Source of the DNA: Phycisphaerae bacterium
GTDB lineage: Bacteria > Planctomycetota > Phycisphaerae > Phycisphaerales > UBA1924
Direction: 5' to 3'
Length of the DNA: 64,000 nucleotides
NCBI GenBank assembly: GCA_030429705.1
Contig: JAUIES010000004.1
Span: 124,001 to 188,000 of the forward strand
Made by a program: the position numbers and the translations under genes. This document shows, piece by piece, positions 1 through 64,000 of the stretch; positions within the stretch are counted from its first letter, which is position 1, and each line of letters starts with the position of its first letter. The notes under the pieces are model-generated. The model was not told where the DNA came from. It ran no database searches and saw nothing but the letters and a program-made list of their open reading frames with translations.

Positions 1-1838
1 GGCCCGTAATCCGGGTCGTCATGAATGATGTCAAGCGCAGCGCGAAGAACAGCGGCTGCACTCGCGCTATCGCCGCGGGCAAGGTGATTCGTCGCGAGAC
101 CTGAGAGCGTATTCGCGATGTTGATATCACCGGGGTTAAGTACCGCACGACGGATGCGCAGCGCCTCAGTCCAGAATGGCAGTGCCTCGTCGCGCCGCCC
201 CTGAATCTGGAGCGTGAACGCCAGATGATGCATGGTCCACGCGACATCCGCATGTTCTTTGCCAAACAATGCTTCTCGCATGGCGAGTGCTTGCCGGTAA
301 TAGGTCTCGGCCTCTGTAAATCGTCGCTGTTTGAATCGAAGTCGCCCGAGATTGTGAAGTGATGCAGCGAGGTCAGGGTGAGGTGCCGTCAGCGATTGCA
401 ACCGCAGTACATACGCTCGATTGAGTTGAAAATCTGCCTCTGCATAGTTCGAGGACGGAGCATCCAGATAAGCAATCCCCGCAGCCTCGCGTACCGCCGA
501 CTCAACATCAGAGCGATCGCCGACTTCGCTTTGGATGTTCTCGACCAACTGAGACAGAAACTGGTTCAGGTCGCGCACGGGGGTGGGGGTGGTTTCGCTG
601 TCGATGGCACGGAGCGCTCCACCGAGGCCGCGTACAGTACCATTGAGCGTCTTGTTCTCCCGCTGCAGATTGAACGACAGAATGCCGGTGGTGATAGAGA
701 AGCCGATGACGAGTACAAGAAACACGGCTCCGATACCAACCGGAACGCGATGCCGACGCAGCGTTTTCCGTGCGACATACCAGAAGTCGTGAGCGCGGGC
801 GGAGATCGCCCGACCCTGTAACCAATTTTCGAGGTCACGGTGCAACTCGCCTGCTGTCTGATACCGGTCCGTCACACGCTTTTCGAGTGCGGTCAAGGTG
901 ATCGTGTCGAGGTCAGTATCAATCGCGGCATTGTGTGACGAGGGGGCTGCAGGTGGTTCGGTGGCGATTCGTGCGATCACTTCCGCTAATGCGCCGGTGA
1001 CATCGATCGGGCGTTCGCCGGTGAGCGCTTGGTATAGCAGCACGCCGAGTGCATAGACATCGGATCGGACATCGACGAGGTCAGGATCTGATGCGATCTG
1101 TTCTGGCGAGGCGAATGAGAGTGTGCCCACAAACTCGCCGGTCTTCGTCGCGAGCGGCTCTGCCTGTGTGTCGTTTCCGAACGCACGCGCGATGCCGAAA
1201 TCAAGAATGTGTGGCTGTCCTGATGCACTGACGAGAATGTTACCAGGCTTGAGATCGCGGTGTATCACGCCGCGCTGGTGAGCATATCGAACGGCTTCGG
1301 TGATCGCGGTAAATACACGCACAATGCCTCGAAGGTCACCAGCATGGCGCAGGGGTTCGCAGTATTGATCGACCGGCACGCCGTCGACGAGTTCCATGAC
1401 GATGTAGTGCGACCCCATCGGCGTTCGACCACTTTCGTGGACGGTCACGATCGACGGGTGATTCAGTCGAGCGATGAGACGCACTTCGCGCTCGAATCGA
1501 TGCCGTTGACTGTCCGATGCAAACGCGCCCTGCAGGAGCGTCTTGATTGCGACCATGCGGTCCGCGGAGCGTTGCCTTGCTCGCTGTACGATGCCTTGTC
1601 CGCCGCGATGAATCTCTTCAAGAAGTTCATACCCGGTGATTGGATCAAACTCATGGTCTGGGGTGTGCGGATCGAGGCTGACAAACTCGCTCATCAACTC
1701 GTTGTCGCGGCGAATCTGCTCGAGTTCCGCTGAGAGCGTCGGGTCTGCAGCCACCCGTTCGAGGATCACCTTGTCAACGAGAACACCGGATGCGATCATC
1801 TCGAGATGAGCCGTCGTGATGGTCTCGTCACCAGGCAT
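1..1838 (-). CDS. Transmembrane Ser/Thr protein kinase with TPR-like C-terminal region (partial)
   Basis: A Hanks-type kinase phosphorylating Ser/Thr of target proteins. About 612 residues are visible and the gene runs off the left window edge, so the C terminus is missing. The glycine loop (GGQG, about residues 79-82), ATP-binding Lys (VAIK, K99), catalytic HRDLKPGN (193-200), DFG (213-215) and SPEQ (244-247) are all present, so it should be active. A hydrophobic segment at about 365-387 is one membrane span, followed from about residue 440 by helical repeats with TPR/Kinesin-light-chain character. The ATG overlaps the stop codon of the upstream sigma gene (TAATG), so the two are translationally coupled. 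The substrate is not visible; the partner sigma factor is the obvious candidate. Confidence 0.9.
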   Translation of the reverse strand, partial: MPGDETITTAHLEMIASGVLVDKVILERVAADPTLSAELEQIRRDNELMSEFVSLDPHTPDHEFDPITGYELLEEIHRGGQGIVQRARQRSADRMVAIKTLLQGAFASDSQRHRFEREVRLIARLNHPSIVTVHESGRTPMGSHYIVMELVDGVPVDQYCEPLRHAGDLRGIVRVFTAITEAVRYAHQRGVIHRDLKPGNILVSASGQPHILDFGIARAFGNDTQAEPLATKTGEFVGTLSFASPEQIASDPDLVDVRSDVYALGVLLYQALTGERPIDVTGALAEVIARIATEPPAAPSSHNAAIDTDLDTITLTALEKRVTDRYQTAGELHRDLENWLQGRAISARAHDFWYVARKTLRRHRVPVGIGAVFLVLVIGFSITTGILSFNLQRENKTLNGTVRGLGGALRAIDSETTPTPVRDLNQFLSQLVENIQSEVGDRSDVESAVREAAGIAYLDAPSSNYAEADFQLNRAYVLRLQSLTAPHPDLAASLHNLGRLRFKQRRFTEAETYYRQALAMREALFGKEHADVAWTMHHLAFTLQIQGRRDEALPFWTEALRIRRAVLNPGDINIANTLSGLATNHLARGDSASAAAVLRAALDIIHDDPDYG

Positions 1839-2437
1839 TACGATTCGCCGTCGTACTCAGCCTCGAGGCGCGTGATGATCTCGCGCAGTTTTTGTGAGAC
1901 TCGACTCTTTGCCCGATATACATCTTCAATGCTCATGCCGAGTTGTTCGGCAACGACACCGGGGGGGCACCCGCCATGCACGAGCAACTCAAATGCTTCG
2001 ATGGTTTTTTCGTTCGTCTTGGTTGCTGAACGAAGTTCTTCGAGTGCAGCACGAAGGATGACTTGCCGTCGTTCTGTTTGCCAAATCTGGGTGAGTGTGT
2101 GTTCGTCGCCCAGATTGACAAGTGCGGTCACGCCTTCTCGTTCGCCTCGCACCGATCGCTGTCGAAAGACGGCTGCTGCTCTCGTTCGCGCGATGGTCAG
2201 CATCCAAGATCGCAGTCTCCCGCGCTCTCGGTCATACTTGCCCGCTCGATACTCCTCAACAAATCGAACGAGCGTTTCTTGTGCGACTTCTGCTGCATCG
2301 GTCTCGTTGAGCCCAAGTCGCCGTCCGAACCCGACAAGAATCGGTCCGTATCGGCGAGCAAACGCCGACCAGACTTGGTCGTTTTGCGAATCCTTCAATC
2401 CTTCAAGCAGGACGGTTGATGTACGGGTCATATCCAT
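1838..2437 (-). CDS. ECF-like RNA polymerase sigma factor
   Basis: A 199-residue sigma-70 family protein of ECF size. Region 2 is seen in the DAAEVAQETLVRF stretch, which corresponds to the DAED-LVQE motif of ECF factors but with one acidic position changed to Ala. A sigma-4 helix-turn-helix follows near the C terminus (LVHGGCPPGVVAEQLGMS, then a VYRAKSRVSQKL helix). The start at 2437 was preferred over an upstream ATG at 2527 because GAGAT precedes it at a suitable distance and homology-like sequence begins there; 2431 is an alternative. The gene overlaps the following kinase by one base-sharing TAATG. No anti-sigma factor gene is adjacent, so control by the kinase is the likely arrangement (inference). 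Confidence 0.85.
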   Translation of the reverse strand: MDMTRTSTVLLEGLKDSQNDQVWSAFARRYGPILVGFGRRLGLNETDAAEVAQETLVRFVEEYRAGKYDRERGRLRSWMLTIARTRAAAVFRQRSVRGEREGVTALVNLGDEHTLTQIWQTERRQVILRAALEELRSATKTNEKTIEAFELLVHGGCPPGVVAEQLGMSIEDVYRAKSRVSQKLREIITRLEAEYDGES

Positions 2438-2596
2438 GGTGCATCTCGATACGATGGCTGTGCGCCATCTGCAACGAGTGTACCGGTAACACAGGTTTCG
2501 CACACGCCTGATTGAAATCGAGTTCACCTACCCGGGTTGAATCCTCATATGAACCTCGCCGATGACTATGAGAACCCAGTACTCGGAAGGACTTGA

Positions 2597-2986
2597 ATGA
2601 CCGCAAGCACCATTCTCATCGTTGACGATGAACGCCATATCACGAGCATCATGAAACGGAGGCTCGAAGCCGTTGGTTTTTCAGTCGTCGAAGCACGCGA
2701 TGGTGCAGAGGCTCTCGACCTCGTTCCCGAGATCCTGCCGGCTGCGGTTGTGACCGATCTTCAAATGCCACGGATCAGTGGACTCGAACTCGCAGTCGCA
2801 CTTCGGAAAATGGATTGTTCAAGCACAACACCGGTCATCATGTTGACCGGTCGCAGCCACTATGTCTCCGAATCAGTACTCAGTAAAACCAATATTCAGA
2901 AGATCATCGAAAAGCCGTTCAGTGCCCGTGAAGTAGTCGAAGCCGTTCAAGCACTCTTGACCGAAAGCCAACGGGAGGCGGCATGA
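2597..2986 (+). CDS. CheY-like single-domain response regulator
   Basis: A 129-residue receiver domain with no output domain. The acidic pocket (ILIVDDE, D10-D11), the phospho-acceptor D54 (VVTDLQMP), the switch Thr T84 (MLTG) and the conserved Lys K105 (IEKPF) are all in place. The last codons overlap the start of the HD-GYP gene (ATGA), so the two are cotranslated and the receiver probably controls that enzyme in trans. No histidine kinase is adjacent on this strand; the kinase gene at 14054-15532 is the only one in the window and a possible partner. Confidence 0.92.
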   Translation: MTASTILIVDDERHITSIMKRRLEAVGFSVVEARDGAEALDLVPEILPAAVVTDLQMPRISGLELAVALRKMDCSSTTPVIMLTGRSHYVSESVLSKTNIQKIIEKPFSAREVVEAVQALLTESQREAA

Positions 2987-4620
2987 GTCATCGAGTTCTT
3001 GATGCTGCATTTGATCGGTTTGCTGAGGCGGCCGCCGAAATTGGCCTGCCCGCGTGGCGGGTTGATGCGGTGAAGCGCGAATGCCGAGCCCCCGGCGAAG
3101 ATGCGCCCAGATCGTTGGTGTGCCATGCCGAGATCATGAACGCCATTGCAAGAGAAACCAGTGCACTCGAACACGAGCACCAGGACTTTTTCATTCTGGA
3201 CTGGCGTACAGGCGTGAAGCTGGTCTGCATTCGTGAGATCGAACGCAGGCAGAAGCACGGTTGGGTTGTGACGATGCTCCCCTCAGTCGGGTGTGGTGAA
3301 TCCATGGCGGAGATTGCAGCAGACCCGAGTTTCGAGAGCGAGAACTTTGAGCGTTGGATATCGCCAGCGTTTGTCAGTGGCGATGCGCAAGCAGAGCACA
3401 CAGCCACGCTCTTGCGTCGAATTCACGCGCTGGCTGTGGACGCGAGCGCAGATGAACTTGCCATTGGTGACTTTACGACGCAGCTGACACTTGCCTATGA
3501 GAGCGCAGTCATGATGTCGTCGGTCGCCGAATCGATGAGTCGCATTGACGACCCTGTCGCGTTCCTCGAAGAAGCCGTAGACGAACTGTTTGCGACCCTG
3601 CCTTTTGCATGGGCAGCGTTCGTTCGTTCGGACGACGAAGACTTGGTACGGATAGTTGCTCAAGAATCGATCGTGCGGTTTGAATCAAGTCGATTCGACG
3701 AATCGACCATCGTTGGTGCGGCTCGTCAATTCCAGGACGCTTTCAACGATGCCACTGTCCTACAGATTGAGCCTTGTCCGGTAGGTCTCGACCCTGATCT
3801 TGGTCCCGAGATTATCGTGCTGCCGTTGCTGATCGACGGTTCGTGCCGCGCCATGCTTTTGCTTGGTGCACGCGAAGGCGATGAATGGGCAGTGAGCAGT
3901 TACGACACCCTCCCGGTACGGGCGATCGGGGCGTCAATCACCGCGTTTCTTGAGATCATTCTGGCGTACCAGCGACAGCAGGACTCGTTTGTTGGGACAC
4001 TTGGCGGGCTGTCGAAAGCGCTCGATGCCAAGGACACCTATACCCGGGGTCATTCTGATCGCGTGGCATACCTCGGTGCTGAACTCGCCCGTGCATCCGG
4101 ACTCGATGAAGACCAGGTCCGCCTCGTTCATATCGCTGGCATTGTGCACGATATCGGCAAGATCGGAGTGCCCGAAGCCGTGCTGCAAGGCGATCAGAAA
4201 CTGACCGATGAGGAGTTTGCTCAGATCCGGAGTCATCCAACGATCGGCTATGAGATCCTGAAGAACATTCCCATGCTTAAGGAAGCGCTTCCCGGCGTGT
4301 TGCATCATCACGAGAAGTGGGATGGGTCTGGGTATCCGCACAAAATCACCGGTGAGCAGACCCCGATGATCGCGCGCATCCTGGCGCTCGTCGATGCCTT
4401 CGATGCCATGAGTTCAAACCGAAGTTATCAAACGGGTCAAAAGCGCGAAGAGGTGCTCGACGAAATCCGCCGATGCCGAGGCACGCACTTTGACCCGGAA
4501 CTGGTCGATCGGTTTCTCGAACTCGATTTCAGTGTGTACGACCAGATGATTGAGTCCGGGGTGCCGATCCGCTCGAGGATGAACGGCAAGGAACGGCGAT
4601 CGCGAGACCGGGCCGCCTGA
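2983..4620 (+). CDS. HD-GYP domain cyclic-di-GMP phosphodiesterase with GAF-like region
   Basis: A 545-residue cytoplasmic protein. The C-terminal third is an HD-GYP domain: SDRVAYLG helix, HDIGK at about 389-393, and HHEKWDGSGYP at about 441-451, with the complete GYP signature, so hydrolysis of cyclic di-GMP is expected. Residues about 185-330 look like a GAF-type sensory fold; residues 1-170 contain no motif I recognise. The start overlaps the receiver gene by 4 bases. As cyclic di-GMP controls motility and pili in many bacteria, a role in switching the flagellar or pseudopilus systems nearby is plausible but not shown. Confidence 0.9.
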   Translation: MSHRVLDAAFDRFAEAAAEIGLPAWRVDAVKRECRAPGEDAPRSLVCHAEIMNAIARETSALEHEHQDFFILDWRTGVKLVCIREIERRQKHGWVVTMLPSVGCGESMAEIAADPSFESENFERWISPAFVSGDAQAEHTATLLRRIHALAVDASADELAIGDFTTQLTLAYESAVMMSSVAESMSRIDDPVAFLEEAVDELFATLPFAWAAFVRSDDEDLVRIVAQESIVRFESSRFDESTIVGAARQFQDAFNDATVLQIEPCPVGLDPDLGPEIIVLPLLIDGSCRAMLLLGAREGDEWAVSSYDTLPVRAIGASITAFLEIILAYQRQQDSFVGTLGGLSKALDAKDTYTRGHSDRVAYLGAELARASGLDEDQVRLVHIAGIVHDIGKIGVPEAVLQGDQKLTDEEFAQIRSHPTIGYEILKNIPMLKEALPGVLHHHEKWDGSGYPHKITGEQTPMIARILALVDAFDAMSSNRSYQTGQKREEVLDEIRRCRGTHFDPELVDRFLELDFSVYDQMIESGVPIRSRMNGKERRSRDRAA

Positions 4621-4702
4621 AAAGTCAGATCGGCAGCGCTTCTGATTCAGTTGCGAGCAGGCAATACCAGCGGTCTTGTTTGTGTAATAGGATTTGGAAG
4701 CC

Positions 4703-5164
4703 CTATTCGAACTCAATGCGGTAACTGCCAGGAATCATGCGATATGCCGGCTGACCGGCTGCCGGGTTGATGGTCGGCTCGAAGATCATCGACCGGTACT
4801 GACGCAGGTCTCCGCGCTCGGCGAGTGCGATGACGCGGATGCGTTCCACAGCGTCATCGCCGATGGTGTCGTCGTCAGGGTCGTTGACTGCGATCGACAC
4901 CTGATAGTCGCCGAAGGCTGTTGGCTTGGCAAGTTCGAGCCGGGTCAGGCTCAAGATGGCGTTGGGTGAGTTGTTCAGTGTCGCCAGGGCGAGTTCAAGC
5001 CCGGACCGGACGGCTGCATCGGCTTCCATGATTCGGCCCGATGTACGCTGACGCTCAAGCAGGATCCGCGACGACATGGCCGCACCCACGCCGATCGTCA
5101 TCACCAGCGTCGTGATCCCCAGAACGAAAATGTAAATACTGCCGCGGCGTTGTGTGTGTCTCAT
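4703..5164 (-). CDS. GspK/PilX-like minor pseudopilin-type protein
   Basis: A 153-residue protein with a short basic N terminus (MRHTQRRGS) followed by one hydrophobic helix at about residues 8-30 and a polar remainder. It lacks the usual F-x-L-I-E prepilin signature but resembles the N terminus of PilX/GspK-type proteins. Being the last gene of the pseudopilin series supports this. The start at 5164 was chosen because it makes an ATGA overlap with the preceding gene; a longer ORF starts at 5188. It is much shorter than classic GspK (about 320 residues), so assignment to the family is tentative. Confidence 0.65.
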   Translation of the reverse strand: MRHTQRRGSIYIFVLGITTLVMTIGVGAAMSSRILLERQRTSGRIMEADAAVRSGLELALATLNNSPNAILSLTRLELAKPTAFGDYQVSIAVNDPDDDTIGDDAVERIRVIALAERGDLRQYRSMIFEPTINPAAGQPAYRMIPGSYRIEFE

Positions 5165-5673
5165 CGATTGCTCTCCCGGGCATCCCAATCAGGAGCGCGC
5201 AGCGCCGACAGTTCATAAATCACTCGGCTGTTGCGCAGCACCCGCACGCGCACGACTTTGACCTGCCCAGCGTGCTGAAAGAGGTCGGTCCGCGAGGCAT
5301 TGATGTACCGCGAGATGTGAACTGTTCGCGTAAGGCCGGCGGTGCCGGCGATCGCCGATGCGTCCCGATTGACTGGCGGCGAGGCACTCCACGCGTGATA
5401 GTCCCCGATATCGTCGAATGCCAATCGACTCGCAAATGCCGACTCGGCGAAAGTCGGTGCCAGATCGTCCTTGCCGTCGTCCGGATCAACAAACGGATGA
5501 GCGAGAATCTCGGTCATCATCGATTGGCAAAGTTCCTCAGCCAAGCGTCGATCGTTCGCAAGCGCTCTGGTTGCACTCGCAACGCCGGTCGTGTTGAGTG
5601 CGGCTGCCAACAGAAGCGAAACTACGGCGACCGAGATCACAGTTTCGATGAGTGTGAGACCTCGGCGAGTCAT
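5161..5673 (-). CDS. GspI/PilV-like prepilin-type N-terminal cleavage protein
   Basis: A 170-residue minor pseudopilin. The N terminus MTRRG-LTLIE has the prepilin peptidase site with Gly5 at -1 and Glu10 at +5, then a hydrophobic helix. The rest is soluble and carries no further motif I recognise. It overlaps both neighbours by ATGA, within the pseudopilin run gspG-gspH-gspJ-gspI-gspK order. It probably forms part of the tip complex of a pseudopilus or type IV pilus. The GspI label rests on position and size rather than on a distinctive motif. Confidence 0.75.
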   Translation of the reverse strand: MTRRGLTLIETVISVAVVSLLLAAALNTTGVASATRALANDRRLAEELCQSMMTEILAHPFVDPDDGKDDLAPTFAESAFASRLAFDDIGDYHAWSASPPVNRDASAIAGTAGLTRTVHISRYINASRTDLFQHAGQVKVVRVRVLRNSRVIYELSALRAPDWDARESNR

Positions 5674-6779
5674 GGACTTGTCCCCCCGACGCGCACATCG
5701 ATCGAGTCAATAAGTACATACGCACCGATCTTGGAGAATTCGATGGAGCCAAATGTGGCCGCCGAATTGCTGTTGTAGGTGCTCGCGTTGATCAACTTGT
5801 CGTTCACGAAAAGCGTGACTGTATCTGATTTCGGCTCGACGGCCAATGTGACATCGACCGGCCCTAATGGTTCTATGGTCTTCGCAATCTCCGTCCAGCC
5901 ACGAGATCGGTGTTTCAATGAAATGGTTTGATCGGAATCGGAAGACCAAACGGACAAGTAGAGCATTGCTCCTTTAGCCGCGTCGACATCGCAGACGATT
6001 TCAATGACGCTCGTCAGGTCGTAGGCATCAAGGTTGACACGCTTGGCCACTGTGAACGGGGTGTCAAGCATTCCCAAATTGTTTACGGTAAGATTCTTGT
6101 CGGCTCGCCACCAACCCTGTTCGAGCGTTGTCTCGTCGAATGGCGTCGTCGTCGACCATTCACTTTGTCCGGAGCGATCGCGATCGATCAAAGTGGGATC
6201 GGCATCGAAGTCGGTCCGCGCCCACACGGTCAGATTGTGGGGCCGATTGGCAAGAGAGATCGACCGCCCAATCGGACGCGTCGAACCGGACGGCATCACT
6301 TTGAGATTAATCGCGTCCACGCGCTCTCGCATGATGTCAGGTGATACACCCACTGTGTAAATAGACGAATCGGTTGTGACTGAAAAGTCATCGAGCGCTC
6401 CGGTTACTGCTTCGTCTGGTCCGTTGTTATAATTACGTATGAGAGGTGACCCAGTGATTCCATCCCAAGCGTACTCCACGAGTTCGGGTTGGAAATCGCC
6501 GTCACGATCAGGAATCGTCAAAGAGAGCGCGGCACCACCGGCTGCCTTGACAAACAACGCTTCGGACATCTCAATCGATAGCCAGTCGATATCTGTACCC
6601 ACAGCGTCTGCGAGTTCAGATTCAGCGGTCGGCATGGAGGCCGAGGCGATCATCACCGCCGATCCGAGGGCAGCCACAATGATGCTGGAGATCGCAAGTG
6701 CCGTGATGAGCTCGATCAATGAGAACGCTCGACGACTTCGCGATAGAGTTGGCGTGATGTTTAACCGGCGTAATTGCAT
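5670..6779 (-). CDS. GspJ/PilW-like prepilin-type protein with C-terminal beta-rich extension
   Basis: A 369-residue pseudopilin. The leader ends at Ala18 and the mature N terminus FSLIE (F19-E23) starts a hydrophobic helix. Residues about 60-170 have the pattern of a GspJ-like domain (DIDWLSIEMSEALF, FSVTTDSSIYTV). The last 170 residues form an extra beta-rich region (LYLSVWSSD, VTLFVNDKLIN, IDSIDVRVGG) that resembles a laminin-G/concanavalin jelly-roll and might bind carbohydrate or a surface. This makes it nearly twice the normal GspJ length. It overlaps the following gene by 4 bases and is preceded by a 19-base gap. Confidence 0.75.
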   Translation of the reverse strand: MQLRRLNITPTLSRSRRAFSLIELITALAISSIIVAALGSAVMIASASMPTAESELADAVGTDIDWLSIEMSEALFVKAAGGAALSLTIPDRDGDFQPELVEYAWDGITGSPLIRNYNNGPDEAVTGALDDFSVTTDSSIYTVGVSPDIMRERVDAINLKVMPSGSTRPIGRSISLANRPHNLTVWARTDFDADPTLIDRDRSGQSEWSTTTPFDETTLEQGWWRADKNLTVNNLGMLDTPFTVAKRVNLDAYDLTSVIEIVCDVDAAKGAMLYLSVWSSDSDQTISLKHRSRGWTEIAKTIEPLGPVDVTLAVEPKSDTVTLFVNDKLINASTYNSNSAATFGSIEFSKIGAYVLIDSIDVRVGGTSP

Positions 6780-6798
6780 TATTCCTCGTTATGCCAAC

Positions 6799-7428
6799 TC
6801 ACGGGAAGTCGAGAATGGGAAGATCCGAGATCGTTGTGAGCAGTGATTCAGTCGATGTTGAATCATCCAGCAATCCAAGGCTGAGATCACTGACGACCGC
6901 CGAAAGGTCTGACTCATACTGTGTGGTGCGAACAAGATTAAGTATTCGGCCACTGTAGTCATTGGTTGGCGCTGCTCCGAATGAAATAGTGCGTTCTACG
7001 CCACCGACCTTGACGATCAGGTAGCCATCTACATTCGGCATCCCATATCCATCAAACACGATGTTGTTGTTGCCTGCAAAAAACATGTTGGTGATGTCTG
7101 CCCGGTAAGGCGACTCAGAGAGATAGGTGCGTTCGACGATAACGCCATCTATCCGAATGCGAATTTGATCGGTCGATTTGAGAATGAACAGTTCAACCTG
7201 TTTCGATCGTGCGCGAGCCATCCCGCGCGCCTTCTCATACATGGTCTCGATGTGATCGACCACCTGGTCAGCGCGGGCGTGGTCGTTCGACGAGTTCAAC
7301 CGCGGGATCGCAACTCCTGCCAGCGTGCCGATGACGACAACGACCAGCACAAGTTCGAGCAACGAAAAACCACGACCCGCAAAGCGGATCGTGGCTGTGT
7401 GATTCAATGGTCGAACCATCTTCGACAT
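6799..7428 (-). CDS. GspH-like prepilin-type protein
   Basis: A 209-residue minor pseudopilin with prepilin cleavage site G20-F21 and Glu25 at +5 (GFSLLEL), followed by a strongly hydrophobic helix. The soluble part includes beta segments such as VELFILKSTDQIRIRIDG, consistent with the GspH fold. I chose the ATG at 7428, which has AGGAC about 8 bases upstream; the ORF extends upstream to 7500 but would then overlap the pseudopilin gene before it and lack a ribosome site. It lies 13 bases after gspG. Confidence 0.78.
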   Translation of the reverse strand: MSKMVRPLNHTATIRFAGRGFSLLELVLVVVVIGTLAGVAIPRLNSSNDHARADQVVDHIETMYEKARGMARARSKQVELFILKSTDQIRIRIDGVIVERTYLSESPYRADITNMFFAGNNNIVFDGYGMPNVDGYLIVKVGGVERTISFGAAPTNDYSGRILNLVRTTQYESDLSAVVSDLSLGLLDDSTSTESLLTTISDLPILDFP

Positions 7429-7441
7429 GGACGATGTCCTA

Positions 7442-7918
7442 TCAATAACTGTTGTATGCAGTCCCTGAAGCGTCGGTCTCGGTGCCGGCCAGGTTGACAA
7501 CGATCACGCCGGTCGTTTCGTTATACAACCAACCTTCGGCACCACCACCGGCTGCAGCGACAGCACTCGAACCTTTGTTCGAGCCCACCTTCAACTTCGG
7601 GACCGCACGAAGGTACGGGCCATAGATAAATGCACCAGTCTTGGTAGCGTTGGTGTTACCATCAATATCGGTGTAGGTTGTCAGTTCCGCAGCGAATGCG
7701 GCCTGCGTGGGGAAGGTCCCTTGGTGCTCGGTCTCATAGAGCGCAATGGCGTTGCGAAGAACCGCAAGGTCAGCGATGAGGGCCGAGTCGGCAGCACCTG
7801 CAGCACCGCGGCTCATACGAGGAATAGCAATCGCGCCGATGATCCCGAGGATCACCACCACAACAACGAGTTCGATGAGGCTGAATGCCCGGTTTGAGCG
7901 ATGCGTCATAGCCGACAT
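7442..7918 (-). CDS. Major pseudopilin GspG-like (type II secretion)
   Basis: A 158-residue protein with prepilin leader MSAMTHRSNRA and mature start FSLIE (F12-E16), a long hydrophobic helix ending in AIAIPRMSR, then a soluble domain with a conserved-looking helix (LAVLRNAIALYETEHQGTFP) and a C-terminal G-W-x-YN segment, as in major pseudopilins. It probably polymerises into the pseudopilus. The start at 7918 has a good GGAG site 7 bases upstream; the longer ORF to 8032 adds a tail without this. A 110-base gap precedes it, unlike the overlaps elsewhere in the operon, leaving room for a secondary promoter or processing site. Confidence 0.88.
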   Translation of the reverse strand: MSAMTHRSNRAFSLIELVVVVVILGIIGAIAIPRMSRGAAGAADSALIADLAVLRNAIALYETEHQGTFPTQAAFAAELTTYTDIDGNTNATKTGAFIYGPYLRAVPKLKVGSNKGSSAVAAAGGGAEGWLYNETTGVIVVNLAGTETDASGTAYNSY

Positions 7919-8028
7919 GTGTTTCTCCGAAAGACGAGGTTCTGATTCGTTTGACTGACTCCAGAACCATCCATCGGCCCTTGCCAGAGGCAAGTTGAGT
8001 TCTTCGACGCGCAAGAAACCAAAGTTGT

Positions 8029-8547
8029 TCATTTTCGGAGGGGCAGCGTATGCACTTCGCTGTCGATCATGATCCTGGCGGCTTGGTCTGTCAGTTCGAT
8101 CAGGGTGTAACCATTGCGGGACGCACCCACGCTCAGCGGTTGCCCGTCCAAGACGCCATAGCCGCGACCATTCGCGGAGACAATCGCAGTCAGCGCCGGC
8201 AGCGCGGTGGGGGTGACGACCTTGGTTGTAAGTCCAGTTGCCTCGTCCGCGTCCGCCAGCGATGCAGTCGCCTTTGCCCAGGGCGATGCAAAGGGATCAG
8301 GAACCGGCTCGGTGCTTGTCACCGCGACATTGACGCCAGAGTTTGATGTGCAGACGCCGAGCAGTTTCTCGGCCAGTCCGCTCAGCGCTTTCATGTCAAC
8401 GATTGTTGCCTCGGCTCCATCTCCCGATAACACCGCTGCCGAAGCCCCCGCAGGTCCTGGCAAGAGGACCAACCGATCAGCGACAAGCGCGCCAATCGCC
8501 AGGACTCCGATGCCGACTGCAGTTCGTTGCCGTTTGGTAAACCCCAT
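8029..8547 (-). CDS. GspB/PilP-like inner-membrane anchored periplasmic protein
   Basis: A 172-residue protein with an N-terminal membrane segment (about residues 9-30), an Ala/Ser/Pro-rich linker and a C-terminal beta domain whose pattern (VSANGRGYGVLDGQPLSVG ... LIELTD ... IMIDSEVHTLPL) is like the small periplasmic domain of GspB, GspC or PilP, which links the inner membrane complex to the secretin. Position directly after pilM-pilN-pilO fits the pilP slot. Sequence alone does not separate the GspB, GspC and PilP options. There is a 54-base gap after pilO. Confidence 0.55.
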   Translation of the reverse strand: MGFTKRQRTAVGIGVLAIGALVADRLVLLPGPAGASAAVLSGDGAEATIVDMKALSGLAEKLLGVCTSNSGVNVAVTSTEPVPDPFASPWAKATASLADADEATGLTTKVVTPTALPALTAIVSANGRGYGVLDGQPLSVGASRNGYTLIELTDQAARIMIDSEVHTLPLRK

Positions 8548-8601
8548 GAAGATGATGTGCCAAACAGCAGTTGATCATGCAACCTGTTCGAGTGGATTGT
8601 T

Positions 8602-9153
8602 TCAATCGTCGCTCGATCCGGCCCGCACAAACCAAACCAGATCCAGGTTCATCACGATCGTGCTGTTTGCATTCGCACGCTGGAACGAGACGCTCCGACA
8701 GGCGATCGTCCGATCAGCCTGTCGCAGTTCGGAGAGAATCTGCAAACACGCCGCAAAGTCACCGGAACACTTGAACGCGATCGGCTGACGATCAAACGCA
8801 GCCGCCTTCTCAAGCGGTCGCGGCGTCAGCGTCTCAATAACAACGCCTGCTGACTCAGCGATCGTGCCAAGGCTGATTAATCGGTTGGTGATTGCAGTCG
8901 CGTCATCGAGCGAGACGCCCTCAGCGCGCAATTGACCCTCGATGCGTTGCAATGAAGTCGATGCGTGACCAATCTCTTCGGATTCCTGCTCGAGTTGGAC
9001 CTTGATCGCATTGGTCTCATTGAGCAGATGCTCAGATCGTTCCGTGCCTTCCATCCAGGTGCGGACACCGAAGAAATATGCAGCCGATAACATCGTTGCG
9101 CATGCGAGGAACCCGAGAACATCAACAGCCGTGCGATTGGAGTTTGAACTCAT
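8602..9153 (-). CDS. PilO/GspM-like inner membrane assembly protein
   Basis: A 183-residue bitopic protein: one membrane helix at about 12-32, a coiled-coil stretch at about 40-75 (rich in Glu, Gln, Leu), and a small ferredoxin-like domain in the C-terminal half (VVIETLTPRP ... AFKCSGDFAACLQILSEL). This is the architecture of PilO/GspM, which dimerises with PilN to form the platform for the motor. Overlaps pilN by ATGA. Two Cys in the periplasmic domain could form a disulfide. Confidence 0.75.
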   Translation of the reverse strand: MSSNSNRTAVDVLGFLACATMLSAAYFFGVRTWMEGTERSEHLLNETNAIKVQLEQESEEIGHASTSLQRIEGQLRAEGVSLDDATAITNRLISLGTIAESAGVVIETLTPRPLEKAAAFDRQPIAFKCSGDFAACLQILSELRQADRTIACRSVSFQRANANSTIVMNLDLVWFVRAGSSDD

Positions 9154-9728
9154 CGGAGCGCCTCCGCTTGCTGTTCGTACCCTGCAATAAACGCCTCGAT
9201 CTGGAATCGGTAAGTCTGTGGGGTGCTTTGATTGACACGCTGCGTACCCAACAGTGTGACTTTGCTGTATCGCCCGGATTGTCGCAGCTGTTCAACGAGT
9301 GTTCCGACAAACTCCTGGCTTTCGCTGATGCCACCGAGGTCCAGTGAAAACGAACGGCCGGGAGGTGCAAGTGTGATCTTGATCGAATCGAGCTGTGCTT
9401 GACCAGCACACCAGAAGGCGATCTCTTCGAGCAGAGGTGTCCAGTCAGGTTGGCGTGCGACGCGCTCGAGAAGATGGACACGCGGCTCGTGGGTCTCCAG
9501 TTGGCTCTGTACAAGTCCGGCTCGCTCTGTGAGTGCAAAGCGCTCGGCCTTCATTTGCACGAGTTGCGCTTCCATCGATGCAGTCATAGGTGTATAGACC
9601 GATGAGACCGCGATGGCAATCGTTGACAGAAGGCCGGTCGCAGTGCAGGCGATACTCCAGGTGCGACGCCGGGCGCGCACTGCCCGCACAGAGGCATACC
9701 GGGGTGGAAGGAGATTGATTGTTGTCAT
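9150..9728 (-). CDS. PilN-like inner membrane assembly protein
   Basis: A 192-residue protein beginning MTTINLLPP, the signature N terminus by which PilN binds a groove in PilM. One membrane helix follows at about 25-48, then a coiled-coil stretch and a C-terminal domain (LLEEIAFWCAG ... FVGTLVEQLRQSGRYSKV). The start at 9728 was chosen because it overlaps the pilM stop (ATGA) and exposes the NLLP motif; the ORF runs 13 codons further upstream. Works with PilM and PilO in the inner membrane platform. Confidence 0.85.
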   Translation of the reverse strand: MTTINLLPPRYASVRAVRARRRTWSIACTATGLLSTIAIAVSSVYTPMTASMEAQLVQMKAERFALTERAGLVQSQLETHEPRVHLLERVARQPDWTPLLEEIAFWCAGQAQLDSIKITLAPPGRSFSLDLGGISESQEFVGTLVEQLRQSGRYSKVTLLGTQRVNQSTPQTYRFQIEAFIAGYEQQAEALR

Positions 9729-10750
9729 GACTGGTCTCCATGCCAGAGCGCCAGGCCAGCAGCACAAACAAGGCTCGGATCGCCAGCAAAGCGAGAGGTG
9801 GTGCCCTTTCCGCAGGCAATCTGCATCGGTGATTGAATGACGATGTCACGGCCCACCGACTCACGAAGTTTTTGCGCGATCAGTGAGAAGCGAGCCCCCC
9901 CGCCGCACAGTGCCGTGGTCATGGTTTCGGCGCTCGGGAACCGATGTGCGATGTACGCAAAGGTGCGGTTGAGTTCTTCTGCGAGCACGCTACCTCGGTC
10001 CTCAAGGCAGCGTTGGAAATCGCGAGTCAATGAGGCCGACCCCAAATGCTGACCAGAAGGCATCGCCGCCAGGCGCTCAAGGACTGGAGCCGCGTGCTGC
10101 GCTTCAACGCCAAGCGATTCGGCAATCTGACCAAGACCCGTTGCCGGAAGTTCTCGTACGAATAGGACATCGTGCCCCTGTGAAACGCTGAGCCTCGTTG
10201 ATTGCCAACCGATGTCAACAACACAGACCATGGCATCGTTGGAGTCCGTACTGCGAAAAGTCCTGGCGAGTGCGGATGGCCTCACATCGATCGCTTCGAT
10301 ATCGAAACCGACAGCCGCGAACGGTTCGACCACCGCCTCACAATGTTCATGCGTGCTCGCGACCGCAAGCATGGCGTTTGCTCCGGATTGCATCGGTGCG
10401 TTCGGAATCGACCAACTTGCAAACTGGAAAGTGCCGGGTGCCCAATGGGTGACGCGAGCGAGTTCTGATGCGACGATACGAGATGTCGCGTTGGCATCTT
10501 CGATCGGAGGGATACTCAGTTCCTCAATGCGCTCTTGTGTGCAATCACTTGCAAGCACAACCGGAGTGTCAGTGAACCCCTGGCGAGCGAGGGTCTCTGC
10601 GATCTCGAAGGCCTCGTGCTCGTCGACTGGCCCGCCTGGGTGCTGACGAGGGAAACTGGTGAGGTGCGTCAAGTTGCCGCGGCGATCACACTGCGCCGCT
10701 TTAGTGCGGACATGACCAATGTCGACGCCGAGACGAGAAAGATTTGGCAT
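9725..10750 (-). CDS. PilM-like actin-fold ATPase of type IV pilus/secretion assembly
   Basis: A 341-residue cytoplasmic protein of the FtsA/PilM fold. It begins with the phosphate 1-like LGVDIGHVRTKAA motif, contains a second-domain VCVVDIGWQSTRLSV segment and ends with an adenosine-like TTALCGGGARF motif. PilM recruits the N terminus of PilN at the inner membrane. Start codon overlaps the stop of the GspF gene (TGATG). Presence of PilM, rather than GspL, argues for a type IV pilus-like platform even though the pseudopilins look like those of type II secretion. Confidence 0.85.
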   Translation of the reverse strand: MPNLSRLGVDIGHVRTKAAQCDRRGNLTHLTSFPRQHPGGPVDEHEAFEIAETLARQGFTDTPVVLASDCTQERIEELSIPPIEDANATSRIVASELARVTHWAPGTFQFASWSIPNAPMQSGANAMLAVASTHEHCEAVVEPFAAVGFDIEAIDVRPSALARTFRSTDSNDAMVCVVDIGWQSTRLSVSQGHDVLFVRELPATGLGQIAESLGVEAQHAAPVLERLAAMPSGQHLGSASLTRDFQRCLEDRGSVLAEELNRTFAYIAHRFPSAETMTTALCGGGARFSLIAQKLRESVGRDIVIQSPMQIACGKGTTSRFAGDPSLVCAAGLALWHGDQS

Positions 10751-11970
10751 CAGCCACCCCCCTGTGTCATGGTCGTGAGATCAAAGAGCGGCAGGAACAT
10801 GCTGATCGCCACGAATCCGACCATGATGCCGAGCCCGACCAAGATCACCGGCTCGATAATGCTTGAAAGCGATCGGACGATCATCTCGTTGTCCTCATCC
10901 ATGAAGTCACCGAGGCTGGAAAGGACGCTGCCCAGCCTGCCGGTGCGTTCGCCGTTCTGCATGGATTCTGCGACAGACGACGAGATCATGGGATCGCGCG
11001 CAAACGAGCTGCTGAGCGACTCGCCTTCTGCGACTTGTGTCTCGGCGCGCGCGAGCAACTGTTTGAAGTGCCGACTTGGGATTGACTCTTGCGTCAGTGC
11101 CAGTGCTTCGAGCAATGGGACTTTGGCTTCGAGGAGGACACCCAGCATGCGTACCAGCCGAGCAACCATCAGGGCGCGTGCGATCTTTCCGACAATCGGT
11201 CCATGGAGCAAGATCCATTCGATCTTCTGGCGGCCGCCGGTGGTGCCCATGAGTCGCCACGCGCCAAGACCCGCCAGTATGAGCAATGGCGGAAACGCCC
11301 ACCAATACGATCGCATGGTTTCGCTGATGACCAGCAAGAACTGCGTCGTCGCAGGAAGTGGTGCATCGAGTGTTTCAAACATGGTCGTGAACTTGGGCAA
11401 CACAAAAGTCAACATCAGCACGAGCACACCGATCGACACGACGATGAGCACCGCCGGATACAACAATGAACCGAGAACGGATGCGATCAGTTTTTCCTGC
11501 TGCCGAGTCAATGTGGCGAGGCGCCGAAGCATGTCCTCGAGTGTGCCGCCCGCTTCACCGGCGTGAACCAGACTGCGCGCGACAGAGTCGAACATCTTCG
11601 GATGAAACGACATCGCTTCTGAGAGCGGCGTGCCGTCTTCGACGCGGCTTCTGACATCGCCCAGCACTTTGCGCCACTGCGCGTCTGCGACCTGCCGTTC
11701 GATCGCGCCGAGCGCTTCAACCACCGGCGTGCCTGTCGAAATCAAAAGTGCCAGTTGTCGTGAAACGAGGGACAGGCCTTTGAGTCGCTTGATGGACGGC
11801 AGTGATGTCTTGGTGCCTGCATGATCGCCATGGCTTGCGTCCGTGTGAAACTGAGAGACATACAGCCCTTTCTCGTGCAGTTGGGCCGAAGCCTCTTCGC
11901 GCGTAGAGCACTCGATCGTTCCTCGAACAAGTTTGCCAGACCGATCAAATGCTTCGTACGCCAGTTTCAT
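10750..11970 (-). CDS. GspF/PilC-family inner membrane platform protein
   Basis: A 406-residue protein with two tandem GspF domains, each with cytoplasmic helices and membrane spans. Diagnostic stretches are FSRQLALLI-like (LVSRQLALLISTGTPVVEAL), AGEAGGTLEDMLRRLA, and in the second repeat GVLLEAKVPLLEALALT and NGERTGRLGSVLSSL. Three to four hydrophobic spans are visible (about 168-190, 220-240, 375-398). Length matches the family (about 400). It overlaps the ATPase gene by ATGA and couples ATP hydrolysis to pilin addition. Confidence 0.93.
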   Translation of the reverse strand: MKLAYEAFDRSGKLVRGTIECSTREEASAQLHEKGLYVSQFHTDASHGDHAGTKTSLPSIKRLKGLSLVSRQLALLISTGTPVVEALGAIERQVADAQWRKVLGDVRSRVEDGTPLSEAMSFHPKMFDSVARSLVHAGEAGGTLEDMLRRLATLTRQQEKLIASVLGSLLYPAVLIVVSIGVLVLMLTFVLPKFTTMFETLDAPLPATTQFLLVISETMRSYWWAFPPLLILAGLGAWRLMGTTGGRQKIEWILLHGPIVGKIARALMVARLVRMLGVLLEAKVPLLEALALTQESIPSRHFKQLLARAETQVAEGESLSSSFARDPMISSSVAESMQNGERTGRLGSVLSSLGDFMDEDNEMIVRSLSSIIEPVILVGLGIMVGFVAISMFLPLFDLTTMTQGGG

Positions 11971-13709
11971 GCAGCATCCCGTTGCGTATGACCGCCTGAT
12001 CCTTCCTCGTCTGAATGCGTCACTCGGATCACCTCTTCAAGGCTCGTGCGACCTTCGACCGCGGCAGCAATCCCTTCATCGCGAAGTGACAGTGCGCCGC
12101 TCTCGCGAAGTTTGTCACGCAACTCATGTGAAGCCGCACCGCGGTAGATCATCCGGCGCAGCACAGGCGTCACTTCCATGACTTCATAAATCCCGAGCCG
12201 GCCTTTGAATCCGGTATCGTGACACTGCGTGCATCCCATACCCTTGCGAAACGCTCGGCCTTCCAGTGCTTCCATACCCATGTCTTCGATGAGCATGGGT
12301 GATGGGTAATATTTCGTTTCGCACGAAGTACACACCGTCCGGGCCAGCCGCTGCGCCACCACGCCGTTGATCGCAGCCGACAGCAGGTAAGGTTCGACAT
12401 TCATATCGACAAGTCGTGCCACCGCGCCGGGTGCGTCATTGGTGTGCAGCGTCGCGAGCACCGCGTGCCCGGTCAGCGCCGCCTGCACAGCAACGCGCGC
12501 CGTTTCTTCATCTCGAATCTCGCCAACCATGATCACATCGGGGTCTTGTCGCAGGATGCTGCGCAAGGCGCGCACGAACGACATGCCGATGTTTTCCTGT
12601 ACTTGAATCTGGTTCACCAGATCCAGTTGATATTCGACCGGGTCTTCGACTGTCACGATGTTGCGCTCAGGGCTGCGCATCAGATCAAGTGCCGAATACA
12701 GCGTGGTGGTCTTGCCACTACCGGTCGGCCCGGTGACGAGGATCAACCCGTGCGGCTGTTGCAGGATGCGTTTGAAGGTATCGAGTGCGTCCATCCGAAA
12801 CCCGAGGTCTTCGAGTTTCACATGCAGATTCTGTTTGTCGAGGATGCGAACCACGAGTTTTTCACCGAGCAGTGTGGGCATGCTCGACACGCGCAGATCG
12901 ATCTCTCGATCTTCCGCGACAATGCGCACACGCCCCTCCTGCGGAAGGCGCTTCTCTGCGATGTCCATCTTGCCGATGACTTTGATGCGCGACACAATCG
13001 CGGCGTGCATCCCACTCGGAGGTCGCATCAGATCACGCAACAGCCCGTCGACGCGATATCGAATCAGTGTGCCGTTGCGGCTCGGTTCGATGTGAATATC
13101 GCTTGCTTTCTCACGCACTGCGGAAAGCAGTGCGATATTGACGAGATTGACAATCGGGCTGCCTTCGACGAGCCTGTCGAGCTCCGTCGAGGTGCGTTCC
13201 TCGGTGTTTTCACGCTCGATGACTTCGACATCAGATTCCGAGAGTGAAGTCAGGAATTCGTCAACATCGATGTCGCCTGCAGCGTATTTCTTGATGAACT
13301 CAAGAATATCGGATTCGAGCGCCAGCACCGGTCGAATGTCGAGGCCGGTCAGACCACGCAGGCGATCGATGGTTGGCAGGCTTTGTGGGTCTGCCATGGC
13401 CACGGTGAGCGCATTTCGAAGCCGAAACATCGGAATGCACTTCAATCGCTCGGCTTCTTCTTCGCCGATGAGTTTGAGTAGATTGGGGTCGATCAGTCCA
13501 TGCCGAAGTCGGCACCCGCGTACGCCATGACATTGCGCGAGCGCATTCACCAGCACCGTTGAAGAGATCGATCCCTGCTCGACGAGCAACTCGCCGATTC
13601 GACGACCTGACTTGCGCTGGTCGGCGAGCGCTTGCGTGATTTGTTCTTCAGAGACCTCGCCTGCATTGACAAGAACTTCTCCGATGCGTTTTGGTTTTTC
13701 AGGAGTCAT
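11967..13709 (-). CDS. GspE/PilB-type assembly ATPase
   Basis: A 580-residue motor ATPase. The N-terminal region has the MshEN-type repeats (RIGEVLVNAG, RIGELLVEQGSIS), which in some homologues bind cyclic di-GMP. The ATPase core has Walker A GPTGSGKTTT at about 325-334, the Asp and His boxes, Walker B (ILRQDPDVIMVGEIRD) and a zinc-binding pair CTSC (about 458) and CTQC (about 493). Polymerises the pseudopilus. Overlaps STAS gene upstream (ATGA) and gspF downstream. The nearby HD-GYP protein makes cyclic di-GMP input worth considering. Confidence 0.95.
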   Translation of the reverse strand: MTPEKPKRIGEVLVNAGEVSEEQITQALADQRKSGRRIGELLVEQGSISSTVLVNALAQCHGVRGCRLRHGLIDPNLLKLIGEEEAERLKCIPMFRLRNALTVAMADPQSLPTIDRLRGLTGLDIRPVLALESDILEFIKKYAAGDIDVDEFLTSLSESDVEVIERENTEERTSTELDRLVEGSPIVNLVNIALLSAVREKASDIHIEPSRNGTLIRYRVDGLLRDLMRPPSGMHAAIVSRIKVIGKMDIAEKRLPQEGRVRIVAEDREIDLRVSSMPTLLGEKLVVRILDKQNLHVKLEDLGFRMDALDTFKRILQQPHGLILVTGPTGSGKTTTLYSALDLMRSPERNIVTVEDPVEYQLDLVNQIQVQENIGMSFVRALRSILRQDPDVIMVGEIRDEETARVAVQAALTGHAVLATLHTNDAPGAVARLVDMNVEPYLLSAAINGVVAQRLARTVCTSCETKYYPSPMLIEDMGMEALEGRAFRKGMGCTQCHDTGFKGRLGIYEVMEVTPVLRRMIYRGAASHELRDKLRESGALSLRDEGIAAAVEGRTSLEEVIRVTHSDEEGSGGHTQRDAA

Positions 13710-14041
13710 AAGAAGCTCCTGACTGCTGTCGTGACATCTTCGTAGTGTTCAAACAAGTCTGACACATCGGTGACTTCGAGGACTTCGCGAACGGTGTCCT
13801 GGGTGCTGCATAACTTGAGCGCTCGTCCCGTCTGCGCGATCGCTTCACCCGCTTCGACGAGCGCGGTCAGCCCGTCACTATCGATGTAGGGCACCGTGCC
13901 AGCGTCGATGACCACACGCCCGGCGTGCTTTTGAACGGACTCGGTCACCTGCTGAACAAACGCAGGGACACCATCGTCGACGAGAGGCCCGTCAGGACGG
14001 AGGACGAGCACGGCACCATGTCTTTGTTGCTCTATTTTCAT
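13706..14041 (-). CDS. STAS domain protein (anti-sigma factor antagonist-like)
   Basis: A 111-residue single STAS domain. It starts MKIEQQRHGAVLVLRPDGPL and contains VVIDAGTVPYIDSDGL, matching the phospho-acceptor loop of SpoIIAA/RsbV; Ser55 right after Asp54 is in the acceptor position, and Asp56 replaces the second Ser/Thr. No anti-sigma kinase (SpoIIAB/RsbW type) is adjacent. The gene sits 12 bases after a histidine kinase and overlaps the secretion ATPase gene by ATGA, which is an unusual place for such a protein. A partner-switching role at the pseudopilus is an inference. Confidence 0.88.
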   Translation of the reverse strand: MKIEQQRHGAVLVLRPDGPLVDDGVPAFVQQVTESVQKHAGRVVIDAGTVPYIDSDGLTALVEAGEAIAQTGRALKLCSTQDTVREVLEVTDVSDLFEHYEDVTTAVRSFL

Positions 14042-14053
14042 GCCGTTCTGACC

Positions 14054-15532
14054 TCATGCTGCTTGCGCGAGTTGATCGGGCAGTGGAATCGTGAGAATGA
14101 ACCGGCTCCCGCTTCCTTGCTCTGATTCGACGGTGATGTCCCCGCCATGGAGACGGGCGACTTCGCGGGCGAGCGTCAAACCGAGGCCGGTGCCGGTTTC
14201 TTCGCTGACAAGTGGGTCGTTGGCTCGATAGAACCGGTCGAAGATGCGGTCGGCTTCTGCTGCACTGATGCCGATGCCGGTGTCGGCGACCTCGAAGACC
14301 AGCATGCCGCCTTCTTCGCGAACACTGATATTGACCGCTCCACCAGCGGGTGTGTACTTGATCGCATTCCCGATGAGATTGTGCATAGCGACTGCCAGTT
14401 TTTGTCGGTCTCCCTGAATCACGGGGATCTTGGGCGGCAAATCGAAACTGATGCCGATTCCCTTATCCTGGGCGGCTCCTTCGTAGTCCTCGCGCAGTTC
14501 TCTGAACGCTGCGTCGAGGCGAACATCATCGGTGCGCAGTTTGAGCGACCCAGATTCAATCTCGGAGGTCGACAGCATGTCTTCGACCATGCGTTCGAGT
14601 CGCCTGGCTTCCTGATTGACGATGTTCAGGCACCGGCTTCTGAGTTCCTGATCGCCTTCTGGTCCATCCAGTGCCTCTTCGACATACAGCCGAATATTCG
14701 AGAGCGGTGTGCGAAGCTCATGCGTCGTATGCGCCACCATGTTCAATCGCGCTTCATCAGCAGCATGCTGTTGCGTGATGTCCTCCACAATGAGCACTGC
14801 ACCGGTGTCACCGCTCGGTTTCACAGACACACGAAGCACTGTGAGTGCTTCGTTTTCGCCACGCTCGACAGTGAATGTCAGTCGCTTTCTGTCTTTCTTG
14901 CGAATGACACGCTCGAGCGCCTCGATAATGGAAGAATCTGAGAACAGTCGATCAAACGGCGTGCCGAGCGGTTGTTCACGCACCAAGCCCAGCAAAATGG
15001 ATAGGGCCCCGTTCGCGACGATCAGTCGGCCTTGGGCATCGAACAATGCAAGCCCGTGCCACATGCCGTCGATTGCCGTTTGGGCTTCACCTGAAGCTGT
15101 CTCCGACTGCTCTTCGTCATCGACGATGGCATCTTCAAGTTCACTGAGAGCAATTTCATCGCGCTCGTCCAGAATGCGGTTATACACCTGTGCGATCGGT
15201 CCATGGTCTTCCGCGACGCGCAGCGCATCAAGAGAGCGCTGACCGCGCGAGAAGGCGGCCAGCGATGATGTGATGCAATGAGCAACGCGCTGCCGACGAA
15301 ACCCGATCACGCTGGCGCACGCGAGTGCGACCACGACCCCGCCGTGAATAGCGCCACTTTCGACCAAAGAGATCGTGCCTTGTTTCCAGAGAAGAAAGGC
15401 CTCGGCACCGAACGCAGCCAGAACCAGCAACAGCGGAGCAACATTACTCAACGAGTTGACGGCGCTCATCGAACGACCCACGCGCATCGGTCTAGGACTG
15501 TTCACTGATTGTCCGCTCTGAATATTGGTCAT
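14054..15532 (-). CDS. Membrane sensor histidine kinase with PAS domain
   Basis: A 492-residue kinase. Two hydrophobic segments near the N terminus (about 32-50 and 58-75) form a membrane hairpin with almost no periplasmic loop. A PAS-like domain follows at about 140-260 (GMWHGLALFDAQGRLIVAN), then HisKA with the H-box TTHELRTPLSNIRL around residue 272, and an HATPase domain with N box (LIGNAIKYTP), G1 (VADTGIGI), F box (FDRFYR) and G2 (GTGLGLTLA). The start at 15532 is a choice among several; the ORF begins at 15634. First gene of the operon with STAS and pseudopilus genes, and divergent from flgI. No cognate regulator is adjacent. Confidence 0.92.
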   Translation of the reverse strand: MTNIQSGQSVNSPRPMRVGRSMSAVNSLSNVAPLLLVLAAFGAEAFLLWKQGTISLVESGAIHGGVVVALACASVIGFRRQRVAHCITSSLAAFSRGQRSLDALRVAEDHGPIAQVYNRILDERDEIALSELEDAIVDDEEQSETASGEAQTAIDGMWHGLALFDAQGRLIVANGALSILLGLVREQPLGTPFDRLFSDSSIIEALERVIRKKDRKRLTFTVERGENEALTVLRVSVKPSGDTGAVLIVEDITQQHAADEARLNMVAHTTHELRTPLSNIRLYVEEALDGPEGDQELRSRCLNIVNQEARRLERMVEDMLSTSEIESGSLKLRTDDVRLDAAFRELREDYEGAAQDKGIGISFDLPPKIPVIQGDRQKLAVAMHNLIGNAIKYTPAGGAVNISVREEGGMLVFEVADTGIGISAAEADRIFDRFYRANDPLVSEETGTGLGLTLAREVARLHGGDITVESEQGSGSRFILTIPLPDQLAQAA

Positions 15533-15658
15533 GCCGCTTCGACAATCGGTCAAAATGCGCTTGGACTGAGGCCGAGTTTGTTTCTTTTCGGTCTGAATCG
15601 GGTTCGTCCCTGGTGGCATCCCATTCGCGTTCATTCAGGCATGATGAGCACCGTTCGA

Positions 15659-16759
15659 ATGAAACTGATTCCGCGCAGACTTCTGGTCCTTGGCGTTGGT
15701 GTGCTGTTGACCGCGTTTGCGAGCCGATCCGAAGCCACAACCGTCCGAGAACTCACGCGCATGCGAGGCCAGGGCGAGTCCGTCATTCATGGCATCGGAT
15801 TGGTGGGGGGTCTCAACGGGACAGGTGATTCCGGCAAGGATCTCGTCGTTGCTCGGCCACTCGCGCAAGTTCTGCAGCGCATGGGCAATCCAGTCCCCGA
15901 TTTCGAGGAGTTGCGAAACTCACAGTCTGTCGCACTCGTCATGGTGACCTGCGTGATTCCGGGAGAGGGCGCCGAAGTCGACGATCGTTTCGATATTCGG
16001 CTTTCCGTCATCAACGGAGCGACAAGTCTCGAAGGCGGCGAACTCTGGGTAGCGCCGCTCACCGCGGCCGTTCCTGGCGGCGAGTTGTACGCGTTCGCTC
16101 AAGGTGCGATAACGATTGAAGACCCCGAGACGCCGACCGTTGCACGCGTCAGGGGTGGGGCGCGGATGGTGCGTGAGATTGTGACGACACCCGATGTGTC
16201 GTCCGCATTTGATCTGATCGTCGGCAAAAACTACGCCGGTTGGTCAAGTGCCGCGCAGATCGCAGGGCAGATCAACCAGCAGTACCTACTGACAACGCGC
16301 AAACTTGGCAATCAGGTTGCCACCGTTCTCAACGAGCGGACCATTCGAATCACGGTACCCGAACAGGAGCGAGCGAACCCGGCCGCGTTTGTGGGTGATG
16401 TCCTCTCGACAGAAGTCAATACGTCCATGCTGGGCTTACCCGCGATGGTTGTGGTGAATACTCGAAGTGGGGGAATTGTCGTCACAGGCGAAGTTGAGAT
16501 TGACCCGGCCGTGATAACACATCGTGGACTCACAATCACGACAACGACACCCGCTCCGGTTCCAACACCAAATCAACCGATCGTCGAGAGCAGCACCTGG
16601 GCAGCGGTCGGCACCAACACCTCGGAGAGCGGCCAATCGAGGCTCGAAGACCTGCTCCGCGCGTTCGAGCAACTCGATGTGCCTTCTAAGGACCAGATCG
16701 AGATCCTGCAGATGTTGCACCGGGCCGGCAAACTGCACGCACGCCTGGTGGTGGAGTAA
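15659..16759 (+). CDS. flgI: Flagellar P-ring protein FlgI
   Basis: A 366-residue periplasmic protein, the normal FlgI length, forming the P-ring around the flagellar rod. A signal peptide (MKLIPRRLLVLGVGVLLTAF...SEA) is followed by the diagnostic N terminus GVRELT-like TTVRELTRMRGQG and ...GIGLVGGLNGTGDSG. Other conserved stretches are VVNTRSGGIVVTGEVEI and the C-terminal LEDLLRAFEQLDVP. The ATG at 15659 begins the signal peptide; in-frame ATGs at 15641/15644 are alternatives. First of a run of flagellar genes; flgH and flgA are not in the window. Confidence 0.95.
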   Translation: MKLIPRRLLVLGVGVLLTAFASRSEATTVRELTRMRGQGESVIHGIGLVGGLNGTGDSGKDLVVARPLAQVLQRMGNPVPDFEELRNSQSVALVMVTCVIPGEGAEVDDRFDIRLSVINGATSLEGGELWVAPLTAAVPGGELYAFAQGAITIEDPETPTVARVRGGARMVREIVTTPDVSSAFDLIVGKNYAGWSSAAQIAGQINQQYLLTTRKLGNQVATVLNERTIRITVPEQERANPAAFVGDVLSTEVNTSMLGLPAMVVVNTRSGGIVVTGEVEIDPAVITHRGLTITTTTPAPVPTPNQPIVESSTWAAVGTNTSESGQSRLEDLLRAFEQLDVPSKDQIEILQMLHRAGKLHARLVVE

Positions 16760-16762
16760 CGC

Positions 16763-17140
16763 ATGAACATCACACCAGCAAGCAACTCGACATGGATGCC
16801 ATCATTGTCGCAGCCCCACCTCGCCGAGCGACAACGCTCATTCGGTCAGGCGCTCGCGACCGATCGCCGTGGACGAGGAGCAGATCTCGAAGTCGACAAA
16901 GAACGCGAAGCCGCCGAGCAACTCATCGCAACCACCTTCATAGAACCAATGCTGCGCGAAGCGCGAGAAGTGCGCAGCAGCGACGGCCCGTTTGGCATGA
17001 CCGAAGCGGAAAAACAGTTCGGCTCGCTCATGGACACCGCAACCGCCAAAAACATGGTCCGATCATGGGACTTCCCGATGATTGATCGGTTGGCACGCGA
17101 CATGCGAGCAGCAACAGGTCAAGGGGAACCAACAGCATGA
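16763..17140 (+). CDS. flgJ: FlgJ-like rod-binding protein
   Basis: A 125-residue protein matching the N-terminal rod-binding domain of FlgJ: KEREAAEQLIATTFIEPMLREAREVR followed by FGMTEAEKQFGSLMDTATAKNM. The muramidase domain found in enterobacterial FlgJ is absent, as in many other phyla, so a separate peptidoglycan hydrolase must open the wall for the rod. It starts three bases after flgI and overlaps the next gene by ATGA. Confidence 0.82.
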   Translation: MNITPASNSTWMPSLSQPHLAERQRSFGQALATDRRGRGADLEVDKEREAAEQLIATTFIEPMLREAREVRSSDGPFGMTEAEKQFGSLMDTATAKNMVRSWDFPMIDRLARDMRAATGQGEPTA

Positions 17141-17619
17141 CATCGGCCACAACAGATACCGCTCGCGCGCTCTCGCACATACTCGATGCGATGATCGACG
17201 CACACGAAACGCTACACAGCGTCGTGGTGGAACATCGTGCAGCGTTGAGCCGAGCCGATCGACAAGCCGTTGCCGATGCCATGCGCGAAGAAGCGAAACT
17301 GATCGATCGAATACGCACGCTCGATCAAGATCGGCGCGAGGCGTTCGGCCACGCGACCGCCGTACAGGACATTGCACGCGAGTTCAACGAACCGGTTCGA
17401 GCGAGCGTGCTCGAGCGGGCCTCGAAGCTGCGTGCGTGTATTGAAGCGGTGCGCAAGGAACAGGCAGTTGTTGAATCGGCGAGCCGCGCGCTCCTGGGGC
17501 ACATGGAAGGGCTCTTCCGTCAGGTTGCCGCCCGATTGAGTCACGCCGGCACCTATGGCCGAATGGGTCGAGTTGAAGCGGGTCACCAGGTCGTGACCGG
17601 AATTGATCTGACGAGGTGA
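17137..17619 (+). CDS. flgN: FlgN-like flagellar export chaperone
   Basis: A 160-residue, largely helical and charged protein without membrane segments, predicted to form a long coiled coil (many Glu, Ala, Arg, Leu heptads between about 20 and 130). FlgN-family chaperones bind FlgK and FlgL before export. The family has weak sequence conservation, so the call depends on the position between flgJ and flgK, the length and the helical character. Overlaps flgJ by ATGA; a 4-base gap separates it from flgK. Confidence 0.75.
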   Translation: MTSATTDTARALSHILDAMIDAHETLHSVVVEHRAALSRADRQAVADAMREEAKLIDRIRTLDQDRREAFGHATAVQDIAREFNEPVRASVLERASKLRACIEAVRKEQAVVESASRALLGHMEGLFRQVAARLSHAGTYGRMGRVEAGHQVVTGIDLTR

Positions 17620-17623
17620 ATGC

Positions 17624-19357
17624 ATGAGTCTGACCGGTGCCATCCAGATCGCCAAGAGTGCGTTGACCGCAAGCCAACTCGGGCTTCAGGTCTCGTCACA
17701 GAACCTCGCCAATATTGCAAACCCGTCATACACACGGCAATCGACCCTGTTGCAAGGTGTCCGAGGCACATCATCTGACAAGTTCCTTCCCGGGCGCGGC
17801 GTCCAGATCAGAGCGATTCAACGCCAGGTTGATACCGCTCTGCAAGCGAGGCTTCGCAATGGCATCTCCGATGAGCAGTCCGCTTCACGATCACTGGGCG
17901 TGGCGAATCAACTTGAGAACATTCTGAATGAACTGACCGGCTACGACTTGTCAACGCAGGTCAATGATTTCTTCAGTTCGTGGTCAGATGCAGCGAATCT
18001 CGTCAACTCGAACGCAACCGTCGTCGAGCAAGGCGATCGACTTGCGTCGTTCATCCGCAACATGCGCGGCGATCTCACGGAACTGCGCGATCAGGTCGAA
18101 CTCGATATCGACGCCTCGGTCGCACAGGCAGACGCGATGCTTGAAGAGGTCGCATCGCTCAACGCTCAGATCAATATCACGGGTCCTTCAAACGCTTCAG
18201 CCAATCCGCTGCGCGATCGCCGCGATGAACTGATCAACGAACTCGCCAGCATGATGGATGTGTCTGTCGTTGAAGACCCGCAAGGCAACTACGATGTGCT
18301 CGTCGGCTCGACACCGGTTGTGCTTGGCGGGCTCAGCCGCGGGCTGGAGATCGAACGCGTTCCGTCGGGCGATTCACTGTCTGTTCGCGTACGCGTGCGT
18401 GATGATGCCACGCCGCTCGATATCGAGTCAGGCAGCATCGGTGGGTTGCTCTCATCGCGCAACGGTGTCGTTGATCAAACGATCGATCGACTCAACGCCC
18501 TGACATCGCAACTCATCTTCGAAGTGAACAAGCGGCACTCAACTGGCGCTGGTGTCGAAGGGCTGCGTCGCGTCACAGGTTCGTTGCAAGTCCAGACGGA
18601 CGATCGACTGCTCGCGTTCAACGACCCGGCGAACACGACCTTTGCCAGTTTGCCGTTTGAACCGAGCAATGGCGGGTTTTTCGTCGAGGTGACCAACCCG
18701 CAGACCGGCGCAAACTCGCGTGTGCGCATCGATGTTGATCTCGACGGGTTGACGGATGCCGGGCTCAACGGCACCGACGACGACACATCTCCAAATGACA
18801 TCGCGCTCGCGTTAAATGCTGTCGATGGTATCAGTGCGTCGTTCAACGCAAACGGACAACTCCGCGTGCGTGCAGATGCTGGCGTGCAGTTTCGGTTTGC
18901 AGATGACAGTTCAGGAGTTCTTGCTGTCCTCGGCGTAAACGCATACTTCGAAGGCACGGGCGCTGATGACATTGCAGTCAATGCGACACTCGTTGACGAT
19001 CCGTCAGGTCTCATGCTTGGCGGGATCGCAGGCGATTCATTCGTCGAAAACGCGACGGCACTCAGCATCGTGGATTTGCAGGATCTCGTGCTCGACGGGC
19101 TCAACGGGCGATCCATCGAGCAACACTGGTCCGATTCGGTGCAGCGCGTCGGCGTTGCATCAAGTTCCGCAGAAACACTCGCCCAGGCGAGCACCGTCGT
19201 TCGGCAAAGCCTCGAAGCGCAACGGGCTTCAGTCAGTGGCGTCAGCGCGGATGAGGAATCGATCAACCTGATCAATAACCAGCAGCAGTATGAAGGAGCC
19301 GCGCGATTGATTTCGCTCGCGGACGAAATGATGCGCACTTTGCTCGCGCTCGTCTAA
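17624..19357 (+). CDS. flgK: Flagellar hook-associated protein 1 FlgK
   Basis: A 577-residue hook-filament junction protein. The N terminus has ...ALTASQLGLQVSSQNLANIANPSYTRQ, the rod/hook/filament axial-protein motif, then the FlgK-specific VDTALQARLRNG, LENILNELTGYDLSTQVNDFFSSW and NPLRDRRDELINELASM. The C terminus ends with EESINLINNQQQYEGAARLISLADEMMRTLLAL, typical of FlgK. Secreted by the flagellar type III system, so no signal peptide is expected. Directly follows flgN and precedes flgL by 11 bases. Confidence 0.95.
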   Translation: MSLTGAIQIAKSALTASQLGLQVSSQNLANIANPSYTRQSTLLQGVRGTSSDKFLPGRGVQIRAIQRQVDTALQARLRNGISDEQSASRSLGVANQLENILNELTGYDLSTQVNDFFSSWSDAANLVNSNATVVEQGDRLASFIRNMRGDLTELRDQVELDIDASVAQADAMLEEVASLNAQINITGPSNASANPLRDRRDELINELASMMDVSVVEDPQGNYDVLVGSTPVVLGGLSRGLEIERVPSGDSLSVRVRVRDDATPLDIESGSIGGLLSSRNGVVDQTIDRLNALTSQLIFEVNKRHSTGAGVEGLRRVTGSLQVQTDDRLLAFNDPANTTFASLPFEPSNGGFFVEVTNPQTGANSRVRIDVDLDGLTDAGLNGTDDDTSPNDIALALNAVDGISASFNANGQLRVRADAGVQFRFADDSSGVLAVLGVNAYFEGTGADDIAVNATLVDDPSGLMLGGIAGDSFVENATALSIVDLQDLVLDGLNGRSIEQHWSDSVQRVGVASSSAETLAQASTVVRQSLEAQRASVSGVSADEESINLINNQQQYEGAARLISLADEMMRTLLALV

Positions 19358-19368
19358 CGGAGACCACC

Positions 19369-21411
19369 ATGACCAGTTTCCCGGTCGGCATTTCGAGAGC
19401 CCCTTCGCTGTTGATGTCACAGTCAGGCTTGTCGCGCATTCAACAGACCAATCTGTCGCTCTATCGGCTTTCGTCGCAACTGGCGACGGGCATCGCGATC
19501 AATCGACCTGGTGACGATGCGGTCAAGTCGGCTGCAATCAGCCTGCTCGACTCTCGCCTTGAGCGGTCCGATCGGCAGATCAATAACCTCAGCTACGCAG
19601 CAGATTCCCTCAATATTCTCGATCAGGCACTCGATGAGGGGACGAGCCTGCTCAACGAAGCCAAGAGTCTCGCGCTTCAGCAGATGAACACCGGCACCAC
19701 CGCCGAAGAACGCTCGAATCAAGCCATTGTCGTGCAGTCGTTGATTGATTCCATGTATCGGTTGTCGAGCCGTGAGTCGATCGTCGGGCATGTCTTTGGT
19801 GGTTCGCAACCCGGCACCCCCCCGATCGAGTCGTTCGGGACAGGCTTCCGGTTTGTTGGTCAACGTGGCGGACTAAATACGGACCTTGGCGCGCTGCGCA
19901 ATGTGCCGATCACACTTGGCGCAAACAATGTCATCGGTGCGACTTCAGGGCAGGTCGAAGGAGCGGTCGATCTTGACCCGGCTTTGACACCCGACACGCG
20001 CATTGCGGACCTCCGCGGTGCCCGCGGCCTGGGGGTCACGCTCGGGACGATCAAGGCGAGTTTCGACGGTGCGGAAGCATTTGAGGTTGATCTTGCCGGT
20101 GCCGACACAGTCGGTGATGTCATCGATCAGATCGCAGCGTCCATCGCAGCATATGAAGAAGCAAACGAAGTCACAATCCTTGGCTCAGGCGGCATCTCGC
20201 TCGACGGGCGAACCATCACCATCGATGTGCCTGATGGCGAACTCGCGTTTGAGGATGTCGTGGGCGGCATCGTCGCGCAGGATCTCGGCTTGGTTGACAC
20301 ACCCGCCGACCCGTTCAGTCTGACCCGTTCATCGACACCCGACCTTCAGCCTCGCGTGACCTGGAGCACGCCGATCACCGCGCTTCAGACACTGACCGAC
20401 GACTTGGGCACGATTGTCATCAAGAATGCCGGAGGAACTGCACAGGTTGACCTTTCAGGCACCGAAACGATGGCTGATATTCGGACCCGCATCGAAGGGA
20501 CGGGTCTCGGCGTGCGCGTCGAACTCAATGAGGACGGAACCGGATTCAATGTCGTCAGCGAAGTCGCGGCCGCGCGCGGGCAGGCGCTCTCTATAGAAGA
20601 ACTCGACGGGCAAACGGCAGAAGCGCTCGGCATTCGCTCGATGGTGCGGAGTACCTCGCTCGATGTGTTCAATGATGGTGCGGGTGTGAGCATCGTTGAT
20701 GGAGTTATGGACCCCGAAACCGGGCTCTATGACACGGTTCGCAATGTGGACTTCACGATCACGCTCGCTGACGGATTTGAGATCCCTGTCGATCTTCGGC
20801 CTGAGGATGCCCTGACGGTTGGGACGATTATCGATCGCATCAACGAGCAGGCCGATTCTGCGCTTGAGGACGCCGGGCGAGACACGACCGAGTTCACTGC
20901 GACACTCGATGCGACGCAAAACGGCATCGCATTGGTGCAGGATATCGGCAGTTCCGAGCCGATCGTCGTGACGCGCAACAACAACTCGCTTGCTGCTGGC
21001 AATCTGGGTCTGATGAATGGTGTTTGGGATGCTGCGCAAAATATGCTGCGCGGCGAAGATCGTGCGACGGCGCGGCCGGACAACGCGTTCACGCACTTGC
21101 TCGATCTGCGTGAGTCGCTGATGAACAACGACCAGTTTGGCATCGAACTTGCGGCTGGGAAACTCGACGAGTCGCTGGAGCGGATCGTCGAGTCTCGAGC
21201 GTTGGTCGCCGGTTATGCCAGGCGTGTTGAAGATGAAGTTCTGCGTGAGGAGGATCGCCAGGTGCTTGATGTTCAGATGAGAAGCGGGTTGCGTGATCTC
21301 GACTTTACACAGGCGGCAAGTCAGTTCTCGCAGTTACAGACACAGCTCCAGGCGGGGCTGCAGACAACGGCGCAACTTTCGCAGTTGTCGCTCTTGGATT
21401 TCCTCGGCTAA
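19369..21411 (+). CDS. flgL: Flagellar hook-associated protein 3 FlgL (large form)
   Basis: A 680-residue flagellin-fold protein. The N-terminal coiled coil (SGLSRIQQTNLSLYRLSSQLATGIAINRPGDDAVKSAAI) and the C-terminal one (LDFTQAASQFSQLQTQLQAGLQTTAQLSQLSLLDFLG) are typical of FlgL. About 300-400 residues of beta-rich, Asp/Thr/Gly-rich sequence are inserted in the middle, more than twice the size of enterobacterial FlgL (about 317). This insert seems to hold two or three repeats of a similar unit (for example VDVPDGELAFEDVVGGIVAQDLG). Forms the junction next to the filament. Confidence 0.9.
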   Translation: MTSFPVGISRAPSLLMSQSGLSRIQQTNLSLYRLSSQLATGIAINRPGDDAVKSAAISLLDSRLERSDRQINNLSYAADSLNILDQALDEGTSLLNEAKSLALQQMNTGTTAEERSNQAIVVQSLIDSMYRLSSRESIVGHVFGGSQPGTPPIESFGTGFRFVGQRGGLNTDLGALRNVPITLGANNVIGATSGQVEGAVDLDPALTPDTRIADLRGARGLGVTLGTIKASFDGAEAFEVDLAGADTVGDVIDQIAASIAAYEEANEVTILGSGGISLDGRTITIDVPDGELAFEDVVGGIVAQDLGLVDTPADPFSLTRSSTPDLQPRVTWSTPITALQTLTDDLGTIVIKNAGGTAQVDLSGTETMADIRTRIEGTGLGVRVELNEDGTGFNVVSEVAAARGQALSIEELDGQTAEALGIRSMVRSTSLDVFNDGAGVSIVDGVMDPETGLYDTVRNVDFTITLADGFEIPVDLRPEDALTVGTIIDRINEQADSALEDAGRDTTEFTATLDATQNGIALVQDIGSSEPIVVTRNNNSLAAGNLGLMNGVWDAAQNMLRGEDRATARPDNAFTHLLDLRESLMNNDQFGIELAAGKLDESLERIVESRALVAGYARRVEDEVLREEDRQVLDVQMRSGLRDLDFTQAASQFSQLQTQLQAGLQTTAQLSQLSLLDFLG

Positions 21412-21535
21412 CGCTGGGGGGGTGGATTGGAATTGTCGCTCGTGCGTCCTCGGCCGGCGCACGAAGACAGGAGGTCCTTCGGTGAGGAACACCGGGGCCA
21501 GGTACGAATGGGGCCGAATTGGATCGGAGCGCACA

Positions 21536-21982
21536 ATGGAAGTGCCGACGACTCGCTTTGGAATGATTGATGTCGCGGAGGATCGCGTCATCACCTTCGA
21601 GAAGGGCTTGCTCGGTTTTCCGGGTCGAACGAAGTACTGTCTTCTCGAGCCCGGTGACGATGCGTGCTTTTTCTGGTTGCAGTCGATGGAACAGCCTGAC
21701 CTGGCGTTCGTCGTCACGGACCCGAGTTTCTTCGTGCGGGACTACACCGTCCCCATTCGAGAGGAGCAAGCCAGTGAGCTTGGTCTGACGAAGCTTGAGG
21801 ATGCCCAGGTGTTTGTCATCGTGAACAAGGTGGGCGATCAGCTGACCGGCAACTTGCAGGGACCGGTGGTGATTGACACCGTCAGTCGCACCGGCGACCA
21901 GTTCGTGCTTGCGGATAAGCGTTGGACGACGCGTGAGCCTCTGGTTCGCGTGCAGATCGGCGCGAAACTCGCCTCGGCGTAA
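21536..21982 (+). CDS. fliW: Flagellar assembly factor FliW
   Basis: A 148-residue protein that binds flagellin and, when free of it, inhibits CsrA. Diagnostic segments are TRFGMIDVAEDRVITFEKGLLGFPG, CFFWLQSMEQPDLAFVV, and the C-terminal NLQGPVVID...RVQIGA. The ATG at 21536 has GGAG 8 bases upstream and begins the conserved region; the ORF is open to 21293 inside flgL. It lies about 150 bases before csrA, the arrangement of the fliW-csrA-flagellin partner switch described in Bacillus and Campylobacter. Confidence 0.95.
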   Translation: MEVPTTRFGMIDVAEDRVITFEKGLLGFPGRTKYCLLEPGDDACFFWLQSMEQPDLAFVVTDPSFFVRDYTVPIREEQASELGLTKLEDAQVFVIVNKVGDQLTGNLQGPVVIDTVSRTGDQFVLADKRWTTREPLVRVQIGAKLASA

Positions 21983-22135
21983 CGCTTCGATTCGCCGTTT
22001 TATGTTGCACTCATGGGCAAGCGCTTTCGCGCTTCGGCGGTCCCATGCCAACTGAATCGAATCGTGAATCGAACGAACCACTTTCCTCGAGATCGGAAGG
22101 CAACGCCGCCGAGATCGAGAGCAAGGAGCCGACGC

Positions 22136-22438
22136 ATGCTGGTCCTATCAAGACAGCGCGACGAGGCGATCATGATTGGAGACGATGTGGAAATCACCAT
22201 CGTCGACATCCGGGGCGACAAAGTACGCCTCGGCATCAACGCCCCATCACGAATCACGGTGCACCGCAAAGAGGTGTACACAGCCATCACGAAAGAAAAC
22301 GAGATCGCTTCTCAAATCGTGAGTACAGACATTACAGAACTGGTGCACAACCTGGGCAAGGCCCACCGCACCAAGAAACTGCCGGCCGCGGGCATCGTGT
22401 CCAAACCGGCGACAACGGAGTTACGACCGACCGCGTGA
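22136..22438 (+). CDS. csrA: Translational regulator CsrA with C-terminal extension
   Basis: A 100-residue RNA-binding protein. Residues 1-60 are canonical CsrA (MLVLSRQRDEAIMIGDDVEI, VRLGINAPS, VHRKEVY), including the basic residues that bind GGA loops. About 40 extra residues follow (TDITELVHNLGKAHRTKKL...), longer than the usual CsrA tail (61-75 total); in the Bacillus system FliW binds to the extended C terminus. Start at 22136 has AAGGAG upstream. It should repress flagellin translation through the hairpins found at both flagellin ribosome sites. Confidence 0.96.
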   Translation: MLVLSRQRDEAIMIGDDVEITIVDIRGDKVRLGINAPSRITVHRKEVYTAITKENEIASQIVSTDITELVHNLGKAHRTKKLPAAGIVSKPATTELRPTA

Positions 22439-22455
22439 TTGGCACGCGGATTGCG
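22439..22455 (+). promoter_or_regulatory. Sigma-54 type -24/-12 promoter of the first flagellin gene
   Basis: TTGGCACGCGGATTGCG matches all ten fixed bases of the sigma-54 consensus TGGCAC-N5-TTGC, with the GG and GC dinucleotides 10 bases apart. It begins one base after the csrA stop codon, and the transcription start would be near 22466, about 100 bases before the flagellin ATG. Sigma-54 control of flagellins is common in other phyla. No enhancer-binding protein gene is in the window. Confidence 0.72.
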
Positions 22456-22550
22456 AGACTTTTTTCAGGCGCGATATCAACGGGATACACGCGCGTTTCG
22501 AACGAGCCCATCGGCACATGCCGTGCGGGGTTACTCAGAGCACTTAGCCT

Positions 22551-22566
22551 CAATCATGGAGGATTG
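22551..22566 (+). promoter_or_regulatory. CsrA-binding hairpin over the flagellin 1 ribosome-binding site
   Basis: CAATC-ATGGAG-GATTG forms a perfect 5-base-pair stem with hexaloop AUGGAG, an exact ANGGAN loop, which is the preferred CsrA site. The GGAG in the loop is also the Shine-Dalgarno sequence, ending 7 bases before the ATG at 22569, so CsrA bound here would block ribosome access. Confidence 0.68.
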
Positions 22567-22568
22567 CA

Positions 22569-24137
22569 ATGGCTAGGATCAACACCAATGTTTCAAGTGT
22601 CATCGCCCAGGCGAATCTCAATCGAAGTTCATCAGAGCTGAACCTGCGTTTGCAGCGACTGTCTACGGGCATGCGCATCAACCGCGGTGCGGACGATCCG
22701 GCAGGGATGATTATCTCTGAACGCATCACCACTGACATCGCCGGTATCGAGCAGGGCATCAAGAATGGTGAGCGAGCGTCATCGGTCATTGCCACGACCG
22801 AAGCCGGTCTGGCGGAAGTGTCCGAGTTGCTCAACTCGATCAAGGCGTTGATGGTGGAAGCCGCGAACACGGGCGGCAACTCCGCCGACGAGCGTGCCGC
22901 CAATCAGTTGCAGATCGATTCCGCCATCCAGTCGATTACGCGCATCAGCAACACCGCCAGTTTCGGCGGACTGAAGATGCTCAACGGCAACCTGGACTTT
23001 GTGACCAGTGGTGTAGCGTCGAGCGCCATCACCAAAGCGCAAATTTTCAGCGCACAGTTTGTCCAAGGGCAAGCGGCACAAGTTGATGTCGATGTCGTTG
23101 CGTCTGCTCAGACTGGTGGATTGTTCCTCAACGGTAACAACCCCGGAACAATCCATGATGGCAGACTCATGTCGGCAACAACGCTTCGGATCTCTGGATC
23201 GCGCGGCGTCCAGGAACTGACATTCGCCGCAAGCACGACCTACCTGCAGATCGCGACGGCCATCAACAGCCGCACATCGCTCACTGGGGTTACTGCCGAA
23301 CTCGTCGCGGGTGGTGCTTCTTCAGGCATGGTGTTCAAGAGCGAGGGCTACGGCGGCGATGAGTTCGTTTCCGTGGAACGCGTTGGCGGTCCGCCCGAGT
23401 CGGAAGACCCATTCGTGCTGTACAAGGTCGCAAACGATGGTGCGTGGCCGGACACTTCGACTGCGTTCAACTGGGCTTCGAGGATCTCGAGCGGCGACCT
23501 TGTCGTTGCTAAACGAGACGAAGGCAGAGATGTTCAGGCTCTGATCAATGGGAATCTCGCGACCGGCGAAGGGCTCACGGTCTCAGTGAACAGCACTTCA
23601 CTCGGTCTCGAACTTGACCTTGACGAGACATTCGCGATTAGTCCGGGTTCGTCATCCACGAGTTTCGACATCACCGGCGGTGGATCTCTGTTCCAACTCG
23701 GGCCGCAGATCAATGCTTTGCAACAGGTGAGTATCGGTGTGCCATCGATGGCTGCGGAGAACCTCGGAGGTACCCTCAGTAGCGGCAGCATGTTCTTCAT
23801 CTCGAGTCTGATGAAGGGGCAGCCGAACTCCATCGCGTCCAATGTTGACAGCGGGGACTTCTCGACCGCCAGCGACATTCTGGATGCCGCCATTGATGAG
23901 GTGTCAAATCTGCGAGGCCGACTCGGTGCATTCGAGCGAAATGTGCTCGACACCAATCGCCGGAGTCTGCAGGCATCATTCGAGAATCTGACTGCGAGTC
24001 AATCGCGACTCCGAGATGCGGACTTCGCGTTTGAGACCAGCAAACTGACGCGGGCGCAGATCCTGCAGCAGTCGGGCACGACGGTGCTCGGGCTTGCGAA
24101 CCAGGCATCACAATCGGTGCTTCAGTTGCTCGGATAG
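22569..24137 (+). CDS. fliC: Flagellin 1
   Basis: A 522-residue filament protein. N-terminal D0/D1 region: ARINTNVSSVIAQANLNRSS, LQRLSTGMRINRGADDPAG, and AGIEQGIKNGERASSVIATTEAGL. C-terminal D1/D0: LRGRLGAFERNVL, then DADFAFETSKLTRAQILQQSG and SVLQLLG. The middle (about 150-420) is variable surface sequence. Preceded by a sigma-54 element and a CsrA hairpin and followed by a strong terminator, so it can be a separate transcript. About half of its length is similar to flagellin 2, mainly at the ends. Confidence 0.96.
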   Translation: MARINTNVSSVIAQANLNRSSSELNLRLQRLSTGMRINRGADDPAGMIISERITTDIAGIEQGIKNGERASSVIATTEAGLAEVSELLNSIKALMVEAANTGGNSADERAANQLQIDSAIQSITRISNTASFGGLKMLNGNLDFVTSGVASSAITKAQIFSAQFVQGQAAQVDVDVVASAQTGGLFLNGNNPGTIHDGRLMSATTLRISGSRGVQELTFAASTTYLQIATAINSRTSLTGVTAELVAGGASSGMVFKSEGYGGDEFVSVERVGGPPESEDPFVLYKVANDGAWPDTSTAFNWASRISSGDLVVAKRDEGRDVQALINGNLATGEGLTVSVNSTSLGLELDLDETFAISPGSSSTSFDITGGGSLFQLGPQINALQQVSIGVPSMAAENLGGTLSSGSMFFISSLMKGQPNSIASNVDSGDFSTASDILDAAIDEVSNLRGRLGAFERNVLDTNRRSLQASFENLTASQSRLRDADFAFETSKLTRAQILQQSGTTVLGLANQASQSVLQLLG

Positions 24138-24172
24138 GTCAGACGAGGCCGAAACAACTCCGATAACGCACT

Positions 24173-24206
24173 CGGGCGTAGGGTTAGAAACCTACGCCCG
24201 TTTTCG
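24173..24206 (+). terminator. Rho-independent terminator after flagellin 1
   Basis: A perfect 10-base-pair stem, CGGGCGTAGG paired with CCTACGCCCG, with an 8-base loop and a following TTTTCGTTTG tract. It lies 35 bases after the flagellin 1 stop and separates it from flagellin 2, which therefore needs its own promoter. Confidence 0.92.
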
Positions 24207-24369
24207 TTTGTCCCCTGAACAGATGGTACGACCGGCCAAACCGGCATCGTTTCACCCATTGGTGTTGTACCTGCACTCAACCGGCTGTAGTTGAGGGTCG
24301 ATGTACTCACAGCCCATCAAAGGGTTGCCCTTGCTTGCGTGTTCAAACGGATTTGATCACGCCTGCAAT

Positions 24370-24388
24370 CTGGGTTTGCGTTTTGCGG
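24370..24388 (+). promoter_or_regulatory. Possible sigma-54 type promoter of flagellin 2
   Basis: CTGGGTTTGCGTTTTGCGG holds GG-N10-GC with a full TTGC -12 box but a weak -24 box (TGGGTTTG versus TTGGCACG). The start would be near 24398, about 78 bases before the ATG. A second candidate with the same GG-N10-GC spacing is at 24259-24275 (TTGGTGTTGTACCTGCA). Either is far weaker than the element before flagellin 1, so this is only a guess that the two flagellins share a sigma factor. Confidence 0.3.
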
Positions 24389-24452
24389 TGTGAGGGTGTA
24401 CCTCACAACAAAGGGTTGGACGGTTGCGCGTTGCTCCGCGCTCGTCTGGGAA

Positions 24453-24474
24453 GCGTTCAAGGAGGAAACCTCGC
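24453..24474 (+). promoter_or_regulatory. CsrA-type hairpin at the flagellin 2 ribosome-binding site
   Basis: GCG-TTC-AAGGAG-GAA-(acct)-CGC: a three-pair inner stem TTC/GAA closes a hexaloop AAGGAG, again ANGGAN, and GCG/CGC can extend it past a 4-base bulge. The AAGGAGG Shine-Dalgarno for the ATG at 24476 is in the loop. The stem is weaker than at flagellin 1, but the loop and its position are the same. Confidence 0.5.
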
Positions 24475-24475
24475 G

Positions 24476-26014
24476 ATGAGTCGTATTAACACAAATGTCC
24501 AGTCAATGGTCGCGCAGCGCGTCCTTGGTCAAAACAACAAGGGTCTGACCAACGCTCTTGAGCGTCTGTCCACGGGTCTTCGGATCAATCGTGGTAAGGA
24601 CGACCCTGCAGGGTTGATCGCGTCTGAAGCACTTCGTGCCCAAGGCAAAGCGATCGAAGCATCGATCGGCAACGCCGAGCGTGCCGACACCGTCGTCAAT
24701 ATTGCAGAAGGCGGTCTGCAGGAAGTCAGTAACCTCCTGACCGAACTGCAAGGCCTGCTCACCGCGTCATCAAACAAGGCCGGTGTATCAGATGAAGAAC
24801 TCGAAGCCAATCAGTTGCAGATCGATTCGATTCTGCAAACGATTGACCGTGTCGCCGGATCGACTAGTTTCCAGGGGACCAAACTCCTCAACGGTAGCCT
24901 CGATTACGATGTCACCAGCGTTTCAAGCAATGTCAGTGACTATCAGATCAATGGTGCCAAGTTCGAAACCGACACACTCGATGTGTCAGTCATCGTGACG
25001 CAGTCAGCCCAGCAAGGTGGCCTGTACTTGTCACTTGGTGGTGGTGCACTTGACCTCGGCGGGGCCGCAGAAGTCACCAGTTCGTTCACCGTCGAGATCT
25101 CGGGTTCACTCGGCTCACGCCAGTTGACCTTTGCTTCAGGTCAGACCGTTGCTCAGATTGCAGCCGCAATCAACACCTTCTCAGATGTCACGGGTGTCAC
25201 CGCATCATCGAGCAGCAGCGGCACGACAGGTGGTATCACACTCAAGTCGACCGGGTACGGTTCAGATGAGTTCGTCTCCGTCCGAGTGTCTGATGACGGT
25301 TCAATCGGCACCGGCAGCAACATCGGTATCTACAACTTCGAATCCGCTGACAACGACTCGATCCTGTCGACGAGCCATGTTGACTTCAACAGCACCTCGG
25401 CTGCGAATGGGTACAAGGATGCCGGACAAAACATTGGCGGCACAATCAATGGTGTTGCAGCGACGGGCGATGGCAAGGACATCAGTATCAATACTGACTT
25501 CCTCGATGTCAAGATGACTCTTGACGCAACCGGGTCGCAGACACTTGGAGCAGTCGCAGCCTTCACCATCGATGGCGGCGGGGCAGACTTCATGCTCTCA
25601 CCTGATGTCGATATCTCAGGCAAGGTCTCGCTCGGTGTCGGCAATGTTGCGGTTCGCAACCTTGGGAACTCGACGGATGGTTTCCTGAGTGCACTGGGCA
25701 GCGGCCAGGCGTACGATGTGACCAACGCTGACAACCTGTCGGTTGCTCAGAAGATCGTCGACCAGTCGATCGCACAGGTCTCAGGCATGCGAGGTCGTCT
25801 CGGTGCATTCCAGTCAAATGTGGTTGGTGCAACGATCCGTAGCCTGGGTGTCGCTCTTGAGAACACCGCATCGGCACAGAGTGTGATCCGCGATACCGAC
25901 TTCGCTTCCGAAACAGCAAGCCTGACGCGGAACCAGATTCTGCAGCAGGCAGCGACCAACACCCTGTCGCTGGCCAACAACCAGCCGCAGTCGGTCCTCC
26001 AGCTGCTCGGCTAA
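24476..26014 (+). CDS. fliC: Flagellin 2
   Basis: A 512-residue flagellin. N terminus MSRINTNVQSMVAQRVLGQ, LERLSTGLRINRGKDDPAGL; C terminus RGRLGAFQSNVVGATI, IRDTDFASETASLTRNQILQQAA and SVLQLLG. The central part (about 170-400) is Ser/Thr/Asp/Gly-rich. The ORF is open to 24335, but AAGGAGG just before 24476 and the conserved N terminus fix the start. It differs strongly from flagellin 1 in the centre, so the filament may be a heteropolymer or the two may be alternative. Confidence 0.96.
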   Translation: MSRINTNVQSMVAQRVLGQNNKGLTNALERLSTGLRINRGKDDPAGLIASEALRAQGKAIEASIGNAERADTVVNIAEGGLQEVSNLLTELQGLLTASSNKAGVSDEELEANQLQIDSILQTIDRVAGSTSFQGTKLLNGSLDYDVTSVSSNVSDYQINGAKFETDTLDVSVIVTQSAQQGGLYLSLGGGALDLGGAAEVTSSFTVEISGSLGSRQLTFASGQTVAQIAAAINTFSDVTGVTASSSSSGTTGGITLKSTGYGSDEFVSVRVSDDGSIGTGSNIGIYNFESADNDSILSTSHVDFNSTSAANGYKDAGQNIGGTINGVAATGDGKDISINTDFLDVKMTLDATGSQTLGAVAAFTIDGGGADFMLSPDVDISGKVSLGVGNVAVRNLGNSTDGFLSALGSGQAYDVTNADNLSVAQKIVDQSIAQVSGMRGRLGAFQSNVVGATIRSLGVALENTASAQSVIRDTDFASETASLTRNQILQQAATNTLSLANNQPQSVLQLLG

Positions 26015-26037
26015 TCGAAGTCAAGTTCAGTTCTTTC

Positions 26038-26076
26038 GGACGCCCCGGTCTTGGACCGGGGCGTCCTTTCTTTTTG
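26038..26076 (+). terminator. Strong Rho-independent terminator after flagellin 2
   Basis: A perfect 13-base-pair stem, GGACGCCCCGGTC with GACCGGGGCGTCC, a 3-base loop TTG, then TTTCTTTTTG. It closes the flagellar block and lies 14 bases before the start of the recombinase gene. Confidence 0.95.
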
Positions 26077-26090
26077 ATTGACGAGGGTGG

Positions 26091-27095
26091 TTGCGCGGTC
26101 GAGGTTTGACCGATAATCATCCTGTGGAACAAGGCTGGCGCACACTACCCGAAGACACATCCCCAGAGTTGCGCGATGTCTTCGGTGACTTTCTGATCTT
26201 CCTGCGCATTGAATGCGGGCTGGCAGCCAACACAATCGAGGCGTACGGCCGCGACCTACGTGATCTCATCAACTCGCTCGTCGATCAAGGCATTCAATCG
26301 CCAGCGTCGATGACGCCGCGCGTCGTCGCGGCGTATGTGGCGTCATTGTCATCAGAGCGATCGCTCGCTGCCGGATCGGTCACGAGGCATATCTCGACTA
26401 TTCGTGTGTTCGCCCGCTGGCTGCGTGCGACTGGGCGCGTGCAGACAGACCTCGCAGAACTGCTTGATCGACCCCACAAGTGGCGCAAGTTGCCCGGCGT
26501 GCTCTCGCCACGACAACTACGGCAATTGATCGAAGCGCCAGCCCAACCTGATGAAACGGCTGATGGCGTGCTCCCGCTGTGGATCCGCGACCGGGCGATT
26601 CTGGAACTCATGTACGCGAGCGGGCTGCGAGCGAGCGAGGTTCTGACGCTCAAACTTGCGGATGTCATGGAGCGGGCGATGTCGCTTCGCGTCACCGGCA
26701 AGGGGAACAAGCAACGGCTCGTCCCGATGGGCGTGCCCGCAGCCGACGCACTCGCGGTGTATGTGCGCGACTGTCGTCCATTGCTTGTCACCATCGTGCG
26801 TGCAGCCGAGCGGCGGGATCAGGGGTGCGTGTTCGTTTCCAAGAGTGGGAGGCCTCTGACGCGGGCCCGTTTGCAAGCGATCGTCAAGCATTATGCAAAA
26901 CGAGCCGGTCTCGGGCATGTGCACCCGCACATGTTGCGTCATAGTTTTGCGACGCACCTGCTGGCTGGGGGGGCGGACCTGCGTGTTGTGCAGGAACTAC
27001 TCGGACACGCCAATATCGTTACGACGCAGATCTACACCCATGTCGATCGATCGCAGTTGAAAGATCTTCACGCGCGGTGTCACCCGCGAGCGTGA
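26091..27095 (+). CDS. xerD: Tyrosine site-specific recombinase, XerC/XerD family
   Basis: A 334-residue recombinase that resolves chromosome dimers at dif with its partner, if it is a Xer protein. N-terminal SAM-like domain (IFLRIECGLAANTIEAYGRDLRDL), then the catalytic domain with the first Arg (YASGLRASEVLTL), HxLRHSFATHLL, and GHANIVTTQIYTHV holding the nucleophile Tyr. All catalytic residues are visible. The start is uncertain: TTG at 26091 has GAGG nearby; GTG at 26124 is an alternative giving 323 residues. It sits alone after the flagellins and abuts the next gene end to end without a spacer. Confidence 0.9.
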   Translation: MRGRGLTDNHPVEQGWRTLPEDTSPELRDVFGDFLIFLRIECGLAANTIEAYGRDLRDLINSLVDQGIQSPASMTPRVVAAYVASLSSERSLAAGSVTRHISTIRVFARWLRATGRVQTDLAELLDRPHKWRKLPGVLSPRQLRQLIEAPAQPDETADGVLPLWIRDRAILELMYASGLRASEVLTLKLADVMERAMSLRVTGKGNKQRLVPMGVPAADALAVYVRDCRPLLVTIVRAAERRDQGCVFVSKSGRPLTRARLQAIVKHYAKRAGLGHVHPHMLRHSFATHLLAGGADLRVVQELLGHANIVTTQIYTHVDRSQLKDLHARCHPRA

Positions 27096-27815
27096 TTAGA
27101 CATCCACCACAGCATTGCGAAGCACCCCGACACCCTCAATATCGACTTCCATCACATCGCCCGCCTTGAGCCACACCTGTGGCTTGCGGGCCATGCCGAC
27201 ACCTGCTGGCGTGCCGGTCAGGATCACGGTGCCAGGAACGAGCGTGGTGCCCTGGCTCAACTCGCTGATGAGTCGGGCGACGGGGAACATCATGTGGCTG
27301 GTGGGTTCATCTTGCATGACTTCGCCGTTGAGACGCATGATGACCCGCAGTTTCTGAGGATCAGGCACCTCGCTCGCCGGAACCAGCGTCGGGCCGAGGG
27401 GGCAGAAGGTATCGAAACTCTTGCCGCGGCAGAACTGCCCCCCCGAGCCGAGTTTCTGCCACCAGCGAGCTGAGACATCGTTGCCGCAGCAGTAGCCGAG
27501 GACATGGCTCAGCGCGTCTTCGCGCGAGACATCACGGGCTGCCGTACCGATGACCACGGCGAGTTCTGCTTCATAATCGACCTCGCCGCGCCCGGTCTCG
27601 GGGTCGCGGCAAATCGCAGGGATCTCGACAGCCGCTTCGTGCACGGTCGCGGCAGCCGGGTTCTTGGTGAACACCATCGGGTGTTCGGTGGTTTTGGCAC
27701 CTTGCTCACTGGCGTGGGCTGCATAATTGCGACCAATGCCGATGATGTGACGAATCGGCAGCAGTTCGTCATCGGTGTCGATCACCACGCCATGTTCAGC
27801 CTTGACAATGTCCAT
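27096..27815 (-). CDS. Fumarylacetoacetate hydrolase family protein
   Basis: A 239-residue FAH-fold enzyme. The core carries IIGIGRNYAAHASE, the metal-site stretch GEVDYEAELAVVIG, GNDVSARWWQ, KSFDTFCPLGP and the loop GTVILTGTPAGVG, so the divalent metal ligands (Glu, Glu, Asp) appear intact. Members act as fumarylpyruvate hydrolases, oxaloacetate decarboxylases or hydratases; the sequence does not tell which. Convergent with the recombinase gene with no gap; divergent or unlinked to other pathway genes. Confidence 0.88.
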   Translation of the reverse strand: MDIVKAEHGVVIDTDDELLPIRHIIGIGRNYAAHASEQGAKTTEHPMVFTKNPAAATVHEAAVEIPAICRDPETGRGEVDYEAELAVVIGTAARDVSREDALSHVLGYCCGNDVSARWWQKLGSGGQFCRGKSFDTFCPLGPTLVPASEVPDPQKLRVIMRLNGEVMQDEPTSHMMFPVARLISELSQGTTLVPGTVILTGTPAGVGMARKPQVWLKAGDVMEVDIEGVGVLRNAVVDV

Positions 27816-27849
27816 CGCCCATCTCCTTGTGCAGTCTCAGAGTGAAAGT

Positions 27850-28806
27850 TCAGACTAACGCGATCTCGCCGGGGTCGCGGCACAGGCCCGCTTCATGTCC
27901 GTGGCCGAGCAAATGCCGGATCGCAGCGAGCCCGCGTTCGCCCATATCGATCGTCAATGCGCTGACATACATCGCCAGATATCGATCGACCAGTTCCGGG
28001 TCATCCCACTCCGTGCGGTCGCCTTTGTTTGCTTGCAGGTGGGCACGGCACTCCGCAGGATGAGCGACCGCAAACTGCACCGAGGCAAAAAGCACCTCAC
28101 CGAGCCGCGTGACCGTGCCCCCCCCGAATCGATCGTCGAGATCACGCCTGATGACATTGAGCCCAAGTGGTAGCGGCAGGTCGGTCTGTTTCGCCCAAAG
28201 CACGCCGAGATTGCCGACCTCGACGAGACCCATGTCGGCAAAGGTCAACTGGGCTTCATGAATGAGGAGCCCCGCATCGACCTCGCCGCGCGCGACCGCG
28301 CCGGGGATCTCAGAAAACAGCATTTCAACCGGCTCAAACGCAGTCTGCGTAGATCGACTCTCCGAGCCGAGTTCACTTTCGCCATGTTCTCTAAGCATCA
28401 ACAACGAAAGTGTCAGAAACGCGCTTGTGTTCACGCCGGGCACGGCGACGCGCTGGCCGCGGAGGTCTTCGATTGTGCGCACGCCGCTGGCATTTCTCGC
28501 GACGATCCGAGGCCCATACCCTTCGCCAAAACTCCCGCCGCAGCGGGTGATGGCGTACCGATCGGCGACCGCCGGATAGGCTGCGCAACTAATCGCGGTC
28601 GCGTCGTACAACTCGGCTTCATCCGATCGAGCGCCGACCGCCAACTTGTTGAGTTCTTCGACATCGCGAGCAACGAGTTCAAACCGGAACGGTAACACAT
28701 CAATCGCCGGCTTCGATCCATCGAGTCCGACGAGTGGCCACCACATGACGAGGTCGTCAGAATCGGGCGAATGGGCCAGTCGTATCGGGATCGTTTCAGC
28801 AGCCAT
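27850..28806 (-). CDS. mqnD: MqnD-like 1,4-dihydroxy-6-naphthoate synthase
   Basis: A 318-residue periplasmic-binding-fold enzyme of the MqnA/MqnD family in the futalosine route to menaquinone. It starts LAHSPDSDDLVMWWPL, and contains TAISCAAYPAVADRY, GPRIVARN, GQRVAVPGVNTSAFL and the catalytic-site-like GLLIHEAQLTFADMGL (MqnD has a conserved His in the HE segment). The start at 28806 was chosen because the family-like region begins there, while the ORF is open to 28983 over the next gene. MqnA, B and C are not in the window. MqnA versus MqnD is called from the IHEAQ motif. Confidence 0.85.
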   Translation of the reverse strand: MAAETIPIRLAHSPDSDDLVMWWPLVGLDGSKPAIDVLPFRFELVARDVEELNKLAVGARSDEAELYDATAISCAAYPAVADRYAITRCGGSFGEGYGPRIVARNASGVRTIEDLRGQRVAVPGVNTSAFLTLSLLMLREHGESELGSESRSTQTAFEPVEMLFSEIPGAVARGEVDAGLLIHEAQLTFADMGLVEVGNLGVLWAKQTDLPLPLGLNVIRRDLDDRFGGGTVTRLGEVLFASVQFAVAHPAECRAHLQANKGDRTEWDDPELVDRYLAMYVSALTIDMGERGLAAIRHLLGHGHEAGLCRDPGEIALV

Positions 28807-28829
28807 GGCCCGATGATAGGAGTGCATGC

Positions 28830-29312
28830 TCAGGTCGTTCGGTCGCGTCGCCATGCGGCTCCGCATTCGGGGCAGACGGTACAGCCATCGGGTTCGGGCG
28901 TGAGCCCTTCGAGTGGATAGCCGCAGCAAGTGCAGTAGCCGAGTTTGCACAGGGCAAATGGGCGCAGGTCGTTGCGAATCCACATGAAGCGTTTATAAAC
29001 AACAAGGAAGACAAACAACAACAAAATCACAAACGGTCCGGTTGTTTCGATCGGTGTTCGGGCTGATTGAGATGTGTTTGAGAATGACATAAGGCTCGAC
29101 ACAAAAAAAAGCACAACCAACAAACCTGCGATTACAAGAATGGCATGTCTGGCAAACCGCAGGCGGCTATGCCTCGCCGCCATGATATCGAGCACCGTGC
29201 AGAATACTTCAGTCGTCTGCAACTGCCTATCTTTGATGACTCGATCGGTCTGCGTCGTGCTCATCGCGTAGCGCGTCACGCCTCGATCGTCTTTGAGTTT
29301 GCGGCCAACCAT
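28830..29312 (-). CDS. Small membrane protein with C-terminal zinc ribbon
   Basis: A 160-residue protein of unknown function. Two hydrophobic spans (about 55-75 and 92-108) precede a C-terminal ribbon with CxxC at 127-130 followed by GYPLEGL and CPEC at 147-150. This ribbon pattern, CxxCxYxLxG then CPECG, occurs in two more membrane proteins in the window. The ribosome site is weak for every start; 29264 and 29183 are alternatives to 29312. I do not recognise the function; an envelope role is inferred only from the membrane spans. Confidence 0.68.
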   Translation of the reverse strand: MVGRKLKDDRGVTRYAMSTTQTDRVIKDRQLQTTEVFCTVLDIMAARHSRLRFARHAILVIAGLLVVLFFVSSLMSFSNTSQSARTPIETTGPFVILLLFVFLVVYKRFMWIRNDLRPFALCKLGYCTCCGYPLEGLTPEPDGCTVCPECGAAWRRDRTT

Positions 29313-29419
29313 GGCGACGAGTGTACACGGAATGGGGTACGGGGCGTGTCAGAAACCGCGCACGCATGGTCGCGGCTCGTTGGAGCTGGAAAGGCACTTC
29401 CACTCAAGGATGACGAGTC

Positions 29420-30907
29420 TTAGAACATCCCCAACTGTTCTTTGTAGACCACTTGTTCGGTTGTTGGGTGCTCGACATCGATGCGGTAGTCGCCGCTGTA
29501 GCATGCGGTGCAGTAACTTGGTTGATCGTGTTTCATGGTGCTGAGCAAGCCATCGAGCGAGAGGAAATGGAGGCTATCGACCTCGAGATACGCTCGAATC
29601 TCTTCGACCGATCGTTCGTGGGCGATGAGTTGCTCGCGCGTCGCGAAGTCGACGCCGAAGTAGCAGGGGTGCTTGATGGGGGGGCATGAGATGCGCACAT
29701 GGATTTCGGCCGCCCCGGCCTCGCGGATCTGTTTCATCTTCACGCGTGTGGTTGTGCCGCGCACGATCGAATCATCGACGATGATGAGTTTTTTGTCATT
29801 GACGATCTCGGACACGACATTCAGTTTCAAACGGACCGCAGCCGCCCGTTCTTCCTGCGTCGGTTTGATGAAGGTTCGGCCGACATATCGATTCGGCACG
29901 ATGCCTTCGCGGTATGGGATGCCGCTCTCACTGGCATACCCGTTGGCAGCCGATCGACCGGAGTCCGGCATGGGCATGACATAGTCGGCTTTGACGGGTG
30001 CTTCGCGCGCGAGGGCTGCTCCCATCGCTTCGCGGGCGGTGAGGACATTCTGTCCAAACACAATGCTCGCCGGGTTCGCGAAGTAGACATGTTCAAAGAC
30101 GCAGCGGGCGAGTTGCGGCGCTTCAGGTGCGAACCTTCGGCTGGTGACACCATCATCCGAAAGCGTGACGATCTCGCCCGGCTCGACTTCGCGGATGAAC
30201 TTCGCCCCGACAACATCGAGTGACACCGTTTCGCTGGCCACGACTGGTTCACCGGTGGGCATTTCGCCGAGGACGAGCGGTCTCCAGCCCCACGGGTCGC
30301 GGGCTGCTTCGATGCGATCGCTAAACAAGAAAGCGACACTGAACGCACCCTGCAATCGACGAAGGGTCGCCGCGATCGGGTCGGCGGTCAGTCGTTGCTC
30401 GGGAGCCGCGAGCAGGTGGATCATCACTTCGGTATCGCTGGTGGTGTGAAAAAGGTGGCCTCGTTCTGCGAACAGGTGGCGCAGCGCGTCCGCATTGATC
30501 AGGTTGCCGTTGTGCGCGACAGCGACCTGGCCGTCGATGAACGATTCGAGGAGAGGCTGGGCGTTGCAGGATTGTGAACCGCCTGAGGTCGAGTACCGGT
30601 TATGTCCGATAACGCCAGCATGACCCGATTGGGCGAGTTCTGCGAGCACCTTTGGGGTAAATACATCAGGCACAAGTCCCATGCCGGTGTGGGCGATGAT
30701 CTGATTCCGATCGGTGACGGCAATTCCAGCCGATTCTTGGCCGCGATGTTGTTGGGCGAATAGCCCTAAATAGGTGAAGTGGGCACCGCGCGGGTGGTTC
30801 CAGATGCCAAAGACCCCGCATTTTTCCTTGGGCGCGTCGGTCGCCGGCGCGCGCACGATTGGTTGGCGACGGGGATCCAGGACGGGCAGCGCGAGGTCGT
30901 TCGGCAT
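29420..30907 (-). CDS. purF: Amidophosphoribosyltransferase PurF
   Basis: A 495-residue enzyme catalysing the first step of purine synthesis, PRPP plus glutamine to phosphoribosylamine. The N-terminal Ntn glutaminase domain has the nucleophile Cys30 in KCGVFGIW after a 29-residue propeptide (longer than the 11 residues of Bacillus PurF), and GHNRYSTSG. The phosphoribosyl transferase domain has the PRPP motif LIIVDDSIVRGTT. The C-terminal CYSGDYRID contains Cys residues that may bind an iron-sulfur cluster. Divergent from rpsD; no other purine gene is adjacent. Confidence 0.97.
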   Translation of the reverse strand: MPNDLALPVLDPRRQPIVRAPATDAPKEKCGVFGIWNHPRGAHFTYLGLFAQQHRGQESAGIAVTDRNQIIAHTGMGLVPDVFTPKVLAELAQSGHAGVIGHNRYSTSGGSQSCNAQPLLESFIDGQVAVAHNGNLINADALRHLFAERGHLFHTTSDTEVMIHLLAAPEQRLTADPIAATLRRLQGAFSVAFLFSDRIEAARDPWGWRPLVLGEMPTGEPVVASETVSLDVVGAKFIREVEPGEIVTLSDDGVTSRRFAPEAPQLARCVFEHVYFANPASIVFGQNVLTAREAMGAALAREAPVKADYVMPMPDSGRSAANGYASESGIPYREGIVPNRYVGRTFIKPTQEERAAAVRLKLNVVSEIVNDKKLIIVDDSIVRGTTTRVKMKQIREAGAAEIHVRISCPPIKHPCYFGVDFATREQLIAHERSVEEIRAYLEVDSLHFLSLDGLLSTMKHDQPSYCTACYSGDYRIDVEHPTTEQVVYKEQLGMF

Positions 30908-31165
30908 GGTTCTTCCGTTGGGTGTTTCGGAGTGTAGCCCGCGAGCGGCGCGCGTTGTGGTACAGATCAGACCTGCGCGACATTTCGTGCGTCAGGTGTG
31001 CACGGGCGTGGTGTTTTGAGTTGACCCGAAGGGGCGGTGGGCCTTCAATAGTCCTCGTTTGATTGCCCGAATCATGCCGGACCGCAGCCGTGGCCACCCG
31101 GCGACCATGATCGCTGACCATGCGTCAGCACGCCGGACAACGCTCCGGTGACGGAAGGAATAAGA

Positions 31166-31765
31166 ATGGCTCGATACCTCGGTCCCAAAGTCCGTCTCTC
31201 TCGTCGCGTGGGTGTGCCCATTGCCGACACCCCCAAGCACACCAGCAAGCGTCAGTTGAATCCACCAGGCATGCACGGCTATCGCGGTCGTCGGCTGCGT
31301 GACTACGGCATTCGTCTGCAGGAAAAGCAGAAACTCCGGTACCACTACTCCATCATGGAGAAGCAGTTCCGTCGTCTGGTCGATGAAGCCAAGCGTCGCC
31401 CGGGTAACTCCGGTGAAGTGCTCGTGCAGCTGCTCGAACGCCGACTCGACAATGTCGTGCGTCGCTCGGGCGTGGTCCGCACGATCTGGGCTGCTCGTCA
31501 GATGGTCGCTCACGGGCATGTGCTCGTGAACGGCCGCAAGACGGACCGTCCGTCATTCCAGGTCAAAGTCGGTGACAAGATCACCTTCAAGACCAAGATC
31601 CAGAAGATCTGCCGTGAAAACATGGAGTCGATGGCCGGGCACGAAGTGCCGGGTTGGATTGACTTCAATCCATCGGAGTTGACGATTGCGATTCAGTCGT
31701 TGCCGACCTCCGATCAGGTGCCGTTCGATGTGAATACGAACCTGATCATCGAGTTCTACCGTTGA
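31166..31765 (+). CDS. rpsD: 30S ribosomal protein S4
   Basis: A 199-residue small-subunit protein that binds 16S rRNA early in assembly. Start MARYLGPKVRLSRR at 31166 has AAGGA upstream; the ORF opens at 31148. It has the S4 signature LERRLDNVVRRSG and the S4 RNA-binding domain (ARQMVAHGHVLVNGRKTDRPSFQVKVGD). The N terminus has no Cys, so it is the zinc-free form. It stands alone between purF and a membrane protein, outside the alpha operon in which it is found in many bacteria. Confidence 0.97.
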   Translation: MARYLGPKVRLSRRVGVPIADTPKHTSKRQLNPPGMHGYRGRRLRDYGIRLQEKQKLRYHYSIMEKQFRRLVDEAKRRPGNSGEVLVQLLERRLDNVVRRSGVVRTIWAARQMVAHGHVLVNGRKTDRPSFQVKVGDKITFKTKIQKICRENMESMAGHEVPGWIDFNPSELTIAIQSLPTSDQVPFDVNTNLIIEFYR

Positions 31766-31813
31766 TAAGTATCATTCAACCTCGCGTCGGGTATTGACGC
31801 CGAGGATGAGCCA

Positions 31814-31850
31814 GGCGAATCCTCGTAGACAGCGAGGGTTCGCCTTTTTT
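31814..31850 (+). terminator. Rho-independent terminator after rpsD
   Basis: A 12-base stem GGCGAATCCTCG with CGAGGGTTCGCC (one T-G pair), a 7-base loop and a run of six T. It isolates rpsD from the next gene, whose ATG is only 24 bases after the stem. Confidence 0.92.
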
Positions 31851-31867
31851 CTTGCCCGGAGAGGCAC

Positions 31868-33898
31868 ATGCTCAAGTTCATTCGCAAATATCAAATCATC
31901 ATGCTCGCGATCGGTGGTTCACTGCTCATGGTGGTGTTCCTGGTTGGACCGGTTCTCCAGCAGATTCTGCCATCGTTCACCAATACAACCGTGGCGACGC
32001 TCGACGGCGGTGATGGCACCATCTCATTGCGTGATCAACAGATGGCGAGCACCGAGATGGCGGTCATCCAGCGCGTGATACCGTTCATGTTCGGCAAGAG
32101 CAACGAGGGTCGGGGGGGACTGATCAACCTCGACGATGATCTTCACCATTGGCTCTTGCTGACCTACGAAGCAGAACGAGCCGGATTGATCGGTGAAGCC
32201 GACGACGGCCGCGTCTGGATCGACCAGGAACTTGCGTCGGTGTATGCGTTCACCGAGAAGCAGTACCAGTTGTATGAGCAGATTCCGTACATGCCGTTCG
32301 TGAATCAGCAGATGCAAAGTCCGCAGGTGCAAGCCGAGATCGCCGAGCGAGCCGTACAACTGCGTACGACGCTCCCGTTGAATGTGCGATCAGTCGCAGC
32401 CGGCATGGGGACCGATGAAGAAACCGTGTTTCAGATGCTCGCCAAGGCTCGTGGTGTGCTTCGCATGATCGGTCGGCACGACCGGACGATTCGCCAGTCT
32501 GAGCGCGATATTGTCGAAGCGGTTCGCGATGTGTTTGATTCGGCGATCACCGACTATGTGCTTGTGCCAGCATCGATGCTGATCGACGAAGAAACCGAGC
32601 CGACCGACGAGCAACTTGCCGCACACTTTGATGAGTTCAAGGACAAGAAGCCGGGTGAAGACGAACTCAGATACGGGTACATCCTTCCCCCCCGAGTTCA
32701 GATGGGTTGGCTGACGCTCGACCACGCCGGAATCGCCGCCACCGTCGAGCCTGACCGCATTGCGATTCACAAGCGTTGGGCGGAGAATCGTGACCGATTC
32801 CCCGGTGAATATGAAGCCGAGCGGGCTGCGGTGCGCAAGGAACTCGTCGATGAAGCCGTGGCAGATCTGATGATCGAAGCGGATCGGATTATCGTCGGGC
32901 AGTTGCGTGCCGCGCTGCGTGGCGTCACAAAGAGCGGACCATATTACGAGATTCCGCACAACTGGGGCGGCGTCACGATGGAGACGCTTGCTCAGTCCGT
33001 CGTTGACGAGATGAAAGCGATGCGCGACATCGACTTCCCGATGCCCGGCATCACCTACCGCGTCGACAAGTGGTTCACAGAAGAAGACCTCACGAAACTG
33101 CCCGGCATCGGGCAGGCCTACTGGCAGATCGGTCCGAATCAGGTTGCGGTTTCGCGAGCCCCTTCATTCGCCCGCGACCTTGGCGGCGACACCACGATCG
33201 CACTTCAAAAGCGTATTCCCGTGGTCGATCCATACGCCCAGGACGGGGCCGGCAGCCGGTACTACATCGTGTTGTTTGAGACGCGTGAAGAGTCTGCTCC
33301 GGATTCGTGGGAAGAGATCAAAGAGCAACTCACGACCGATGTTCGTGAGTACACCGCGTTTCAGTCGCTGCAAGCACAACTGGCGGAACTTGGCGAACTC
33401 GCACTCGAAGAGGGGGGCATGTCGGCGATTGCAGATAGATTCAACCCACCCGCCCAGGAAGATTCTGAAGAGGTCATTCCTGACGAGGCTGAGAAAATCA
33501 CGCCAAGTCAATGGGCGATCATCAGCCGCAATCGGCTGGCGCGGATTGATGCTGCCAAGACTGTGGATGCACGGGCAAATGTCGAGCCGTTCCGTGAAGC
33601 GGTGATGGCGAAGGCTGAAACGCTTGATCCGATGGTTCCCTATGGCACCTTGCCACGAGCGGACACGGTGATCACAGTTGAGTTGCCCGAAATCAAAGCA
33701 GTCGCGATTGCCAATGTGCTGGCGTTTCGGCCGGCGACGACTGACCAGCGCTATAGCCTGAGCACGCGCGATATCGCTGCACTGGCGACGCGTGAGTACT
33801 CTGAGAACGCAGCCGAGATCCCGTATCCGTTCTCACTCGAAGCCCTGAAAGAACGGCACAATTTCACACTTCGCGGCGGGAATGATGATGAAGGCTGA
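31868..33898 (+). CDS. Membrane-anchored PpiD/SurA-like periplasmic protein
   Basis: A 676-residue protein with one N-terminal membrane span (about 10-33, QIIMLAIGGSLLMVVFLVG) and a long soluble, mostly helical remainder. The SurA-N-like region at about 75-270 and the segment TEPTDEQLAAHFDEFKDKKPGEDEL resemble PpiD/SurA chaperones. The parvulin catalytic motif is not obvious; a stretch at about 430-480 (GSRYYIVLFETREE) may be a degenerate PPIase-like domain. It may be a chaperone for outer-membrane or secreted proteins, but this is inferred from architecture only. GGAGAGG precedes the start. Confidence 0.6.
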   Translation: MLKFIRKYQIIMLAIGGSLLMVVFLVGPVLQQILPSFTNTTVATLDGGDGTISLRDQQMASTEMAVIQRVIPFMFGKSNEGRGGLINLDDDLHHWLLLTYEAERAGLIGEADDGRVWIDQELASVYAFTEKQYQLYEQIPYMPFVNQQMQSPQVQAEIAERAVQLRTTLPLNVRSVAAGMGTDEETVFQMLAKARGVLRMIGRHDRTIRQSERDIVEAVRDVFDSAITDYVLVPASMLIDEETEPTDEQLAAHFDEFKDKKPGEDELRYGYILPPRVQMGWLTLDHAGIAATVEPDRIAIHKRWAENRDRFPGEYEAERAAVRKELVDEAVADLMIEADRIIVGQLRAALRGVTKSGPYYEIPHNWGGVTMETLAQSVVDEMKAMRDIDFPMPGITYRVDKWFTEEDLTKLPGIGQAYWQIGPNQVAVSRAPSFARDLGGDTTIALQKRIPVVDPYAQDGAGSRYYIVLFETREESAPDSWEEIKEQLTTDVREYTAFQSLQAQLAELGELALEEGGMSAIADRFNPPAQEDSEEVIPDEAEKITPSQWAIISRNRLARIDAAKTVDARANVEPFREAVMAKAETLDPMVPYGTLPRADTVITVELPEIKAVAIANVLAFRPATTDQRYSLSTRDIAALATREYSENAAEIPYPFSLEALKERHNFTLRGGNDDEG

Positions 33899-33935
33899 TT
33901 GATTCGGTGCAGATCTGCGTTTCAATGCGAACACC

Positions 33936-33970
33936 AATCGCCAACCGCATCATCGGTTGGCGATTTTTTT
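33936..33970 (+). terminator. Terminator after the PpiD-like gene
   Basis: A 12-base-pair stem AATCGCCAACCG with CGGTTGGCGATT, 6-base loop CATCAT, and a T run that overlaps the stop codon of the convergent GNAT gene. It may serve both directions since the minus strand is also A/T-rich there. Confidence 0.9.
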
Positions 33971-34487
33971 ATTGGGTTGGCCCACTTGGTGGTTCATCAC
34001 CATCCCAGTGCAACTCCCAATACCCGGTATCGCGCCACGCGCCGTGCTTGAATCCGATCTTGTGAAAGGTCGCCGCGTGGGTCATGCCCATCGATTCGTG
34101 GAGTCGTACGCTTGGGTCATTGGGCAAGGTGATGCCGGCGATGAGCGTGCGGAATCCGCGCTTCTTGAGCCCGGCGAAGAGCGATTCGTACAGTTTCCGT
34201 CCGACACCGCGACCCTGCATGCCTTGCTTGACATACACGCTCACTTCCGAAGACCATTGGTACGAGGTGCGCGTCTTCCATGGCCCCCCCTTGGCGTACC
34301 CGGCGACCTGCCCGTCAATGATGGCGCTGAGAAACCCATAGCGTTCGCGCACCGCGACGAGATCGCTCCGCGCTTCGTCAAGCGTGTAAGGCTCGACACC
34401 AAAGTGGGCAACGCCTTCCATGATCTCGCGGTTGATGATCGCGAGAATCGCTTCGAGGTCACCGTCGACGGTCGGTCTGATGTCCAT
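33969..34487 (-). CDS. GNAT family N-acetyltransferase (phosphinothricin-type)
   Basis: A 172-residue GNAT enzyme that transfers an acetyl group from acetyl-CoA. The pyrophosphate-binding motif is VSVYVKQGMQGRGVGRKLYESLF (Q/RxxGxG/A), and GITLPNDPSVRLHESMGM is the B motif, with the C-terminal KIGFKHGAWRDTGYWEL typical of the phosphinothricin/MnaT subfamily acting on small amines or amino acids. Length is normal. Convergent with the PpiD-like gene; a 21-base gap separates it from the thiolase gene upstream. Confidence 0.93.
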   Translation of the reverse strand: MDIRPTVDGDLEAILAIINREIMEGVAHFGVEPYTLDEARSDLVAVRERYGFLSAIIDGQVAGYAKGGPWKTRTSYQWSSEVSVYVKQGMQGRGVGRKLYESLFAGLKKRGFRTLIAGITLPNDPSVRLHESMGMTHAATFHKIGFKHGAWRDTGYWELHWDGDEPPSGPTQ

Positions 34488-34508
34488 GACGCAATCGTTG
34501 CGTCACGA

Positions 34509-35702
34509 TCAGCAGACTTCCACAGCCATCGCGACCGCGTTGCCGCCACCGAGACACAGTGCGACCACGCCGCGCTTGCCGCCCGTTCGCCGGAGTTGGT
34601 GGATCAGGGTGGTCAGCACTCGGGCTCCTGAGGCACCGATGGGGTGCCCAAGCGCCATCCCGCCGCCGCATATATTGACCTTGTCCTCGTTGAGTTCGAG
34701 GGCCTTGATGTTGCACAGCGCCTGGGCTGCGAAGGCTTCGTTGAGTTCAAAGAGGTCGATATCGTCGGTGGTCAGTCCAGCCTTGTCGAGCACGCCTCGG
34801 ATGCCGCCGATCGGGGCTTCGAAGATGTCCTTCGGGTCCACGCCGTGTGTGTGCGTTGCAAGGATCTTGACGAGTGGCTTGAGCCCGGCTTCCTTGGCTT
34901 TGGATTCACTCATCACAACGACGGCTGCCGCCCCGTCACTGATCTGGCTCGCGTTGCCTGCCGTGACGAAGATGTGTCCGGGCACGGTGCGTAGCCCGGC
35001 GAGTGTTTCAGCCGTGGTGTCGGCACGAATGCCTTCGTCGGCGCTGATCCCGCCATCGGCACCTGGTTTTTTCTTGTTGCCGAGGTCAGCACCGGTGAGG
35101 GTCACGATTTCATCGCTGAACCACCCGGCCTTGGTCGCGGCGGCAGCCAGTTGATGGCTCCGGGCGCTGAACCGGTCCTGCTCCTCGCGCGAGACGCTGC
35201 ACTTTTCAGCGGTATGGTCGGCAGCGTTGGTCATGCCCCAGTTTTCGAGGGCGCAGGTCAACCCGTCCATCTGCATGTGGTCTTTGAGCGCGAGATCACC
35301 AAACTTCACGCCCCCGCGCAGGTAGCCGAAGTGGGGAGCCAGCGTCATATTCTCCATCCCGCCCGCGACGACGCAGTGGTTGTCGCCCGCACGGATGGAT
35401 TGGTCAGCCATCATGACCGCTTCAAGCCCCGAGCCGCACACCTTGTTGATGGTTTTGGCTGAGAGGGAAGTGGGGAGCCCGGCTCCGAGCCCTGCTTGCC
35501 GCGCCGGGTTCTGACCGAGTCCTGCCTGCAGCACGCACCCCATCACACATTCGTCGACCACATCGCTCGCGCCCTTCGCGCTCTCAAGGGCAGCCTTGAT
35601 GGCGATCGATCCGAGTGTAGTCGCCGGCGTGCGGCTATATGAGCCGAAGAAGCGCCCGATCGGGGTGCGTTTGGCGGCGACGATGACTGAGTGGTTGCCC
35701 AT
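34509..35702 (-). CDS. Acetyl-CoA acetyltransferase (thiolase)
   Basis: A 397-residue thiolase condensing or cleaving acetyl-CoA units. The nucleophile Cys is in INKVCGSGLEAV (about residue 90), the ALGHPIGASGAR motif gives the catalytic His, and CLGGGNAVAMAVE gives the C-terminal Cys. FELNEAFAAQAL is also present. Length equals the family. Likely role in acetoacetyl-CoA formation or fatty-acid degradation; no other beta-oxidation genes are adjacent. GNAT gene follows closely, so the two could share a transcript. Confidence 0.96.
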   Translation of the reverse strand: MGNHSVIVAAKRTPIGRFFGSYSRTPATTLGSIAIKAALESAKGASDVVDECVMGCVLQAGLGQNPARQAGLGAGLPTSLSAKTINKVCGSGLEAVMMADQSIRAGDNHCVVAGGMENMTLAPHFGYLRGGVKFGDLALKDHMQMDGLTCALENWGMTNAADHTAEKCSVSREEQDRFSARSHQLAAAATKAGWFSDEIVTLTGADLGNKKKPGADGGISADEGIRADTTAETLAGLRTVPGHIFVTAGNASQISDGAAAVVVMSESKAKEAGLKPLVKILATHTHGVDPKDIFEAPIGGIRGVLDKAGLTTDDIDLFELNEAFAAQALCNIKALELNEDKVNICGGGMALGHPIGASGARVLTTLIHQLRRTGGKRGVVALCLGGGNAVAMAVEVC

Positions 35703-35769
35703 GGCTTCTCCCTTGCAGATTGGATGGTCATTTCGCCAGGGCGATTGTGTCGTCCCGGGCCACTATCCT

Positions 35770-36636
35770 ATGCACCCGCCGAGCGTTTCGAGCCCTCCGC
35801 CGAGCAATGTCATGACCCACGACGACGAACAACGCACGCCGATCAAGAGCCTCGATCGAAGGTCACACCCTGTGCTGCGATGGGTCGAGCTCATCGGGTT
35901 GTTCGTCGTGATGCCGGTGCTGTTCTGGTTCTGGCGACGCTTCCCTGGGCCGGTGCAGGATCTGCTCGAACGCGTCGGCCTCAACGATACGCGACTGTCG
36001 AACCCGGGCCGATTCATGCTGCCGACGCTTGGTCTCTTTACCCTTGGCTGTTTGGTGTTGTTGCTGTGTGACAAGTCGTTCCCCAAGCGATATCTCTGGA
36101 ACCTTCGCGCGACCAGGCCGGCGCTCGTGAGCATGTTGGTTCGGTTCGTCGTGTTGGCTGCCTTGATGACGCTGTTCACCTGGCAACTGCAACTTGGTTC
36201 GCCTTTTCGTGCCTGGGTCGATGCCAACAACTATGGCGGCCACTGGCTCGGCAGCGGCCCGGAATTGTTCAGTTTCCCGCGCTTCAACCCCGGGCTCTGG
36301 ATGATCATCATGGTGTTCTACCCGGTCTTCAGCGTGTGGCCGCAAGAAGTGCTGTACCGTGCGTTCTTCTTCCACCGATATCAGCGCATCTTGACGAAGC
36401 CCATGGCGATGGTGCTGGCCAGCGCGTTCGCTTTCGGCTTCATGCACATCGTCTTCATGAACCCGATCGCCCCGGTGCTGTGCCTGCTCGGGGGGGTGTT
36501 GTTTGCGCACACCTATGAGCGCACACGGTCGGTGTTTGCTGCAAGTTTTGAGCACGCGCTGTACGGCTGCTGGGTGTTCACGGTCGGTCTCGGCAGTTTC
36601 TTCTATGGCGGCAGCTACGGCGGGGCGGTGGGGTAG
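35770..36636 (+). CDS. CPBP family (Rce1/CAAX-like) intramembrane protease homologue
   Basis: A 288-residue membrane protein with at least six hydrophobic spans. CPBP motif 1 reads Q192-E193-V-L-Y-R197 in place of EExxxR, motif 2 is FGFMH with His226, and motif 3 is FEHALYG with His262. The first Glu, a general base in archaeal Rce1, is Gln here, so activity is uncertain, although QE variants form a subgroup of the family. The start was put at 35770, past the divergent thiolase gene; 35812 is an alternative. Substrate unknown. Confidence 0.8.
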   Translation: MHPPSVSSPPPSNVMTHDDEQRTPIKSLDRRSHPVLRWVELIGLFVVMPVLFWFWRRFPGPVQDLLERVGLNDTRLSNPGRFMLPTLGLFTLGCLVLLLCDKSFPKRYLWNLRATRPALVSMLVRFVVLAALMTLFTWQLQLGSPFRAWVDANNYGGHWLGSGPELFSFPRFNPGLWMIIMVFYPVFSVWPQEVLYRAFFFHRYQRILTKPMAMVLASAFAFGFMHIVFMNPIAPVLCLLGGVLFAHTYERTRSVFAASFEHALYGCWVFTVGLGSFFYGGSYGGAVG

Positions 36637-36681
36637 CGGCTCGGATCGTTGATTCGGAACCTGATTCCCGTACCATTCACC

Positions 36682-37569
36682 ATGGCACGCTGGATCCGCC
36701 GATCGCTCTGGTGCATCGCTCTCGGCTTCGTTACCGCGTGGCTGGTGGCGTGGGGGATCACGGTCGCCATGTGGGCCGGGTGGTATCGGCCTCAGATGGA
36801 AACGATGGGTGAAGGCCTCGGAGTTGTTGAACCATGGATCGTCAAGAAAGACACTCGGCGTTGGTCGCATAGCCGATCAGTGAGTTGGGATGGTGAACGC
36901 TTTGATCGTGTGCCACCGGTGGTCTACGGCGAGCGACATCGTGAAAGGCTCGAAGAGCGGGCTACTCGAATACAAGAAATTGGAGGTGCCGCCTTCGCGG
37001 AAGAGCAGAAACATCAATGGGAAGCACTCTACCCCGAACTCGACGAGATGACGAATGGCCAACTGACTCAGATTCAAAAACAGACAGACAAGATGTTGGA
37101 GGGCATCATCAAACCACCGATTCACCGAATCGATGATCAAGTTGTCTCGCTTCCCGATGAATTCGTTGAAGTCAAACCAGAATCACTGAGTGCGGACAGT
37201 TGGAGTATTTCGCATGATCGCGTTGGCTGGCCGAATCAGATGGTGTCCAGTTATCACGGCTACTACGGGACGATTACAGATACAGGATATGTATCAGACA
37301 TTTGGCAGGTGGGGGCAATCGAAATCAAATCTCTCAAGCGTAAGCCGATACAATGGCTTTCGCCTGTTGCACTCACGCTGCCTTACATCGTGAACTGGCC
37401 CGCAGCCTTCGCCAACACCACAGTCCTCGGCGGCCTCTGGTTCGCTCTCTTTACCGGCCTCGCCTTTATTCGCTCCCTCCGCCGCCGCATGGCCGGCCAA
37501 TGCCCGCGCTGCGGCTACGATATGAGCCGCGTCCCCCGCAAGGCCTGTCCCGAGTGCGGCGGGTCGTAG
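36682..37569 (+). CDS. Two-span membrane protein with C-terminal zinc ribbon
   Basis: A 295-residue protein of unknown function. An N-terminal span (about 9-34), a large polar charged region of about 180 residues rich in Glu, Arg and Gln, a second span (about 245-267), then a terminal ribbon with CPRC at 274-277 and CPEC at 289-292 around GYDMSRVP. The ribbon is one of three of this type in the window. The ORF opens at an upstream TTG; the ATG at 36682 begins the membrane span. Unrelated to the CPBP gene in sequence but on the same strand. Confidence 0.7.
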   Translation: MARWIRRSLWCIALGFVTAWLVAWGITVAMWAGWYRPQMETMGEGLGVVEPWIVKKDTRRWSHSRSVSWDGERFDRVPPVVYGERHRERLEERATRIQEIGGAAFAEEQKHQWEALYPELDEMTNGQLTQIQKQTDKMLEGIIKPPIHRIDDQVVSLPDEFVEVKPESLSADSWSISHDRVGWPNQMVSSYHGYYGTITDTGYVSDIWQVGAIEIKSLKRKPIQWLSPVALTLPYIVNWPAAFANTTVLGGLWFALFTGLAFIRSLRRRMAGQCPRCGYDMSRVPRKACPECGGS

Positions 37570-37655
37570 AGGTAATTTGACACATGCGCAGCACACTTTG
37601 TAGTCTAATAAATGAAACCCGTAGATAGCAGAGTCAATCGGGAATGGAGGACATC

Positions 37656-38714
37656 ATGACGGCACAAATCGACGAAGCGAAGCTGAACGAACTTTTGATG
37701 AAAGTTGTCGGCGACATGGGCGCGTCGTTCAGCACTGCTCTTGTTGTCCTTGGGAACAAACTCGGACTCTATCGGGCGCTCGCCGAGTCGCCCGCGACAC
37801 CAGCCGACCTCGCAAGCCGGACGGACACCAGCGAGCGGTACATCCGCGAGTGGTTGAACAACCAGGCTGCGGGGGGGTATGTCAACTATGACGCGTCCAA
37901 AGGCATGTATTTCATGACACCTGAGCAGGCGGCGGCATTTGCAGATGAATCCAGCCCGGCGTTCATGCCGGGTGCGTTTGATATTGCGGCGGCATCGATT
38001 TTCGCTGAGCCGCGCATTCGCGAAAACTTCAAGACCGGTGCCGGATTACCATGGGGTGAGCAACACAATTGCCTCTTTGGCGGCACGGAAACATTTTTCC
38101 GCTCGAACTACATCGGCAACCTTGTTGCGAATTGGATCCCGGCGCTTGACGGCGTGAAAGCACGGCTTGAAGCAGGCTGCACGGTCGCCGATGTCGGCTG
38201 TGGGCACGGTTCATCAACGGTGCTCATGGCCGAGGCATTTCCAAACTCCACTTTCGTTGGCTTCGACTATCACGAGCCGTCGATCAAGACTGCAAACGAG
38301 AGAGCGAAAGCACGAGGCCTTGGCAATCGCATTCGTTTCGAGGTGGCCGACGCGGTGTCGTTCCCCGGCAAAGATTATGGTCTGATCACACACTTCGATT
38401 GCTTGCATGATTTGGGCAATCCCGCGGGTGCCGCCAAGCGTGTGCGCGAAACGCTGGCTTCGGACGGCACCTGGATGATTGTCGAACCCTTCGCCAACGA
38501 TAAGCCCGAAGATAACCACAACCCAATCGGCCGCGTGTTCTACGGTGCATCGACCATGTTCTGTGTGCCGTGCTCACTCGCGATGAAAGGCCCGGCCCTC
38601 GGTGCACAGGCGGGCGAAGCGAAATTGAGCGAATATGTTCGCGGTGCCGGGTTCAAGAGTGTCCGTCGCGCGACGGAGACGCCGTTCAACATTGTGCTCG
38701 AAGCGAAGCCTTAA
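37656..38714 (+). CDS. SAM-dependent methyltransferase with N-terminal winged-helix region
   Basis: A 352-residue enzyme. The N-terminal part (about 15-95) is a winged-helix-like dimerisation region (LGLYRALAESPATPADLASRTDTSERYIREWL), followed by a Rossmann methyltransferase core with motif I VADVGCGHGSSTVLMA at about 178-193 and a catalytic-region FDCLHDLGNP. It resembles the Rv2258c-like and O-methyltransferase families. The GGAGG site before the ATG at 37656 fixes the start. No ring-hydroxylase or other partner is adjacent, so the substrate is not known. Confidence 0.88.
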   Translation: MTAQIDEAKLNELLMKVVGDMGASFSTALVVLGNKLGLYRALAESPATPADLASRTDTSERYIREWLNNQAAGGYVNYDASKGMYFMTPEQAAAFADESSPAFMPGAFDIAAASIFAEPRIRENFKTGAGLPWGEQHNCLFGGTETFFRSNYIGNLVANWIPALDGVKARLEAGCTVADVGCGHGSSTVLMAEAFPNSTFVGFDYHEPSIKTANERAKARGLGNRIRFEVADAVSFPGKDYGLITHFDCLHDLGNPAGAAKRVRETLASDGTWMIVEPFANDKPEDNHNPIGRVFYGASTMFCVPCSLAMKGPALGAQAGEAKLSEYVRGAGFKSVRRATETPFNIVLEAKP

Positions 38715-38876
38715 CGCGGTTCATCCAGTGTCTCAAGCGGCGTAACCAGTCGTCTGGTGCGACACGAAATATGTCCAGCGGGCCGAACTTCGTTGGCACG
38801 ATCGCGTATGCCTCGTATCGCCCCTGAGCACCGGCGGGTGTCCAGCGCGAGTTGGTCAACAGGCGTGGAGCACTTG

Positions 38877-39581
38877 ATGGGTGATACGGGCACCAAAGAA
38901 CACACGCTCTGCTTCCGTTGCCGCTACGACCTCACGGGGCTGCCTTTCGAAATTCCATGCCCCGAATGCGGGCTCCCGATCGAGGTGTCGATCTGGACCT
39001 GGAGCACCGGCTCGCCTTGGCAACTGCTGCGGAACATGCGATCGCTCTGGCTTTCGTGGGTCCTGCTCATGGTTCGCCCGTTCGACTCGGCGCTCAAGGT
39101 CTGGCTTACCGCCGGTAATGCCCCGCGGCTGGCGTTCATCACCAGTGCTGTGGTGGCACTGACACCCGTCGTGCTCGCTGTTCCGGTGTTGTTCCGAAAG
39201 GGGGGGGAAGTCGGATTTTACCTCTTCGGTGTCGCATGCACCACCGGCTGCGTATTGTGGCTCGCGATATTGGCCTGGCAGTTAATGGTCTCGTGGTCAG
39301 TTCGTCTTGCATTGCCAACCATGACTAAAACCGGCCCGTTGAACCTCGCAGCCCACTATGCCTTCGTCCTCCTTCCAGCGTCCGCCGGTGCGGTGGCAGG
39401 AGTCACGACCTTTGCGTATCACATGGCTGACCAGGTTATCAACATCACGAACACGCCCAGCGCCGCTTACTTCCGCGAGTTCTGGTTCGCGTGCGGGGCG
39501 GCTGCAGTGCTCTTCCCGCTCGTGTACCTCGTTGTCGTCCTCATTGCGGCCAACTTGCGGCAGAACATGATGATGCGGTGA
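38877..39581 (+). CDS. Zinc-ribbon membrane protein (N-terminal ribbon)
   Basis: A 234-residue protein of unknown function. An N-terminal ribbon with CxxC at 12-15 and CPEC at 28-31 (CFRCRYDLTGLPFEIPCPECG) is followed by about four hydrophobic spans (roughly 78-98, 105-125, 155-180, 205-228). Compared with the other two ribbon proteins the ribbon is at the opposite end. The ATG at 38877 has GGAG 8 bases upstream; ORF opens at a GTG at 38757. Looks like a YIP1-type membrane protein, but I cannot confirm that. Confidence 0.75.
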   Translation: MGDTGTKEHTLCFRCRYDLTGLPFEIPCPECGLPIEVSIWTWSTGSPWQLLRNMRSLWLSWVLLMVRPFDSALKVWLTAGNAPRLAFITSAVVALTPVVLAVPVLFRKGGEVGFYLFGVACTTGCVLWLAILAWQLMVSWSVRLALPTMTKTGPLNLAAHYAFVLLPASAGAVAGVTTFAYHMADQVINITNTPSAAYFREFWFACGAAAVLFPLVYLVVVLIAANLRQNMMMR

Positions 39582-39677
39582 GTCGGGTGGTCAACGAACG
39601 AGTTTCTCCCAACGAGTCGAGAGGCGCAAGCCCTCGGTCTTCGACTCACAGCGGCGCAGCGATCTCGCATGCTTCTT

Positions 39678-39960
39678 CAGGCCGAAGGCCTTGTCGTCAG
39701 TAGCCGGGGGTCCAGGCCGAAGGCCACAACCCCCGGAATATGGCCGCCCACAACCGAACGCAGCCTGAAGGGCTGCTCGCCAATTTCCAGTCAGGGAGCA
39801 GACCTTCAGCCTGCAGATTCGTACAACAACACCTCGTCTGGGGGTGGCGCTCGAAGACTCGCTTCACCCCCGGCTACGAACGGCCAGCCCGCCGGGCTGA
39901 GGATTGAAGGATTTAGAGCGTTTGATCATGGACATGCAGAGTGGTGACCTCGCCACCCGC
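39678..39960 (+). repeat. Non-coding REP-like repeat cluster
   Basis: Part of a 474-base stretch without a gene (39582-40055). It contains two exact copies of CAGGCCGAAGGCC (39678-39690 and 39713-39725), short palindromes such as AGCC-TGAAG-GGCT and CAGCCC-GCC-GGGCTG (39885-39899), and paired GCCGGGGGT and ACCCCCGG boxes. I recall similar arrays of such palindromes in planctomycetal genomes as dispersed elements, but no search was made. No transposase is in the window. The rest of the interval has nothing else that I can see. Confidence 0.55.
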
Positions 39961-40055
39961 CGGGCTGCTTGGGTCATTCCGACTAAACTCCGGTTGATCG
40001 AGGTCGCACGATGCGCGGTGCTGACATCTGGATGGGCCAAGTTTGGAGTCCGATC

Positions 40056-40784
40056 ATGAGTTTTTGGTCGAATGCTGTCTGCTACTACCCTGGGTTCCCA
40101 CCTCGTGTGACTTGCACTCAACTGGCGAAATTCCTCGACGAGATCGATCGCGTCGGTCTCGACACGCGAAGCACTCTGCCCACTATTGCCATGTTCGGCG
40201 AACCGATTGAACGGGACGACCTTGGTCTGCGTGAAGAAACCCTGACAGAGTACGGAGGCGTCATCTCCGCACAGTCGCATGATCGCGCGTACGACCTGAA
40301 GTTCAAATCGAGAACTTCTCTGACGGAGGTTGCGGCAGTATTTCGGTCGCAAGGAGAGACTCCGATATACCGTTGCTTTCTCTCGCTCGGAGACTTGCCC
40401 AAAGACTCAATTGAGAGGCTGTACATTCGCTCTTCGGTCAACGAGTCGGCTATCTGTCCGCATACATTGGCCCTTTCAATCGAGCCGGTCGAGATTGGAA
40501 CGCTGAGGACCGGAGAGTCATGGTTGGTGAGTTACTTCGGCCTCACGGTGGGCGGTCCCGGTTATTGCTTCCCACGCTCGGTTGGCCAAGTTGTGAATGC
40601 CATTCGGAACGATCCGGCGGTGAGCCCGATCACTGAAATCCTCGCGCGGATCTGGCCGACACGGCCCGGCGAGTTTGGTCCTCTGTGTGAAAGGCACAAA
40701 GAGATTTGCGGTGAGGATTGGCCGTATATGGATGGCAACCCGCAAGCTCCGAGTTGGATCTGGGCGATGAGTGAGACAGGTTGA
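40056..40784 (+). CDS. Hypothetical protein
   Basis: A 242-residue protein I do not recognise. No signal peptide, membrane segment, zinc motif or known active site is visible; the composition is normal for a soluble protein. The C-terminal part is Trp- and Pro-rich (WPTRPGEFGPLCERH ... APSWIWAMSE). GGAG lies 8 bases before 40056, the chosen start; 40011 and 40032 are longer options. It sits alone after the repeat region and before the convergent fumarase gene. It could be a recently arrived gene given the neighbouring repeats, but base use looks like its surroundings. Confidence 0.6.
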   Translation: MSFWSNAVCYYPGFPPRVTCTQLAKFLDEIDRVGLDTRSTLPTIAMFGEPIERDDLGLREETLTEYGGVISAQSHDRAYDLKFKSRTSLTEVAAVFRSQGETPIYRCFLSLGDLPKDSIERLYIRSSVNESAICPHTLALSIEPVEIGTLRTGESWLVSYFGLTVGGPGYCFPRSVGQVVNAIRNDPAVSPITEILARIWPTRPGEFGPLCERHKEICGEDWPYMDGNPQAPSWIWAMSETG

Positions 40785-40839
40785 GACCGAAACGCGACCT
40801 GCTTTAAAAAAATTTCCCGACGAACATGGCGAAGCCGTA

Positions 40840-42303
40840 TCAATCCTCACCTGGCTCCGTCATCCCCATCGGGTCCAGAAGACGGTTGAGTTCATCCGCA
40901 TCCAGCAACTTCTGTTCGAGCGCCAATTCCCGGATCGTCTTCCCTTCCCGATAGGCCTGATACGCGAGGGCTGCCGACTTGTCATACCCGATGGCCGGGA
41001 CCAAACTCGTACACATCGCCAAACTCCCCTCGATCAGAGCGGCACATCGCTCTTCGTCCGCTTCCAGCCCGTCGAGCAACTTGTCCACCATCGTGTTCGC
41101 GGTGTTGGCGAGCAGGCTGATCGAGTCGAGCAGGTTTGCGATCATCATCGGCATGGCGACATTGAGATCGAGGATCGACCCGACCCCCCCCATGCCGCCA
41201 ATGGTGATCGCCTGATCGTTGCCGATGACCTGGCAGCACACCATCATGGCTGATTCGACGATGACCGGGTTGACCTTGCCGGGCATGATGCTCGAGCCGG
41301 GTTGAATCGCAGGGAGTTTGAGTTCCCCGATCCCGCAGCGTGGGCCGCAGCCCATGAGCCGGATATCGCTGACGATCTTCGACAGACTGACCGCGATTGT
41401 GCGCAGATTGCCGCTCGTTCCGACGATCGCATCGCGTGCGTGCTGGGCTTCGAAGTGGTTGGCAGCCTCGCGGAAGTGGATATGCGTCTTCGTCGACAGT
41501 TCGGCTGCGACCATCGAGCCGAACTTGGGGTGTCCGTTGATGCCGGTCCCGACGGCCGTCCCGCCGATCGCGAGTTCCCCGAGCACATGCAGCGATCGGT
41601 GCATGCGTTCTTCAGCGTGCATGACCTGGGCTGCGTACCCGCCGAACTCCTGGCCGAGGCGGATCGGCGTTGCGTCCTGCATGTGCGTGCGCCCGATCTT
41701 GACGACCTTGTCCCACCGCTGGGCTTTGATGGTGAGGGCGCCGCGCAGGTTGGCGAGCGCGGGCAGCAGGTCGCGCGTGATTGCGGTTGCTGCGGCGATG
41801 TTCATGGCGGTGGGGAAGGTGTCGTTGCTGGACTGGCCCATATTGACATGGTCGTTGGGGTGGACACCACCCGCTTCGAGGTAGGATTTGTCCTTGGAAC
41901 TACCAATCGGTTTGTCGTTGGCCAAGCACACAAGATTGGCGACGACCTCGTTGACATTCATGTTCGTGCTTGTACCCGAGCCGGTCTGGAAGATGTCGAT
42001 CGGGAAGTGCCGCGCCAGCCCGCCCCGATCGGTGAGCCCTTCAACGATCTGGCTACAGGCGGCGTCGATGGCATTGGTCCGACCGGCATCGAGCCGATTC
42101 AGTTTCCGATTTGTGTGTGCACAGGCGGCCTTGAGGAGCCCGAACGCCCGAATCACCTCCGCCGGGACGGGTCTGCCCGAAATCGGGAAGTTTTCGACCG
42201 CCCGCTGTGTTGATGCTCCATAGAGGCAGTCCGCGGGGACGGTCATCTCGCCCATGGTGTCTTTTTCGATGCGTGTGTCGGAATTCGCGGGTTTGGTGGT
42301 CAT
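40840..42303 (-). CDS. fumC: Class II fumarate hydratase
   Basis: A 487-residue TCA-cycle enzyme catalysing fumarate plus water to malate. The class II signature GSSIMPGKVNP is present, with the TGSGTSTNMNVNEV and HPNDHVNMGQSSNDTFP active-site regions and GRTHMQDATPIRLGQEFGG. The start at 42303 has AAGGA 7 bases upstream; the ORF runs open to 42915 without homology-like sequence. Length matches the family (about 465). Divergent from the secreted transglutaminase-fold gene. Confidence 0.97.
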   Translation of the reverse strand: MTTKPANSDTRIEKDTMGEMTVPADCLYGASTQRAVENFPISGRPVPAEVIRAFGLLKAACAHTNRKLNRLDAGRTNAIDAACSQIVEGLTDRGGLARHFPIDIFQTGSGTSTNMNVNEVVANLVCLANDKPIGSSKDKSYLEAGGVHPNDHVNMGQSSNDTFPTAMNIAAATAITRDLLPALANLRGALTIKAQRWDKVVKIGRTHMQDATPIRLGQEFGGYAAQVMHAEERMHRSLHVLGELAIGGTAVGTGINGHPKFGSMVAAELSTKTHIHFREAANHFEAQHARDAIVGTSGNLRTIAVSLSKIVSDIRLMGCGPRCGIGELKLPAIQPGSSIMPGKVNPVIVESAMMVCCQVIGNDQAITIGGMGGVGSILDLNVAMPMMIANLLDSISLLANTANTMVDKLLDGLEADEERCAALIEGSLAMCTSLVPAIGYDKSAALAYQAYREGKTIRELALEQKLLDADELNRLLDPMGMTEPGED

Positions 42304-42588
42304 GAAGGTCCTTTTCGGTGCGGTATATCGTTGAATGCCATGATAGGTGGCTGCCCACTTGGAGGATTCGCCCGAATGCGGTATGCTCAAGGGGAACCGG
42401 CACCCGGCGAGCCTCGAAAGGCCCGGAAGCGACGCGATGAGTGGGCCGACGAAACAGAACCGCGTTGAACGAAACACGCTGCCCAGGTGCAGCCCGCCCG
42501 CGACAGAACTGGTCATGATTCCAGTCCCCCGATTGCCACCATGCCCGCGGAACAACCGACGGGCGCGAACAGGAAGGAACGACCCCCC

Positions 42589-44019
42589 ATGCTCTTCATG
42601 ACCCCGATCACGCGTCAGATCGACAGCATGCGACGCACGACAAGCATGTCTGCCCTTGCTGCTACATTGACATTCGTTGGTGCTGTCGCCACGCCCGCGG
42701 CGGCTCAGGAGTTGTTCTGGCAAGTCAGTCCGTATCTCACGCTGACGGACCCGGAAGAGTGGAAGTTTTCTGTGCGGCTGCAGGTGGACAACTACGAAGA
42801 CACCAGCCGGACCGGTCTGGTCGAACACGCGACCAAGGTCATCAATGTCGAGTCGGGCACGGTGTACTACCCGATTGCTCCGGCATCGAGTCATGCCCAG
42901 ACTTTCTTTGACCATACCGAGGGGCAGGTTCTGCTCAACGATGTCATTGTCGATGACACGCCAACGATCTTCATCGATCGCGGCCAGGGCGTGCCCATGC
43001 CCGGCGGCGCGTTTCTCGCGCAGTTTGATCTGCCCGATTTTGAGCGCGTGTCTGAAATGACGCTTTTGCTGACGACCTTTGGGCGCTCGTGGGAGACGAT
43101 TTACAACGAGGAGGAAGCCGCCAAGGTGCCATGGCCGGCGGAATGGCCTCCGATTGCACAGTCACTCTTCGAGCCTGAAATGTACATCGACTACGGCCCG
43201 TTCGGGCCGTATGACCTCGCCCCCCTCAAAGAAAAAGTCATGGAGTGGACGGAAGGCAACCCCAAGGCCGTCCCCCCCGCAGTGACTGCCAAGTGGCTCG
43301 CATGGAAGGTCGCTGAAGCCTATCGGCCGACCAACAAGGGGTACGCCGGCCCGTCGGGCGCATCGACGAACGGACAGTCCACCTCGTTGTTTGCAGCGTT
43401 CCTCGTTGACGGTCCTGCATTTGCACTTGAGCGAGGCCAGGGGTCGCGGTTTAACCTACCCGTGTTGCTCGCAGCCGCCTATCGAGCGGCGGGTATTCCT
43501 GCCCGGGTGGTCATCGGGTACAACTTTGCCGAGACCAGAGGCAAGCGCATGTCCGATGCTGAACGCTTGCACGCCTGGGTCGAGTTTGCGCTGTATGACC
43601 CGGCGATCACCGATGAAAAGCAGCGGCTGACATGGGTACCGGTTGACATCATCGAGTTGCAATCGCGGGCTGTCTGGCGTCAGCCGTTCGACAAGCCAAT
43701 TCGGTATTTTGGGTCGAACAAGGATCTTGCGGAGATTGTGCCGATCGCGTTCTCGTTTTCGCCGTACTGGATCTCCGGCGTGTCATATGGTCGATACGCC
43801 TACGAAAACGATCGCACGCGGTTGTACTACACCTCACGCTACGACATTTCGCGTGAGGCGCGGTTCTTCGCCCCGTCGCTCTGGTCTTGGAATGTCATGC
43901 CAGCCCCCCCGGCGTGGGCAGGGCAGTGGTTTAACTTTTCAAAGGATTCACCGCAGCGGTCATCGCTCGATCCGTTGCCTGCCGATGCTCATCGTGGCGC
44001 ACCGCCGCGCAGGCCATAG
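42589..44019 (+). CDS. Secreted transglutaminase-fold protein lacking the catalytic Cys
   Basis: A 476-residue exported protein. Residues 1-39 are a signal peptide (basic start, hydrophobic core, ATPAAA-QE). A beta domain of about 200 residues precedes a transglutaminase-like core: LAAAYRAAGIPARVVIGYN, LHAWVEF with His328 and WVPVDI with Asp353. By alignment to the family the Cys 15 residues before the GIPAR glycine is Arg287, so it should not have transpeptidase or protease activity. It resembles planctomycetal and other secreted transglutaminase-like proteins with unknown roles. AAGGA precedes the start. Confidence 0.8.
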   Translation: MLFMTPITRQIDSMRRTTSMSALAATLTFVGAVATPAAAQELFWQVSPYLTLTDPEEWKFSVRLQVDNYEDTSRTGLVEHATKVINVESGTVYYPIAPASSHAQTFFDHTEGQVLLNDVIVDDTPTIFIDRGQGVPMPGGAFLAQFDLPDFERVSEMTLLLTTFGRSWETIYNEEEAAKVPWPAEWPPIAQSLFEPEMYIDYGPFGPYDLAPLKEKVMEWTEGNPKAVPPAVTAKWLAWKVAEAYRPTNKGYAGPSGASTNGQSTSLFAAFLVDGPAFALERGQGSRFNLPVLLAAAYRAAGIPARVVIGYNFAETRGKRMSDAERLHAWVEFALYDPAITDEKQRLTWVPVDIIELQSRAVWRQPFDKPIRYFGSNKDLAEIVPIAFSFSPYWISGVSYGRYAYENDRTRLYYTSRYDISREARFFAPSLWSWNVMPAPPAWAGQWFNFSKDSPQRSSLDPLPADAHRGAPPRRP

Positions 44020-44061
44020 CGCAAGGGGTGGGCCCGAGCGTAAGCCGCGATCACGCTTCGA

Positions 44062-44880
44062 CTACCACGGGTATCGGGTAATCCAGTCCGGGGTTGGCAG
44101 GAAGGTAAAGTCGTCGGTCCGCACCACCGGCACGCCATCCAGCGTTCGTGGAATTTTCACGCTGACCTCAACATGGTAATCGAGGAACAACATGTTGGCG
44201 ATGCCGTCCTGCCTGGGTTTGCGGCCGTACCACTCCATCTCGTGGTCATACCCATCGTCGAAGTTGTAAATCGGGTGCGACCCGACCACGACGACGCTGG
44301 TCGTATCAATCACATTCGGCTTCTTGCCTCCACTGGGTGGCACGAGCGTGCGAATGTCTTCACCGAATGGATTGGCATCCGGCGCGTGATCGTTCAGTGT
44401 GTATGAGTTGCCGATGAGGTCATACATGGAACTCGTGCTCTCGAACCCGCCGATCGGAACGCCGGTGTTCCAGGCACCCTTGTCTGCTGGTGATTCAAAC
44501 GCAACCAACTCCATGTTGGCGCCCTGCACCGAGTCATCGGGCACCACGAAATCGGTCAAGTATGCATTGAGCGGCCGACCGGAAGCGCCGATTTCGTTGA
44601 TGCCATAAAACGGCAACTGGCCTTTCTTCCCTGCGAACAACGCGCCGATGATGGCATCGCCACCGCCGCCGGGAATCGGTCCGGCTTTCTGAGGCAGTTG
44701 GTTTGGGAAGTCATTTTCATAGAGCCCGAGCGCTATACCGATCTGGTTCAGTCGAGAACCACACACAATGCCCTGAGCCGCCAATTTGGCGCCGCTCAGC
44801 GATGGTAACAAAATCGAGATCAACAAAGCAATGATCGAGATCACCACCAACAGTTCAATAAGCGTGAAGCCTTTTCGCAT
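44062..44880 (-). CDS. Prepilin-type N-terminal cleavage protein (planctomycete pseudopilin-like)
   Basis: A 272-residue protein with a very short leader and cleavage site KG-FTLIE (Gly4, Glu9) followed by a hydrophobic helix (LLVVISIIALLISILLPSL). The remainder has C-x-LNQIGIALGLYENDFPNQLP and later ANMLFLDYHVEVS, the pattern of the H-X9-DG/prepilin-domain proteins that are numerous in Planctomycetes. These are outside the pseudopilus operon at 4703-15532 and their role is unknown. Convergent with the transglutaminase-fold gene. Confidence 0.82.
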   Translation of the reverse strand: MRKGFTLIELLVVISIIALLISILLPSLSGAKLAAQGIVCGSRLNQIGIALGLYENDFPNQLPQKAGPIPGGGGDAIIGALFAGKKGQLPFYGINEIGASGRPLNAYLTDFVVPDDSVQGANMELVAFESPADKGAWNTGVPIGGFESTSSMYDLIGNSYTLNDHAPDANPFGEDIRTLVPPSGGKKPNVIDTTSVVVVGSHPIYNFDDGYDHEMEWYGRKPRQDGIANMLFLDYHVEVSVKIPRTLDGVPVVRTDDFTFLPTPDWITRYPW

Positions 44881-44949
44881 GGGTATAGCCTACACGGTTC
44901 ACGCGAAACACGCACGCTCCAATTCGAAGATTCTCACTGATCGCCAGAA

Positions 44950-45567
44950 TCAGGCGAGTGTGTTGTGGAAGTGGGTCTCTTGCACAGGAACGACCGCCAT
45001 CAACACATGTTCGAGGACCTTCGCCGGCGACCCGATCGCATCAACCTCGCGAATAATGCTCTTTGGGTAGTAATCGAGGACCGGGTGGGTTTCGCGCTCA
45101 TAGACCTCCCAGCGACGACGAATGACTTCTTCCTTTGCGTCGTCTGCTCGGTTTTCCTTGAGTGCTCGCCTCTGGAGGCGTTCGATCATTTTCTCTTTAT
45201 CAGAACACACCAGATGAATAACCTCGAGGACATTGATGTATTCATCCATCAGTTCGGCCTGCGCGACGCTGCGCGGGATGCCATCCAGAATCAACAAATC
45301 GTCGTGCGGCTTGTAGATGCTCAAAATGGTCTGCGCACGAATGTTCTGCGCCCACATTTTGACTGTGACTTCATCAGGGACCAGTTCACCTCGCGACGAG
45401 TATTCGCGGAAGGTGCGGCCGAGTTCTGAGTTGATATCAATGCTGCGGAATACATCGCCGCAGGACAGGTGGAAGAACCCAGGAATCTGACCGAGGATCT
45501 TGCCCTGGGTACCCTTGCCAGCACCAGGGGCCCCGAACAGTAACATCGTCTGATAACGATCTGGCAT
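44950..45567 (-). CDS. adk: Adenylate kinase
   Basis: A 205-residue nucleoside monophosphate kinase. P-loop LLFGAPGAGKGTQ begins at residue 9, the NMP-binding region LSCGDVFRSIDI follows, and LILDGIPRSVAQAELM holds the signature. The LID is the short form (RRALKENRADDAKEEVIRRRWEVYERET), without zinc Cys. The start at 45567 has AGGAG 9 bases upstream; longer ORF to 45723. AMP versus CMP/UMP preference is not settled, but the fold and NMP domain fit AMP. Independent of the ribosomal operon where adk is often found. Confidence 0.93.
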   Translation of the reverse strand: MPDRYQTMLLFGAPGAGKGTQGKILGQIPGFFHLSCGDVFRSIDINSELGRTFREYSSRGELVPDEVTVKMWAQNIRAQTILSIYKPHDDLLILDGIPRSVAQAELMDEYINVLEVIHLVCSDKEKMIERLQRRALKENRADDAKEEVIRRRWEVYERETHPVLDYYPKSIIREVDAIGSPAKVLEHVLMAVVPVQETHFHNTLA

Positions 45568-45702
45568 GATTCGATCTCCTGACGCTGTTCTTGCGTCCTC
45601 ACCACGATATCCGCACCTCTGCGCCCGGGCAATGAACCGACGCAATCCTTCCTTCGGTTCTTCCATTGGTCGGCTTAGCAATTGATGCTGCGGACTGACT
45701 TC

Positions 45703-45742
45703 AAAACGAGAAATCGGCCGCACACATGCGTGAGCGGCCGAT
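45703..45742 (-). terminator. Terminator after fusA
   Basis: On the minus strand a 9-base-pair stem, ATCGGCCGC with GCGGCCGAT, 12-base loop, followed by TTCTCGTTTTG. It lies 38 bases after the fusA stop and before adk. Confidence 0.85.
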
Positions 45743-45779
45743 GTTCATTCTACGAATCGGTACGAAGCAAACACCGCAA

Positions 45780-47897
45780 TCATGCGCCGGCTTCGATGAC
45801 TTCCTTCTGCATGCTCGCAGGCATGGGAGCGTACTTGTCAAACTCCATCACGCTCGAGGCACGGCCCTGTGACAGACCACGGAGTGTTGTGGTGTAGCCG
45901 AACATCTCACTGAGCGGGACTTCGGCTGTGATCAACTTGACATTGGCGCGGTCTTCGCTGTCGAGGATCATCCCGCGACGGCTTGACAGGTCGCCGGTCA
46001 CATTGCCGACATACTCCTCGGGCGTGGTAATCACAACCTTCATGATCGGTTCGAGCAACACGCTGCCCGCTTTGGAGACGGCTTCACGGAGTGCCAGACG
46101 ACCGGCCTGTTCAAATGCGATCTGGCTCGAGTCGACATCGTGCGACTTGCCATCAATGAGCGAGACCTTGATGTTGATCAACGGATAGCCAGCGCTGACA
46201 CCGCCACGGGCGGTCTGTCGCACGCCCACCTCGACCGACGGGATGAACTCCTTGGGCACCGAGCCACCGACAATCTTGTTCTCGAACGCGACATTGTCGG
46301 TGAACTTGAGACTGAGCTCTTCCGCCTGCTCGGCCGTGCACGGTTCGATGTTGACCGTGACATCGCCGAACTGACCGCGACCACCGGACTGCTTCTTGAA
46401 CAGACCACGGCAGTTTTCCGCTGACCCGCTGATTGCTTCGCGGTAGGAAACGCGGGGTTTGCCGACCTCCACATTGACCTTCAGGTCACGAACGATCTTG
46501 TTTTTGATGATCTCAAGGTGCAGTTCGCCCATACCCGAAATAATCGTCTGGCCTGTCTCGTCGTTGTATTCAGAACGGAACGACGGATCTTCGCGCCGAA
46601 TCTGCACCAATGCGTCTGACAATTTCTTCTTGTCGTCAGCAGTCTTGGGCTCGATCGACATCGAGATCACTGGCTCAGGGAATGTCATGCGCTCGAGCAC
46701 AATCGGTTCATCTGAATCACACAGCGTGTCACCCGTGATCGAGTCCTTGATGCCCACGAGCGCGACAATCTGGCCGGCACGCGCTTCGTCGAGCGCCTTG
46801 CGATCCTTTGCATGCATCTCAAAGATACGGCTTGCGATCTCACGCTTCTGATTGGCTGGATTCAGAACGCGGGCACCCTTCTTGAGCACACCTGAATAGA
46901 TTCGGGCGTAAGTCAGATCGCCGTGCGTGTCGGCGACCACTTTGAACACGAGTGCGCTGAATGGTGCATCGTCTTCATGAGGGCGGCTGATTTTTTTGTC
47001 GATATCTTTCGGATCCGAACCTTTGACCGCCGGGACCTGCTGCGGATTCGGCAGGTAGTCAATCACGCCGTCGATCAGACGCTGCACCCCGACATTCCGA
47101 AGAGCCGCTCCGCAGAAGACTGGGTTGCACTGGCGTTCAATCGTGCCTTTACGCAGTGCCGCCTTGATCTCTTCGACGGTGATGGAGTTCTCGTCTTCGA
47201 GGTAGCGTTCCATGAGATTGTCGTCGAGCTCAACCGCGTTTTCGATGAGCATGTGTCGCCATTCGGCAGCCTTTTCCTGGTATTCTGCGGGGATTTCTTT
47301 CTCGATGACGGTCGCGCCCATGTCACTCTGGTCAAAGATGTAGGCCTTCATGCCGAGGAGGTCGATGATGCCTTCGAGGTCGTTTCCGGAACCAATCGGG
47401 TACTGGACAGCGATCGGGTTCGCGCCGAGGCGTTTGATGATCGAGTTGAAACTGAACTCGAAATCGGCACCCATCTTGTCCATCTTGTTGATGAAGCACA
47501 GGCGGGGAACTTCGTACCGGTCCGCCTGACGCCACACGGTTTCAGACTGGGCTTCGACACCTTCCTTGCCGTCAAACACGGCGACCGCGCCGTCGAGGAC
47601 ACGCAGCGAGCGCTCGACTTCGATGGTGAAGTCGACATGGCCTGGGGTGTCGATCAGGTTGATCGTGTAGTCGGTTCCCTTGTGGACCCACGGACAGGTG
47701 GTGGCTGCCGATTGAATCGTGATACCACGATCCTGTTCTTCCTGGAGGAAGTCCATGGTTGCGGTGCCTTCATGCACTTCACCGAGTTTGTAGTTCTTCC
47801 CGGTGTAGTACAAGATGCGTTCGGTCACGGTGGTCTTGCCTGCGTCGATGTGCGCACAAATGCCGATGTTGCGGATGTTGGAAAGGTCGGTCGCCAT
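45780..47897 (-). CDS. fusA: Translation elongation factor G
   Basis: A 705-residue GTPase that drives ribosomal translocation. G1 [25 protein letters not shown] (switch I), [16 protein letters not shown] (G3), [10 protein letters not shown] (G4) are visible, followed by domain II and IV sequence ending [20 protein letters not shown]. The start at 47897 has AAGGA 10 bases upstream; the ORF is open to 48146 without the G1 motif in frame. Isolated from rpsG/rpsL/tuf, so regulation differs from the classic str operon. One of several EF-G types is possible. Confidence 0.97.
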
Positions 47898-48328
47898 GGT
47901 CACTGTCCTTCGTTGGTGATGAAAACTCGGTCGGCCTCGATCGCCCCTCACCGGTTGGTGAGATGTTCGATCGACACGCGTCGATGCTGGTGATTGTGTT
48001 TCCTTCAAGAACCCCGTCGGTTCTTGAAAGTGAGATATTGTGAACGCCGAATCACTCGGCAATTTGAAAATCAGATCTGGGTCGTGCGCGGTCGAAATCT
48101 CAACAGGCTGCGGTGTCGTCTTCGTCGTCCATATCGCACTCTCCACCGGCGGCTTTCAGTTTCAAAGACCGCTTGAAACGCCCCAAAGTCTGGCCGAACG
48201 AAGACCGTTCGGCATCACTGGGACCGCACGCAAGAATCCTAAGTCCCGTCCCGCTCGCAATCAAGCCCGATTCACACGGTTCAACGCCCGATAGCCAACG
48301 CCTTCTTGCCACACACACCCGACTCGGT
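47898..48328. other. 431-base intergenic region between fusA and the O-antigen ligase-like gene
   Basis: Contains the fusA leader with a 10-base inverted repeat (see separate entry) and a 90-codon minus-strand ORF at 48100-48372 that overlaps the upstream gene. I see no tRNA or riboswitch. The fusA promoter must be here. Confidence 0.6.
48004..48028 (-). promoter_or_regulatory. Inverted repeat in the fusA upstream region
   Basis: TTCAAGAACC and GGTTCTTGAA form a perfect 10-base-pair stem around CCGTC. It starts 107 bases before the fusA ATG. It is followed on the minus strand by GGAAACAC without a T run, so it is not a simple terminator. Could be an operator, an mRNA element or an attenuator stem. 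Confidence 0.4.
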
Positions 48329-50614
48329 TCAATCGTCAGATGCGATCTGTTCGAGTCGATCACGCTCGGCATCGGTCAATCCGCGCAATGGGTCCAGTCG
48401 AAGGTTGGCATTGATCTCAAGTGCTTTGGTCGCCCATGCCTGTTGATCGTCGAGAAGCCCGAGTTTGTCCGCCAGATCCACCAGATCAAGGGTTAACCCG
48501 AGCCCGTACGGATCGAGCTCTGCTGCGTGCAACAGTGCGTCGTAGGCCTCAGCCATGAACTCTGGAGCATCAAACGCATCACCAGCATCAGCTGTCACTT
48601 GCAGCGTGTTTGAGAGCAGTCGCCACGATCTCGACCGGTCCGGGACAAACTCGACACCCCCCCGGGCGATCTGGACCGCTTCATCCAAGGCTGCTGATGG
48701 TCTGCCAGTCGGGTCGGTCTTCAGCGTGCGAAGGAGCGCCTGAATCGCCGCTTCTCGCGTCTCGGCGTGCTGAGGACGGTGTTGAACCGCTCGGCGGAGG
48801 TGTTCAATCGCCGCTTCATTCGCGTCTGAACGGGTGCGATCGATCTGACGCGTCAGGTCTTCGTTCGACCGAGCGGTCGGCCAGCCGGAAAGTGTTGCAA
48901 ATGCCTGCACAGCGTCTCTGAACTCGAGCGAGTCGGGCGGCGATTGATTGAGTTGATTGAACGCTTCTGCCCATGGCTGAACCGCTGCGGTTGCTTCATC
49001 CATCGCCTGTTCCCAGCGCCAGAGCGCTTTGCCGGAAGTTGCGATGAGGATGGCTGTGATCACCAACAACGCGACCGAACATACGCTGCCTGCAATGGCG
49101 CGAGCACTTTCGGGCTTGATCTGCACGGGTTTACAAGCGAGTCCGATCAACAGGAAGCACATCGGCGCAGCACCAGCCCAGACACCGGTGACTTCAATCT
49201 GCATATGGGCCAGCAGCCCGAGGGCGGCTGCACACACCGCAAGAACGGTCGCGCGAGGTTGAGTGCGGGCAAGTTGCACAGTGCTGGCAGCGATGGCAAG
49301 CCCCCCCAAGAGCCCGAGGGCGCGGACAATACCCATGTCGGGGGTCAGAAGCGTGCGTTCGATATAGGCAGAAAAACCGACGAGGAGTGCCATGATGGTG
49401 CCAGCTGCAAACACCGCCGGACGCATCGGCCATGACGGCTCGGGGTGATCATCCGCAGACTTGAGGTTACGACCGATTTGTCGACACCCCAAACCAAGCA
49501 ACCCGATCAATGCAATCGCTGAAACACCGAGTGTTGCGAGCCAATCAAAGAGCAAGTTGTGAGCGCTGGTGACTTCTTCCGGACTGATGGGAGGCTTCGC
49601 GATGAGGTAGGCATCTTTAAAACCAGCCGGCCCGACACCCACGCGCGGGTGATCAAGAAAAATCTGTGTTGCGCCATCGATGTAGAACCATCGAAAAAGG
49701 ATGCTGAGTTCGCCGATGCGTTCGCCGATGAGTCCTCGTGCGACCACACCTGAGAGGACCATCGCCGGGACCAGTCCGACGATGAGACGCGTTTGCTTCG
49801 GCAGTAGCAAACAGGCGACGAGCGCAGCCGATGCCACAATGCCCGCACCGGCGGCTCCTTTGGACATCGAAAGCCACAACCCAGCGAGGCACAACGCGCA
49901 GGCCAGGGTAAGCACAAGCGTGATGCGTCGGTCATCGATCCGAGCGCGAAGAGCGCGCCATGACAAGACGCCAAACGCCAACGCCATCGCCATCATCACC
50001 GAACCGAACACATTGGAAAGCCCGAACCAACCGGATGCTTCTGCCTGATAGAGCCTTCGTTCATAGTTGCGAGCCATGGACGAATCGGTCGCCCACCCCT
50101 GGCTTTGCAAGAACGCTTCTCGGGTCTGTTCATAGGCTGCAATGGTCTGCGGGTGTTCAATGAAGACCTGGACCGCACTGCGCCCGACAAGCAGCACAGC
50201 CACCGCCAGGATCGATGCCAGCGCAACCGACCGCCACATGCTCGTCCTCGGTAGATGCGCAACAGCGAACGCACCCGCAATGGCGCTGATCCAGGGCACG
50301 CCGATCTCTGCATGACTCGGCGATCGTGCAGCGTGGAAGGCAATACCAGCAACGCCAATCGTGAGGAGCGCTGCAGGGGCGATCGTCACGCGGGCACGAA
50401 TGCTCCAGATAACGACGGCGGCAGCGACCAACCCGAACATGTCAAGTGCGAACAGAGCGGTCGGCCCGAGGCTCGTTTTCGGGATCCACATCGTGAACGG
50501 GTCCATCGACCACACCGGCATCGGGTCAATCGACACAACGACGCGCGCCAACGCAGCAAGGAGCATCACACCAACCGCCAAGCCGGTCACGCGCGTCGAT
50601 TCTCCGTCATGCAT
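48329..50614 (-). CDS. O-antigen ligase-like membrane protein with TPR-like C-terminal half
   Basis: A 761-residue protein. The first ~520 residues have 12 or more hydrophobic spans and the O-antigen ligase/WaaL-like motif region FLDHPRVGVGPAGF and ...SAHNLLFDWLATLG with conserved His. The last ~240 residues are soluble and helical (for example AIEHLRRAVQHRPQHAETREAAIQALL and AYDALLHAAELDPYG), with TPR spacing. It may polymerise or ligate surface polysaccharide. Starts at 50614, overlapping the transferase gene upstream by 8 bases; AAGGGG precedes it. Confidence 0.78.
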   Translation of the reverse strand: MHDGESTRVTGLAVGVMLLAALARVVVSIDPMPVWSMDPFTMWIPKTSLGPTALFALDMFGLVAAAVVIWSIRARVTIAPAALLTIGVAGIAFHAARSPSHAEIGVPWISAIAGAFAVAHLPRTSMWRSVALASILAVAVLLVGRSAVQVFIEHPQTIAAYEQTREAFLQSQGWATDSSMARNYERRLYQAEASGWFGLSNVFGSVMMAMALAFGVLSWRALRARIDDRRITLVLTLACALCLAGLWLSMSKGAAGAGIVASAALVACLLLPKQTRLIVGLVPAMVLSGVVARGLIGERIGELSILFRWFYIDGATQIFLDHPRVGVGPAGFKDAYLIAKPPISPEEVTSAHNLLFDWLATLGVSAIALIGLLGLGCRQIGRNLKSADDHPEPSWPMRPAVFAAGTIMALLVGFSAYIERTLLTPDMGIVRALGLLGGLAIAASTVQLARTQPRATVLAVCAAALGLLAHMQIEVTGVWAGAAPMCFLLIGLACKPVQIKPESARAIAGSVCSVALLVITAILIATSGKALWRWEQAMDEATAAVQPWAEAFNQLNQSPPDSLEFRDAVQAFATLSGWPTARSNEDLTRQIDRTRSDANEAAIEHLRRAVQHRPQHAETREAAIQALLRTLKTDPTGRPSAALDEAVQIARGGVEFVPDRSRSWRLLSNTLQVTADAGDAFDAPEFMAEAYDALLHAAELDPYGLGLTLDLVDLADKLGLLDDQQAWATKALEINANLRLDPLRGLTDAERDRLEQIASDD

Positions 50615-51740
50615 GGCGTTGGTCCCCTTTTGCAACCGACCGTTCTAGTGCTGCAAGTACGAACAACACGCACAGCGTTTGCACGAACACCAACACCGCC
50701 TGCCAGCGGTCGAGCGTTGGCATCGCGACACCACCGAGTGCGGTGACAAGTGTGCAGCCATAGATGACGAGGACAGCGGTCCGCTTGCTCAGTCCGCGTT
50801 GGACGAGACGGTGCGAAAAGTGTTGCAGGTCGCCCACGAACGGGCTCTTCCCTTGACTCAGACGAATCACCACAACCGACACAAGGTCATAGATCGGAAT
50901 CGCGAAAATGATGATCGGCGTGAATACAGCGTGGAAGGCGAATGGAGCGTCAGATTCCGGGAGATAGGTCACACGAACAGCAGCAAACGCGAGCAGGAAC
51001 CCGAGAACGAGTGAGCCGCCGTCACCCATGAAGATGCGGGCTGGGGGAAAGTTGAGCACCAGGAAACCGGCAGCCGACCCGGCGACCAGTGCGAGCAATG
51101 CTGGGACGAACAGTTGATCGGCGAGCAACGATGTCGCGAGCAAGCAGCCTGCGACAATGACTGCAACCCCGGCGCTCAGGCCGTCCATATTGTCGATGAA
51201 GTTGAACGCGTTGGTGATGACGACAAACCAGAGGACTGTGACGAGTACGCTGAGCCACGAGCCGCCGACATGGGTGTCAAGCATGGTCAAGAGGCGCGTA
51301 TCGGTAAAATGGGCGAGCAAAGCGGCGATGCCGACCATGGCGACAAGTTTGATGCCCGGACCGAGTGGCTTGCGATCATCAATCACCCCGAGCACATGGA
51401 GTCCGGCCGCTGCGACAACGAGCCCCCATCCGAGCGCGAGTGTGTCGATCATGCCGGAGAGATGTTCAGTCAGATGACTTGGCAATCTGACCGATAGATC
51501 AACCAAGCCCATCGCATGGGTTGAAAGGACCGTGAGCCCGGCGATCATCGGGAGCAGCACGCCCACGGCGATCCCGATGCCGCCCGTGTTGGGAATGCTG
51601 CGTTGTGCGGCTTTGACTTGTCCTTCGATCGGGGCCGAATCGAACGCCCGGACTCGATGACTGATCCGCAAGACCGCGATGGTCGCGAACAGGGCCACGA
51701 GAAATGCGATGACAATCAAACTCAGGATGCCCGCGATCAT
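50607..51740 (-). CDS. WecA/MraY family polyprenyl-phosphate sugar-phosphate transferase
   Basis: A 377-residue enzyme of about 11 spans that attaches a sugar-1-phosphate to undecaprenyl phosphate, the first step of surface glycan synthesis. NAFNFIDNMDGLSAG holds the catalytic Asp pair and FMGDGGSLVLGFLLA and the short basic cytoplasmic loop (FSHRLVQRGLSKR) complete the WecA-type pattern. The start at 51740 is uncertain; 51770 adds ten residues. Followed by the O-antigen ligase-like gene in an overlap, fitting a glycan gene pair. Confidence 0.92.
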   Translation of the reverse strand: MIAGILSLIVIAFLVALFATIAVLRISHRVRAFDSAPIEGQVKAAQRSIPNTGGIGIAVGVLLPMIAGLTVLSTHAMGLVDLSVRLPSHLTEHLSGMIDTLALGWGLVVAAAGLHVLGVIDDRKPLGPGIKLVAMVGIAALLAHFTDTRLLTMLDTHVGGSWLSVLVTVLWFVVITNAFNFIDNMDGLSAGVAVIVAGCLLATSLLADQLFVPALLALVAGSAAGFLVLNFPPARIFMGDGGSLVLGFLLAFAAVRVTYLPESDAPFAFHAVFTPIIIFAIPIYDLVSVVVIRLSQGKSPFVGDLQHFSHRLVQRGLSKRTAVLVIYGCTLVTALGGVAMPTLDRWQAVLVFVQTLCVLFVLAALERSVAKGDQRHA

Positions 51741-51779
51741 GAATCCGAGTGTATCGGGTCTGTGTTGCATCTGACCGGT

Positions 51780-52541
51780 TTAGTGCGCGGAACGCGAATC
51801 GACGGTGTTTCGTTTTTTGCCAAAGACCGCGCCGCACCCTGCGAAGAGCCCCCACAAGAGCGCCATGATCCCGATGCCGAGGCACGCCATCCACACAACC
51901 CGAAGCGGCCATGGGCCCAGGAAGTCGACGACAGTCGGCGCGGATGGCGAAGCATTGCCGACGAACCAGTAGTTTACATCAAACACGACATTGAACACCA
52001 TCATCAAACCCGCGATGGCGATGCTGACACCAGACGCGACAAAGAAATCGCGGCGGCGCGGTCGAAACGCGAGCACCGCGGTGTCATAGAGCGCCGAGCC
52101 GACGATTTGCGTGTGACCGACCCAAAAGAGCCAGAACTCCACCGAATCAACGCCGTCAGCCACAACCGGGCTTACGAACGCTTGCGTTGAAAGTCCGAGC
52201 CCCCAAAAGAACAGCAACGCTCGCAGCAAACGGTTCTGAAAGACCAGTGCGAACGGGGCGATCCACGCGGCGATGTCACAGAGGTGGAATGGGAGACTCT
52301 CGTAGAGATCGAAGTTTGATGGGAGGAACCACCAGATGGTGGCTCCGATCTGCCAGACGAATGTGAATCCTGCCCAGCCGAATCGCAGGACGCGCTCACG
52401 CCGCGTGTTGCGCCACCATCGCCCGAGCAGGACCGATGCAATCATCGACGCGACGAGACTTCCAGCGGTGATGGCGTGAACCAAACCGTCCTGGCCGAGC
52501 GTCTCGGGCATACCCGCATCTTGAATCACTGCGAGGATCAT
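51780..52541 (-). CDS. TIGR02206-type integral membrane protein (paralogue 1)
   Basis: A 253-residue protein with about seven hydrophobic spans and YwaF/TIGR02206-like segments (RERVLRFGWAGFTF, LPSNFDLYESLPFHLCDIAAW, FWGLGLSTQAFVSPV, FWLFWVGHTQIVG). Conserved His, Cys and Glu appear in the LPFHLCD motif. Its start makes an ATGA overlap with the next paralogue upstream, which fixes 52541. Function of this family is not known to me. 253 residues, identical to its neighbour. Confidence 0.8.
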   Translation of the reverse strand: MILAVIQDAGMPETLGQDGLVHAITAGSLVASMIASVLLGRWWRNTRRERVLRFGWAGFTFVWQIGATIWWFLPSNFDLYESLPFHLCDIAAWIAPFALVFQNRLLRALLFFWGLGLSTQAFVSPVVADGVDSVEFWLFWVGHTQIVGSALYDTAVLAFRPRRRDFFVASGVSIAIAGLMMVFNVVFDVNYWFVGNASPSAPTVVDFLGPWPLRVVWMACLGIGIMALLWGLFAGCGAVFGKKRNTVDSRSAH

Positions 52542-53299
52542 GCTGGCACGGCACGCTTTCGAGCCCGCTTGATCAGTTGGACAAGCCGAGCCATCAGGAA
52601 CAGGAAGGTCAACCACACTTCAGCGAGGAGCAGAATCCACAGTGCTCGAAGCGGAAACTCACCGAGGTGCCCGGCGAGGGTTGACTTGTCGTATGCGATC
52701 GAATGGCCGGCACCGAGGAACCCGTAGTCGGTGCGCAAAAGCAGGTTCACCGGCACGATGAACAGGACATACGCGAGACTGACTAAGAGACCGATGACCC
52801 AGTCGCGTCGTCTTGGGGTCCACCCGTCGACGACGATGAAATAGACCGAAGTGCCGACGATCTGCGCGTGAGCCATCCAGAACAGCCAATATTCGGGGGA
52901 TGCGAGCCCGGTCCGAATCACGGGAGTAAAAAAGCCCATCGTCGACAACCCGAAACCCCAGAAAAACGCGATGCCGATAGCCCATTGTGCTCGTGTGATC
53001 AACGCAATCGCACAGATCCACGACACAATGCGGCAGAGTTGCAGCGGGAGGGCTTCGTGCAGTTCAAAGTTGTCGGGCAGCCAGCGCCATGCGAACGCAT
53101 AGAGCTGAACGAATATCAGCGACCAGCCGAGGAACAAATCGAGCGAGCGTGCTTCCGGACGGTCGCGCCACCATCGACCGAGCGCAGCACACACTGCGAC
53201 ATAGAGCAGGCACCCGGCAACCGACACGAGGTGGAAGGTCGAGTTTGGCTCGAACTGATGCATCCAATCTGTGTTGGTTGTCAGAACGGGGGGGGTCAT
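52538..53299 (-). CDS. TIGR02206-type integral membrane protein (paralogue 2)
   Basis: A 253-residue protein with the same membrane layout as the one after it: LPDNFELHEALPLQLCRIVSW, FWGFGLSTMGFFTPV, YWLFWMAHAQIVGTSVYF, and RRRDWVIG loop. The two share LP(D/S)NF(E/D)L, LP(F/L)(H/Q)LC, WG(F/L)GLST and the WLFW(M/V)(A/G)H motifs, so they are tandem duplicates diverged to about 30-40 percent identity by eye. It starts in an ATGA overlap with rlmN. Role unknown; transcribed with rlmN. Confidence 0.8.
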   Translation of the reverse strand: MTPPVLTTNTDWMHQFEPNSTFHLVSVAGCLLYVAVCAALGRWWRDRPEARSLDLFLGWSLIFVQLYAFAWRWLPDNFELHEALPLQLCRIVSWICAIALITRAQWAIGIAFFWGFGLSTMGFFTPVIRTGLASPEYWLFWMAHAQIVGTSVYFIVVDGWTPRRRDWVIGLLVSLAYVLFIVPVNLLLRTDYGFLGAGHSIAYDKSTLAGHLGEFPLRALWILLLAEVWLTFLFLMARLVQLIKRARKRAVPA

Positions 53300-54510
53300 G
53301 GGCTGCTGGTTCCGGTGTGTTCGTGTCGCAACTGCCCGCAGGCGGCTGCGATATCGCGGCCGCGGCTCGCGCGGATGTGTGTGTTGACATCACGCTCGCG
53401 CAAAATCTCCTGAAACAGGGCGACATCTTCCGTTTGCGGGCGTTCAAACGGCATGCCGGCGACCTCGTTGTATCGGATCAGGTTGACATTGGCACGCAAG
53501 GACTTGGCAACGCCGGCGAGTTCGCGGGCGTGCTCGGGGCGATCGTTGACCCCTTTGAGCAGGATGTATTCGAGCGTAATCTCGCGGCCGGTCTTGGCGA
53601 ACCACGCCTGACAGGCTGAGAGCAACTGTTCGATACTCGTGAACTCTGCCCAGGGAATGAGTTGTCGGCGAAGGTCATCATTTGGCGCGTGCAGCGAGAG
53701 TGCGAGGGTGATCGGGAGGTCAAGTTCGTCTGCGAGCTTCTCGATGGCTTTGTGCATGCCGACGGTCGAGACCGTGATCTTGCGGGCGCTGATGCCCATG
53801 CCCCAGTCGGCTGCCAGCGTGCGCACAGCCTGCGTCACCGGCTTGAAGTTGGCGAGCGGTTCACCCATGCCCATGAACACGATGTTTGAGATGCGATCCA
53901 CACCCGGCAGTTGGGCGAGTCGCCAGACCTGCTCGACGATTCGGCCAGCTGACAGGTTGCCATCGAGCCCGCCGAGCCCGGATGCGCAGAACTTGCACCC
54001 GACCGGGCACCCGACCTGACTGGAGATGCACGCCGTGCGGCGGACGGCACCAGGTCCCCCGGTGGCACGCGCGTCCCGCCCGTCCGACGCGATGCCCTCA
54101 AATTTTTTCGCCGGGATCATCACGCACTCGGTCTGCCGACTGGTATCCGAGTACGGCATCGCGTCACCCAGAATCGGCAGGCGCGTTGCGTGATCGACCA
54201 CGGCTTCAGCCCCCGAGACTCCGGCTCCGACGAGCCCGTCGGTCCAGTCGATCAGGAGTTTTTGTGTGCCATCGGTTGCTCGTTGGTGAGCGACGGTGGG
54301 GCCTGACAGGAAGGTCATTTCAGCGTGCAGCAGATCGCGGTCGCGCTTGGACAAATTCGTCATCTCGTCGGGGTCGATCACCCCTCGGGCGTACACCCAT
54401 TCAAGGATCTGCTTGGCCCGGAACTTGGGCATACCGACCGCGACGCACCACGCAGCCAATGTGGTGGGGGTGTGGTCAAAGATGTGTTCGGCGGGATGGA
54501 TCACGCTCAA
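53296..54510 (-). CDS. rlmN: Dual-specificity RNA methyltransferase RlmN
   Basis: A 404-residue radical SAM enzyme methylating A2503 of 23S rRNA and A37 of tRNA. The iron-sulfur Cys motif is GCPVGCKFC (CxxxCxxC), the SAM-binding MGMGEPLAN stretch and TVGMHKAIEKLADE, and the resolving Cys near the C terminus (RGRDIAAACGQL). A slight insertion sits at about 115-145. Starts MSVIHPAEHIF. Downstream genes in the same operon are the two membrane paralogues. Confidence 0.97.
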   Translation of the reverse strand: MSVIHPAEHIFDHTPTTLAAWCVAVGMPKFRAKQILEWVYARGVIDPDEMTNLSKRDRDLLHAEMTFLSGPTVAHQRATDGTQKLLIDWTDGLVGAGVSGAEAVVDHATRLPILGDAMPYSDTSRQTECVMIPAKKFEGIASDGRDARATGGPGAVRRTACISSQVGCPVGCKFCASGLGGLDGNLSAGRIVEQVWRLAQLPGVDRISNIVFMGMGEPLANFKPVTQAVRTLAADWGMGISARKITVSTVGMHKAIEKLADELDLPITLALSLHAPNDDLRRQLIPWAEFTSIEQLLSACQAWFAKTGREITLEYILLKGVNDRPEHARELAGVAKSLRANVNLIRYNEVAGMPFERPQTEDVALFQEILRERDVNTHIRASRGRDIAAACGQLRHEHTGTSSP

Positions 54511-54646
54511 AGTGTAGTTTCCGACAATCGAGCGGGTTTCTCTATGCGATTTCCCGCAGGTATCCCCGCCTCAACGAGCCGCGACCGTGAGGGAGCGGTC
54601 TGGAAAACAAAGATTTCTTCATGATCGAGTCGCCATTGCGGCTGAA

Positions 54647-55432
54647 TCACGGATATTCCTGCCTTGTCGGTCTCACCAGCACATCGCTTAGGTGCACATG
54701 GGCTGGCTGACTGGCGACGAATGAGATCGTCCGGGCGATGTCGGCGGGCGCGAGGACGGGGCCGATCTTGTCGAAAACGCCTTTGACCCAGTCGCGGTCA
54801 TACCCGGCCACATCCTGAAACTCTGACTCGACGAACGCGGGTTCGATGAGGGTGACGCGGATGCCTCTGGACGCGACTTCGCGGCGGAGCCCTTCGGTGA
54901 GGCCATGGATCGCGAATTTGGTGGCTCCGTAGGCCGAACTGAACGGGCTGACATTTCGGCCGACGACCGATCCGATGACGACGATGTCGCGCGGATGGTC
55001 CTGCCAGTGTTCGCTATCAGGGACGGCAGCCAGCATGCGTTCGGCGGCTGCCCGCATGAGTCGGGCGGCTCCGAGCAGGTTGGTGCGGATCATCTCTTCC
55101 CATTGCTCTGGGTCACTCGTGAGGACGGACCCATCGAGCCCTCGGCCCGCATTGACGACGACCAGGTCCGCCTGACGACCAAATGTCGATTCGGCAGCGG
55201 TGAACATGGACTCGATCACAACGAGGTCGGCACAGTCGCCGGCTGCGTATGTGGAGACCTCCTGACCAATTTGAGCGTTGATCGAGCCAACGACTTCGGA
55301 CAGCGTTGTCTCTCGGCGGGCGTTGAGGACGACGGTTGCCCCGTCAGTGGCGAGGGTTCTGGCTACGGCCTCCCCAATTCCGGCACTGGCACCGGTGACG
55401 ATGGCGGTTCTCTTGGTCAAATGTGCGCTCAT
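54647..55432 (-). CDS. Short-chain dehydrogenase/reductase
   Basis: A 261-residue classical SDR using NAD(P)H. Cofactor motif GASAGIG (about 14-20), NAG at about 93-95, catalytic Ser in VIGSVVGRN, YGATK (Tyr and Lys). Basic Arg after the second strand (NARRE) suggests NADP. C-terminal part (LIEPAFVESEF) binds substrate. The substrate is unclear; it stands alone between rlmN and the TPR lipoprotein. Confidence 0.93.
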   Translation of the reverse strand: MSAHLTKRTAIVTGASAGIGEAVARTLATDGATVVLNARRETTLSEVVGSINAQIGQEVSTYAAGDCADLVVIESMFTAAESTFGRQADLVVVNAGRGLDGSVLTSDPEQWEEMIRTNLLGAARLMRAAAERMLAAVPDSEHWQDHPRDIVVIGSVVGRNVSPFSSAYGATKFAIHGLTEGLRREVASRGIRVTLIEPAFVESEFQDVAGYDRDWVKGVFDKIGPVLAPADIARTISFVASQPAHVHLSDVLVRPTRQEYP

Positions 55433-55609
55433 GGCGTATGGTATCCGCGGGCTCCCCCATGACTGAGGGGGCCTGTGAAACCTCTCCCCAAAACTTGGGC
55501 GCGCATTTCTGGCTTTTGGGGTCCGGGATGCCGATACCCTTGTTCCGGGCGAACTCTGGTGGATCTCCCGCCGTAGCCGTCTCAGCCCGACTCATCAGGA
55601 GCCTCTCGC

Positions 55610-56641
55610 ATGCCCCGATCCACGCGTTCAACTCTCGCTATTTGCGGAACTGCCATAGTCATACTCTCTGGCTGCAGCAACCCGGACAATCAACAACGCG
55701 GCGTCCTGACCGGGTCGAGCCCCGTCGGTGTGCAAGGGACGAGATCGACGCAGGATTCAGCGACGACCGAGGCACTGGTCACGGCGGAAGGACTTCGGCA
55801 TAGCGGGAATCTGGACGAAGCCCTGGCCGAGTTCGAGCGGGTCATCGAGACCAATCCGCTGATGACCGTTGCTTATATGGGAGCGGGGGACATTTACCGC
55901 GAGCAGGGCGACTTTGCCTCGGCGGAGCAGCGCTACGGAACAGCCGCGAAGATCGAGCCTCGCAACTTTGACGCACAGTATTACCACGGTTTTGCGTTGC
56001 AGATGCTCAATCGATTCCAGGATGCGATTCGTGCGTATCTGCGTGCGCTTTCGATTCGGCCGAACGATTTTGATGCCAATCTGAATCTGGCGATGTCCTA
56101 TCTGGATCTTGATGAACCGACGCAGTCGCTGCCGTACGCGCAGCGGAGCATTGCTCTGCGACCCGATTCAGGTCCTGCGCATGCCAATCTGGCTGCGGTG
56201 TATGCCGCGATCGGTCGGCACGAACTGGCAGTGAGCGAGTATCAGCAGGCTGCCGATCTCATGGAACTCGGTCCGGACATTTTGCTGAATATGGCCGACG
56301 CACTCGGGTATCTCGAACGCTATGCGGAGATGTCGGCGACGCTTGAACAACTGCTGCGTATCGAGGCGTCACCCGCGGCCTGGGAACGCATGGGCAAAGC
56401 CAAGTTCAAACTGCGCCAGTATGACAGTTCACTCGAAGCGTTTAACAAGTCAGTCGAGATGGATGCGACCTATTACCCGGCGTACAACGGCGTCGGAGTG
56501 TGCCTCTTGAACAAGTACCTGTGGTCAGAACAGCAGGATGTTCGCGCTCGCGAGGCTGCGGTCGCATCGTTGCGTCGATCGCTGCAGATCGAGCCTGGCC
56601 AACCTCGTATTCTGGAACTTGTTCGTCGCTATGGCGGGTAA
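55610..56641 (+). CDS. TPR repeat lipoprotein
   Basis: A 343-residue lipoprotein: signal peptide with lipobox ILSGC (Cys22), then seven or eight TPR units from about residue 60, with the typical 34-residue rhythm (GNLDEALAEFERVIETNPLMTVAY, GDFASAEQRYGTAAKIEPRN, NRFQDAIRAYLRALSIRP, GRHELAVSEYQQAADL, and so on). It should be a membrane-attached scaffold in the periplasm. The start at 55610 is followed directly by the signal peptide. No partner is visible; similar to pilus-associated PilF/PilW-type lipoproteins. Confidence 0.9.
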   Translation: MPRSTRSTLAICGTAIVILSGCSNPDNQQRGVLTGSSPVGVQGTRSTQDSATTEALVTAEGLRHSGNLDEALAEFERVIETNPLMTVAYMGAGDIYREQGDFASAEQRYGTAAKIEPRNFDAQYYHGFALQMLNRFQDAIRAYLRALSIRPNDFDANLNLAMSYLDLDEPTQSLPYAQRSIALRPDSGPAHANLAAVYAAIGRHELAVSEYQQAADLMELGPDILLNMADALGYLERYAEMSATLEQLLRIEASPAAWERMGKAKFKLRQYDSSLEAFNKSVEMDATYYPAYNGVGVCLLNKYLWSEQQDVRAREAAVASLRRSLQIEPGQPRILELVRRYGG

Positions 56642-56696
56642 CACGATTCGGGTGTGACCGCTACACTGCCGCTTCGGTCCCCATCGGAGCGCAGGC

Positions 56697-57908
56697 GTGG
56701 ATACAGCAGACATCATCATCATCGGCGGCGGCATCGTCGGGTTGGCGACAGCGTATCAGACGCTCTGCGCCAATCCCGGTTTGTCGTTGGTCTTGCTCGA
56801 GAAAGAATCGACACTGGCGTGTCATCAGACCGGGCACAACTCGGGCGTGATTCACTCTGGAATTTATTACAAGCCGGGGTCTCTCAAGGCGGAGAACTGC
56901 CGACGCGGAAAATCGCTGCTTCTTGACTTTTGTCAGGAGCACGATGTGCCGCACGACATGTGTGGCAAGGTCATCGTCGCGACAGAGGAAGGGGAGTTGC
57001 CCGCGCTCGGCCGGATATTTGAGCGCGGCCAGGCGAATGGGGTTTCGTGTGAGGTCATTGATGGCGACGCACTACGCGAGATCGAGCCGCATGCTGCCGG
57101 GATCCGAGCGATTCGGGTTCATGATGCGGGGATCGTGTCGTACCCAGCGGTTTGTCGAGCGCTGGCTGCTGAGATTGAACGGATGGGCGGGCGGATTGTC
57201 TGCGGCGCTGGGGTGCATGCTTCATATCGAGCGGGCGGCTCGCGTGTGGTCGCGTCAGGAGCGGGTCGCTTCTCGGGGGGGCTGGTCGTCAATTGCGCCG
57301 GGTTGCAGTCTGACCGGGTCGCCCGAGAACTCGGCGCCGAACCGGGGTTAAAGATTGTTCCATTTCGCGGCGAGTATTACGAGTTGGTACCCGCTGCGCG
57401 GCATCTGTGCCGGCACTTGATCTACCCGGTGCCCGATGGCAATTTCCCGTTTCTCGGCGTGCACTTTACGCGGATGATTGACGGTGCGGTTGAGTGCGGG
57501 CCTAATGCGGTCCTCGCGCTCGGTCGAGAGGCGTACGACAAGTCTTCGATGAATATCAATGACCTTGCCGAGTCGCTCGGGTATCCGGCGTTCTGGAAGT
57601 TGTCCGCGCGGCACTGGCGGACGGGGCTCGGTGAGATTCACCGTTCAGTTTCCAAGGCTGCGTTTGTGCGGGCTCTGCAGCGATTGATGCCTGCGATCCG
57701 AAGTGAGCATCTGGTGCCAGCGCCGGCCGGCATTCGAGCGCAAGCCCTCTTGCGTGACGGGGCGCTGCACGATGATTTCGCGATCTTTGAAGGCGATCAT
57801 GTCATCAGCGTGTGCAATGCGCCTTCGCCCGCAGCGACAAGTTCGCTGTCGATCGGGATGACGCTCGCGGACCGTATCGGTGGTCAACGCGAATCAGCGG
57901 GGGGGTAG
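56697..57908 (+). CDS. lhgO: L-2-hydroxyglutarate oxidase LhgO-like flavoenzyme
   Basis: A 403-residue FAD-dependent oxidoreductase. The FAD-binding [14 protein letters not shown] is at residues 6-19, followed by [25 protein letters not shown], the signature of the LhgO/L2HGDH family, and [13 protein letters not shown]. The C-terminal end has [12 protein letters not shown]. It oxidises L-2-hydroxyglutarate to 2-oxoglutarate. Start is GTG with GGAG upstream. xylB follows after 3 bases, so they are probably cotranscribed although their pathways differ. Confidence 0.92.
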
Positions 57909-57911
57909 AGG

Positions 57912-59447
57912 ATGTTTATTGGCTTGGATGTTGGGACGAGCTCGACGAAGGGGATCGTCATCGATGGCGCTGGCGTGGTCGTTGCATCGCATAGCGAAGC
58001 GCACGACTTCGATCGGCCGCAGCCCGGCTGGGCGGAACAAGATCCGGCGGTGTGGTGGGGTGCGACGCGATTGGTTTTACAGTCGTTGACTGCGGCGGTC
58101 GGCGCTGACGAAATCAAGGCTGTGGGTTTGAGCGGGCAAATGCACGGCAGCGTGTTTCTCGATCAAAAGGCGATCGAAGTTGCGGGCGGTGCTGAGCCTC
58201 GAGCGATTCGTCCGGCGCTGATGTGGAACGACCAACGCACAGCGGCAGCGTGCGAAGAGATCGTTGATCGGATCGGAGGTGTTCGTGCATTGGTCGAACA
58301 GGTCGGCAATGCACCATTGACGGGGTTTACGCTTCCAAAAATTTTGTGGTTCCGTGCGCACGAGCCCGAGGCATTCGACGCGTTGAAGGCAGTGTGTTTG
58401 CCCAAGGACTTTGTGCGGCTGTGTTTGTCGGGTGCGTTGGCGACGGATGTGGGCGATGCTGCGGGGACGCTGCTGCTCGATGTTGAGAAGCGAGACTGGA
58501 GCGCCACGGTTGTTGAAGCGATGGATCTTGATCGTTCGATCCTGCCGCCGGTGCTCGAGTCGGGCGCGATCGCCGGGCGGGTGACATCGTGGGCATCGAG
58601 CGAGACCGGATTGGCAAAGGGGACTCCCATCGTGGTGGGCTCGGGTGACAACCAGTGCGGCGGGATCGGCGCTGGCGTGGTTTCGCAAGGTCGAGTCGCG
58701 TTGACGCTTGGTACGAGTGGGGTGGTGTTCGCACACACGGCTTCATGCGTGCGCGATCTTGATGAAACTTCACCCGGGCGCGTCCACACGATGTGCAGTG
58801 CAACGGGTGATGGTGCGGCGCGAGGTGCGTGGACAATTACCGGTTGTATGCTGTCAGCGGCGGGATCACTGGAATGGGCACGGAGCGTGCTTGCGCCCGG
58901 TGTGGCTTTTGAGGAGTTGATGAACGAGGCGGCCCGAGCCCCGGCCGGTTGCGATGGGTTGGTGTTCCTGCCCTACCTGACCGGCGAACGGTGTCCGTAT
59001 CCAGACCCTGTCGCACGGGGCGGGTGGGTCGGTCTGACGCGCAGTCACACGCGTGGGCATCTGGTGCGATCGGTGCTTGAAGGTGTGTGCTTTGGGCTTG
59101 CAGATGTCCTCGAGTTGGTGGAGACTGTGGTGCCTGATGTTGCTGAGATCCGGCTTGGCGGCGGGGGGGCGAAATCGAATTTGTGGCGGCAGATTCTGGC
59201 CGATGTCCTCGGTCGCGAACTGGTGTCGATGCGTGTGGAAGAAGGGCCGGCGCACGGCGCCGCCCTTTTGGCGGCTGTCTCGCAAGGCGCGTTTGCAACG
59301 ATTCAAGAAGCCTGCGATGCGGTCGTTCAGCCATTGCAATGCACAGAACCCGGGTCCGAAGTGAACGGCTATCAGACAGTTCATTCGGAGTATCGCGGTC
59401 TGTATGCGGCGTTGTCGCCGACGATGCATGCACTCAGCCGGGCGTAG
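57912..59447 (+). CDS. xylB: Xylulokinase
   Basis: A 511-residue FGGY-family sugar kinase. ATP phosphate-1 motif FIGLDVGTSSTKG at 2-14, ...GLSGQMHGSVFLD (xylulose-binding region typical of XylB), GSGDNQCGGIGAG, GTSGVVFAHT and the C-terminal RLGGGGAKSNLWRQILAD. The GQMHG motif strongly supports xylulokinase (xylulose to xylulose-5-phosphate). No xylose isomerase is adjacent. Its last 14 bases overlap the convergent dehydrogenase-like gene. Confidence 0.93.
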   Translation: MFIGLDVGTSSTKGIVIDGAGVVVASHSEAHDFDRPQPGWAEQDPAVWWGATRLVLQSLTAAVGADEIKAVGLSGQMHGSVFLDQKAIEVAGGAEPRAIRPALMWNDQRTAAACEEIVDRIGGVRALVEQVGNAPLTGFTLPKILWFRAHEPEAFDALKAVCLPKDFVRLCLSGALATDVGDAAGTLLLDVEKRDWSATVVEAMDLDRSILPPVLESGAIAGRVTSWASSETGLAKGTPIVVGSGDNQCGGIGAGVVSQGRVALTLGTSGVVFAHTASCVRDLDETSPGRVHTMCSATGDGAARGAWTITGCMLSAAGSLEWARSVLAPGVAFEELMNEAARAPAGCDGLVFLPYLTGERCPYPDPVARGGWVGLTRSHTRGHLVRSVLEGVCFGLADVLELVETVVPDVAEIRLGGGGAKSNLWRQILADVLGRELVSMRVEEGPAHGAALLAAVSQGAFATIQEACDAVVQPLQCTEPGSEVNGYQTVHSEYRGLYAALSPTMHALSRA

Positions 59448-62400
59448 CCTTTTTGTTGCCCATCATCACAGCGAGCAAGACTGCGACAAGGGTGGGGACG
59501 AGCAAAAGCCCGAGGCCGGCGAGAACCACGGGGATTGGCCCGCGTATGGTCGCTTTGGGTCGAGATGCCTTCATCTCCTCATATGAACTCAACAAGCGAT
59601 CACCCGTTAGCGGGTAGGTGAGTGTGAGCGCGGGGACACTCCACGATTGTGACTGCGATGCGGCCCGCGCTCGCGCGACGGCTTCGGTGGTGACGGGTTC
59701 TGCGAAGTTGCCCCATTCGTTACGCACGAAGGTGACAACCGCGGCGACTTGTTCGTCGTCAAGCACGCCGCCGAGCGGTTCCATCGCCGAGTTGAATTGT
59801 CGGCCATCGGGCATGGTGATCTTGCCGTTCAGGCCGCCCACGACGATCGCGGCTGCTCGTTCAGGGTTTCCCAAGACCCATGGTGAACCGACCAGCGGGG
59901 GGAACCCTTCCAGCCCGAGTCCGTCGTGGCCGTGACAACGGGCGCAGCCGATGGCTTCATCGTGGTAGATCTGCTCGCCGAGTTCGAGGGTTGCCGTACT
60001 CGGCATGACCACGGCGTATGCATCGTCGAGAACGATTGATCCATGCGCTGCCTGCTGGTTGAGCGTTTGCAGTGCTGCCATCGCGGTGTCGTGCGATTGC
60101 CCCCATTGATCGAAACTGACATCGCCCGCACGATCGACAAGGCCGGTGAGCCATGCGGTAAAATCGCTGTCTTCGCCTTGAAACCGAGCAGCCTGTGTGA
60201 TCCCGTGAAGTGCGTTGACCTGCCCTTCTTCGATTGCCGAGCGCAAACGCTCTTCGACCCATGTTGGTGCCTGATCGTCGGGAAGGGCGGCGAGTGACTC
60301 AAGCAGTGCTTGCGGGGCGACCTGTGCTTCTTCAGCGGCGGCCGGTGCACGCATGAGCAGTGCTGTAAATGCAGCCGATCGGGCGGCGCTGCGAACATCG
60401 GTGTCACTTGCCAAGCGGGCAAGGTCTTGTGTTCGACTCTCGATGTCGTCAACGGGAATGGCAAGAAGCAACTCGCCAGCAGCGACGGCTGCGTCATCCG
60501 TTCGAGCAAAGCGCAGGAGATCGACGAGAGTTCGGCTTCGATCACCGGTGTTCAATCCAGACACACGGTCGAGGGCGCGAAGTCGAGATTCGATTGAGAC
60601 ATCGGCACGCGTCAACATCACGCCGGCCACGGATTCGGTGATCTGAACTGCTTCGAGTTGTTCGGCGGGCATGCGTTCAAATCGGACGCGTTCGACAACC
60701 TCGGAGACGACGCCGCTTTCAGCACCAAGGAACGAAATGACTTCGCCGAAGACAACGCGCATCGCGTTGTCCATCTCTTGACCAGATGCACGGGCGGCGA
60801 TTTCGACGGCTTCGGGGGTGCCAAGGAACCCGCACGCCACGAGAGACTCGAGTCGGACGAGTTGATTGCTGTCGTCGATGGTTCGGCGCAGGATGGCGCT
60901 CGCGTCTTGCGTGGTGATGCGTTCTTCAACAAGCCAATACCGAATCATGCGGACCGCGCCGGCTCGTGCTTCGGCTGTTTGGGCGTTGAGCACGCGTTCG
61001 AGCGCATTGAGGTCGACGATGCCGAGCCCGTTGAGAATCCACACGACTTCCAGTGCGAGGCGGTCACGGAGCGGGTCGGTTGTGGGGATGAGACCGATCC
61101 AATCACGCACGGCTGACTCGACCTGAGATGCGGGCATGGTCTGCAAGCGCCGGCGGACGAGTTGGCGTGTGTTGCCCTCCGGGATACGGAGTGACTCAAG
61201 CAGTGCGGGAACGCTGGCGCTTGCGATCACGGGGGGGTCAACGAACGGTCGTTCGGTGTGACGGATGCGCCAGATGCGGCCATGGTCGTGGTCGCGTCGT
61301 GGGTCGCGCACGGAATACTGCATGTGTCCGATGAGCGGGTTGCACCAATCGACGAGGTAGAGCGCGCCATCGGGTCCGATCTCCATACCGACGGGGCGGA
61401 AGTTTGTGTCGCTGCTGCTGACGAGGTCCATGGGCATTGACTTGGTCGCCCATGTTGAGCCCGAGCGTGAGAGCATGTCCCAGCGTGTGCCGTGGAACCC
61501 GATGCACTGATTGATGAGGAATGAGCCTTGGACATCGTCAGGGAAATGACGGCTGGAGATGATGTCGCAACCGGCGGTGGGGCGGCCTCGATTGAGGATC
61601 TGTGCAGGTTTGGCGGGTTTGTTGGGGTAGTTGAACGGGCTGATGACATGCGAGAAATCAAAGTTCGCCCCACCAGACGCATCGGCGAGGACACTCTGGC
61701 CGTAGTCGTCGAACGCGTGTCCCCACGGGTTGGCGTATCCGCTGTGGCTGAGAATATCGAGGCGACCGGTGCGCGGCTCGAAGCGCCAGACGGCAGCATC
61801 GCGTGTGCGGCGTGTGCCCCACGGGGTTTCGACAGCCGAGCGACAGAATACACCCTCGTGGAAGATGAGTCCGCCTGAAGGATCCCACTCGAAGGCGCCC
61901 AGTGTGTGATGTGAATCGGGCATGGCAAAGCCGCTCGCGACGATCTCGCGTCGATCGGCCAGGCCGTCACCATCGGTGTCGCGCAGTTTGAGCAGGTCTG
62001 GCGCTTGCCCGACATAGACGCTGCCGTCGGCGTCGACGGCGAAGCCGGTCGGGATGTAGAGTTCGTCAGCCCAGATTGTGCTCTTGTCCGCACGCCCGTC
62101 ATTGTCGGTGTCTTCGAGGATCACCAGTTTGCATCGAGGCCGCTCGCCCGGCAGCAGGTGCGGATAGGTGGGGGCAGCCATGACCCAAAGGCGATGCTGA
62201 TTGTCGAACGCCATGTTAATCGCATTGCCAAGTGCCGGAAACTCCTGCTCGGAAGCGAAGTTTTCAATGGCGTACCCCTCAGGCAGAGTGAACGATTTGG
62301 CAAACTCATCGGGAGGGAGAATGTCCAGACTTCCCAGCGAGGTCTCGGTTCCTTTGGCGACGACTTCGCCGGGGGTCCACTCATCTTCGGGCAGGGTTCG

Positions 62401-63375
62401 ATGGGTCGGTGTGGATTCCCACAGCGGGACTTCGTTTGTGTCTGAGAGCACAGCGAGCGGGCCGGGCTTGTCCATCGTCTGCATGAGCGCCGTGCGGGCA
62501 TCGATCATGCGCTTGAGTTGGATGATCTCCGGCGGGAAGTTGACAATGCCGAACGGCCTGAATCGACCCCCCCAGACATACGCGGTGTTGGTCGGGTGAT
62601 ACCACAGGCGTTCGAGCCAGGTCTTGTCACACGCCAGTTCGCGCAGTTCGCGGGCGGTTTCCTGCTCTTGCGGGTTCGGAGCGATCTCTTCATCAGTCCA
62701 CCAGCCGAGTTGCTCGCCCATTTCTTGAACGAAGACAGCACTGCCGGTTTCGGACGGGTGAATACCGTTCGTTGTGAGTGGCGTGCCATCGCCTGAAACG
62801 GCGGTGAGATCGACAAACGAAGCATCGTGTTGAGCGGCGACTTCGCGCATCGCCTCGGCGTACAGGCGAATGTCACGATTTCGACTCGTGATGACATTGC
62901 CCGTCGGCATCGGCGCACCAAAGTCTTCATGCGCGATTGGGGAGACGAGCACGACACGGGCGCCTTCGCGGGCGAGTGATTGCAGGTTGGTGATGTCTGC
63001 AGTGAGTCTCGATTTGAACTGTTCGAGACCTGCTTCACCCGCAAACGACTCACTCATGCCAAAGCACATCACGAGCACGCTCGGCTGCAGGTTTCGTACA
63101 TAATCTTCGTTCGTTGGAACGGCTGTTTCGCGTGGGCGGAAACCGACTTCATCGCCCGCCCAACCGAGTTGCCAGATGGTTAACTCTGCGTCGGGGTAGG
63201 CAGCCTGCAAAGCGGCATCGAGGTACCCACTTTCAGCGATGCGCTTGGCGTAAGTGCCGCCGATCACAACAACCGTGTCGCCCGATTCCATCGGCATCGG
63301 CTGAGCCAGAGCCGACGGATGGAGCGTGAGCAAGATCGATGCGAGGGCTGCGAACAAAGACTTCGTCAGGTTCAT
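59434..63375 (-). CDS. Giant secreted multidomain protein: SGNH-like, PVC dehydrogenase propeller, HEAT, cytochrome c
   Basis: A 1313-residue exported protein. Signal peptide (about 1-25), SGNH-hydrolase-like domain at about 30-230 (VVIGGTYAKRI, VMCFGMSESF, NGIHPSETGSAV), a beta propeller of the PVC membrane-bound dehydrogenase type at about 340-740 (LPEGYAIENFASE, DTDGDGLADRREIV, HTLGAFEWDPSGGLIFHEG), a HEAT-like helical part at about 750-1100, and a cytochrome c domain with CARCH at about 1141. It ends in a membrane span. Start is ATG at 63375, five codons inside the ORF. Overlaps xylB 3' end by 14 bases. Confidence 0.88.
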   Translation of the reverse strand: MNLTKSLFAALASILLTLHPSALAQPMPMESGDTVVVIGGTYAKRIAESGYLDAALQAAYPDAELTIWQLGWAGDEVGFRPRETAVPTNEDYVRNLQPSVLVMCFGMSESFAGEAGLEQFKSRLTADITNLQSLAREGARVVLVSPIAHEDFGAPMPTGNVITSRNRDIRLYAEAMREVAAQHDASFVDLTAVSGDGTPLTTNGIHPSETGSAVFVQEMGEQLGWWTDEEIAPNPQEQETARELRELACDKTWLERLWYHPTNTAYVWGGRFRPFGIVNFPPEIIQLKRMIDARTALMQTMDKPGPLAVLSDTNEVPLWESTPTHRTLPEDEWTPGEVVAKGTETSLGSLDILPPDEFAKSFTLPEGYAIENFASEQEFPALGNAINMAFDNQHRLWVMAAPTYPHLLPGERPRCKLVILEDTDNDGRADKSTIWADELYIPTGFAVDADGSVYVGQAPDLLKLRDTDGDGLADRREIVASGFAMPDSHHTLGAFEWDPSGGLIFHEGVFCRSAVETPWGTRRTRDAAVWRFEPRTGRLDILSHSGYANPWGHAFDDYGQSVLADASGGANFDFSHVISPFNYPNKPAKPAQILNRGRPTAGCDIISSRHFPDDVQGSFLINQCIGFHGTRWDMLSRSGSTWATKSMPMDLVSSSDTNFRPVGMEIGPDGALYLVDWCNPLIGHMQYSVRDPRRDHDHGRIWRIRHTERPFVDPPVIASASVPALLESLRIPEGNTRQLVRRRLQTMPASQVESAVRDWIGLIPTTDPLRDRLALEVVWILNGLGIVDLNALERVLNAQTAEARAGAVRMIRYWLVEERITTQDASAILRRTIDDSNQLVRLESLVACGFLGTPEAVEIAARASGQEMDNAMRVVFGEVISFLGAESGVVSEVVERVRFERMPAEQLEAVQITESVAGVMLTRADVSIESRLRALDRVSGLNTGDRSRTLVDLLRFARTDDAAVAAGELLLAIPVDDIESRTQDLARLASDTDVRSAARSAAFTALLMRAPAAAEEAQVAPQALLESLAALPDDQAPTWVEERLRSAIEEGQVNALHGITQAARFQGEDSDFTAWLTGLVDRAGDVSFDQWGQSHDTAMAALQTLNQQAAHGSIVLDDAYAVVMPSTATLELGEQIYHDEAIGCARCHGHDGLGLEGFPPLVGSPWVLGNPERAAAIVVGGLNGKITMPDGRQFNSAMEPLGGVLDDEQVAAVVTFVRNEWGNFAEPVTTEAVARARAASQSQSWSVPALTLTYPLTGDRLLSSYEEMKASRPKATIRGPIPVVLAGLGLLLVPTLVAVLLAVMMGNKKATPG

Positions 63376-63404
63376 GGTGCGTACTTTCACGGGGATTGGT
63401 TGCG

Positions 63405-64000
63405 TTACTCAGGATCGCTCGGAACGGCGATGTCCTGTTCGTATGTGCTGAGGAAATGCGCCGACGGGCGAATGCCCTTGGTGAATGCACCGAAGCCAAA
63501 TGGTGTGGGTTTGAATGCACCGACCAGGTCGACATTGGTTCCTTCAGCCGGAATCTTGTCTTCAAGGCCGAGCGTCCAGTAGGCCCCGTTGACGATCATG
63601 CGTCTGGTTCCGGCACTGGCGAGATCAGTCGACGACCCCATGGTGGTTGTAAACACGCGACCGATCGTGCCTTGGTCGCCGGTGTAGGTTCGTGTCCAGC
63701 CTACGGGCATAAGCGGGTTGTTCTTTTCATTCGTCACCGGTTCGTCGTCGGGGTTCATGCCTGCAAGGACCTGCCCGAGGATGATCGGTTGCGAATCGCC
63801 GGGCAGCGGGAGCCGAACACGGTACACATCGGTCGGACCCCAGATGTCTCTGTCTTTGATGCCTCGAGCGATCGGGTGGTCGCGTGCGTCATCAGCGATG
63901 ATGCCTCCGGTTGATTCGACACCATGATGGCCGTGGTGGGCGACCCAGGTTTCACCAAGCACCTGTCGGCCGAAGCCCTGTTCGTAGCCTTCTGTTTTCC
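63405..64000 (-). CDS. ThuA-like domain protein (partial)
   Basis: About 198 residues of a gene running off the right edge. EGYEQGFGRQVLGETW...HHGHHG and DHPIARGIKDRDIWGPTDVYRV are typical of ThuA-like glutamine-amidotransferase-fold proteins, which sit near dehydrogenase-like genes in Planctomycetes. The upstream N-terminal part is outside the window, so the true start is unknown. It is followed by the giant dehydrogenase gene 29 bases downstream, and both are probably one transcript. Confidence 0.82.
   Translation of the reverse strand, partial: KTEGYEQGFGRQVLGETWVAHHGHHGVESTGGIIADDARDHPIARGIKDRDIWGPTDVYRVRLPLPGDSQPIILGQVLAGMNPDDEPVTNEKNNPLMPVGWTRTYTGDQGTIGRVFTTTMGSSTDLASAGTRRMIVNGAYWTLGLEDKIPAEGTNVDLVGAFKPTPFGFGAFTKGIRPSAHFLSTYEQDIAVPSDPE

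Follow-up and report, generated by a model that had tools for sequence, protein, structure and literature searches.

Flagellin homeostasis through FliW and CsrA is already known, and its RNA targets are described for several bacteria. In B. subtilis, the hag leader carries a CsrA site over the flagellin Shine-Dalgarno (SD) sequence, together with FliW and a CsrA of the N55 type (PMC7652899, PMC6529632, PMC13407953), and two sites, BS1 and BS2, have been distinguished in it (PMC8523840). In C. jejuni, the 45-nt flaA leader forms two stem-loops with ANGGA loops, SL1 and SL2, the second of which lies on the ribosome-binding site (RBS), a structure backed by compensatory changes (PMC4894983). For fliC of C. 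difficile, the two sites TGACAAGGATGT and CTAAGGAGGG have been predicted (PMC8523840). An ANGGAN loop has also been reported for RsmE (PMC7652899). On the side of the protein, B. subtilis, C. jejuni, C. difficile and Geobacter all require residue N55 of CsrA for the binding of FliW, and the same source covers the roles of N55 and of the C-terminal extension (PMC13407953). The Planctomycetota are listed in PMC4682653 only among the phyla that may use FliW. We found no report of a flagellin CsrA target site in this phylum in the open-licence literature, as far as the text of those sources was available, and the candidate planctomycete target site described below would be new to the literature searched.

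The site lies in a 64,000-nucleotide stretch from a Phycisphaerae bacterium (the window). The 16-mer CAATCATGGAGGATTG (22551 to 22566, + strand) can form a 5-bp stem with the arms CAATC (22551 to 22555) and GATTG (22562 to 22566), which close the hexaloop ATGGAG (22556 to 22561), a fit to ANGGAN. Only 2 nt separate its 3' end from the ATG (22569) of a 522-aa flagellin, flagellin 1, and the SD sequence GGAGG (22558 to 22562, + strand) is contained in the hairpin. The original prediction of a CsrA-type hairpin holding the flagellin 1 SD in its hexaloop was exact at every base. Judged by sequence alone, the site overlaps the flagellin SD as in hag; unlike hag with its two sites, flagellin 1 shows one, on the RBS. 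The likeness to flaA extends to an ANGGA loop in a stem-loop on the RBS and to compensatory changes, but a single stem-loop is present here instead of two, extended in one sub-clade by a helix that reaches codons 2 and 3.

Taken by itself, the hairpin is unremarkable: the window has 4 ANGGAN hexaloops closed by 5 or more pairs, versus 3.1 in shuffled windows, which is about what chance would give. In its exact form, the 16-mer is present only once in the window. Its fold of -2.5 kcal/mol was equalled by 19 of 200 shuffles, and 22 of 200 shuffles of the 50-nt stretch around it were as stable (z -1.28). Folding of the leader returned the expected structure but no unusual stability: in the predicted transcript from 22467 to 22618 the five stem pairs have pairing probabilities of 0.97 to 0.99, whereas the 162-nt leader was no more stable than its shuffles (z -0.21, 76/200). 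What exceeds chance is the placement of the hairpin on a flagellin RBS and its conservation.

The genes directly upstream had been named as fliW and csrA of the same cluster, and Pfam matches bear this out. The gene for the CsrA antagonist FliW (21536 to 21982; PF02623, E 4.9e-34) is followed on the same + strand by csrA (22136 to 22438; PF02599, E 3.4e-24) and, after a gap of 130 nt, by flagellin 1 (22569 to 24137; Flagellin_N and Flagellin_C). Flagellin 2 (24476 to 26014, + strand), with the same two Pfam domains, carries the core TCAAGGAGGA on its RBS (24457 to 24466, + strand; genome match G000:C8:148457-148466) with a 3-bp stem, and the core was found in 19 of the 29 flagellin 2 leaders of the family that were read. 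With L061 and L095 excluded from the count, csrA was upstream of flagellin in 88/88 family stretches of sufficient length and fliW in 84/88, the four misses being stretches of 503 to 702 bases. Both genes thus adjoin flagellin, as in a FliW-CsrA-flagellin system. The encoded CsrA is of the FliW type, with L4, R44, N55 and an extended C terminus. All three residues were present in 87 of 87 family cluster CsrAs read, and lengths ranged from 100 to 118 aa among the eight commonest. L4 and R44 are presumably RNA contacts, and the nearest solved chain to this CsrA is 5dmb_D (Carbon storage regulator homolog), which we take to come from a FliW-CsrA complex. A second CsrA-domain protein is encoded elsewhere in the genome (G000:C4:741295-741459, - strand); its N-terminal part differs and it lacks N55, so that it is probably blind to FliW.

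To follow the site through the family, 100 genomes were searched, and a match to flagellin 1 at E 1e-30 or better was obtained in 100/100. Ninety leaders were gathered first, the source genome included, and 89 of them were readable (L061, with 13 bases upstream, was excluded). Six further leaders were examined later: four have the core, one (G077) is cut by a contig end, and one (G022) belongs to a flagellin 2-like match and has no core. Four family genomes (G056, G076, G088 and G095) have no leader in the count. All 93 flagellin 1 leaders that could be read carry the core TCANGGAGGA (89/89 and 4/4 later), and its sole variable base is N, which the CsrA loop leaves free (C in 77, T in 9 and G in 3 of 89), which gives the loops ACGGAG (77), ATGGAG (9) and AGGGAG (3). 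The two inner stem pairs, the UC preceding the loop and the A at loop position 1 were invariant in all 89 leaders, and this UC and A lie outside the SD.

Neither of the refuting outcomes named for the relatives with the original prediction, loss of the loop or lack of stem covariation, was observed. The loop was constant, and stem pair 4 covaried, being kept in 81/89 leaders through A-T, G-C, C-G and G-T (shuffled mean 70.2, maximum 76), but pairs 3 and 5 exceeded shuffles barely or not at all (324 and 51 of 2000). The arms were mostly identical (CAATC in 67/89, GATTG in 72/89); conservation of the stem is mainly invariance and not covariation, and the SD itself accounts for part of this invariance. 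Contiguous stems of 2, 3, 4, 5, 6 and 7 pairs were seen in 2, 8, 6, 30, 41 and 2 of the 89 leaders, respectively. The family thus has the constant loop and the stem kept by compensatory change that mark a CsrA/RsmA operator, with weak outer pairs in the 10/89 leaders that have only 2 or 3 contiguous pairs. The distance from loop to ATG varied (7 nt in 78 leaders, 8 to 11 nt in 11), and the leaders showed little conservation at distances above about 10 nt on the 5' side of the loop.

Additionally, the predicted fold contains an outer helix formed by CTTAGCC (22543 to 22549, + strand) and GGCTAGG (22571 to 22577, + strand; the G of ATG plus codons 2 and 3). It encloses most of the start codon, and the four of its seven pairs for which values were printed have probabilities of 0.95 to 1.0. 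Across the family, this register alone of nine tested exceeded permutations (344 versus 305, 0/500), and compensated variants such as CTTAGTC/GACTAGG were found. On distinct combinations the excess was modest (235 versus 214, 5/2000), and it weakened when the GGCTAGG rows were removed (238 versus 222.9, 44/2000). As the signal shrinks without repeats and without these rows, the outer helix was not upheld as a family feature; with less certainty, it may be a clade-level extension of the hairpin. In alignment A1 (84 distinct rows, without L061 and the GTG-started L040), the covariation score over both helices was 0.168, versus 0.115 in shuffled alignments (0/500) and at most 0.084 in slid versions. 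Paired cells made up 95.2% of the inner and 55.1% of the outer helix, and much of the variable pairing sits in the outer one. A covariance model of the leader (R1) scored flagellin 1 at E 2.6e-11 and its next match at 0.84 in the 3.49-Mb genome, where 150 of 1,786 first-look candidates were scored. Neither the window nor 8 loci gave an Rfam match at gathering score, and a known RNA family as the identity of the leader was not upheld.

The best-studied leaders of this kind, hag and flaA, have two CsrA sites, a feature that does not define the system. The flagellin 1 leader has no ANGGA from -110 to -21 and thus does not account for a second binding site of the CsrA dimer. A perfect upstream hairpin with a stem of at least 4 pairs was found in only 6/89 family leaders (shuffled mean 0.61), and an upstream CsrA site as a family feature was not upheld. 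Bare ANGGA was enriched upstream (62 occurrences versus 33.9, sd 5.2; in 48/89 leaders), at scattered positions and with a few imperfect hairpins, which may point to a degenerate second CsrA site. Upstream sites were associated with weak RBS stems (Fisher p 0.017, among related genomes); that they compensate for such stems is suggestive only. The layout in this family is mostly a single hairpin on the RBS.

We then turned to the rest of the phylum. Among 199 genomes, flagellin was found at E 1e-25 or better in 57 (among the matches listed), 52 of them outside the family. From 49 of these 52, 84 leaders were read, and five more came from the other three; these leaders are a choice among the matches listed, not all flagellin copies. 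For the upstream hairpins, 70 of the 75 leaders read from FliW-bearing genomes were compared with controls. Upstream ANGGAN hairpins with 4 or more pairs were present in 28/70 (shuffled mean 0.47) and those with 7 or more pairs in 16/70 (shuffled mean 0.02), while permuted loops gave 0 to 3 upstream hairpins. Counted by genome, a second ANGGAN hairpin lies upstream in 23/38 other FliW-bearing planctomycetes. The 31 upstream hairpins, three of which come from the FliW-lacking genomes G161 and G190, represent 29 distinct sequences, and 25/31 lie 21 to 27 nt from the SD site. They are not SDs and nevertheless share the loop type of the RBS site. Leaders of this kind, with an upstream hairpin and an SD site, have the layout of B. 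subtilis, C. jejuni and C. difficile. Indeed, the two sites of fliC resemble two-motif planctomycete leaders from outside the family, such as gacAAGGATgtc plus an SD site; the fliC sites are predictions in PMC8523840, and the present family differs in mostly lacking the upstream motif (present, with 4 or more perfect stem pairs, in 6/89). Of 23 named non-planctomycete loci, 17 were read, and 10/17 have an upstream hairpin with 4 or more pairs; a Nitrospirae bin, for instance, combines gggcAAGGATgccc with an SD site.

CsrA was detected in 49/52 and FliW in 41/52 of the flagellin-bearing planctomycete genomes outside the family. A leader site on at least one flagellin was found in 32/38 FliW-plus versus 3/11 FliW-minus genomes (Fisher p 0.0007, for genomes that are not independent). 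Three more FliW-plus genomes bring the former to 33/41 (G137 has a site, G130 and G253 do not), and 8/41 have no site in the leaders read. Three leaders with doubtful starts (L247, L311 and L314) were kept as the rule counted them; if their start were an ATG farther upstream, the RBS would carry an AAGGAG or ACGGAG site. Because 8 of the 11 FliW-minus genomes belong to one family (f29), the contrast is close to a single event. In that family (G122, G145, G166, G184, G202, G234, G249 and G278), each genome has 9 to 17 CsrA-domain matches. No FliW match was found in these 8 genomes, which are 99 to 100% complete, and with one leader read from each, 0/8 had an RBS or upstream site. The exceptions among FliW-minus genomes are G161 and G190, drafts that show sites though neither CsrA nor FliW was found, and G264, with a weak 3-bp match. 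N55 was present in 18/20 CsrAs read from FliW-plus and in 3/20 from FliW-minus genomes. Of the latter, 19 belong to f29, where 16/19 lack N55; the 40 CsrAs are a choice, in multi-copy genomes mostly of the higher-scoring ones. Since the site and mostly N55 are absent along with FliW, sequences from more clades could be used to test whether the operator depends on FliW.

We consider it very likely that the hairpin serves flagellin 1 as its CsrA operator, within a homeostasis switch made up of FliW, CsrA and flagellin, and flagellin production here is probably under the known feedback loop. CsrA binding, repression and antagonism by FliW are carried over from B. subtilis, C. jejuni and C. difficile. 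By analogy, CsrA from the gene just upstream would bind the AUGGAG hexaloop and hide the SD. Unexported flagellin would hold FliW, and CsrA would then keep flagellin untranslated; once flagellin is exported, the freed FliW would bind CsrA through N55 and the C-terminal region, and the mRNA would be released. The feedback proposed by the original prediction is supported at the level of sequence by the core in 93/93 leaders, N55 in 87/87 CsrAs, the gene adjacency and the joint absence with FliW. An alternative is a merely strong SD with flanks paired by chance, or a hairpin that lowers translation independently of any protein. In its favor, GGAGG alone is already an SD, the window has no excess of such hairpins over chance, the leader does not exceed its shuffles in stability, and most stems are identical rather than covarying. 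Against this, the invariance reaches non-SD bases (the UC before the loop and the A at its first position, 89/89), N changes within the freedom that CsrA leaves it, covariation is seen at pair 4, and the core is rare genome-wide, with 18 occurrences of TCANGGAGGA in 3.49 Mb versus 6 for its reversed control. The upstream hairpins with the same loop and the eight FliW-lacking f29 genomes, whose leaders read have no site, argue in the same direction, and we regard this alternative as unlikely.

CsrA might also bind the site while the antagonist is an sRNA rather than FliW, or a paralog without N55 might be the one that acts. The genome does encode such a CsrA-domain ORF, but fliW stands beside csrA and flagellin in 84/88 stretches, the cluster CsrA has N55 throughout (87/87), sites and N55 are mostly missing from the FliW-less genomes sampled, and a scan of the window alone gave no Rfam match at gathering score; we judge this very unlikely. 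CsrA can activate some of its targets, and stabilization or activation of the flagellin mRNA in place of repression is conceivable on that ground. Placing the SD inside the loop serves repression in B. subtilis and C. jejuni (PMC7652899, PMC4894983), which leaves activation barely plausible. For the FliW-CsrA switch itself, these leaders offer base-level evidence that would place flagellin of Planctomycetota under this feedback, and they are ready gel-shift substrates. As to its history, we suggest tentatively, and with somewhat more doubt than confidence, that the two-hairpin CsrA leader is an ancient trait of bacterial flagellin genes, common to Planctomycetota, deltaproteobacteria, Nitrospirae, Firmicutes and Campylobacter. 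It would have been reduced in this family to a single RBS hairpin, with one sub-clade adding the start-codon helix, and lost together with FliW and N55 in the planctomycete family that multiplied CsrA.

The named close relatives of the flagellin were mostly metagenome bins titled Phycisphaerales or Planctomycetota. Two metagenome-bin records with flagellins that match the query (L155 and L157) are titled Klebsiella pneumoniae and stand beside deltaproteobacterial ones; these titles may be wrong. Just past the csrA stop, the sigma-54-type sequence TGGCACGCGGATTGC (22440 to 22454, + strand) is a putative promoter of the flagellin transcript. It is the only exact match in the window, where matches with one mismatch are at chance frequency (6 versus 6.25). 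A sigma-54-like site was found in 8/88 family leaders, among them, at -112 to -143, those of the source genome, of its three closest relatives (G084, G067 and G032) and of G035, and with so few leaders it was not upheld as a family feature. Sigma-54 promoters for csrA are mentioned in a planctomycete in PMC12316311.

Two of the 18 genomic cores are the RBSs of both flagellins of the cluster. Among the other 16, one precedes a 122-aa frame (L105) and three precede frames of 8 to 57 aa, and our script found no start codon after the remaining 11. The last one, TCACGGAGGATTGA (L104, near 1501; G000:C4:1810249), stands immediately before an ORF of 273 aa that has no Pfam match and is a possible further CsrA target.
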